From Clostridiales bacterium (GTDB lineage Bacteria > Bacillota > Clostridia > Christensenellales > Pumilibacteraceae), in assembly GCA_031255775.1 (NCBI GenBank), contig JAIRRW010000137.1:1-32781 (forward strand): a stretch of 32,781 nt of DNA, written 5' to 3'. Shown here piece by piece: positions 1 to 32,781 of this stretch. The translations under genes and the position numbers were made by a program. Position 1 is the first letter of the stretch. Each line of letters starts with the position of its first letter. Under the pieces are notes generated by a model that did not search any database, had not been told where the DNA came from, and saw only the letters and a list, made by a program, of their open reading frames with translations.

Positions 1-42
1 GATAAAGCACATATTTAGCCGATTCGTTTCGTATCCTGTAGT

Positions 43-1236
43 ATGAAAAAAGTCTTATCTCTTTCCATGCTGACGGTCGGGACGATCATCGGGGCGGGGT
101 TCGCGTCGGGACGCGAGATCGTTTCGTTTTTCGGGGAGACGCCCGCGCCGTCGGTTGCGGCGCTCTGCGCGGCGTTGTTTTTTCTGTTTTGTCTCTTGTT
201 TCTCTCGGTCGGCGCGCGCGTCAAAGCGGACGACATCGGCACGGTCAACCGCCGGATCGGCGGGCGGCTGGACGTCGTCTTAAATATCGCGCTCTTATTC
301 AACAGCGCGGTATCGCTGGTCGCCATGCTGGCCGGTATAAACAGTCTGTTTGACGGCATGATCAAGCTGTCGCCCCTGTACGCCGCTTTAGCGGGCGTCC
401 TGTGCACGTGTATCGTGATACGCGGGCTCAAGGGCCTCTACGGCGCCAACCTTGTCATGGTGCCCGTTTTGGCCGCCGTCATGATCGGGATTTGCGTCTT
501 TGCCCTCATGACGGGCGGCAATTATGCGGGCGGCCCCTTCTTAAAGGGCTGGTTGAGCGCCTTGCCTTACGTCGGGATGAACATGATGCTGGCGGCGAGC
601 GTGCTGACGACGGTACACGACACCACCAAAAAACAGCGCGTCGCGTGCGCGGCGGTGACGGCCGTTTTGTTGGGCGGCATCATGCTGCTGTTTATCGTCG
701 CGGTCAACAAAAACGGCGGCGCGTCCGCGGCCGATATGCCGATTTTAGCCCTCGCTAAGCGCGCCGGGCCGGTTTTGTACGGCCTTTGTATCGCGACCGT
801 CGCTTTGGGGATATTCACCACCATGCTGACCGCGCATCTGGCACTGACAAGCTGGCTCAAGACATTGGTCGGCGGAACGCTCTATTGCGCCGTCCTCGTC
901 ATGCTTGGCGCCTTTATTTTCTCGTTTTTCGGCTTTAAGAATGTGATCGACTTTATCTATCCCGTTGTGGGCGGGATCGGGATTTTGTACATGCTCCTAA
1001 ACGGTTGGTACCTATTGAAGGGAGCCCCCCCGGCGTTTGCGAAAAAACTTTTCCAGCCGCGCGATCAAAAAGTACATGAGCCCCGCCAATACGCAAAGTA
1101 CCACAATCGAAGCCATGACAAGGTCGATCTGAAACACCTGCCCGCCGTAGATAATCAGATGGCCAAGCCCCGCGCTCGACATGATATATTCTCCCATAAT
1201 GGTGCCCACCCAGGCAAGGCCGATGTTGATCTTTAG
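43..1236 (+). CDS. ykvI: YkvI-family membrane protein with an antisense-derived tail
   Basis: This is an integral membrane protein of the uncharacterised YkvI family, which is related to APC-type transporters; its substrate is unknown. The N-terminus carries the family hallmark GAGFASGREI (residues 17-26) followed by FF. About ten hydrophobic segments follow up to about residue 327. The recognisable protein ends near residue 327 (GWYLLKG). The remaining 70 residues are hydrophilic and are encoded by the antisense of the convergent permease gene, so the original stop has probably been lost or shifted. A TGA in another frame at 1016-1018 lies exactly where a family member would be expected to end. 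YkvI of Bacillus is about 350 residues, against 397 here. No clear ribosome-binding site precedes the ATG. The family call is firm; the true C-terminus is uncertain. Confidence 0.8.
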   Translation: MKKVLSLSMLTVGTIIGAGFASGREIVSFFGETPAPSVAALCAALFFLFCLLFLSVGARVKADDIGTVNRRIGGRLDVVLNIALLFNSAVSLVAMLAGINSLFDGMIKLSPLYAALAGVLCTCIVIRGLKGLYGANLVMVPVLAAVMIGICVFALMTGGNYAGGPFLKGWLSALPYVGMNMMLAASVLTTVHDTTKKQRVACAAVTAVLLGGIMLLFIVAVNKNGGASAADMPILALAKRAGPVLYGLCIATVALGIFTTMLTAHLALTSWLKTLVGGTLYCAVLVMLGAFIFSFFGFKNVIDFIYPVVGGIGILYMLLNGWYLLKGAPPAFAKKLFQPRDQKVHEPRQYAKYHNRSHDKVDLKHLPAVDNQMAKPRARHDIFSHNGAHPGKADVDL

Positions 1237-1821
1237 GACGGAGATCAGTTCGGGTACGGCGTTTGGGAGAACCAGCTTATAAAAGATTTGCAGCTTGGAC
1301 GCGCCCATGGACTGCATCAAAAACACCTTGTTTTTGTCACAGGCCAAAAAACTTTGCAGCATACTGATGACGGTCACGACGATGCAGATCAAAAAGGTCA
1401 TCATGATAATGGACTTCATGCCGGCGCCCACCCAAATGATGATGATGGGCCCAAGCGCGATCTTGGGCAGGCTGTTTAGGACGACGATATAGGGGTCCAG
1501 CACGCGCCGCAGGGTATCCGACCACCAGAGCGCGACCGCGGCCAAAAACCCCGCGATGGTGGATATGACAAAGCCCAAAATACATTCGAGCAGGGTGATC
1601 CCGATATGCGGCATAAAATCCTGTCGAAACAGCTGTCCCAGCTTGATAAGGATTCGGGACGGGGAGCTGACAAAAAACGCGTCGACCAGCCTGACCTGCG
1701 TCAAGAACTCCCAGGCGCCCAAAAAGACGGCCAAAACGGCGACCTGCAAGCAGAGCACCTTGATTTTGCCGTTCCGCTTTTTCCTGAGATAGAGCGCGCG
1801 CGGCGTGCATGGCTTTTTCAT
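1012..1821 (-). CDS. ABC transporter permease, sulfonate/nitrate/HMP type
   Basis: This is the membrane subunit of an ABC importer of the SsuC/TauC/ThiX type (BPD_transp_1 family). It has about six hydrophobic segments. The cytoplasmic EAA-like loop reads MGASKLQIFYKLVLPNAVPE, the site that docks the ATPase. The ATG at 1821 is chosen over an in-frame start 18 bases upstream because an AAGGAGGT ribosome-binding site sits six bases before it, and because it overlaps the ATPase stop as ATGA (1818-1821), which implies translational coupling. The 3' end lies 225 bp inside the convergent ykvI reading frame. The transported compound cannot be told from sequence; taurine or alkanesulfonates, nitrate and the thiamine pyrimidine are all typical of this group. 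Confidence 0.88.
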   Translation of the reverse strand: MKKPCTPRALYLRKKRNGKIKVLCLQVAVLAVFLGAWEFLTQVRLVDAFFVSSPSRILIKLGQLFRQDFMPHIGITLLECILGFVISTIAGFLAAVALWWSDTLRRVLDPYIVVLNSLPKIALGPIIIIWVGAGMKSIIMMTFLICIVVTVISMLQSFLACDKNKVFLMQSMGASKLQIFYKLVLPNAVPELISVLKINIGLAWVGTIMGEYIMSSAGLGHLIIYGGQVFQIDLVMASIVVLCVLAGLMYFLIARLEKFFRKRRGGSLQ

Positions 1822-2573
1822 GCGCCGACCTCCTTCCAAACCTTGTCAAACCAGCCCGAAAAGGCCGGGTCCTCGCGCCGTTTCAGCGGCGTGGGTCTGT
1901 CAATATCAAGTGTATAGATCCGTTTGACCGTGGCAGGCCGCGCGGACAAAACAACAATGCGGTCGGCCAGGCTCACCGCCTCGGAGATGTCGTGCGTGAC
2001 GAGGAGCGCCGTCTTTTTTTCCTCGCGAATGATGGCGTATACGTCGTCGCATACGCTTAGGCGCGTTTGAAAGTCCAAGGCGGAAAAGGGCTCGTCCAGC
2101 AGCAGGAGTTTGGGACGAAAGGCCAGCGTGCGAATCAGCGCGGCGCGCTGGCGCATACCGCCCGACAGCTGCCGCGGGTGCGCCTTGATAAAGTCGCCCA
2201 GCCCGTATTTTTGCAAGAGCTGTTTGGCGTATTCGATGTTTTCGGGCGTGTTTTTCTTTTGAACCTCTAGGCCTAAGGTCACATTTTGCAGGATGGTTCG
2301 CCAGGCAAACAGGTTGTCGCTTTGCAGCATATAGCCGACCTCGCCGCTGGTGCCCGTGATTTCCTTGCCGCCCAGGCGTATGCTGCCGGCCGTGGGTTTT
2401 AGCAGCCCCGCGGCCAGCGAGAGGACGGTGGTTTTTCCGCAGCCCGAGGGGCCGACGATCGCCACAAATTCGCCCTCCTTGACCCGCAGGCTGATGTCCC
2501 TTAGCGCCTCGGTTTCATGCGCCGCCGACTGATAGGTCAGTCCGACGTTTTCGATGGTGAGTATGTCGTCCAT
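1818..2573 (-). CDS. ABC transporter ATPase, SsuB/TauB type
   Basis: This is the ATP-hydrolysing subunit that powers the adjacent permease. All nucleotide-binding motifs are present, numbered from the chosen start: Walker A GPSGCGKTT (about 41-49), Q-loop YMLQSDN (about 81-87), signature LSGGMRQR (about 136-143), Walker B LLLLDEPFSALD (about 156-167) and the switch histidine in VTHD (about 194). The ATG at 2573 is preferred over the frame's upstream start at 2633, because the family begins just before the first beta strand (DILTIENVGL), AGAGGA precedes this ATG, and the upstream part would cross a 12-bp hairpin. It is the second gene of the importer operon. Confidence 0.9.
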   Translation of the reverse strand: MDDILTIENVGLTYQSAAHETEALRDISLRVKEGEFVAIVGPSGCGKTTVLSLAAGLLKPTAGSIRLGGKEITGTSGEVGYMLQSDNLFAWRTILQNVTLGLEVQKKNTPENIEYAKQLLQKYGLGDFIKAHPRQLSGGMRQRAALIRTLAFRPKLLLLDEPFSALDFQTRLSVCDDVYAIIREEKKTALLVTHDISEAVSLADRIVVLSARPATVKRIYTLDIDRPTPLKRREDPAFSGWFDKVWKEVGA

Positions 2574-2594
2574 GGTTGTCTGTCCTCTAAAATT

Positions 2595-2632
2595 TGTCCG
2601 CGCCGCGGGGATAAGGGTTGGCGGCGCGGACA
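2595..2632 (-). other. 12-bp perfect stem-loop upstream of the ABC ATPase
   Basis: The arms TGTCCGCGCCGC (2595-2606) and its exact complement (2621-2632) flank a 14-base loop, between the substrate-binding-protein gene and the ATPase start. No U-tract follows in the direction of transcription, so it is not a standard terminator. Stem-loops at this place in importer operons often stabilise the upstream message so that the binding protein exceeds the ATPase; that role is inferred here. Confidence 0.6.
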
Positions 2633-2638
2633 CCTGTC

Positions 2639-2774
2639 TTGTCCGGAGTGACAGATAGTGGGTTGAAACGGGCTACGTGCATCGCGGCAACTCGGTTACG
2701 TATTAGAAATACGCGCCCTCGTTGCCCCGCCGCCTGTTGCCCGTCTGAACCTCACTCTTTGTCACTCCGGACAA
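2639..2774. repeat. MITE-like long imperfect palindrome in the ABC operon
   Basis: Perfect 15-bp terminal inverted repeats TTGTCCGGAGTGACA (2639-2653) and TGTCACTCCGGACAA (2760-2774) bound a 136-bp segment. The pairing continues imperfectly inward (GGTTGAAACGGGC against GCCCGTCTGAACC). Near the middle is a small hairpin, CGTATT AGA AATACG. There is no coding content. The motif TTTGTCCGC occurs on both sides (about 2593 and 2782). Terminal inverted repeats, small size and lack of genes fit a non-autonomous mobile element or a dispersed palindromic repeat. In RNA it would fold into a long hairpin between the binding-protein and ATPase cistrons. Confidence 0.6.
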
Positions 2775-2799
2775 CCCATGATTTGTCCGCTCCCTGCCG

Positions 2800-3816
2800 T
2801 TAAGCCGTTTTCCGTTCGGCGATCACCGCGTTCACGTAGGTGTTGTCCACCGCCTTGGTGTAGGGCACGTTCTTGCTCAGCTCGCCCGCGTTCATCATGA
2901 CGGTTTGGAGCATCAGATAGGATTCCTCCGCAAAATAGGGCGTTTCGCACCAAGCGTCGATCTCGCCGTAACGAATCACCGAGCTTTTGAGCATATCGAG
3001 CTCAATCCCGGTAAAAAAGGGCTGCATGGCCTTGGCGACGTCCAACGGGTCGGCGTTTACGGTAAAGTCATAGCCCTTGATGATCGCCCGAATAAAGCTC
3101 TTGATGACCGCCTCGTTGCTTTCGATATAGCTTTTGCTTGCCGAAAACGAGGTGTAGGGGACAAGGCCGCTTGCCTCGCCGACGGCCGCCACGACATAGC
3201 CCTTGCCGTTTTTTTCCACCTCGGAGGCGGTCGGCTCAAACAGGGTCGTATAGTCGATATTCGGCTGTGACACAAACGTCGGCCCCATCATGGCAAAGTC
3301 CACGCTCTGATCAAAGTTCATGTCGGTGATCTCCATGCCGTTGCTGTTGACGACGTACTGGAGCGTCATCGACGGCATACCGCCCTTGCGTCCGGCCAAA
3401 ATATGCTTACCCCTTAAATCCGTCCACTTAAAGGTATCCTTCTCGTCCTTTTTCGAGACGATAAACGACCCGTCGCGCTTAGTCAGCTGGGCGAAAATGA
3501 TGGGATAATCCAGCTTGCCCTCCGCCTGCGCGTACACCGTCGCCTCGGGACCAAGGAGGCCGATGTCGGCGGATTTAGAGGATAGGGCGGTCATGACCTT
3601 GTCCGCGCCCTGGCCGGTGACAAGCTCGATGTATAGCCCCTCCTCCTCAAAATAGCCCTCGGTGACGGCCGCGTACATGGGCGCGTAAAAGACGCTGCGC
3701 GCCACCTCGTTTAGGCGAACCAATGTGAGGCCGGGCGGCACCTTGTCGCAGCCGGTCATCAGCAATCCGGCAAACAGCATCGCGCCGGACAAGAGCAGTG
3801 TGACCAATTTTTTCAT
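2800..3816 (-). CDS. ABC substrate-binding lipoprotein (NMT1/SsuA-like)
   Basis: This is the extracytoplasmic binding lipoprotein of the importer. A lysine start and hydrophobic stretch end in the lipobox LMTGC, with the lipid-modified cysteine at residue 23. The mature part has the NMT1/SsuA/TauA pattern: VFYAPMYAAVTEGYFEEEGL near the start, then a GADKVM segment and an SADIGLLGPE segment. The length of 338 residues is usual. AGGAGG lies 11 bases before the ATG. It is the first gene of the operon and is transcribed away from valS. The SsuA/ThiY-like family can bind sulfonates, nitrate, or the thiamine precursor HMP; I saw no thiamine riboswitch in the leader, which weakly argues against a thiamine role. 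The ligand is unknown. Confidence 0.88.
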   Translation of the reverse strand: MKKLVTLLLSGAMLFAGLLMTGCDKVPPGLTLVRLNEVARSVFYAPMYAAVTEGYFEEEGLYIELVTGQGADKVMTALSSKSADIGLLGPEATVYAQAEGKLDYPIIFAQLTKRDGSFIVSKKDEKDTFKWTDLRGKHILAGRKGGMPSMTLQYVVNSNGMEITDMNFDQSVDFAMMGPTFVSQPNIDYTTLFEPTASEVEKNGKGYVVAAVGEASGLVPYTSFSASKSYIESNEAVIKSFIRAIIKGYDFTVNADPLDVAKAMQPFFTGIELDMLKSSVIRYGEIDAWCETPYFAEESYLMLQTVMMNAGELSKNVPYTKAVDNTYVNAVIAERKTA

Positions 3817-3950
3817 GTGTTTTCGTTCCTCCTAAAAATTGATTTGAATGGGATGATGTATAAGGCTCGGCGCCCGATAAGGATATACGGCGCCGTGTAT
3901 ACTTCATAGTATGAATCGGGATATAAATCCGTGCTTGTCGTTTGTCCCGC
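3817..3950 (-). promoter_or_regulatory. Leader of the ABC importer operon with palindromes
   Basis: This leader, between the binding-protein gene and the valS promoter, holds the perfect 10-bp palindrome ACGGCGCCGT (3887-3896), flanked by ATAT and GTAT, and a second inverted repeat ATACT-ATGA-AGTAT (about 3899-3912). Either could be an operator for a dimeric regulator. A consensus promoter could not be fixed with confidence. The AGGAGG ribosome-binding site is at the gene-proximal end. Confidence 0.35.
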
Positions 3951-3979
3951 TTGCCAATTTTGCGGCGCTATGCTATACT
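3951..3979 (+). promoter_or_regulatory. sigma-A-type promoter of valS
   Basis: TTGCCA (3951-3956), a 17-base spacer, then TATACT (3974-3979) preceded by TGC, an extended -10. The predicted transcript starts near 3986, leaving a leader of only about 25 bases. There is therefore no room for the T-box that often controls aminoacyl-tRNA synthetase genes in Firmicutes. Confidence 0.75.
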
Positions 3980-4010
3980 GTTTAACAACAAACCGCAAGG
4001 AGTCAGCGCG

Positions 4011-6635
4011 ATGCAAAGCAGTTACGACCCAAAAACTTTTGAAGAACGGATCTATCAAAAATGGATGCGCGAGGGATATTTTAAGGCCGACGCCGGGTCG
4101 GGTAAGGAACCCTTTACCATCGCGATGCCGCCGCCCAACATTACCAGCCAGCTGCATATCGGCCATGCGATGGGCGATACCATTCAGGACGTCGTCATCC
4201 GGTACAAGCGCATGAAGGGCTTTGAGGCGCTGTATATCCCGGGCACCGACCACGCCTCCATCGCGACCGAGGTCAAGATTGTCGAAAAGATGAAGGAGGA
4301 GGGGCTGACCAAGGCCGATCTCGGGCGCGAGGGCTTTTTGCGCCGCGCGTTTGCCTGGAAGGAGCAGTACGGCGGCCGCATCGTCGAGCAGATCAAAAAG
4401 CTGGGCATTTCCTGCGACTGGGACAGGCTGGCCTTTACCATGGACGAGCGCTGTTCCAAGGCCGTCCGCCACGCGTTTGTCAAGCTGTACAACAAAAAAC
4501 TGATCTATCGGGGCGACCGCATCATCAATTGGTGTCCCGAATGTAAGACGGCGATATCCGACGCCGAGGTCGAATATAAGGCCGAGGACGGGCATCTCTG
4601 GCACCTGAGGTATCCGGTGGAGGGCGGCGGGTTTATCACGGTCGCGACCACGCGGCCCGAGACCATGCTGGGCGACACGGCCGTCGCGGTCAACCCGTCC
4701 GATAAGCGCTACACAAAATATCACGGCAAATTCGTGCTGCTGCCGCTTGCCGACAGGCGGATCCCCGTCGTGGCCGATCACTATGTCGACAAGGCTTTCG
4801 GCACCGGCGCCGTCAAGATCACGCCCGCCCACGACCCCAACGATTTTGAGGTGGGGGCGCGGCACGGCCTGCCGGTTTTGCGCGTCATGCGCGACGACGG
4901 CACGATGAACGGCGAGGCGGGCGCGGCGTACGAGGGGCTGACGCGGGAGGCCGCGCGCAAAAAGGTTCTTTCCGATCTGGACGCGCTGGGACTCCTCGAA
5001 AAAACCGAGCCGCACGCGCACAACGTCGGACACTGCTACCGCTGTCATAAGACGGTGGAGCCCATTGTCTCCAAGCAGTGGTTTGTCGCCATGAAGGATT
5101 TGGCCGTCCCGGCGATAGACGGCGTACGGGCGGGCGCGGTCAGGTTTATCCCCAAACGCTTCGAAAAGATGTATTTCAACTGGATGGAAAATATTCGGGA
5201 CTGGTGCATCAGCCGCCAATTGTGGTGGGGGCACCGAATCCCCGTCTTTTACTGCGACGCCTGCGGCTTCGAGACCGCGTCCGAGACGGATCTTGCCGTT
5301 TGTCCCAAGTGCGGCAGGGCGGCGCGGCAGGACGAGGATGTTTTGGACACCTGGTTTTCCTCGGCGCTGTGGCCGTTTTCGACGCTGGGCTGGCCGGAGG
5401 AAACGCCCGCCCTCGGCTATTTTTATCCCACAAACGTGCTGGTCACGGCCTACGACATCATCACGTTTTGGGTGTCCCGCATGATCTTTAGCGGGTACGA
5501 ATACCTAAATAAAAAGCCGTTTTCGGATGTGCTGATCCACGGTCTGGTGCGCGACGCCCAAGGCCGAAAGATGTCTAAGTCCTTGGGCAACGGCATCGAC
5601 CCGATGGAAATCATCGAGGCGTACGGCGCGGATTCGCTGCGGTTTTCGCTGGTGTCGGGCACGGCGATGGGCGGGGACGTCCGCCACAGCCGCGAAAAGC
5701 TCGAGGGCTGCCGCAATTTTATGAACAAGATATGGAACGCCGCGCGGTTTGTCCTGCTCAACGCCGCGCAGATTCCGTTTGCGCCCTTTAGGCAGGGGGC
5801 GCCCGGCCTGACGCTGGCGGACAGGTGGATCTTGTCCGAGCTGAACGCGGTCACCAAGGTCGTCACCGGCTATATGGACAAGTACGAGGCGGGACTGGCC
5901 GCCTCGGCCATCTACGACTTTGTGTGGAGCAAGTTCTGCGACTGGTATATCGAGACGGCCAAGGCCGAAATGAACGGCGGCGAGGCGGCGCGGCGCGAAA
6001 GGACCGTGGGCGTGCTGCTGCACGTGCTTAGGGAGTCGCTAAAGCTGCTGCATCCGTTTGCGCCCTTTATCACCGCCGAAATTTACAACAGCCTGCCCAA
6101 CAAGGACGCGACCGACATCATGGTGTCGGCGTTTCCGTTGTTTGACCGAAAAAGCGCCCATCCGGCGGCGGTCAAGGGGATGGGGGAGATCATGGAGATC
6201 GTCCGCGCCGTCCGTCATATGCGGCAGGAGATGCGCGTCCCCCAAGCCAAGCGGACGATGCTGTATATCGCGGCGGAGCCGGGAAAAGAAAAGCTCTTGG
6301 CCGAGGGCGCGTTGTATATCGAAAAGCTGTGTCAGGGAAGCGGGCTTGTTTTCGGGATACCGACGGGAAAGACCGTGCAGGCCGTGACCGAAACGGGAAA
6401 GGTGTACATTCCCCTTGGCGAGCTTGTGGACGAGGCGGCCGAAATCAAGCGCCTGTTGGGGGAGCTGGAGACGGTTTCCGCCGAGATCAAACGGGCGGAG
6501 GGCAAGCTGAGCAATCCCGGTTTTACGGCCAAGGCGCCGCCCGCCCTCATCGAGGAGGAACGGCAAAAGGTCGAAAAGTATCGGCAGCTTAAAGAAAAGC
6601 TGACGCTCTCGCTGCGGGACGGCGTGGACAAATAG
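4011..6635 (+). CDS. valS: Valyl-tRNA synthetase
   Basis: Charges tRNA-Val with valine in the cytoplasm and edits mischarged threonine. The class I signatures are HIGH (residues 49-52, in the stretch PPPNITSQLHIGHA) and KMSKS (520-524). The editing domain is represented by TTRPETMLGDTAVAVNP and by AHDPNDFEVG. A four-cysteine zinc-type knuckle (CDAC...CPKC, about residues 415-436) sits in the catalytic insertion. The C-terminal 65 or so residues form the expected charged coiled-coil arm. The length of 874 residues is typical. The ATG at 4011 is chosen because AAGGAG lies eight bases before it and the promoter lies between it and the upstream in-frame start at 3942. The gene is monocistronic, with its own promoter and terminator. 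Confidence 0.97.
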   Translation: MQSSYDPKTFEERIYQKWMREGYFKADAGSGKEPFTIAMPPPNITSQLHIGHAMGDTIQDVVIRYKRMKGFEALYIPGTDHASIATEVKIVEKMKEEGLTKADLGREGFLRRAFAWKEQYGGRIVEQIKKLGISCDWDRLAFTMDERCSKAVRHAFVKLYNKKLIYRGDRIINWCPECKTAISDAEVEYKAEDGHLWHLRYPVEGGGFITVATTRPETMLGDTAVAVNPSDKRYTKYHGKFVLLPLADRRIPVVADHYVDKAFGTGAVKITPAHDPNDFEVGARHGLPVLRVMRDDGTMNGEAGAAYEGLTREAARKKVLSDLDALGLLEKTEPHAHNVGHCYRCHKTVEPIVSKQWFVAMKDLAVPAIDGVRAGAVRFIPKRFEKMYFNWMENIRDWCISRQLWWGHRIPVFYCDACGFETASETDLAVCPKCGRAARQDEDVLDTWFSSALWPFSTLGWPEETPALGYFYPTNVLVTAYDIITFWVSRMIFSGYEYLNKKPFSDVLIHGLVRDAQGRKMSKSLGNGIDPMEIIEAYGADSLRFSLVSGTAMGGDVRHSREKLEGCRNFMNKIWNAARFVLLNAAQIPFAPFRQGAPGLTLADRWILSELNAVTKVVTGYMDKYEAGLAASAIYDFVWSKFCDWYIETAKAEMNGGEAARRERTVGVLLHVLRESLKLLHPFAPFITAEIYNSLPNKDATDIMVSAFPLFDRKSAHPAAVKGMGEIMEIVRAVRHMRQEMRVPQAKRTMLYIAAEPGKEKLLAEGALYIEKLCQGSGLVFGIPTGKTVQAVTETGKVYIPLGELVDEAAEIKRLLGELETVSAEIKRAEGKLSNPGFTAKAPPALIEEERQKVEKYRQLKEKLTLSLRDGVDK

Positions 6636-6656
6636 CGGAAAAATAACTGACACCCC

Positions 6657-6699
6657 AATCCCTCCCGCGTCATATAACAGACAGGGAGGGATTTTGTTT
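6657..6699 (+). terminator. valS terminator whose 3' arm is the next gene's ribosome-binding site
   Basis: The inverted repeat AATCCCTCCC (6657-6666) and GGGAGGGATT (6684-6693), with a 17-base loop, is followed by TTGTTTT, fitting a Rho-independent terminator. The 3' arm GGGAGGG is also the only ribosome-binding site for the gene starting at 6701, ten bases downstream, so that site is paired and hidden in any read-through transcript. Confidence 0.75.
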
Positions 6700-6700
6700 T

Positions 6701-7759
6701 ATGGCGCAGGCAGGCAATTTTTACATAGGGGCAAACGACGAGCACGGATTGAATCCGCCGACGGGGGGCAAGCGTACGCCTGTCATGCCCTATATCGATC
6801 GCAGTTTTTACGAAAACGAATACAACCGAAAGGCAAAGCAATATTTTATGATCGCGCTCTCCCGCTGCGGCTTTAACGTGTTTGACGTCAAGCCCGAGTG
6901 GCAGGACGTCTCGATCAATACGCGCGTTTCCCGCGTCAACGCCCGCAATTTGAGCCTAGTGACGACCTTTGCCTACAACGCGTACGGGAGCGGCACGGCC
7001 TTTAACAACGTCAACGGGTACCTGACCTTTTATTCCGACGAAAACAGCTACGCCCAGCGGAACCGCCTGTTGGCGTACGACGTCTCGGCCGGCCTGTCCG
7101 AAACGCTGCCCACCAATAATTTGGGGATCGGGACGCTGACGGGGATCGGGATGCTGCGGACGGTGCGCTGTCCGGCCGTCATTATCGAGGGCGGCTTTAT
7201 GACCAATTTTTACGAAGCCAAGCTGATGATGGACCCCGATTTTCAAAAGGCCGCGGGCGAGGGCGCCTGCATGGGCGTGTGCGACTTTTTGGACGTCGCC
7301 TACGTCCCCCAATCGGCAAAAAACCCGACCTTACGGCAGGGCGCGCGCGGAAAATCCGTCCAATATATGCAATATCTATTGCGCCTTCACGATTTTGAGG
7401 TATCGCCCGACGGCGTATTCGGCCCGGGCACGGCCGAGGCGGTCAGGGCGTTCCAGACCTTTAACGGCCTGACGGTCGACGGCATTGTCGGCAAAAACAC
7501 CTGGTCGGCGTTCCTTATCGATCATACCCCCATGCCCACGCTAAGACGAGGGGCAAGCGGCGCCGCCGTCGCCTATCTCCAGCAAAAGCTCCTCTCCAAG
7601 CTCTATAACGCGGGGGCGGTCGACGGCGTATTCGGCGGCAATACCGAACGCGCGGTTTTAGAATTTCAGACCGAAAACTGCCTGAGCGTGGACGGTATCG
7701 TCGGCAAAAATACCTGGGGCAAGCTCATGCCCATGGGCGGGGGACGGCCAATGCCGTAA
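6701..7759 (+). CDS. Amidase_3-like protein with two peptidoglycan-binding domains
   Basis: Resembles zinc N-acetylmuramoyl-L-alanine amidases (Amidase_3) at residues 1-200, followed by two PG_binding_1 repeats (about 208-270 and 279-345, each ending DGIVGKNTW). Conserved points are H15 in DEHG followed by GKRTP, E38 in YENEYNR, and the catalytic glutamate E163 in PAVIIEGGFMTN. At the second metal histidine, normally SIHANA, the protein reads TFAYNAYG, so alanine 91 replaces histidine. It may be inactive, use another ligand, or represent a divergent subfamily. There is no signal peptide, which suits a spore-associated, holin-dependent or cytoplasmic protein. Its ribosome-binding site lies in the valS terminator stem, and a possible promoter (CTGACA, 18 bases, CATATA; 6647-6676) would start RNA near 6683 and free it. 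Confidence 0.75.
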   Translation: MAQAGNFYIGANDEHGLNPPTGGKRTPVMPYIDRSFYENEYNRKAKQYFMIALSRCGFNVFDVKPEWQDVSINTRVSRVNARNLSLVTTFAYNAYGSGTAFNNVNGYLTFYSDENSYAQRNRLLAYDVSAGLSETLPTNNLGIGTLTGIGMLRTVRCPAVIIEGGFMTNFYEAKLMMDPDFQKAAGEGACMGVCDFLDVAYVPQSAKNPTLRQGARGKSVQYMQYLLRLHDFEVSPDGVFGPGTAEAVRAFQTFNGLTVDGIVGKNTWSAFLIDHTPMPTLRRGASGAAVAYLQQKLLSKLYNAGAVDGVFGGNTERAVLEFQTENCLSVDGIVGKNTWGKLMPMGGGRPMP

Positions 7760-7826
7760 AAAAGCAGTCGGTCGGCTTTAAAAAGCAACCGATCGGCTTT
7801 AAGAAACAGCCGACCGGCTTTAAAAA
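7757..7826. terminator. Triple 22-bp repeat, probable bidirectional terminator
   Basis: Three imperfect tandem copies of a 22-base unit (AAGCAGTCGGTCGGCTTTAA and two variants) fill the gap between the convergent amidase and GNAT genes. CGGTCGGCT in the first copy can pair with AGCCGACCG in the third, and the AAAA/TTTT tracts on both sides would serve termination in both directions. The GNAT stop codon lies in the last unit. Confidence 0.6.
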
Positions 7827-8341
7827 ATCGTCAGCGACATAAAATAGTCATCGTTGATAAAGTCGGCGGTGAGGCGGTTGATCTTTGCTTCGGTGATCAC
7901 AAAGCCCTGTTTTTTATAGGCGGCCACCGCGCGTTCGTTGTCCTGCTTGACCATCAGCCAGATGCGCGAAAAGCCGTGCCGCTTGGCATAATCCCGAATA
8001 AAATCAAAGGCCTTTTGGCTCAAGCCCGTGCCCCGATAACGGGCTTTTAGATAGATCTTGCTCAAAAAAAGCGCGTCGTCATCGGGCATCAAGCCGATAT
8101 AACCGGCCTGCTCGTCCGCGCCGTGCGCCACAAAAAAATAGGCGTACCCTTGGTTTTCGAGCTGATCGGAAATGGCGGCTTCCGATTGATAGGTCGCGAT
8201 CATGTAGTCGAGATGCGCGGGGGTGAGGAGCGCGGCGTAACACTCGCGCCAAATTTCATTTGCCAGCGCCGCCAGGCGCCGTACGGCGTCCCGTCCCGTT
8301 ACGGGGATAAAGTCGGTTTTTGTCCCGTCGGTTTGTTTCAT
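7820..8341 (-). CDS. GNAT-family N-acetyltransferase
   Basis: Predicted acetyl-CoA-dependent acetyltransferase of the GNAT superfamily, 173 residues. The acetyl-CoA pyrophosphate loop appears as RYRGTG (about residues 101-106), after the beta-4 strand LFLSKIYLK, and the C-terminal part has the usual NERAVAAYKKQGF signature. The acceptor is unknown. The ATG at 8341 has AGAGG nine bases before it; an in-frame TTG at 8350 would add three residues but abuts that site. The gene starts 12 bases after dapB ends on the same strand, so it is the last gene of the lysine operon and is probably under the same lysine control. Whether it acts on a lysine-pathway amine is unproven; similar unrelated GNAT genes are common. 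Confidence 0.85.
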   Translation of the reverse strand: MKQTDGTKTDFIPVTGRDAVRRLAALANEIWRECYAALLTPAHLDYMIATYQSEAAISDQLENQGYAYFFVAHGADEQAGYIGLMPDDDALFLSKIYLKARYRGTGLSQKAFDFIRDYAKRHGFSRIWLMVKQDNERAVAAYKKQGFVITEAKINRLTADFINDDYFMSLTIF

Positions 8342-8353
8342 CGCGCCCAACCT

Positions 8354-9106
8354 CTAGGGGGTGTCCCCGATCGCGTCCTGCATCGTGTATAAGCCCGGCG
8401 GCTTGTCCGCGACAAAGAGGGCGGCGCGCAGCGCGCCGCTCGAAAAGATTTTCCGGCTGAGGGCGGCGTGTGAGAGGGTGATGGTCTCGTCCCGCCCCGC
8501 AAAGATGACGTCGTGCTCGCCCACCGTCGTGCCGCCGCGCACCGCGTGGATGCCCAGCTCCCCCTTTTGGCGCAGCGAATCGCCGTGGCGGCCGTAGACC
8601 GTGCGCGAGACGGCGCGCCCCCTTTTGACGGCGTTTGCCAGCATTTCGGCGGTGCCGGAGGGCGCGTCCACCTTTTGGTTGTGATGCTTTTCGACGATCT
8701 CAATGTCGTACGCGTCGCCCAGGGCGCGGGCGGCCTCCTCGACGAGCGACAATAGGAGGTTGACGCCGATGCTCATATTGCCCGATTTCAGGACGGCGGT
8801 CCGCTCCGCCAGCGACAAAATGTCCGCCGTTTCGGACGCGTTGTGCCCGGTCGTCGCGATGACCGCCGGCTTGTGATATTTGTCGCTAAGCGCGATAATG
8901 CCGGGCAAAAGCTGCGGCCGCGAAAAATCGACGATCACGTCGAAATTGCCGGGCACCTTCTCGATTTCGCTGTAGATCGGATAGGGTCCGGCCATATCGG
9001 TCCTGATGTCAAAGCCGCCGACGACGGTCACCCCGTTGAGCGCGGCGGTCTCGCCTAGCGCTTGTCCCATTTTTCCGGCCGCGCCGAATACGAATAACGA
9101 AAACAT
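8354..9106 (-). CDS. dapB: 4-hydroxy-tetrahydrodipicolinate reductase
   Basis: Reduces the DapA product with NAD(P)H in the cytoplasm, the second committed step to diaminopimelate and lysine; in spore formers the pathway also feeds dipicolinate. The Rossmann motif GAAGKMG is at residues 8-14. The catalytic region EKHHNQKVDAPSGTA gives the His pair at 141-142 and Lys145. The length of 250 residues is normal. AGGAG (9113-9117) lies six bases before the ATG. It follows dapA by 38 bases, a gap that holds a short GGTCGTG hairpin of the dispersed palindrome family. Confidence 0.95.
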   Translation of the reverse strand: MFSLFVFGAAGKMGQALGETAALNGVTVVGGFDIRTDMAGPYPIYSEIEKVPGNFDVIVDFSRPQLLPGIIALSDKYHKPAVIATTGHNASETADILSLAERTAVLKSGNMSIGVNLLLSLVEEAARALGDAYDIEIVEKHHNQKVDAPSGTAEMLANAVKRGRAVSRTVYGRHGDSLRQKGELGIHAVRGGTTVGEHDVIFAGRDETITLSHAALSRKIFSSGALRAALFVADKPPGLYTMQDAIGDTP

Positions 9107-9123
9107 AAAACGCTCCTATCCTG

Positions 9124-9141
9124 GGTCGTGTTTCCACGACC
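9124..9141. repeat. Short palindrome (copy F) upstream of the dapB ribosome-binding site
   Basis: A perfect 7-bp stem GGTCGTG/CACGACC with loop TTTC, between dapA and dapB. The sequence matches one arm of the copy at 29327-29370 (GGTCGTGTTTCCACGA). It lies seven bases 5' of the dapB AGGAG. Confidence 0.6.
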
Positions 9142-9144
9142 GGT

Positions 9145-10026
9145 TTATATACTGCCCAGTTCGTCCAGCGCGGCCGCGACCTCGGCGCGGTACGGCTCGC
9201 TTAGTGCGGTCAAGGGCAGGCGGGGCGTACCGGCCTCAAAGCCCAGATAATTCATCGCCCACTTGACGGGAATGGGGTTCACCTCCAAAAACAGAGCCTT
9301 ATAGATGCGCAGGAGCGAAAAGTTGAGCGCGCGCGCCTGTTCGTATTCGCCCTTCAAGAGGTGCCCGGTCAGCCGACTGATAAGCTGCGGCACCGCGTTT
9401 CCGACCACCGATACCACGCCCTTGGCGCCCAGGCACATACCCGGAAAAATCAGATTGTCGTCGCCCAGATAGATGTCCATTCGGTCACCCGCAAGATGCA
9501 AAACCTCCTGCAACTGATCGATGTTGCCGGACGCCTCTTTTAGGGCGCGTACGTTTTTGAGCTCGGCAAGCCGCAAGGCCGTTTTAGGAAGTATATTGAC
9601 GTTGGTGCGGCCGGGCACGTTGTACGCCATGATCGGGACGCCGACGGCGTCGGATATCGCGCGGTAATGCGCGACAAGCCCCTCCTGTGTGCACTTGTTG
9701 TAGTAGGGCGTGACGACGAGCAGGCCGTCCGCCCCCAGCTTTTCATAATGCCGGGCGGTCTGTACGGTATCCGTCGTGCAGTTGCAGCCGCATCCGGCAA
9801 TGACCGGCACGCGCCCCTTCACCCGATCGACCGTAAACTTGAGCATATCGGTCTTTTCGCACTCGTTCATCGTGGGCGGCTCGCCCGTGGTCCCCAAAAC
9901 GACGATAGCGCCCGTCCCGTTTGTGATCAGATGCTCGATAATGCGTTCGGCCGCGTCAAAATTGACGGTATCCTGTTGGGTAAAGGGCGTGATCATCGCG
10001 ACACCCAGTCCTGTAAATTGCGTCAT
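9145..10026 (-). CDS. dapA: 4-hydroxy-tetrahydrodipicolinate synthase
   Basis: Condenses pyruvate with aspartate semialdehyde, the branch point to diaminopimelate and lysine. It is a TIM-barrel aldolase with the Schiff-base lysine at 163 (RALKEASGN), the phosphate-like loop GTTGE (T46, T47), the TPYYNK motif (107-111) and YNVPGRT, whose Tyr135 and Arg140 match the catalytic tyrosine and substrate arginine of the family. It is 293 residues long, as expected. GGGAGGA precedes the ATG by seven bases. It is the second gene of the riboswitch-controlled operon, 50 bases after asd. Confidence 0.97.
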   Translation of the reverse strand: MTQFTGLGVAMITPFTQQDTVNFDAAERIIEHLITNGTGAIVVLGTTGEPPTMNECEKTDMLKFTVDRVKGRVPVIAGCGCNCTTDTVQTARHYEKLGADGLLVVTPYYNKCTQEGLVAHYRAISDAVGVPIMAYNVPGRTNVNILPKTALRLAELKNVRALKEASGNIDQLQEVLHLAGDRMDIYLGDDNLIFPGMCLGAKGVVSVVGNAVPQLISRLTGHLLKGEYEQARALNFSLLRIYKALFLEVNPIPVKWAMNYLGFEAGTPRLPLTALSEPYRAEVAAALDELGSI

Positions 10027-10076
10027 AAAAGTATCCTCCCCCTATATAGTAGGGTATGCGCGGTTTTGGGCCGTGT

Positions 10077-11072
10077 TCAATAATCCTTGGCGATCAGACG
10101 TTCGGCGATTTGGACGGCGTTGGTCGCGGCGCCCTTGCGGATGTTGTCGGCGACGACCCAGAGGTTGCAGCCCGATTTGACGCTTTCGTCCATACGGATG
10201 CGGCCGACATAGACAGGGTCGGTGTTCTCGACTTCCTTGGGCGTGGGGTAGACGCCGTTTTTCGGGTCGTCCGTCACGACGATCCCGGGCGCCTCGGCCA
10301 GCGCCTTTTTGACGGCTTGCAGGTCGGCGGGACGGTTAAATTCGACGTTGATGCTTTCGCTGTGGCCGTAATAGACGGGGACGCGCACCGTGGTCGCCGT
10401 GATCCGTAAGGAATCGTCCCCCAAAATCTTGCGGGTCTCGAAAATCATTTTTTCCTCTTCCTTGGTGTAGCCGTTGTCCAAAAAGACGTCGATGTGCGGG
10501 ATGACGTTGCCAAAGATCGGGCGCGGAAATTTGGCGGGCGGCAGACCTTGCGCCCCGTTTTTTAGATCGTTGTAACCGCCAAGCCCCGCGCCGCTGACCG
10601 ACTGATAGGTAGAATACACGATCCGCTTGATCGAAAAAGCCCGGTGCAGAGGGGCGAGCGCCACCACGGCCTGAATGGTCGAGCAATTGGGGTTGGCGAT
10701 GATATTTTTATGCCAGCCAAGGTCATGCGCGTTGACCTCGGGCACGACCAGAGGGACGGCGGGGTCGGTGCGCCACTGGCTGGAATTGTCGATCACGACG
10801 GCGCCGTTTGCGGCAAATACGGGCGCAAAGGCCTTGGAGGTGGCGGCTCCGGCGCTAAAAAGCGCGATGTCTATCTTGCGCGACCTGATATTGTCCTCGG
10901 TGCACTCGATGACCGTATAAGTCCCGCCCAAAAATTCGATCGGCTTTCCCGCGCTTTTCGCGCTGGCAAAGGGATAAAATTCCCCGATGGGCAGCTTGCG
11001 TTCGGCCAAAACCTCCAGCATTTTTTGCCCCACCATGCCGGTTGCGCCGACGACCGCGATGTTGTAACCCAT
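10077..11072 (-). CDS. asd: Aspartate-semialdehyde dehydrogenase
   Basis: Reduces aspartyl phosphate to aspartate semialdehyde with NADPH, the precursor of lysine, threonine and methionine. The NADP motif GATGMVG is at residues 9-15. The active-site cysteine is Cys130 in ANPNCSTIQ, followed by the QSVSGAG segment and the GHSES histidine region. The length of 331 residues is usual. The ATG at 11072 is chosen over an in-frame start 96 bases upstream because AAGGAG lies eight bases before it and the upstream part would run through the riboswitch terminator. It is the first gene of the operon asd-dapA-dapB-GNAT. An aspartokinase gene is not in the window. Confidence 0.96.
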
Positions 11073-11108
11073 TTTTCTTTCTCCTTGACCGTTAAGATAA
11101 AAATAAAC

Positions 11109-11137
11109 AAAAAAAGCCGATGGATACACGCATCGAC
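11109..11137 (-). terminator. Riboswitch expression-platform terminator
   Basis: In the transcript direction a 7-base-pair stem (GTCGATG with CATCGGC, 11116-11137) closes an eight-base loop and is followed by seven U residues. It sits between the lysine aptamer and the asd start, where an L-box terminator belongs: lysine binding should favour it and stop transcription of the dap operon. Confidence 0.8.
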
Positions 11138-11181
11138 TCATAACCCGTTTTATCAAAAAACAAAACAAGACAAAGCAAGCG

Positions 11182-11366
11182 AATAATGTACTCCATTCGT
11201 TTGAAGAATGACAGTCGCAGGGTATTAGCCGCTGCGCCCAGCCGTCCCTAAGCCGCCCCCGTCCGGGCAGGCGATCGAAACCGCTTCGGCGATGATGCCC
11301 TTTCCGTTTTCCGCCCCGACGGGACAGCGGTAAAAAACGTACTGATGCTCAACGCTCCTCATTATT
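11182..11366 (-). ncRNA. Lysine riboswitch (L-box)
   Basis: This 185-base leader element senses lysine. The closing helix P1 pairs AATAATG (11360-11366) with CATTATT (11182-11188). Inside are the L-box landmarks in order: GAGGAGCG just after P1, an AGTA, the block GGAAAGGGC with GCCGAAG, a GGACGGCTGGGC region, and the distal part CTGTCATTC ... GAATGGAGTAC. It lies between a near-consensus promoter and a terminator, upstream of asd-dapA-dapB, the classical target set. The operon should be on when lysine is low. Decoded by hand from conserved blocks; a covariance-model score was not possible. Confidence 0.9.
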
Positions 11367-11375
11367 ACTAAAAGT

Positions 11376-11404
11376 AGCATAGCACATTTTGTATCGGCTG
11401 TCAA
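11376..11404 (-). promoter_or_regulatory. sigma-A promoter of the lysine operon
   Basis: Read on the minus strand: TTGACA (11399-11404), a 17-base spacer and TATGCT (11376-11381). This is close to consensus. The start of transcription would fall near 11369, immediately before riboswitch helix P1. Confidence 0.88.
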
Positions 11405-11436
11405 TCTATTTTTTAGGCGTTTTTCATTGGCGTTTT

Positions 11437-12180
11437 TCATTGGACCTGTTCTAAAGCCCCCAAGATAGCCTGCGCTTTTTCGCGCATATAGGGGATGAGC
11501 GGCACATGATTGAGGACGTATTCCCCTTCCTTTCGGGCGTTTTCGCCATCCCCCTCACGCGCATACATCTCCGAAAAGAGGAGTGCCAGACGCGCCTTGT
11601 TCAGGTTGTTGGTTTTGCCGCTTTCGAAAATGGCGCGGATGTCGGGCGTAAAGCGGATAAGGCCGCTGCGCCAGTCGAGGTGCACCCGGTTTTTTCGCAG
11701 ACACTCCGCCAGGCCCGCCCGCAGGTTGACCGGACAGACGGCCAGGCATTGTTCCAGCAAAAACAGCATCCGCCGGGCGTCGTCAAGCTCCCCTTTTGAG
11801 AGATACATATCGGCCAGATTGTTGTAAATCAGGGCCTTGTAGGTCTGTTTTGTGTCGTATTGCGCGGCCAAGCGGTACGCGGCCTCGGCCTCTATAAAGC
11901 GGCCTAAACACAGGTGCGAGAAGGCAGCGTTATTCAAAAGCGCGGCGGTCCGCGCGCCATACTTGCCCTTGGCCGTCCGCTTGTCCAGCGACGGCTTTAC
12001 CGTGTCGAGGTACCGCTGCGGATCGCAGCGCTTAAGCAGGATATTCAGGCGTTTCCGTTTAAATAGGTTAACCACCGCTAAAATGAGAAAAAATGCCGGC
12101 AGAATGACCAGCGCGCCGTACAAGACGCCGAGGAGAACAAGGTCGAGCGTTTGGTCGAGCATTTGGACGGCGTTATTCAT
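11437..12180 (-). CDS. Membrane-anchored TPR-like protein
   Basis: Unknown function. One hydrophobic N-terminal segment (about residues 13-40) is followed by a basic stretch (KRKRLNILLKR) and then helical repeats resembling tetratricopeptide repeats, for example LLNNAAFSHLCLGRFIEAEA and YNNLADMYLSKGELDDARRM. The helical part would lie in the cytoplasm. Its ATG overlaps the end of the upstream protease gene by eight bases (ATGAATAA, 12173-12180), so the two are translationally coupled and probably act together. A scaffold or adaptor for the protease is a reasonable guess; nothing in the sequence shows a catalytic function. Confidence 0.75.
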   Translation of the reverse strand: MNNAVQMLDQTLDLVLLGVLYGALVILPAFFLILAVVNLFKRKRLNILLKRCDPQRYLDTVKPSLDKRTAKGKYGARTAALLNNAAFSHLCLGRFIEAEAAYRLAAQYDTKQTYKALIYNNLADMYLSKGELDDARRMLFLLEQCLAVCPVNLRAGLAECLRKNRVHLDWRSGLIRFTPDIRAIFESGKTNNLNKARLALLFSEMYAREGDGENARKEGEYVLNHVPLIPYMREKAQAILGALEQVQ

Positions 12181-14224
12181 TTTTTTGTGCCTCCGTTATT
12201 TGTTGTTTGCGGTAGAGCAGGCCGCCGCCCGCCTTTTCGAGCTTGGCGGCCAGTTTTTTGTTGCCGTTTAGAATCTGCAGCAGGTAGTCGCCCTTGGTGT
12301 TGTCGGTATGATAGAAGAGGGCGGCATAGGCTTTTTGCGCGTCCGCCTCAAAGCCCGGAAGAAAGGAAACGCCCAAAACGTGCAGCGAATACCCGTCCTT
12401 GGACAGCTTTTTCAGGGCGTAAAGTCCCCCGATACAGCCGTATCTTGCCGCCGTTTCGCGCAGCCCTTTTATTTGCTTTTTGTCCAGGGTGTGCGGCAAA
12501 AACCGATCGCCGCGCTTGAAGCGGTTGTAATCAAACGCCTGATTGATGGCACGCTGCAACCGCATGGTCAGCCATTCGCGGGTCTCCTCCCGTTCGCGGG
12601 CGCGGCCCATCTTTTGCAGATATTTTAGCAAGAGCTCGCCGCCCTGCTCGATATAGGTGTTGCTCTTGTCGATCGCCGCCTTGATGCAGGGGACGCCGCC
12701 GTCGTCGTAGACGGCCAAGAGAATGTCGCCCTTGCCGTAGGCGGCAAAAGCGTTTTCCGGCAGCTCGTCGATCGCGCGGCCGTACAGGGCAAGGGCGCGG
12801 TCATAGTCCAAAACCTTCGAAAACGCGTCGGCGTATTGCGCGTTGTCCAGACTGTTCAGCTTGTCCCTTTCCGCCTCGCTTAAGGCCAGATAGGCGGCCG
12901 CCTTGTCGCGCATATCGAGATATTCGGCCTTGCGCGCCGCCCCGTACGTCGGCAGGATTTCTTGGTAGAAACGCCTGTCAAATTCGGCGCAGACCGCGTC
13001 CATTTCCTCCCGAAAGGGATCGGCCGGAAACAAAAAGGTCAGCTCGCCGATGTCGGTTTCCATAAAGGCCATGCGCTCAAAGAGCGTGGGATGGGTGGGA
13101 CGCCTGTCGGGCAGCGCGGTGCGGCAGATGGTGAGCCAGCGTTCCCGCTTGGTTTGGTAGTCGCGCAAAAAATCCTTTAGAATGTCGGCGGTATAGGCGG
13201 CGGTCGGTTCCTCGGGCGCAAAAAAGCTATACGTATCGAGCCCGGCGGTATACTCGTCATAACAGCGGAGCTTGGCGGCCGCGTTGATAAAATTCTGTCG
13301 GTCGGCGGCCCGCTCGCGCACCAGCGCGTCCGCCGCGATCTCGTCGTTTAGAGAGACGCAGAGGTTGTAGAGGTCATAATACGTCACATACACGGCGCCG
13401 ATCCAGTAGAGGAGCGCAAAATTGAGGTAAAACAAGAGCTTGGGCTTCTCGCGCATGGCGTCCGAAAAAAAGCGGCTCAGCCGATTATAGCCCGCGACCT
13501 TGTGCGTATCGTGGTGCTTGATGTGCGCCATCTCGTGCATAAACACGGCCGAAAGCTCGTCAAAGGACAGCATTTGCGCGGCGTGGACGCCCAAGGTCAG
13601 GTTGTAATAATTGTTGGCAAAGTTGATGCCGATGTTGCAGTCGGGCGCGAGGTGGATCCGAAAGCGTCCCTTGACGCCCGCCCTGTGCGCACAGGCATAG
13701 AGTAGATCGTAGAGGAGCGGAAATTTTTCGCGCGGGAGATACCCGCTGCCCAGCTTGATCTCCTCCGTGCGGGCAAACGCGACCGTGATGCCGACGAGCG
13801 GCACATAAAAAATCAGCCCGGACAGGTTGATAAAAAGGTTGTCAAACAGGCAAAGCGCCAAAATGATCGTATAAATGACGGCCAGCATAAAGATGATATA
13901 GGCGACGGTCACCGCCCGAAAGGTGGAGGCCTTTCGGCGGTAAGCGGCCAGCGAATCCCGCGCAAACGCGTAGGTGTTGTCAAACGAATGCATCAGCTTT
14001 TCGATTTCCGGCCTGCGCCGTTCGGCCGTCCGTCGGTAGAGGGATAGCGCGGTGCAGACGCCCGCGACGCCGAGGCAGCCGCCGATAATGGGCACCAAAA
14101 AGGGATCGAGCGCCGCCGTCCACAAAAGAAAAGGCATTTGCCCGTCCACCGCCAGCACGACGGGAAAGGGCAGCGAAGCCGCCAGACAAAAAAAGACCAC
14201 CGTGCCGATGACGTACTTTGCCAT
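12173..14224 (-). CDS. M48-like membrane zinc metalloprotease with helical repeat tail
   Basis: Probable membrane peptidase of the M48 (HtpX/Ste24) superfamily. The zinc motif HEMAH is at residues 230-234 and the third ligand is likely Glu295 in NDEIAADA, the usual spacing for M48. Hydrophobic segments at about 3-25, 36-62, 105-127, 131-150 and 263-283 flank the domain. Residues about 430-660 are helical and TPR-like (ALSEAERDKLNSLDNAQYAD, DRALALYGRAIDELPENAFA), making the protein more than twice the length of HtpX. It is the first gene of a two-gene operon with the TPR membrane protein, which overlaps its stop. A role in membrane-protein quality control is inferred from the family. It has its own promoter, divergent from rhuM. 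Confidence 0.85.
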   Translation of the reverse strand: MAKYVIGTVVFFCLAASLPFPVVLAVDGQMPFLLWTAALDPFLVPIIGGCLGVAGVCTALSLYRRTAERRRPEIEKLMHSFDNTYAFARDSLAAYRRKASTFRAVTVAYIIFMLAVIYTIILALCLFDNLFINLSGLIFYVPLVGITVAFARTEEIKLGSGYLPREKFPLLYDLLYACAHRAGVKGRFRIHLAPDCNIGINFANNYYNLTLGVHAAQMLSFDELSAVFMHEMAHIKHHDTHKVAGYNRLSRFFSDAMREKPKLLFYLNFALLYWIGAVYVTYYDLYNLCVSLNDEIAADALVRERAADRQNFINAAAKLRCYDEYTAGLDTYSFFAPEEPTAAYTADILKDFLRDYQTKRERWLTICRTALPDRRPTHPTLFERMAFMETDIGELTFLFPADPFREEMDAVCAEFDRRFYQEILPTYGAARKAEYLDMRDKAAAYLALSEAERDKLNSLDNAQYADAFSKVLDYDRALALYGRAIDELPENAFAAYGKGDILLAVYDDGGVPCIKAAIDKSNTYIEQGGELLLKYLQKMGRAREREETREWLTMRLQRAINQAFDYNRFKRGDRFLPHTLDKKQIKGLRETAARYGCIGGLYALKKLSKDGYSLHVLGVSFLPGFEADAQKAYAALFYHTDNTKGDYLLQILNGNKKLAAKLEKAGGGLLYRKQQITEAQKNE

Positions 14225-14262
14225 GCCTATCTTGCGCTCTCAAAAGACCGTTTCACAAAAAC

Positions 14263-14291
14263 AGTATAGCAGAACCTTTTAACAACTGCAA
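14263..14291 (-). promoter_or_regulatory. Promoter of the M48-TPR operon
   Basis: On the minus strand: TTGCAG (14286-14291), 17 bases, TATACT (14263-14268), with TGC just upstream forming an extended -10. Confidence 0.7.
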
Positions 14292-14352
14292 CCAAATGTG
14301 ATTTAAGGGTGTAAAAATAAGGATAAACAACAAAACTCCCGCGCAATAGAAA

Positions 14353-14381
14353 TTTGCGTTTTTATTATTTTATGGTATAAT
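14353..14381 (+). promoter_or_regulatory. Extended -10 promoter of rhuM
   Basis: TGGTATAAT gives an exact TATAAT (14376-14381) with the TGn extension. The -35 region is weak (TTTGCG, 14353-14358, 17-base spacer). The start of transcription would fall near 14388, the A of the ATG itself. Confidence 0.7.
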
Positions 14382-14387
14382 GTAAAA

Positions 14388-15443
14388 ATGAATAAAGAAA
14401 AATCAAAAAATGAAATCACAATTAAAAGTTCAACGGCGGAATATTTGACCTATATTGCGTCGATCGGCGACAAGGCACAATCCTTCGAATTGCGATATGA
14501 AAATGAAAATATTTGGCTTACGCAAAAAATGCTTGCCGTTTTGTATGGCGTAGATGTAAAAACAATCAATTATCACATAAAGAAAATTTATGCTGACAGT
14601 GAGTTAGAAAAGGACGCAACTATCTCAAATTTTAAGATAGTTCAAAATGAAAGCGGACGGAATGTTGAACGAGAAGTTTTGCATTATAATTTGCAAATGA
14701 TTATCGCAATCGGGTTTAAGGTGGACAATCAGCGAGCCGTGCAATTTAGAAAATGGGCGAACCAAATTGTGAAAGATTATACAATTAAAGGTTTTGCTAT
14801 GAACGATGAACGGTTCAAAAAAGGCGGAGTTTTCACCGATAAATATTTTGATGAACAATTAGAACGCATACGGGAAATACGGTTAAGCGAGCGAAAATTT
14901 TACCAAAAAATAACCGATCTTTATGCAACGGCTTTTGATTATGATTTATCCGCAAAAACAACAAAAGAATTTTTCGCAAAGGTTCAAAACAAGCTGCATT
15001 TCTCGGTTCACGGACAAACCGCCCCCGAAATTATTTACAACCGTGCGGACAGCAAAAAAGAAAATATGGGGTTGACGACTTGGCAAGACGCGCCAAAAGG
15101 CAAAATAATTAAAAGCGATACGACAATCGCAAAAAATTATTTGAGTGCGGACGAATTAAAAGCTTTATCTCTCATTGTCAACGGTTATTTGGATTTTGCG
15201 GAACAATATGCGAAACGCAAAGTGCCCCTGTCTATGGAAGATTGGGCAAAACATCTTGATAGAATTTTGTCGGCGAACGGACACGAATTATTGACGAACG
15301 CAGGCTCGATATCCGCCGAAATTGCGAAACGGCACGCAGAAAGCGAATTTGAAAAATACCGTGTCATACAAGATAGAAAGTTTATGAGCGATTACGATAA
15401 ATATATAGAAGAATTATTAAGTCGTGTTGACACGAGCTTATAA
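14388..15443 (+). CDS. RhuM-family protein
   Basis: Member of the RhuM family (named from a Salmonella pathogenicity-island gene), common in mobile and accessory DNA; its biochemical role is not established. Family features include WLTQKMLAVLYGVDVKTINY, a probable DNA-binding helix-turn-helix near residues 42-70, then FRKWANQIVKDYTIKGFAMN and the C-terminal AEIAKRHAESEFEKYR block. The gene is visibly AT-rich with A/T-ending codons, unlike its GC-rich neighbours, which points to horizontal transfer. No ribosome-binding site precedes the ATG, and the -10 box ends six bases before it, suggesting a leaderless message. The last seven residues (SRVDTSL) and the stop are encoded by a dispersed palindromic repeat, so the original C-terminus may have been replaced. 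Confidence 0.85.
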   Translation: MNKEKSKNEITIKSSTAEYLTYIASIGDKAQSFELRYENENIWLTQKMLAVLYGVDVKTINYHIKKIYADSELEKDATISNFKIVQNESGRNVEREVLHYNLQMIIAIGFKVDNQRAVQFRKWANQIVKDYTIKGFAMNDERFKKGGVFTDKYFDEQLERIREIRLSERKFYQKITDLYATAFDYDLSAKTTKEFFAKVQNKLHFSVHGQTAPEIIYNRADSKKENMGLTTWQDAPKGKIIKSDTTIAKNYLSADELKALSLIVNGYLDFAEQYAKRKVPLSMEDWAKHLDRILSANGHELLTNAGSISAEIAKRHAESEFEKYRVIQDRKFMSDYDKYIEELLSRVDTSL

Positions 15444-15492
15444 TCGGCAGGTTAAAAAACCCGCCGGATTACACGCGTGTCAACACGGCCTA
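15418..15492 (-). repeat. Dispersed palindromic repeat, full copy A
   Basis: A 75-base copy in reverse orientation relative to the copies at 27761 and 32456. The outer arms read GTCGTGTTGACACG and CGTGTCAACACGGCCTA; an inner stem pairs GGCAGGTT with AACCCGCC around an A-tract. It contains the stop codon and last codons of rhuM. The TA at each end is compatible with insertion at a TA dinucleotide. Confidence 0.85.
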
Positions 15493-15583
15493 AAAGAAAC
15501 GAAAAAGAAAAATTAGCTACTTTCCTTATACGGTTATTATAAAACAATCATGCCGCTTGCCGCAGGCCTGTCCTTTTTTTGTT

Positions 15584-15612
15584 TCATAAAATCAAGGTCG
15601 CTTTCATATACA
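15584..15612 (+). promoter_or_regulatory. Probable sigma-E promoter of the spoIIIA operon
   Basis: TCATAAA (15584-15590), a 14-base spacer, then CATATACA (15605-15612). This approximates the mother-cell sigma-E pattern of an ATA-containing -35 and a CATA...-type -10 with short spacing. spoIIIA is a classical sigma-E operon, so the position fits. Found by eye only. Confidence 0.5.
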
Positions 15613-15644
15613 TGTTTTATAACATGACCCGGAGGGGAGCGACG

Positions 15645-16586
15645 ATGCTAAAAAGAATTTTACCCGCCGAGGTGAGCGCCGTCATCGGCGCGCGGCTCAA
15701 TGAGGAACGGGTGTACGAGCTGAGGTTTCGGGCGGGGATGCCGGTTATGGTCAATTACGGCGGCAGCTATTATTACCTCAATAAAAACGGAATCGCGGAC
15801 AAGCCGGAGGACGCGTTTGTTTTGGAGGGACAGGCCGTCCAGTCCCTCGTGGTACGCGCGACCGAATATTCGCTGTATTCGGTCAACAACCAACTGGCCA
15901 AGGGGTTTATCACCATTACCGGCGGCGTCAGGATCGGGATTTGCGGCGAGCTTGTCGAGGACGCGGGCTGCGTCAAAACCATCAAAAATTTTAGTTCGGT
16001 CAACATCCGCATCCCGCATCAGGTGCCCGGGTGCGCCAAGCCCGCCTGGAACCCCCTCTTTGACGACGGCGTCAAAAATACCCTGCTTGTCGGGCCGCCC
16101 GGCGCGGGCAAAACGACCGTTCTGCGCGATATTGTCTGCAATTTGAGCAGGGAGGGCACGCCGCGCAACATTCTGGTCGTTGACGAACGCTGCGAGCTGG
16201 CCGCCGTCCACAATACGCGGCCGCAGCTTTTGATCGGGCGGACCGCGGACATCATCTCCAATTGCGGCAAGGCGTACGCGTTTTCCTACGGGATACGCAG
16301 TATGCGTCCCGACCTCATCGTCACCGACGAGCTGATGGGCGGGGCGGATCTTGCGGCGGTGCGGGCGGCGGCGCTGTCCGGGGTCGCGGTGATCGCCAGC
16401 ATCCACGCCGGAACGATGGATGAGCTCAAAAAAAAGCCGGGTATGCAAGAGGCGATGGCGGACGGCATATTCGGGCGCTATGCCGTCCTCTCCTGTCGGC
16501 GCGGCCCCGGCACCTTCGAGGGCGTCTACGACGAGGCGCAGCGGCAATTGTGGGACGGCGCGGTATGCTTGCCACAAAGCTCCTAA
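15645..16586 (+). CDS. spoIIIAA: Stage III sporulation ATPase SpoIIIAA
   Basis: Cytoplasmic ATPase related to type II/IV secretion ATPases, thought to energise assembly or function of the SpoIIIA-SpoIIQ channel that feeds the forespore. The Walker A motif GPPGAGKTT is at residues 150-158, the Walker B-like ILVVDE is near 180, and the secretion-ATPase-like segment MRPDLIVTDELMG follows. The length of 313 residues matches the family (about 307 in Bacillus). The ATG at 15645 is chosen because GGAGG lies nine bases before it; the frame opens earlier at 15579 but that part includes the promoter. First gene of the operon, overlapping spoIIIAB by 22 bases. Confidence 0.96.
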   Translation: MLKRILPAEVSAVIGARLNEERVYELRFRAGMPVMVNYGGSYYYLNKNGIADKPEDAFVLEGQAVQSLVVRATEYSLYSVNNQLAKGFITITGGVRIGICGELVEDAGCVKTIKNFSSVNIRIPHQVPGCAKPAWNPLFDDGVKNTLLVGPPGAGKTTVLRDIVCNLSREGTPRNILVVDERCELAAVHNTRPQLLIGRTADIISNCGKAYAFSYGIRSMRPDLIVTDELMGGADLAAVRAAALSGVAVIASIHAGTMDELKKKPGMQEAMADGIFGRYAVLSCRRGPGTFEGVYDEAQRQLWDGAVCLPQSS

Positions 16587-17053
16587 TCGCGTTTTTGTCC
16601 TGTGTCGCGGGGACGCTCTTCGGCCTTGCGCTGTCCAAAAGGCTGACGCGCCGCCGCCGCTACTTTGAGGAGCTGATCTCGCTGATCAACCTGTTGGAGA
16701 GCGATCTAAGGTTTAAGCAGGAAAACATTTCGATCCTACTGGACGCGTCCACCGCGCACAGCGTCAGCAAGGTGCGGACAAACGCGCTCGAATTTATCGC
16801 GTACGCGGGCGGGGGCGGGGCGCTAAGCGTGACCAAGCACGACCTCACCCGGCGCGAATTTGCGGTCGTGGCCGAGTTTTTTCAAAGCCTGGGGACGCTC
16901 GATCTGTCCACGCAGCTGTTTGTCTTTGACAATTACCGAACCAAGCTCAAGGAATTTTACGAGGCTGCGGACAGGGCCGAGCGGGCGATGGGCAAGTCCT
17001 ATGTCAAGCTGGGGTTTTTGATGGGGCTGGCGGCGGGAATCATGCTATTGTAG
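16565..17053 (+). CDS. spoIIIAB: Stage III sporulation protein SpoIIIAB
   Basis: Inner component of the SpoIIIA complex in the mother-cell membrane, related to GspF-like secretion proteins. It has a hydrophobic N-terminus (LLIAFLSCVAGTLFGLALS), the conserved RRRYFEELISLINLLESDLR helix and a hydrophobic C-terminus (LGFLMGLAAGIMLL), the usual two-anchor plan. It is 162 residues from the ATG at 16565, close to the 171 of Bacillus. An in-frame GTG at 16550 is possible but less likely. It overlaps the end of spoIIIAA. Confidence 0.94.
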   Translation: MLATKLLIAFLSCVAGTLFGLALSKRLTRRRRYFEELISLINLLESDLRFKQENISILLDASTAHSVSKVRTNALEFIAYAGGGGALSVTKHDLTRREFAVVAEFFQSLGTLDLSTQLFVFDNYRTKLKEFYEAADRAERAMGKSYVKLGFLMGLAAGIMLL

Positions 17054-17119
17054 GGCCGATACCTCCGGCAAAAATCGGCGCCCATTCGGCCGGGGGATAA
17101 GGAGAGGGACTGGCGAAAC

Positions 17120-17317
17120 ATGGATATCGGAATCATTTTCAAGATCGCGGCGGTGGGGATTTTGACGGCGGTGGTCAATCAGGTGCTCAAAAAGGCGGAC
17201 AAGGACGAGATCGCCACGCTCACCACGCTGGCCGGCCTTGTCATCGTGCTTTTGATGGTGGTGGACATGATCGCGCAGTTGTTTGACAGCTTGCGGCTGC
17301 TGTTCAACCTTTATTGA
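17120..17317 (+). CDS. spoIIIAC: Stage III sporulation protein SpoIIIAC
   Basis: Small membrane protein of 65 residues with two hydrophobic helices; with SpoIIIAD it forms part of the membrane base of the feeding-tube channel. The start MDIGIIFKIAAVGI and the loop KKADKDEIATLTTLAG are characteristic of the family. AAGGAGAGGG lies upstream of the ATG. The 66-base gap after spoIIIAB holds a weak GCCGAT/ATCGGC hairpin and no gene. Confidence 0.95.
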   Translation: MDIGIIFKIAAVGILTAVVNQVLKKADKDEIATLTTLAGLVIVLLMVVDMIAQLFDSLRLLFNLY

Positions 17318-17337
17318 AGGCGGCATCGGACAAGGCT

Positions 17338-17727
17338 ATGGCGGATCTCATCAAAATAGCGGCCGTCGGCATCATCGCGGCCGTTTGTGTGCTTTTGCTC
17401 AAGGATACCCGCAGCGATATTGCCTTTTTGATCGGGCTGGCGGGCGGGATCCTTATCCTGTTGTCCGTCATCGAATATTTTACGCGGTTCTTTTCGTTTT
17501 TGGACAACCTCATCGCCGCCGCCGGCCTCGACGGCGGAATCATCAAAACGCTTGTCAAGATCGTGGGGGTGGGGTACCTGACCGAATTTTCGGCAGGGAT
17601 CGTCGAGGACAGCGGCTCAAAGTCGCTGGCCGATAAAATATCGCTGGGCGGCAAGCTGGTCATCCTAGTGATGACCGTCCCGATCATCAAAGCGCTGTTT
17701 GACCTGATAACCGGATTGCTAAATTGA
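17338..17727 (+). CDS. spoIIIAD: Stage III sporulation protein SpoIIIAD
   Basis: Polytopic membrane protein of the SpoIIIA channel, paralogous to SpoIIIAC in its first half (MADLIKIAAVGIIAAVCVLLL). It has about four hydrophobic segments and the motif GVGYLTEFSAGIVEDSGS followed by ADKISLGGKLVIL, as in the family. The ATG at 17338 gives 129 residues, matching the usual 130-133. A TTG at 17314, overlapping the spoIIIAC stop, would give 137 residues and direct coupling, so the start is not certain. It overlaps spoIIIAE by four bases. Confidence 0.93.
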   Translation: MADLIKIAAVGIIAAVCVLLLKDTRSDIAFLIGLAGGILILLSVIEYFTRFFSFLDNLIAAAGLDGGIIKTLVKIVGVGYLTEFSAGIVEDSGSKSLADKISLGGKLVILVMTVPIIKALFDLITGLLN

Positions 17728-18941
17728 AAAAAACGCGGACAAGCCGCCTGAAAAGGGGCGTCATACTCGGCCTGTTGTCGGCGCTGCTCCTCCTGATCCT
17801 GACGGGCGGCGCGGGGCGGTTTTCCGCGCGCGCCGATACGGCGGACGACGCGCGGGAGGCGCTCGACAACAGCGTCGAGGAAATCCTCGGAAATCTGGAT
17901 TTGAGCGGGCTGGAATCCTATTACAACACCCTGGACCGCGAGCAGCAGGACTTTTTCGGCGCGGGGCTGTACGATTACCTAAAGCGCATCGTCACCGGCG
18001 AAAACGAATTTGATTTTTCCGGCTTTGCCGCCTATCTGTTCAGCGTCTTAGGCCGGTCGATCCTAAATATCCTGCCCATGGTCATGTCAATTGTCGCGAT
18101 CGCCGTCGTGTTGAGCATTGTCGGAGGGGTGCGGGGCAGCTTTGCCTCCTCCTCGATCGAGACCGTGGTGGGCTTTGCGGGCGTCGGCCTCGTCGCGGTC
18201 ATCGTGCTGGCGCCGACGCTGACGGCGGTCACCGCGGCGGGCAGGCTTGTGGGGAGTCTCAAAATGCAGATGGAAAGTATCTTTCCGGCGCTGTTTACGC
18301 TGATGACGGCGGTGGGGGCGTCGGGCTCCGTCAAGGTTTATCAACCGGCCGTCGCGGCTTTGAGCGTCTCCCTGTCGGGGCTGATTACGACGGTCATCCT
18401 GCCCATTATCCTCATCACGGCCGCGTTTGCCGTCATCGGCAACCTCTCGGGCGCGGTCAAGCTGACCGGCATGACCAAATTTTTGGGCGCGCTGTGTAAA
18501 TGGATTCTCTATACCTCCTTTTTCCTGTTTATCGGCTTTTTGTCGGTGCAGGGCATTACGGCGTCCGTCTATGACAATATCTCGGTGCGCACCGCCAAAT
18601 TCGCGCTCAGTCAGTACGTTCCCGTCATCGGCGGCTATCTCTCCGAGGGGTTCAATATCATCGCGGCGGGCAGCGTCCTCGTCAAAAACGCGGTGGGGCT
18701 GACGTCCATCCTCCTCATGCTGCTCACCGTTCTCCCTGTGCTGATCGAGGTGATCCTTTTGGCGCTGGGGATTCGGCTGGCGGCCGCCCTCATCGAGCCC
18801 TTCGCGTCCGAACGGATCGGCGGCCTGTTAAACGCGCTTGCCTCCGCCGTCAATATGCTTATCTCGGTCATCGCGGGCATCCTGTTTTTATACGGCATTT
18901 TCATGATCTTGATTATCGCCAGCGGCAATCTGGCGCTATAG
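17724..18941 (+). CDS. spoIIIAE: Stage III sporulation protein SpoIIIAE
   Basis: Large polytopic membrane protein of the SpoIIIA complex, with transporter-like character. An N-terminal signal-like hydrophobic segment (about residues 12-32) precedes a non-membrane region (about 35-90, rich in acidic residues). About seven to eight hydrophobic segments follow to the C-terminus. The length of 405 residues matches the family (about 400). It starts with TTG at 17724 in a TTGA overlap with the spoIIIAD stop, so translation is coupled; no strong ribosome-binding site is visible. Confidence 0.94.
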   Translation: MKKTRTSRLKRGVILGLLSALLLLILTGGAGRFSARADTADDAREALDNSVEEILGNLDLSGLESYYNTLDREQQDFFGAGLYDYLKRIVTGENEFDFSGFAAYLFSVLGRSILNILPMVMSIVAIAVVLSIVGGVRGSFASSSIETVVGFAGVGLVAVIVLAPTLTAVTAAGRLVGSLKMQMESIFPALFTLMTAVGASGSVKVYQPAVAALSVSLSGLITTVILPIILITAAFAVIGNLSGAVKLTGMTKFLGALCKWILYTSFFLFIGFLSVQGITASVYDNISVRTAKFALSQYVPVIGGYLSEGFNIIAAGSVLVKNAVGLTSILLMLLTVLPVLIEVILLALGIRLAAALIEPFASERIGGLLNALASAVNMLISVIAGILFLYGIFMILIIASGNLAL

Positions 18942-18959
18942 GGGAGGTTTTTTTTTCGT

Positions 18960-19448
18960 ATGAAAGGCATTGCGTCCTGGGTTTTGGCCATATTTGTGGT
19001 GGTCATTATCGGACTGGTCGTCGATATCCTGTTTTCCGATTCGCGCATGGCCAAATTTATGCGGACGGCCACCGCGTGTATCACCGTCCTTTTACTGGTC
19101 ATGCCGTTCCCCGGCCTTTTCAAAAACGGCTTTCATTTTGACGCCGGCACGCTCATGCAATACGATTACCCGCCCGACGCCGGCTACCTAAATTACGCCG
19201 ACGCATACCGATCGGGACGGCTGGCGGCCGGGGTCGCCGAGGCGCTGAAGAACGACGGCGTATCGGGCGCCGAGGTGACGGTCAACGCGACGTACGCGGG
19301 CGCGCAAGCCAATATCGTGCAGGTCGTCATAAATTTGGATAAAGTTGTTATAGATCAAAAAAAGCAGCATATAAATAAGAATGAGCTGGTGGTGAATCTG
19401 GTCGGCGGGTATTTACAAATCGATAAAAGCAAGGTGGTGACCGTATGA
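18960..19448 (+). CDS. spoIIIAF: Stage III sporulation protein SpoIIIAF
   Basis: Membrane protein of 162 residues with two N-terminal hydrophobic helices (about 4-24 and 36-54) and a soluble domain ending in VQVVINLDKVVI ... LVGGYLQIDKSKV. The soluble part has the ring-building-like fold seen in SpoIIIAF, AG and AH. It is shorter than the Bacillus protein (about 206). GGGGAGG lies 12-13 bases before the ATG, separated by a T-tract. Its stop overlaps the spoIIIAG start as ATGA. Confidence 0.9.
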   Translation: MKGIASWVLAIFVVVIIGLVVDILFSDSRMAKFMRTATACITVLLLVMPFPGLFKNGFHFDAGTLMQYDYPPDAGYLNYADAYRSGRLAAGVAEALKNDGVSGAEVTVNATYAGAQANIVQVVINLDKVVIDQKKQHINKNELVVNLVGGYLQIDKSKVVTV

Positions 19449-19975
19449 GCGAAAACAAGGAAACGACGCCCGCCGCCGGCAAGGCCGACAAGCCCAAGAC
19501 CGTTAAGGAAAAGCTCAAGGCCGTCAAGCACAAGGAAGTCATTCTCGCCGTCCTCGCCGTTGCCGTCATGCTCGTCATCTACTTTACGACGCTGGCAAGG
19601 TCGGGCGGCGGCACAAGCGACGGCGCAAAGGCATCGGCAAGCGACTATTGCGCGGAGATGCAACGCCGGGTGGAGAGCGCCGTCAACGCCATGGCGGGGG
19701 CGAAGGAAAGCAAGGTCATTATCAACTGGGAATCCGGTGTGGAGGCGGTGATAGCCTATGCCATCAACGAGAATCAAAATTCGACATCCAAGACGCCGCA
19801 GATCGTGCAGGGCGGGCCCGTCGTCCTAAAGGAGATCTACCCAAAGGCGCTGGGGGTCATCGTGGTCTGCGCAAACGGCGACAATATCCGGCTCCAGATC
19901 GAGATCAAGGATATGATATCCACGCTCTTGAGCATAGAGCCCGTCAGGATAGCGGTTTATAAAACAAAGTCATAA
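19445..19975 (+). CDS. spoIIIAG: Stage III sporulation protein SpoIIIAG
   Basis: Single-pass membrane protein whose extracytoplasmic domain forms a large ring of the mother-cell-to-forespore channel. A lysine-rich cytoplasmic head (residues 1-30) is followed by one transmembrane helix (VILAVLAVAVMLVIYFTTLA, about 32-51). A ring-building domain begins near YCAEMQRRVESAVNAMAGA and includes VVLKEIYPKALGVIVVCANG. It is 176 residues long, against about 229 in Bacillus; clostridial versions are often shorter. Coupled to spoIIIAF by ATGA. Confidence 0.94.
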   Translation: MSENKETTPAAGKADKPKTVKEKLKAVKHKEVILAVLAVAVMLVIYFTTLARSGGGTSDGAKASASDYCAEMQRRVESAVNAMAGAKESKVIINWESGVEAVIAYAINENQNSTSKTPQIVQGGPVVLKEIYPKALGVIVVCANGDNIRLQIEIKDMISTLLSIEPVRIAVYKTKS

Positions 19976-20004
19976 AACAAAAATTATTTGGAGGAGAATA
20001 CATC

Positions 20005-20481
20005 ATGTTAGGAAAAAAAGGGAAAATCTTTGTGTTGGCGGGCATGGTTGCCCTGCTTGTGGCGACGGGCGTCCTAAATATCGTCCTAAACTACACGGCC
20101 AAGGGGGACGCGCCGCCCGCCGACGGGGCGGTCGTCGACTTCTTTGCGGACTTCCGCGCCAACCGCGAGTCCACGCGTGCCGAATTGATTTTAGGCTGCG
20201 AGGTCATCATCAACGACGGCACGTCATCGGCCGAGGCCATCGCCGCCGCCGAGGAAGCGCGTCAGTTTTACATCAACGCCCCCGAGATGGAGCGCGAGCT
20301 GGAGGCGCTTATCAAGGCCGTCGGGTTTGCCGACGCCGTGGTCACGACGTCCACGACCAACGTCAACATCATCCTAAGGACGCCCGAGCTCACGTCCGAA
20401 GAGGTGGGACGGGTCTTGGAGATCGTCACAGCCGAGACCGGAAAAAAAGCCAATAATATCCGCATCATTCCAATCGCCTAA
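20005..20481 (+). CDS. spoIIIAH: Stage III sporulation protein SpoIIIAH
   Basis: Single-pass membrane protein (helix at about residues 7-26) whose outer domain pairs across the intermembrane space with the forespore protein SpoIIQ or a clostridial equivalent. The conserved part runs from FFADFRANRESTRAELI through the helix-rich middle (ELEALIKAVGFADAVV) to the C-terminal VLEIVTAETGKKANNIRIIP. It is 158 residues long. GGAGGAG lies eight bases before the ATG. Last gene of the operon, followed by a terminator. Confidence 0.95.
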   Translation: MLGKKGKIFVLAGMVALLVATGVLNIVLNYTAKGDAPPADGAVVDFFADFRANRESTRAELILGCEVIINDGTSSAEAIAAAEEARQFYINAPEMERELEALIKAVGFADAVVTTSTTNVNIILRTPELTSEEVGRVLEIVTAETGKKANNIRIIPIA

Positions 20482-20509
20482 GCGCCCGCTTAGAAAGCTA
20501 TCCGTACAA

Positions 20510-20540
20510 GAATCCACCGATTGAGCCGGTGGATTCTTTT
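20510..20540 (+). terminator. Terminator of the spoIIIA operon
   Basis: A perfect 10-bp stem GAATCCACCG (20510-20519) / CGGTGGATTC (20527-20536), a seven-base loop, then TTTT. It separates spoIIIA from the housekeeping cluster that follows. Confidence 0.88.
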
Positions 20541-20609
20541 GTCTGCGCTTATTTTCGTTTGTCTTCCGCAATTTGTCCATATTTTTCAATTTTCGGGCGG
20601 GCTGAATCA

Positions 20610-20638
20610 TTGTCAATCGTTTGGAGTTATGGTATAAT
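20610..20638 (+). promoter_or_regulatory. sigma-A promoter of the asp23-nusB cluster
   Basis: TTGTCA (20610-20615), a 17-base spacer and TATAAT (20633-20638) with a TGG extension. It starts transcription about 40 bases before asp23. Confidence 0.82.
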
Positions 20639-20683
20639 GAGGTATAGTACGAAAAAACAGGAAAACGGAGACGCTTAGCCCCA

Positions 20684-21013
20684 ATGCCCTTTAAGTCGCG
20701 ATACAACGTGGATTTTACCGGAGACATCAACTATGGCCGCAAGGTTGTGGTCTCTATCATCTCGCTCGCCGTGATGGAGATTCGGGGCGTCGCCAGGCTT
20801 CAGGGGCGCAAGGTGCGGGCGGAGTTTTCGGGCGATACCATTCGCGTGGATGTCCACATCGACGTATTGCGGGGCTTTAATTGCGCCGACGTGGCTTTTC
20901 GCGTACAAGAAAACGTCAAGCGCAACGTCGAGAGTATCACCGGCTATAAGACAAAGTCGATCAACGTCAACGTCTTGGGCGTCGTATTTGCCGACCGACC
21001 CGAAAAGGGCTGA
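20684..21013 (+). CDS. Asp23/Gls24 family protein
   Basis: Small cytoplasmic protein of the Asp23/Gls24 (DUF322) family, the counterpart of Bacillus YqhY, which is linked to lipid and envelope homeostasis. The core reads VVVSIISLAVMEIRGVARL near residue 25 and later DVAFRVQENVKRNVESITG, then SINVNVLGVVF, the usual alternation. It is 109 residues long. A GGAG lies 13 bases before the ATG, a rather long spacing. The order spoIIIAH - asp23 - nusB is the usual Firmicutes arrangement, here without the accBC genes that lie between them in Bacillus. Confidence 0.9.
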   Translation: MPFKSRYNVDFTGDINYGRKVVVSIISLAVMEIRGVARLQGRKVRAEFSGDTIRVDVHIDVLRGFNCADVAFRVQENVKRNVESITGYKTKSINVNVLGVVFADRPEKG

Positions 21014-21094
21014 CCGGCGCGGGTTGCGATTTTGCGACCCCTCACCTTGATTGAGCATTTATATCGGACAAGCTGTGCGCGGGAGGAAGGATTT

Positions 21095-21580
21095 TTGCGA
21101 AAGACGGCCAGAGACATCGCTTTTAAACTGGTTTTCGAAAGCCTGATCAATCAGTCGGGCGGCAATATCACCTATCGCAAATTCTGCGAGCCTCTGGACG
21201 CGGACGACCGCGCGTACGTCGACGAAATCCTTTCCGGCGTCAGGGACAGCAAGACCGTGCTGGACGGCGTGATCGAGGGATATGCCAGCGGGTTTAGCCT
21301 GAGCCGCATTTACAAGATCGATCGCGCGGTTCTCTTGGTCGCCGTCTACGAAATCCTCTATAAGGACGACGTGCCGGTCAAGGTTTCGGCCAACGAGGCG
21401 GTCGAGCTCGCGAAAACCTATTCGACCGACAACAGCCCGGCCTTTATCAACGGCATTTTGGCGTCGGTCATCAAGGATCGCGACGGCATTTTGTCCGCCG
21501 CCGCGTCGCAAGCCCCGGGGGAGGCGGAGCGTGCCCCTAAAAGCCCCGAGCCGGGGGAGAACGCAGACAAAGCGACATAA
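21095..21580 (+). CDS. nusB: Transcription antitermination factor NusB
   Basis: Binds boxA RNA with NusE (S10) in rRNA antitermination. The all-helical fold is recognisable from RKTARDIAFKLVFE at the start, then FSLSRIYKIDRAVLLVAVYE and SANEAVELAKTYSTDNSPAFINGIL. The TTG at 21095 is chosen because GGAGGAAGG ends four bases before it and the family begins here; the frame opens earlier at 21032 with sequence unlike NusB. The final 30 residues (proline-, glutamate- and alanine-rich) form an extra low-complexity tail. Length 161 residues. Second gene of the cluster. Confidence 0.95.
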   Translation: MRKTARDIAFKLVFESLINQSGGNITYRKFCEPLDADDRAYVDEILSGVRDSKTVLDGVIEGYASGFSLSRIYKIDRAVLLVAVYEILYKDDVPVKVSANEAVELAKTYSTDNSPAFINGILASVIKDRDGILSAAASQAPGEAERAPKSPEPGENADKAT

Positions 21581-21747
21581 ATCAAATCGGGAGCGCGAAA
21601 GCAACCTAACTAAAATCGGGAGCAAACAAAAATGACACTTTTTGTTTGCTGACACCTTATCCCTCGCGCGAATGGGCACATTCGCGCGAAAGCGTTAGCG
21701 TCATTTTATCGAAAGCGGCAGCGCGAAAGCGTCAGCGAGGAGGGCGG
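21581..21747 (+). repeat. nusB-folD spacer with two perfect hairpins and reiterated motifs
   Basis: The spacer holds a perfect 12-bp inverted repeat (AGCAAACAAAAA at 21621-21632, partner at 21639-21650, loop TGACAC) and a perfect 11-bp inverted repeat (TCGCGCGAATG at 21664-21674, partner at 21679-21689, loop GGCA). It also has repeated words: AAATCGGGAGC twice, and CGCGAAAGCG(T/C)(T/C)AGCG-like units at about 21684 and 21721 with partial copies between. No gene is seen. The folD ribosome-binding site GAGGAGGG lies at its end. The first hairpin has a U-rich 3' arm and might attenuate transcription. Confidence 0.65.
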
Positions 21748-22599
21748 ATGAAAGCACGGATCATTGACGGAAAACTGGTTTCCGAGCGGCTGCGGGGCGA
21801 AATCAAGGCGGAGGCCGCGCGGTTTTTGGCGGCGCACGGCAGGCCGCCGGGGCTGGCCGTGATTTTGGCGGGGGAGGATCCGGCCAGCGAAATTTATGTT
21901 AAAAATAAAATTACGGCCTGCGAGAGTACGGGCATCAAATCGGTTTTGCACAGGCTGCCCGCCTGCGTCACGGAGGCCGAGCTGGTCGGACTGATCGAAT
22001 CGGCCAATCGGGACGAGACGGTGGACGGGCTGCTGGTTCAGCTGCCGCTCCCCAAGGGGCTGGACGAAAAGCGGATTTTGAGCCGGGTGTCCCCCGATAA
22101 GGACGTGGACGGCTTTCACGCGGTCAACGCCGGAAATCTTTTGCTGGGAAATCCCTGCCTTGCCGCCTGCACGCCCTCGGGCATTATCGAGCTCATCAAG
22201 GAGACGGGACTCCCGATCGCCGGGAAAAACGCGGTGGTGGTGGGGCGGAGCAACATCGTCGGCAAGCCCGCGGCGCTCCTCCTATTGCAGCAAAACGCGA
22301 CCGTGACGATCTGTCACAGCCGGACGGCCGATCTAAAAAGCGTGACAAAAACCGCCGATATTCTGGTCGCCGCGGTGGGGATCAAGGCGTTTATCACCGG
22401 GGATATGATCAAGCCAGGGGCGGTCGTCATCGACGTCGGCATGAACCGCTTTGAGGGAAAGCTCTACGGCGACGTTTGCTTTGCCGAGGCGGCGGAGACG
22501 GCGGGCTTTATCACGCCCGTGCCCGGCGGCGTGGGACCCATGACCATCACCATGTTGTTAAAAAATACCTTAAAAGCGGCGTTCGCACGTGCAAAATGA
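21748..22599 (+). CDS. folD: Methylenetetrahydrofolate dehydrogenase/cyclohydrolase
   Basis: Bifunctional cytoplasmic enzyme interconverting methylene-, methenyl- and formyl-tetrahydrofolate for purine, thymidylate and initiator-tRNA synthesis. The catalytic region SEIYVKNKITACESTGI gives Tyr50 and Lys54; the folate site has DGLLVQLPLPK and the NADP site VVVGRSNIVGKPAALLLL. The signature PGGVGPMT is near the C-terminus. It is 283 residues long. The ATG at 21748 is chosen for the ribosome-binding site GAGGAGGG; the frame opens 102 bases upstream through repeats. Its stop overlaps the expected GTG start of xseA. Confidence 0.97.
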   Translation: MKARIIDGKLVSERLRGEIKAEAARFLAAHGRPPGLAVILAGEDPASEIYVKNKITACESTGIKSVLHRLPACVTEAELVGLIESANRDETVDGLLVQLPLPKGLDEKRILSRVSPDKDVDGFHAVNAGNLLLGNPCLAACTPSGIIELIKETGLPIAGKNAVVVGRSNIVGKPAALLLLQQNATVTICHSRTADLKSVTKTADILVAAVGIKAFITGDMIKPGAVVIDVGMNRFEGKLYGDVCFAEAAETAGFITPVPGGVGPMTITMLLKNTLKAAFARAK

Positions 22600-23830
22600 A
22601 CGCAGACTTTCGGTCACACAGCTCAACCGCTAGATCGCGGGGGTGTTTGAGGACGAGCTGGTCCTAAACCGTATCTGGGTCTACGGCGAGGCCGAGGACT
22701 GCACGTACGCCAAGGGCAGCCTCCACTTTACGCTGACCGACGGACAGGCGCGGATAGCCTGTGTCAAATTCGGCGCGCTGCCGCAGGATAAGCCGACGGC
22801 GGGCGACGAGGTCGCCGTGCTTGGCACGGTTTCCTATTACCCCAAGGGGGGGCGCGTCACCTTAAAGGTCACGGCCATCGAGCGCAGCGGCAAGGGGCGC
22901 CGGCTGGCGGAGCTCAACGCCCTAAAGGACGTCCTGCGCGGCGAAGGCCTGTTCGAAAACCGACCGACCCCGCCCCGCTTTATCCAAAGCGTCGGCGTGG
23001 TGACCAGCGGGGCGGGCGCCGTGATACACGATATGTTAAGCGTGTTCGAACGCCGTCACCGCTACCTTAAACTGACCGTCGAGCGCGTGCGCGTGCAGGG
23101 CGGGGGTGCCGAGGCGGACATTGCCGCCGCGCTTTGCCGGATCAATCAAAATTCGGCAAAGCCCGACGTCATCATCTTGGCGCGGGGCGGCGGTTCGGCC
23201 GCGGATTTGGCCGCCTTTAATACCGAAAAAGCCGCGCGGGCGGTGGCGGCCAGCCGGATCCCCGTCATTTCGGCGGTGGGGCACGAAACCGATTATACGC
23301 TGTGCGACTTTTGCGCGGGGACGCGGGCGGGCACGCCCAGCCTGGCGGCCGAGCGGGTCGCGGCGGTCAACGACGCCTGTCTGTCCGGGTTTTACGCGCT
23401 GACGGATCGGCTTAGCGCGGGCGCGGCGGGCTGTTATGGCCGGGCGCGTCGGCGGATGCGGACGGCGATGTTTGCGCTGCAAAAGGCGGGCGACCGAATC
23501 TATTACCGGGGACGGGCAAGCGTGACGGCCAAATATACGCGCATGACGGCCGCGCTGACCGCCGGGCTTTCGGGGAGCGAGCGCCGTATCGGCACGCTGG
23601 CCGCCCGACTGGACGCCCTAAGCCCTTTAAAGCTGTTGGCGGGCGGGTACGCGCGGGTCAGCGGCTCGGACGGCCGGGCGCTGCTCACCTCAAAGGGTGT
23701 CCGGCCGGGCGATACGGTCGACATTCGGCTAAACGAGGGCGGCATGGCGGCACAGGTGCGGTCGGTTTGGCTGCCGGACACAAAAAAGACGGGTCGGACG
23801 GAAAAAAATTCGGCAAAAAAGGAATCATAA
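22589..23830 (+). CDS. xseA: Exodeoxyribonuclease VII large subunit, interrupted by an in-frame TAG
   Basis: Large subunit of exonuclease VII, which degrades single-stranded DNA with XseB. The family N-terminus is readable from the GTG at 22589 (overlapping the folD stop): LSVTQLNR, then TAG at 22631-22633 where the family has tyrosine, then IAGVFEDELVLNRIWVYGE in the same frame. Downstream, the OB-fold, the GVVTSGAGAVIHDML segment, LARGGGSAADL and SAVGHETDYTLCDF are intact to residue 414. TAG ends several other genes here, so recoding is unlikely. Either a nonsense mutation or sequencing error is present, or translation starts at the GTG at 22643, just after GCGGGG, giving 395 residues that lack the first 18. 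Confidence 0.88.
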
Positions 23831-23834
23831 CGGT

Positions 23835-24050
23835 ATGGCGAGATTCGAGGAAAAGGTGGATGAGCTGGAAACCATCGTCCGGGAGCTGGAGACGGGCGCG
23901 CTGTCCGTCGAGGCGGGCGTGGCGCTGTTTGAAAAGGGCGTGGCCGTGACCAAGGAGTGCCTGACCGCCCTCAACGCGGGCAAGGATCGCATTTCGGCGG
24001 TCAAGGCCGAGATGGAACGGCTGTTTCAAGGGGACGAATCGGAGGAATAA
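23835..24050 (+). CDS. xseB: Exodeoxyribonuclease VII small subunit
   Basis: Small subunit of exonuclease VII; several copies coat the XseA coiled coil. It is 71 residues long and entirely helical. The typical FEEKVDELETIVRELETGAL and LSVEAGVALFEKGVAVTKEC segments are present. AAGGA lies before the ATG, which follows xseA by four bases. Its intactness suggests that the exonuclease is, or recently was, functional despite the amber codon in xseA. Confidence 0.95.
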   Translation: MARFEEKVDELETIVRELETGALSVEAGVALFEKGVAVTKECLTALNAGKDRISAVKAEMERLFQGDESEE

Positions 24051-24055
24051 CGGAT

Positions 24056-24913
24056 ATGCCGGGTCTGTTTGACGAATATGATAAAACGGCGGCGCTGTTT
24101 GAGCGTCGGTTCGGAGAGATGACCGACGGCCTAAGGGAGATTCCGCAGCCTCTTTTGGACAGTATGCGCTACAGCCTGAAAACCAAGGGGAAACGCTTGC
24201 GCCCCGTTCTGTTTATCCGCGCCGCCCTCCTGCTTGGTCGGGAGACCGACGACGCGGTACTGGATTTTGCCGCGGCGATCGAGACCCTCCACAATTATAC
24301 GCTGGTTCACGACGACCTGCCCGCGCTGGACAACGACGATTACCGCCGGGGACGGTTGACCAACCACCGGGTGTTTGGCGAGGATATTGCGCTGCTGTGC
24401 GGCGACGCGCTGTTAAACCGCGCGTACGAGCTGGTCTTTTCCGCCATCGAAAGGGCGGGCAACGCGCCGGGCGCGATCCGGGCGGGCGCGCTGCTTTGCC
24501 GTCTTTGCGGGGCGGCGGGGCTGATCGGCGGCCAGACGCTGGACGTGGCAAAGCCCGAGGAGGGGGCGGTGTCCGAGGAGGTTCTGCGGTACGTTTTCCG
24601 CCATAAAACAGCCGATCTCATCGCGGCGTCCGTTTTGTGCGGCGCCCTGTACGCCGACGCGGCCGATCGGGAATACGCGGCGTTAGAACGTTTCGCCTAC
24701 GCGTTCGGGTTCGCGTTTCAGCTTGCCGACGACCTTTTGGACAAGGACAGCGAAAACCGCGGGATGTCGGCGCTGGACATCTATCCCGAGGCGGAGGTCC
24801 GCCGCCGGCTGGACGCCTATACGGCGGAGGCACTTGCCGCGCTGGCGGATCTGCCGCGCGATACGTCGTTTTTTGCGGCGCTTGCCGGACGCTTTAAGGA
24901 GAGGACGATATAA
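24056..24913 (+). CDS. ispA: Polyprenyl diphosphate synthase (farnesyl diphosphate synthase type)
   Basis: Chain-elongating isoprenyl diphosphate synthase that condenses IPP with allylic diphosphates. Both Asp-rich motifs are present: DDLPALDNDDYRRG (residues 86-99) and DDLLD (225-229). The tyrosine five residues before the first motif and the total of 285 residues fit farnesyl rather than longer-chain synthases, though product length cannot be proved from sequence. GGAGGAA lies eight bases before the ATG, which begins five bases after the xseB stop. It works with dxs downstream, which supplies the MEP pathway. Confidence 0.93.
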   Translation: MPGLFDEYDKTAALFERRFGEMTDGLREIPQPLLDSMRYSLKTKGKRLRPVLFIRAALLLGRETDDAVLDFAAAIETLHNYTLVHDDLPALDNDDYRRGRLTNHRVFGEDIALLCGDALLNRAYELVFSAIERAGNAPGAIRAGALLCRLCGAAGLIGGQTLDVAKPEEGAVSEEVLRYVFRHKTADLIAASVLCGALYADAADREYAALERFAYAFGFAFQLADDLLDKDSENRGMSALDIYPEAEVRRRLDAYTAEALAALADLPRDTSFFAALAGRFKERTI

Positions 24914-24918
24914 GCGGG

Positions 24919-26733
24919 ATGGGATATTTAGAGACAATCGATTCCCCGGACGACCTGAAAAAACTGAAACCCGCCGCGCTCACGACATACGCCGACGAGG
25001 TGCGGAACCGCATCATCGCCACGGTCGAACGCCGGGGCGGTCACCTTTCGTCCAATTTGGGCACGGTCGAATTGACGATCGCGCTCCACTATGTATTCGA
25101 TTGTCCCGCCGATAAAATTCTGTTCGACGTCGGGCATCAGGCCTATACCCACAAGCTGATCACGGGTCGGCGCGAGGCGTTTGACAGGCTGAGAGAGTCC
25201 GGCGGCATAGCCGGCTTTCCGTCCCGGCGCGAGTCGGCATATGACGCGTTTAGCGTGGGGCACAGCAGTACCGCGCTGTCCGCGGGCGTCGGCTTTGCCC
25301 GCGCGCGGGACTTGAACCGGGGCGCGCATCACGTCGTCACGGTCGTCGGGGACGGCGCGTTGACCGGCGGCATGTCGTTTGAGGCGCTAAACGACATCGG
25401 CGAAAGGCAGGAGCGGATCATCGTCGTCCTAAACGACAACAAGATGTCCATTTCCCGCAACGTCGGGGCGCTGTCCAAGTATCTGGCGCGTCTGCGCCTG
25501 AGCGGCAAGTATATGCGGCTAAAGCGGGACGTCAGGCGGGGCTTGGACAGCATCCCCTTTGTGGGCCGCAGGCTGAGACGCTTGCTGGAAAAGCTCAAAA
25601 ACAAGCTGAAACGGTTTTTGCTGTTCAATAAATACTTCGAGGATCTGGGCTTCAAGTACCTGGGACCCTTCGACGGACACGATATTGCCGCGCTTGCCGA
25701 CACTTTTTCCCGCGTCAAAAAGGAAAAGGGCCCCGTCCTGGTCCATGTCCTGACCGACAAGGGGCGCGGGCACAAAAGAGCCGAGGAGGATCCGGCTCGG
25801 TTCCACGGCGTCAGCGCGCCCGCGGCGTCCGGCGGCGAGCGCTATTCGGCCATTCTGTCCGAGCGGCTCTGCGCGTACGCGGGCGAGGGGCGGCCGATCG
25901 CCGCGATTACCGCCGCCATGTGCGTCGGCACGGGCTTAGAAGCCTTCGAAAAGCAGTATCCCGACCGATATTTTGACGTGGGCATTGCCGAGGAACACGC
26001 CGTTACGATGGCGGCGGGGCTGGCGGCGGCGGGCGTCAAGCCGTATTTTGCGGTCTATTCCTCTTTTTTGCAGCGCGGCTTTGACCAGATCGTTCACGAC
26101 GTGGCGTTGGACGCCCTGCCCGTCGTTTTGGCGGTCGAGCACGCGGGCGCGGTCGAGGGGGACGGCCCGACCCATCAGGGGCTTTTGGATATCGCCTTTT
26201 TGTCCCTCGCGCCCGGCATGACGGTTTTGCAGCCCAAGGACGGGGCGGAATTTAAGGCGATGCTGGATTTTTCGCTGGGCTTCGACGCGCCGCTGGCCAT
26301 CCGTTATCCCAAAAAGTTCGCTACCGTTTTCGAGAGCAAAACGCCGTTTTCGGACGCGCTTTGTTGGGAAACCCTGCGGGCGGCGCGCGCGGGCGTGTAC
26401 CTCTTGGCAAGCGGCGGCCGAATGTTGGAGCTGGGGCTTGGGATCGAGGAGGCCGGGCTTGTCAACGTCCGGGTCATTCACCCGTTGGACGGGGCGGCGC
26501 TGGACGCGGTCGGCCGGGACGCCCGGCTGGTGATCACGCTGGAGGAGGGCGTCATACGGGGCGGGATGGGCGAGGCGGTCAAGCTGTATATGCTTGGGGC
26601 GCATCCTGCGGTCAGGGTGGTCAATCTGGGCTTCGAAAACCGCTTTACCCAAGGGTATACCGTGGCCGAGCTGTTTGCCGAGGCCGGTCTCACCCGCGAA
26701 AATATCCGTACAATCATACGGTCTTATGCGTAA
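24919..26733 (+). CDS. dxs: 1-deoxy-D-xylulose-5-phosphate synthase
   Basis: Thiamine-diphosphate enzyme joining pyruvate and glyceraldehyde 3-phosphate, the first step of the MEP isoprenoid pathway. It has the substrate-binding region HLSSNLGTVELTIALHYVFD, the thiamine-diphosphate motif GDGALTGGMSFEALND (residues 144-159), the catalytic glutamate in GIAEEHAVTMAAGLA (about 358), and the transketolase C-terminal domain ending in TQGYTVAELF. It is 604 residues long, slightly short of the usual 620. The ATG lies six bases after ispA; AAGGAG precedes it at a long spacing. The gene normally next to it (tlyA) is absent. Confidence 0.97.
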   Translation: MGYLETIDSPDDLKKLKPAALTTYADEVRNRIIATVERRGGHLSSNLGTVELTIALHYVFDCPADKILFDVGHQAYTHKLITGRREAFDRLRESGGIAGFPSRRESAYDAFSVGHSSTALSAGVGFARARDLNRGAHHVVTVVGDGALTGGMSFEALNDIGERQERIIVVLNDNKMSISRNVGALSKYLARLRLSGKYMRLKRDVRRGLDSIPFVGRRLRRLLEKLKNKLKRFLLFNKYFEDLGFKYLGPFDGHDIAALADTFSRVKKEKGPVLVHVLTDKGRGHKRAEEDPARFHGVSAPAASGGERYSAILSERLCAYAGEGRPIAAITAAMCVGTGLEAFEKQYPDRYFDVGIAEEHAVTMAAGLAAAGVKPYFAVYSSFLQRGFDQIVHDVALDALPVVLAVEHAGAVEGDGPTHQGLLDIAFLSLAPGMTVLQPKDGAEFKAMLDFSLGFDAPLAIRYPKKFATVFESKTPFSDALCWETLRAARAGVYLLASGGRMLELGLGIEEAGLVNVRVIHPLDGAALDAVGRDARLVITLEEGVIRGGMGEAVKLYMLGAHPAVRVVNLGFENRFTQGYTVAELFAEAGLTRENIRTIIRSYA

Positions 26734-26782
26734 GAATATGGTCGTATTCCGGGTCTTATTCTCATAGATACGGGCTATTTTA

Positions 26783-26812
26783 TTGACAAACTTCTGAAAA
26801 AAATGGTATGCT
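26783..26812 (+). promoter_or_regulatory. sigma-A promoter of fabK
   Basis: TTGACA (26783-26788), an 18-base spacer and TATGCT (26807-26812). The start of transcription would be near 26819, only about seven bases before the fabK ATG, so the AAGGA at 26813-26817 would lie upstream of the RNA start. Confidence 0.7.
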
Positions 26813-26825
26813 AAGGACAGTCATT

Positions 26826-27773
26826 ATGAACACCGCGATCACACAAATGCTGGGCATCAAATATCCGATATTTCAGGGCGCAATGGCCTGGATTTCGGAC
26901 GCCAAGCTGGCGGCGGCGGTCTCCGAGGCCGGGGGGCTTGGGATCATCGCGGCGGGCGGCGCGGCCGCGGATATCGTGCGTGAGGAAATCCGAGCGGCCA
27001 AAAAACTGACCGACAAGCCCTTTGGCGTCAACATTATGCTGATGAATCCCGAGGCCGACAGGATCGCCGAAATGCTGGCCGAAGAAAAACCGGCCGTCGT
27101 CACTACCGGCGCCGGCAATCCGGCAAAATACATCGCGGCCCTCCACGCGGCGGGGATCAAGGTTTTCCCGGTCGTCGCGGGCGTATCCATCGCAAGGCTG
27201 GTCGCGCGGGCGGGGGCGGACGGCGTGATCGCCGAGGGGACGGAAAGCGGCGGGCATATCGGGGCGCACGCCACGATGTCGCTGGTTCCGCAGGTCGCGC
27301 GAGCCGTAGAAATCCCGGTTTTGGCCGCCGGCGGCATCGCGAGCGGCGCGGGACTGGCCGCCGCGCTCTGTCTGGGCGCCGAGGGCGTGCAGTGCGGCAC
27401 GGTTTTTGTGGCGAGCGCCGAATGTACGGCCTCGGCCGCGTATAAGGATATGATCGTCAAGGCGGGCGACAACGCGACGGCGGTCACCGGACGCAGCGCC
27501 GGGCTTCCGGTCAGGGGCATCAAAAACAACCTGACCGGGCGGATTCTCGAAATGGAAAGGCTGGGCGCGCCTGCGGAGGCGATCGAGGCCGAGACGGTGG
27601 GCAGCCTGCGGCGGGCGGTCAAGGAAGGGGACGTCAGGGACGGAACCGTGATGTCCGGGCAGATCGCCGGGCTGATCGGGTCGATCCGGCCCGTTGCGGA
27701 TATTTTGTCGGACATGGCGGCGGAGGCGGGGCGGATTCTGGCCGAAAAGCGGGCGGTTTTTAGGGAGTGTTGA
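26826..27773 (+). CDS. fabK: Enoyl-ACP reductase II, FMN-dependent
   Basis: Catalyses the last reduction in each round of type II fatty-acid synthesis, using FMN and NAD(P)H. It is a TIM-barrel of the nitronate monooxygenase-like family. The start LGIKYPIFQGAMAWISDAKL matches FabK, as do GGLGIIAAG, GVNIMLMNP, and EGTESGGHIGAH, where His144 falls at the FabK active-site position. PVLAAGGIA and QCGTVF complete the flavin site. The length of 315 residues is typical. The ATG at 26826 gives the family N-terminus; an in-frame start at 26808 lies inside the -10 box. The last codons and stop (REC, TGA) are inside a palindromic repeat. Confidence 0.92.
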   Translation: MNTAITQMLGIKYPIFQGAMAWISDAKLAAAVSEAGGLGIIAAGGAAADIVREEIRAAKKLTDKPFGVNIMLMNPEADRIAEMLAEEKPAVVTTGAGNPAKYIAALHAAGIKVFPVVAGVSIARLVARAGADGVIAEGTESGGHIGAHATMSLVPQVARAVEIPVLAAGGIASGAGLAAALCLGAEGVQCGTVFVASAECTASAAYKDMIVKAGDNATAVTGRSAGLPVRGIKNNLTGRILEMERLGAPAEAIEAETVGSLRRAVKEGDVRDGTVMSGQIAGLIGSIRPVADILSDMAAEAGRILAEKRAVFREC

Positions 27774-27836
27774 CACGCGTGTAATCGAGCAGGTTTTTTT
27801 AATCGGCCGATTAAAATCTCGCGTCAGCACGACCTA
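27761..27836 (+). repeat. Dispersed palindromic repeat, full copy B
   Basis: A 76-base copy: outer arms (TAG)GGAGTGTTGACACGCG and CGCGTCAGCACGACCTA, then AATCGAGCAGG, a T7 tract, and AATCGGCCGATT. It contains the fabK stop codon (TGA at 27771-27773) and separates fabK from fabZ. Flanking TA dinucleotides are present at both ends. Confidence 0.85.
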
Positions 27837-27866
27837 GATGAGGCCGCTCGTCAAGGGAGAGATACG

Positions 27867-28310
27867 ATGATCGGGATAGACGAGATCAAGCGAGCCTTGC
27901 CCCAGCGCGAGCCCTTTTTGTTTTTGGACAGCGTGTCGGCGATCGACGGGACGGGCCTGACGGCCTCGTACACCTTCACGCCGCAAAGCCCGGTATTTCA
28001 AGGGCATTTTCCGGGGAATCCCGTTGTGCCCGGCGTACTTATGATCGAGGCAATGGCGCAGGCCGGCGCCTATTGGCTGCTGTCCAAGCCGCAGTACGCG
28101 GGTAAAAACGCGCTGCTCTACAGCGTCAATAACGCCCGCTTTAAGCGCATGGCTCGTCCCGGGGACAGGCTTGAAATCCACATTCGGGCAAAGGAAGCGA
28201 AAAAGATCTTCGAATTTTGCGACGCGGAGATCCGGATCGGCGGCAAAATAGCCGTCAGCTGTGAGCTGGGCTGCATTATGGTCGACGACGAAACGAAATC
28301 GAATCAATAA
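27867..28310 (+). CDS. fabZ: 3-hydroxyacyl-ACP dehydratase FabZ
   Basis: Dehydrates 3-hydroxyacyl-ACP to trans-2-enoyl-ACP, the substrate of the neighbouring FabK. It is a hot-dog fold enzyme with the PQREPFLFLD lead-in, and catalytic His47 and Glu61 in the FQGHFPGNPVVPG and VLMIEAMAQAGA segments. Length 147 residues. GGGAGA lies seven bases before the ATG. It is separated from fabK by repeat copy B. Confidence 0.96.
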   Translation: MIGIDEIKRALPQREPFLFLDSVSAIDGTGLTASYTFTPQSPVFQGHFPGNPVVPGVLMIEAMAQAGAYWLLSKPQYAGKNALLYSVNNARFKRMARPGDRLEIHIRAKEAKKIFEFCDAEIRIGGKIAVSCELGCIMVDDETKSNQ

Positions 28311-28325
28311 ACCCGTTCGAAAACC

Positions 28326-28345
28326 GGTCGTATTTACACGACCTA
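28326..28345. repeat. Short palindrome (copy E) upstream of degV
   Basis: GGTCGT (28326-28331), then ATTTAC and ACGACC (28338-28343) followed by TA, between the fabZ stop and the degV ribosome-binding site (GGAGG at 28361). It resembles the arms of the larger palindromes with the centre removed. Confidence 0.5.
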
Positions 28346-28370
28346 AAAATAGTAAAAAACGGAGGATAAA

Positions 28371-29249
28371 ATGAGCGTATTTTTTTGTGACAGCAATTGT
28401 GAGCTGTGGTATACCAAGGTCGACGAGCTGGGGATCGAGGTCATCTCCATGCCCTATACGGTGGACGGAGAGGAAAGGGGCTACGATATGGGTCGGGAGA
28501 CCGACTTCAAGGGATTCTACGACAAAATCCGCAAGGGGTCGATCCCCATCACCTCGGCGCTCAACAGCACCAACTATCTCGATATTTTCCGGCCGTTTTT
28601 CGAAAAGGGCGAGGATATCCTGTACGTGACCTTTTCGCACAAAATGAGCGCGACGTTCCAATACATGGAGACGGCGGTGGCCGAGCTCAAAGCCGAATTT
28701 CCCGACCGTAAATTTATTTCGGTGGACACAAAAAGCATTTCGATGGGGGCGGGGCTCATCGTCTACGAGGCGGCCAAGGCCTTTAAATCGGGCAAAAGCA
28801 TCGAGGCGGTCGCCGATTATACGCGGGAGCTCGTCAACCATACCTCGGTATTTTTTACCGTCAACGACCTGATGCACTTAAAGCGCGGCGGCCGTTTGAG
28901 CGGCACCGCCGCCATTTTCGGGACCCTTTTGGGCGTCAAGCCCATTCTGTATATCAGCAAGGAGGGTTCGATCGTCAAATACGCGACGGCCAAGGGGCGG
29001 AAAAAGGCCTTAGAACTGATCTTCGACGAGGCGCAAAAGCTGGATATCGACTTGGATAAGCCGGTTTCGGTGATCACGGCGGACCTTTCGCCCGAGGAAC
29101 TGGCGTCCGTGACCGAACGGGTTAAAGAGCGGTTTCCGTTTAAGGGCGAATTGATGGTGCAGTCGGTGGGGCCGGTCATCGGGACGCATTGCGGGCCGGG
29201 CACCATTGGGCTCTGTTTTATGCACAAAAAGGACAAAACCCAAAACTGA
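28371..29249 (+). CDS. DegV-family fatty-acid-binding protein
   Basis: DegV/FakB-like protein. Family members bind one fatty acid and, where a FakA kinase is present, present it for phosphorylation. Typical stretches are VFFCDSNCELWYTKVDELGI, PITSALNST (the TS pair near residues 61-62 that contacts the carboxylate), VTFSHKMSATFQ, VDTKSISMGAG and LKRGGRLSGTAA. Length 292 residues. GGAGGAT lies before the ATG. Its position after fabK and fabZ supports a link to lipid metabolism; the kinase partner is not in this window, so the exact role stays open. Confidence 0.92.
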   Translation: MSVFFCDSNCELWYTKVDELGIEVISMPYTVDGEERGYDMGRETDFKGFYDKIRKGSIPITSALNSTNYLDIFRPFFEKGEDILYVTFSHKMSATFQYMETAVAELKAEFPDRKFISVDTKSISMGAGLIVYEAAKAFKSGKSIEAVADYTRELVNHTSVFFTVNDLMHLKRGGRLSGTAAIFGTLLGVKPILYISKEGSIVKYATAKGRKKALELIFDEAQKLDIDLDKPVSVITADLSPEELASVTERVKERFPFKGELMVQSVGPVIGTHCGPGTIGLCFMHKKDKTQN

Positions 29250-29272
29250 TCCGACTTCCTGCGCCAAAAGCC

Positions 29273-29301
29273 TTGAAAAATTACGCAGTGTATTGTATAA
29301 T
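29273..29301 (+). promoter_or_regulatory. sigma-A promoter of nadK
   Basis: TTGAAA (29273-29278), a 17-base spacer and TATAAT (29296-29301). The leader of about 80 bases contains the shortened palindrome copy C. Confidence 0.8.
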
Positions 29302-29326
29302 AGACCTGTTCTTGCATAGTTCGTAT

Positions 29327-29370
29327 TAGGTCGTGTTGACACGCGTGTAATCTCGTGGAAACACGACCTA
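29327..29370 (+). repeat. Dispersed palindromic repeat, internally deleted copy C
   Basis: A 44-base copy, TAGGTCGTGTTGACACGCG through GTGTAAT, joined directly to CTCGTGGAAACACGACCTA. It equals the full 75-base element minus exactly its central 31 bases. It ends one base before the GGAGG of nadK, so the hairpin abuts the ribosome-binding site. Confidence 0.8.
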
Positions 29371-29385
29371 GGAGGCGGTGATCGG

Positions 29386-30231
29386 TTGCGGGCAGGTATT
29401 TTTACCAATCTATATAAGGATACGGATCTTTCGGTGACCCGGCTTCTGGTCGAAACGCTGGATAAAAACGGCGTCGATTGGCTGATCCATCGGGATGTCG
29501 GCGGCGTATTTGCCGGCAACGCCGTTTTTGACGAAACCACCGCGGCGGACATCGACGTGCTGATCACCCTAGGGGGGGACGGGACGATTTTACGGATCGC
29601 CGAATACGCGGCGCGGACGAAAACGCCGATTTTGGGCATCAATCTCGGATTTACCGGGTTTTTGACCGAGTGCGAGCCGGAGCAGATCGGCGCCGTGATC
29701 CGCGAGCTTGGGGAGAGGTCTTTTCATACCGAGGATCGGACGCTTTTGCGCGCCGACTTCGGCGAAGGGGCGTTTCACGCCTTAAACGACGTGGTCGTGC
29801 TGCGGGACGGGCAATCCCGAATGCCCGAATTGGAGGTCGAGATCGGCGGCGAGCTGGTGGATCGGTATCATTGCGACGGATTTATCGTCTCCACGCCCAC
29901 GGGCTCTACCGCCTACTCCCTATCCGCGGGCGGGCCGATCATCAGTCCGCACGCCCGCGCCCTTGCGCTGACGCCCATCACCCCGCATTCGCTCCATTCC
30001 CGCCCTCTGGTCGTCAGCGAGGACGAGCAGATTTTGGTCAGGATCGGCGGCCAATCGGTCGCAACCGTCATTTCGGCGGACGGCGCGATCAAGGGGACGC
30101 TCCCGGCGGGCGGCGTATTGCGGGTCGAAAAATCGGCCTATACCGTTTCGTTTGTCCGTTTGGGGACGGGACGCGGCTTTTATTCAAAGCTTTTAAGCAA
30201 GCTAAACAAATGGGGCATGACCGAACGATGA
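29386..30231 (+). CDS. nadK: NAD kinase
   Basis: Phosphorylates NAD to NADP in the cytoplasm. The family motif GGDGT is at residues 63-67 (catalytic Asp65), followed by GINLGFTGFLTE, the ALNDVVV segment (a variant of the common NE motif), and the STPTGSTAYSLSAGGPI block. Length 281 residues. It starts with TTG at 29386, with GGAGG ten bases before it. It has its own promoter and lies upstream of argR and recN, the usual clostridial order. Confidence 0.95.
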   Translation: MRAGIFTNLYKDTDLSVTRLLVETLDKNGVDWLIHRDVGGVFAGNAVFDETTAADIDVLITLGGDGTILRIAEYAARTKTPILGINLGFTGFLTECEPEQIGAVIRELGERSFHTEDRTLLRADFGEGAFHALNDVVVLRDGQSRMPELEVEIGGELVDRYHCDGFIVSTPTGSTAYSLSAGGPIISPHARALALTPITPHSLHSRPLVVSEDEQILVRIGGQSVATVISADGAIKGTLPAGGVLRVEKSAYTVSFVRLGTGRGFYSKLLSKLNKWGMTER

Positions 30232-30298
30232 CCGCAGGGATAGCGCGTCAAAAAACCGACGCCTAAAAAACCGACGCCCGATAAAAAAAGGAGAGGGG

Positions 30299-30751
30299 AT
30301 GGCACGAAACGCCCGTCACGCAAAGCTGTTAGAGCTGATCGCAAAAAAGGAAATCGAGACGCAGGAGGAGCTTGCCGCCCAGTTGCAGCAGGCTGGTTTT
30401 GTCGTCACGCAGGCGACGGTGTCACGGGACATCAAGGATTTGGGGCTCGTCAAGGTGCAGGGGGCGACCCGGCGGCAAAAGTACGCCAAGGAGACCGTCG
30501 GCGCAGGGTTTTCCAACCGTTTTATCGATCTGTTCCGCCATTCGGTTCTGTCCGTCGAATACGCGCAAAACATCGTCGTCGTCAAGACGCTGGCGGGCAG
30601 CGCAAATGTGGCGGGGCTGATGATAGACAGCCTAAAAAACAGGGCGGTCTTGGGCTGTGTTGCCGGCGACGATACCGTTTTTGCGGTTCTCTCCGACGAG
30701 TCCGCCGCCGAGGAATTGACGCACCGGCTCAAAGAAGCGGCCTATTTATAG
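30299..30751 (+). CDS. argR: Arginine repressor ArgR/AhrC
   Basis: Hexameric arginine-sensing repressor. The N-terminal winged helix includes QATVSRDIKDLGLVKV (about residues 38-53), the DNA-recognition part. The C-terminal oligomerisation and arginine-binding domain carries VLGCVAGDDTVFAV, the family's Gly-x-x-Ala-Gly-Asp-Asp-Thr signature with the two aspartates that contact arginine. Length 150 residues, as expected. AAAGGAGAGGGG lies before the ATG. The 67-base gap after nadK contains repeated AAAAAACCGACGCC words. Confidence 0.95.
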   Translation: MARNARHAKLLELIAKKEIETQEELAAQLQQAGFVVTQATVSRDIKDLGLVKVQGATRRQKYAKETVGAGFSNRFIDLFRHSVLSVEYAQNIVVVKTLAGSANVAGLMIDSLKNRAVLGCVAGDDTVFAVLSDESAAEELTHRLKEAAYL

Positions 30752-30763
30752 AGGAAATCACTT

Positions 30764-32458
30764 ATGCTCGAACGTCTGACAATTAAAAACGTCGCCTTGA
30801 TTTCGGAGCTGGAGCTGTCTTTCGACGCCCGGCTCAATATTTTAAGCGGCGAAACGGGAGCCGGAAAATCGATCATCGTGGACAGCATCATGCTGCTCAT
30901 CGGCGGCCGCTATGATAAGACGATGCTGCGGTACGGGGCGGCGGCGGGCAGCGTCGAGGGGGTTTTTACCGGGACGCCCGCCCTAAGAGAACCGCTCTTC
31001 GAGCTTGGCCTCGATACGGAGGAGGATGTACTCATCCTGTCCCGGCGTTTTACCGCGGAGGGAAAAAACGAGATCCGAATAAACGGGCGCGCCGCGACAT
31101 TGTCCATGCTTAGGACAATATCGGCGCATTTGGTCGACATATGCGGACAAAATGAGCACCAAATCCTGAGCGATCCGGCCAATCACATGCAAGTTTTAGA
31201 TTACTATGTCAGACATAATACCGAGGAAATCCGCGCAAAACTGCGGGTACTATGTCAGACATACAGGGAGCTTACGGCAAAGCTCTCCGAGATCGGCGAC
31301 GCGTCCGTGCGGGCGCGAAGCCTCGATCTGTACCGCTTTCAGCTGGACGAGATCGCGCAGGCGGCTGTCAAGGATGGTGAATCGGACGAGCTCATCGCCC
31401 GGCGGAAAAAGTACATAGCGAGCGAGCGGATCGCCGAGGCCCTGTCCGAAACCCACGAGATATTGGCCGGGGACGAGGGGGCGGTCGGCGGCTGTCACCG
31501 GGCCGCGGCAAGGCTTTCCCAGCTTGGCGCCTACGGGGATATTTACGACGAGCTTGGCGAGCGCTTGACGACGGCGGCTACGGAGCTGATCGACATCGCG
31601 GAGCTTGTTTCGGACGAGCTCAATGAGACGGAATATTCGCCTGCCGAGTTCGACGAGCTGGAAAAACGGCTGGACATCATTCGCGGCATCGAAAAAAAAT
31701 ACGGCAATTACGCGAGGATGACGGCCTATCATGAGGAGCTTGCGGCCAAGCTGGATCTGTTGGAAAACGCCGGCGATCATTTTGACAAGCTCCTAAAAGA
31801 GCGCGAAAGGGTGACGGACGAGATATACGCGGCGTCAAAGACGTTGTCCGATCGGCGCAAGGAGGCGGCAAAGGCGCTGACCGACAGCGTGGTTCGCGAG
31901 CTCTCGGAGCTGGGCATGGCCGACTCAAAATTCGAGGTCGTGTTCGAGCCCTTTCCGACAAGGGAGGCCTGCGAGCCCTACATCTCGTCCGGCGGCATGG
32001 ATCGCATGGAGTTTTATTTGAGCCCCAATGCCGGACAGCCGGTCAAGCCCTTGGTCAAGATCATCTCGGGCGGCGAGCTGTCCCGGCTCATGCTGGCGCT
32101 TAAAGTGGTTTCCAGCCACATAGACGACACGCCGGTCCTCATATTCGACGAGATCGATACCGGGATCAGCGGCAAGGTCGGGCAGGAAATCGCCAAAAAA
32201 CTGGCGCGGCTGTCCAAAAAACACCAGCTGTTGTGCGTGACGCATCTTCCGCAGATTGCCTCGATGGCGGACGCGCACTTTTTTATCTCCAAATATGTCG
32301 AGGCGGGCAGCACGTTTACCGCCGTCCGCCCCTTGGATCGGACGGGCGCGATCGAGGAGGTCGCGCGGCTGTCGGGCAGCAAGGACATCAGCGCGCAGTC
32401 GTCGGATAACGCCGCGCAGATGAAGGCTTGGAGCGATACGTACAAGCATTCGCTTTAG
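30764..32458 (+). CDS. recN: DNA repair protein RecN
   Basis: SMC-like ATPase acting in double-strand-break repair. Walker A GETGAGKS is at residues 29-36, the signature ISGGELSRLMLALKV and Walker B LIFDEIDTGISG are near the C-terminus, and the middle (about 160-360) is coiled coil. Length 564 residues, a full family member. A GAGG lies before the ATG, and the gene starts 12 bases after argR. Its TAG stop (32456-32458) is the first triplet of palindromic repeat copy D. Confidence 0.97.
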   Translation: MLERLTIKNVALISELELSFDARLNILSGETGAGKSIIVDSIMLLIGGRYDKTMLRYGAAAGSVEGVFTGTPALREPLFELGLDTEEDVLILSRRFTAEGKNEIRINGRAATLSMLRTISAHLVDICGQNEHQILSDPANHMQVLDYYVRHNTEEIRAKLRVLCQTYRELTAKLSEIGDASVRARSLDLYRFQLDEIAQAAVKDGESDELIARRKKYIASERIAEALSETHEILAGDEGAVGGCHRAAARLSQLGAYGDIYDELGERLTTAATELIDIAELVSDELNETEYSPAEFDELEKRLDIIRGIEKKYGNYARMTAYHEELAAKLDLLENAGDHFDKLLKERERVTDEIYAASKTLSDRRKEAAKALTDSVVRELSELGMADSKFEVVFEPFPTREACEPYISSGGMDRMEFYLSPNAGQPVKPLVKIISGGELSRLMLALKVVSSHIDDTPVLIFDEIDTGISGKVGQEIAKKLARLSKKHQLLCVTHLPQIASMADAHFFISKYVEAGSTFTAVRPLDRTGAIEEVARLSGSKDISAQSSDNAAQMKAWSDTYKHSL

Positions 32459-32530
32459 GTCGTGTTGACACACGTGTAATCGAGCAAGTTTTTTAACCTG
32501 CCGATTATAATCTCGTGTCAACACTGCTTA
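32456..32530 (+). repeat. Dispersed palindromic repeat, full copy D
   Basis: A 75-base copy: outer arms TAGGTCGTGTTGACAC and GTGTCAACACTGCTTA; inner pairing of AAGTT with AACCTG around a T-tract. The first three bases are the recN stop. It closely matches the reverse complement of copy A along its full length. Confidence 0.87.
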
Positions 32531-32638
32531 ACCCGACGCCGGGGATACGCAGACCCGCAAGACCCGCCTAAAAGGCCGTGTTTGGCCTGCTTTCCTAAAA
32601 ATGGATGAGGGAAAAATTGTTTTTGACGGTTGTCATCC

Positions 32639-32668
32639 GCATAATTCGCGTCGGCTTTATTTACACTA
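32639..32668 (+). promoter_or_regulatory. Possible sigma-G-like promoter of the spoIVB-like gene
   Basis: GCATA (32639-32643), an 18-base spacer and TACACTA (32662-32668). The -35 fits the forespore sigma-G pattern; the -10 matches only partly. Transcription would start at about the ATG (32675). Forespore expression is what SpoIVB would need. Low confidence. Confidence 0.3.
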
Positions 32669-32674
32669 CATAGT

Positions 32675-32781
32675 ATGAAACGGAGCGGATTGCAACTCAA
32701 GCTTTTTTATACGACGGCGGCGGTTTTATTGATTTTGGCGGTCGGTTGGCTGGCCGGGCTCTTTTTATACGGACAGCAGAC
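32675..32781 (+). CDS. spoIVB: Probable SpoIVB peptidase, N-terminal fragment
   Basis: Only 35 codons lie in the window, which cuts the gene. The product starts MKRSGLQLKLFY and has one hydrophobic anchor (AAVLLILAVGWLAGLFL), with a short basic head. The position directly after recN is where spoIVB lies in most spore formers, and the membrane-anchored start fits. SpoIVB is the forespore serine peptidase that signals to sigma-K activation or related late events. The catalytic domain is outside the window, so the call rests on synteny. No ribosome-binding site is visible before the ATG. Confidence 0.55.
   Translation, partial: MKRSGLQLKLFYTTAAVLLILAVGWLAGLFLYGQQ

Follow-up and report, generated by a model that had tools for sequence, protein, structure and literature searches.

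The window, which is the whole stretch of DNA analysed (32,781 nucleotides of a Clostridiales bacterium of the family Pumilibacteraceae), carries on its minus strand an ABC importer operon with genes for an SsuA/TauA-like binding protein, an ATPase and a permease. None of the three importer genes reaches a curated cut-off that would assign a specific substrate. Between the genes for the binding protein and the ATPase lies a spacer with a palindromic element whose reading direction is antisense to the operon; co-transcription of the two is likely from the gene order. The features of this region are listed below.

1818..2573, minus strand: ABC transporter ATPase gene, stop codon included, downstream of the element.
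2595..2632, no strand assigned: 12-bp stem lying apart from the element, on the side of the ATPase start, and not belonging to the element family.
2644..2794, plus strand: the 151-bp element, of outer subtype A; its left terminus, CGGAGTGACA, stands at 2644, and its right terminus, GCTCCC, closes at 2794.
2644..2667, plus strand: outer left arm of subtype A (CGGAGTGACAGATAGTGGGTTGAA); 53 pattern matches in the same genome at up to three mismatches, none for the reversed control.
2656..2757, plus strand: hairpin region under the covariance models, with stems of variable sequence, several conserved loops and covariation; 108.9 bits with model R1, 93.1 bits with model R2.
2679..2691, plus strand: left arm of the inner stem, GCATCGCGGCAAC, which differs from copy to copy (19 distinct left arms in 22 subtype-I copies).
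2699..2713, plus strand: apical hairpin CGTATTAGAAATACG, the centre named in the original prediction; common to the inner subtype-I copies.
2721..2733, plus strand: right arm of the inner stem, GTTGCCCCGCCGC, nearly invariant (exact in 20 of 22 subtype-I copies).
2775..2794, plus strand: 3′ tail of the element (CCCATGATTTGTCCGCTCCC), outside the border first proposed; with three mismatches allowed, the right-end pattern occurs 42 times in the genome and never in the control.
2800..3816, minus strand: substrate-binding protein gene, SsuA/TauA-like, below curated cut-offs, upstream of the element.

The separate 12-bp stem at 2595-2632 is real in the fold, as had been proposed, and its sequence was found once among the loci fetched from the same genome. 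Elsewhere in the window there is a lysine riboswitch (11178-11370, minus strand, 78 bits), and at 7759-7826 three tandem 26-nt units with a spacing of 21 nt lie directly 3′ of an open reading frame. Full or partial copies of a second palindromic family, resembling GGTCGTGTTGACACGCGTGTAATC... and already noticed in the original prediction, were seen in the window at 9119, 15415, 27758, 28321, 29324 and 32453; at another locus (L031) a sequence of this type adjoins a subtype-A element.

The original prediction described a gene-free palindrome of 136 bp, folding back on itself between perfect 15-bp terminal arms. These arms are present, TTGTCCGGAGTGACA at 2639-2653 having its exact complement at 2760-2774, and a repeat search of the window returned an arm pair of 22 nt with 91% complementarity. 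Taken alone, the 15-mer is not rare: it has 2 matches at up to three mismatches, and as many were found in 14 of 100 shuffles. The fold is the stronger evidence for the palindrome. For the plus strand at 2580-2790 the folding energy is -106 kcal/mol, where the shuffles average -70.8 (z -7.15); for the transcribed strand at 2560-2802 it is -117.3 (z -8.61). Neither value was reached in 200 shuffles. No gene lies in the palindrome.

The borders 2639-2774 are not those of the element itself. The ten best other copies, 93-97% identical, match the 136-bp query only from base 5-9 to base 125-132 (one weaker blastn row, C130, reaches query base 136), and the family termini place the element at about 2644-2794, with the true 3′ end 20 bp beyond the border first given. 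From these match limits and the family termini, the outermost five bases of each arm seem to be local. The right-end pattern matches the window copy at 2776-2793 with 3 mismatches; a few of the 42 places with this pattern are chance matches in genes or short remnants.

Further copies were expected from the prediction and are plentiful. A blastn search with the 136 bp gave 58 rows in the genome of the window, fragments and second-strand matches of the palindrome included, while covariance model R1 gave 103 rows, second-strand matches again included, among which 59 distinct assembled places score at least 67 bits; related genomes have matches as well. The genome is itself a metagenome-assembled genome (MAG), 89.8% complete. 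The aligned copies share a core with the order CGGGCTACG, stem, loop, apical hairpin, loop, stem and CTGTTGCCCG. The outer arms around this core are of at least four kinds, and one and the same outer arm can enclose either of two main subtypes of inner stem and apex. The suggestion that the genome holds at least two small palindromic families is a fair one, with several interchangeable outer modules around one core. A branched insert of 60 nt (GGCCGAACCTCTCTGAACTTTGC...GGTTCGGC) is present at one fixed place of the inner stem in 17 of the copies read (among them L320, L321, L330, L333, L337 and L338), and in three loci (L324, L328 and L331) subtype-A arms enclose an unrelated inner hairpin. 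In two copies, L014 and L021, the left and right arms come from different subtypes; these copies may be products of chimeric assembly. Three of 41 left flanks beside elements of this genome are common to two contigs (L010/L329, L328/L330 and L337/L338), and L012 and L015 are also nearly alike, so that some contig ends may be duplicated or chimeric; this touches the two mixed-arm copies too.

The inner stem of subtype I is strongly asymmetric. Its left arm has 19 versions and its right arm 3 in 22 copies, with 41 differences on the left against 4 on the right; 8 of the 41 are the junction base of the inserted domain. The high number of distinct left arms is partly a matter of ascertainment, since the assembler of a MAG crosses repeats only where the copies differ. 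Such ascertainment does not explain the asymmetry between the arms, because it favours distinct copies and not one arm.

Several smaller pieces were seen in the same searches. Sequences of about 34 bp resembling GGAGTGGGCAAATCATGAGTTATTCGGAGTGACA lie between genes at five loci (L351, L353, L354, L355 and L358) and look like right ends left over after loss of the hairpin. Stand-alone apical modules that retain just the inner stem (model positions 29-73) occur at L098 and L100 in genomes G013 and G050. Another spacer repeat, by eye of the type GTCATTGCGAGG...GCAATCTC, stands beside elements at L122 in genome G009.

The secondary structure is conserved through compensating changes. In a MAFFT alignment of 28 copies from the genome of the window, 33 hand-drawn pairs are formed in 95.8% of cases; 19 of the 33 show changes on both sides, the covariation score is reached by none of 500 shuffles, and sliding the partner abolishes it. 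Much of this covariation comes from subtypes that differ at many pairs together. Across 112 copies, mostly from other genera, 30 of the 33 pairs covary, in an alignment that was fitted to the covariance model and therefore leans toward it. The middle loop of these copies has TACG on the left in 102 and CTGTT on the right in 97; the GAT/CTG below it is common (65 and 61 of 112, respectively), and the apical motifs are kept in 90 copies on the left and in 98 on the right. The conserved part of the family is the structured core, not the ends. A riboswitch or another known RNA was rejected, as a search with 4227 Rfam families gave no match over the window element at gathering cut-offs. When 12 loci were searched with E values as high as 1, their elements again remained without a match, the sole hit being a neighbouring 6S RNA. 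That 6S RNA (L079, 1290-1492) directly adjoins one copy of the element.

The ends of the subtype-A copies carry the marks of insertion. Their terminal inverted repeats read CGG[A/C]GTG... and ...C[A/G]C[T/G]CCC, and in 7 of the 14 copies with both termini recognised, 8 or 9 of 9 flanking bases are duplicated, compared with none of 182 cross-locus controls. The window copy, with 4 of 9 bases, lacks a target duplication, as do five others of the 14 (3-5 of 9); one more scores 7 of 9. A generic flank-match test with free ends gave at least 7 matching bases in 35 of 113 non-A copies against 17% of controls, and in 6 of 25 A copies against 6.5% of controls. This excess is modest, and neighbouring repeats may be its cause.

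Empty sites, which the original prediction had proposed to seek in relatives, were found in three clean orthologous cases, with flanks 80-92% identical. L193 and L311 carry the insert directly 3′ of a TAA stop, the empty counterparts being L303 and L316 for L193 and L234 for L311; in L209 it lies 2 nt 3′ of a TAG stop, with L214 as the empty counterpart. The covariance model scored no element at the empty places. The three inserts include about 20-30 extra bases 3′ of the hairpin and show no clear duplication. A further case of presence and absence, L189/L222, has poorly aligned spacers, and a comparison of the two flanks of one gene between G009 and G023 shows the element absent in G023. At the site of the window copy, 11 relatives were fetched of 23 other genomes with a match to the binding protein. 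They have the same gene pair with a spacer of 0-342 nt, and in 10 of the 11 this spacer has no model match at E 0.01. The other (L344, genome G004) has a weak match there (E 0.0015), which leaves room for an insertion at this site in another genome as well.

The distribution among genomes is patchy. At E 0.001 the element has matches in 26 of the 61 genomes searched. The family of the window genome accounts for 23 of these, out of 37 searched, and the rest of the order for 3, out of 24; in some genomes there is one weak match. With model R2, G009 has 78 rows and its congener G023 has none; G019 has 62 rows and G003, again of its genus, none; the match-free G023 and G003 are 90% and 83% complete. 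In a class-wide draw of 291 genomes, with at most 13 candidates scored per genome, three besides the genome of the window had matches at E 1e-6, all weak. Among the 80 stretches listed, of at least 97, the named carriers include Pumilibacter muris CLA-AA-M08 (13 rows with model R2), of a genus that NCBI places in the Pumilibacteraceae, and many uncultured Clostridia; viral contigs gave no stretch with the exact apical pattern.

Taken together, the 8-9 bp duplications within one subtype and the orthologous sites free of the insert indicate an element that is mobile and MITE-like. We consider it probable, at about three chances in four, that the family is a non-coding, non-autonomous mobile DNA element of the MITE-like, nested-palindrome kind. 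Of the class proposed in the original prediction, the likeness to a MITE stands, on the many copies, the duplications of subtype A, the empty sites and the patchiness among congeners; the element is, however, not a plain MITE. Its compensated stems surround conserved loops, with the core conserved and not the ends, its outer and inner palindromes are swapped as modules, and in relatives it has a particular placement behind stop codons.

This placement was assessed with gene calls from a home-made coding score. A left gene was called for 90 of the 96 copies from relatives. Of these 90, 78 are in the sense orientation behind that gene, and 70 of the 78 have the stop codon 0-21 nt before the model start. 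Counted over 152 distinct elements of relatives, 85 have a coding-scored stop at most 24 nt before the model start, in 25 of them at exactly 8 nt. In the genome of the window, subtype A has no such preference: of 26 copies, 10 are sense behind a gene, 13 have the left gene opposed and 3 are without a call. Subtype B is sense behind the gene in 9 of 9 called copies (of 10), and the other copies of this genome in 6 of 9 called (of 10). The 3′ arm, moreover, tends to pair with the end of the preceding gene. In 48 elements whose outer stem is clear, this arm pairs with the stop codon and the two final coding bases more often than shuffled arms do (27 and 28 of 48 against 16.9 and 15.9), and for these two coding bases none of 1000 shuffles comes as high. 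The excess is missing at coding bases -3 to -6, and base -7 is paired in 20 of 48 against 11.9. Target choice, selection and template-switch repair of the palindrome are each compatible with this pairing and placement.

If selection were the cause, the family would be a structured regulatory or stabilising RNA kept at the 3′ ends of genes, its mobility being secondary: a hairpin that starts at the stop codon would limit decay by 3′ exonucleases or set the ratio of neighbouring genes in an operon. The sense placement in relatives, the distance to the stop codon with its peak at exactly 8 nt, and the pairing of the 3′ arm above that of shuffled arms all agree with this. So does the orthologous pair L186/L196, in which the copies are conserved and a change of the stop from TAA to TGA, together with a change of the preceding base, is matched by a change in the 3′ arm. 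Other observations fit it poorly. Subtype A of the present genome, to which the window copy belongs, is without the preference, and copy numbers fall from 78 rows to 0 within one genus. Two orthologous sites hold quite different elements between flanks of about 80-94% identity (L204/L219, 90-94%, where the preceding gene reads as rpmJ by eye; L238/L263, about 80%). The pairing excess is absent from bases -3 to -6 and yet present at -7, and template switching coupled to replication could perfect the arms without selection. On balance we regard a selected RNA as a possible but doubtful account of the family.

Stable stems behind stop codons would also be expected of intrinsic transcription terminators. 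This was rejected for most copies, since a T-rich stretch stands at the place of a U-tract in only 21 of 158 copies, compared with 58 of 790 random places; by eye, moreover, L234 has a separate terminator-like hairpin with a T-run beyond its empty site. Terminators are a very unlikely explanation. Insertion into the loop of a pre-existing terminator hairpin was considered as well, because it would explain the locus-specific outer arms, and found no support: by eye, no such stem is present at the three empty sites. In integrons, attC sites are imperfect palindromes behind each gene, with conserved R and L boxes, and are recognised by an integrase. The anchoring at stop codons, the conserved loop with variable stems and the apparent exchange of modules around a CGGGC stem recall such sites, and one could imagine the copies as sites at which an integron-type system, dispersed over the genome, recombines a folded single strand. 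The copies are, however, dispersed and inserted without a gene, and attC end boxes are not apparent; we consider this reading highly improbable.

The transposase with the same ends envisaged by the prediction was not found; no autonomous element was apparent by eye in the 260-330 nt inward of 22 left-end matches (20 stretches) and 14 right-end matches (14 stretches). Besides complete and truncated elements, these stretches held chance matches, about five short remnants of 34 bp, and different inner hairpins beneath the same outer arm. IS256 was rejected as a source of the 8-9 bp duplication, since a search of 23 genomes gave no match to transposases of this type. Dispersal by a Y1 (RAYT) transposase, as for REP-type palindromes, would suit a small mismatched palindrome that occupies gene spacers in high copy number. 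The Y1 domain (PF01797), however, has no match in two copy-rich genomes, G004 with 71 element rows and G020 with 52, and matches the genome of the window partially at two places; the unit, furthermore, is 100-150 bp and not 20-40, and subtype A makes duplications of 8-9 bp. A REP/RAYT origin is very improbable, and Y1 and IS256, the two transposase families tested, do not explain the element.

Comparison with known repeats sets the family in context. The part of the literature consulted describes the BOX elements of Streptococcus pneumoniae as composite repeats with exchangeable outer modules, boxA and boxC, or boxE and boxF in S. suis (PMC3049150). Going by that description, BOX elements resemble the present family in the exchange of outer modules around inner ones, the folded RNA, the many copies and the clusters of repeats. 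They differ from it in that here the core is common across genera and the outer arms differ, and in its compensated stems round conserved loops and its sense-strand anchoring at stop codons in relatives. Bacterial MITEs such as ERIC/IRU, RUP and Correia/NEMIS are less than 200 bp, non-coding and intergenic, with terminal inverted repeats, target duplications, long stem-loops in transcripts and mostly a 5′-TA-3′ motif at the termini (PMC2229807). The present family shares this general form; in contrast to these MITEs as described there, its outer arms vary more from subtype to subtype than any other part, and the duplications of subtype A are 8-9 bp. REP/BIME sequences with RAYT are alike in being mismatched palindromes that lie in spacers and form mosaics, and are set apart by size, by duplication and by the lack of a Y1 match in the two copy-rich genomes. 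No description of the family was found in the literature searched, most subscription papers lying outside that search, and the family has apparently been undescribed until now.

On the MITE-like reading, the element would be a nested palindrome built of exchangeable outer arms, a middle stem beside the conserved TACG/CTGTT loop, a variable inner stem and a small apical hairpin, with a further 3′ tail of 20-24 nt in subtype A. It would insert as DNA, subtype A making the 8-9 bp duplication observed, and an enzyme supplied in trans would move it. The conserved loop and apical module are most likely read by that enzyme or by a host protein, on an extruded DNA hairpin or on RNA. The window copy would have inserted, in antisense orientation, between the genes for the binding protein and the ATPase; if co-transcribed, it would form a strong hairpin between the cistrons and could protect or attenuate part of the message. 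The original prediction proposed that this hairpin and the separate 12-bp stem may affect the ratio of binding protein to ATPase. The anchoring at stop codons and the compensated stems in relatives exceed what a plain MITE would need. A more specific mechanism, in which the folded hairpin and not the ends would be the signal for mobility, and the enzyme would read the loop and apical module, set the hairpin sense-strand behind stop codons and copy the stop region inverted into the 3′ arm, giving locus-specific self-complementary ends, seems to us rather improbable.

The element is real, mobile and MITE-like, and apparently represents a new family with an unusual conserved structure. It adds a large, unnamed family of structured repeats to a group of Clostridia known, to judge by record titles, mostly from metagenome-assembled genomes. 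Because it breaks the usual MITE pattern of fixed ends and a free interior, both the question of what moves an element conserved in its fold and that of why hairpins of this kind build up at stop codons become testable.
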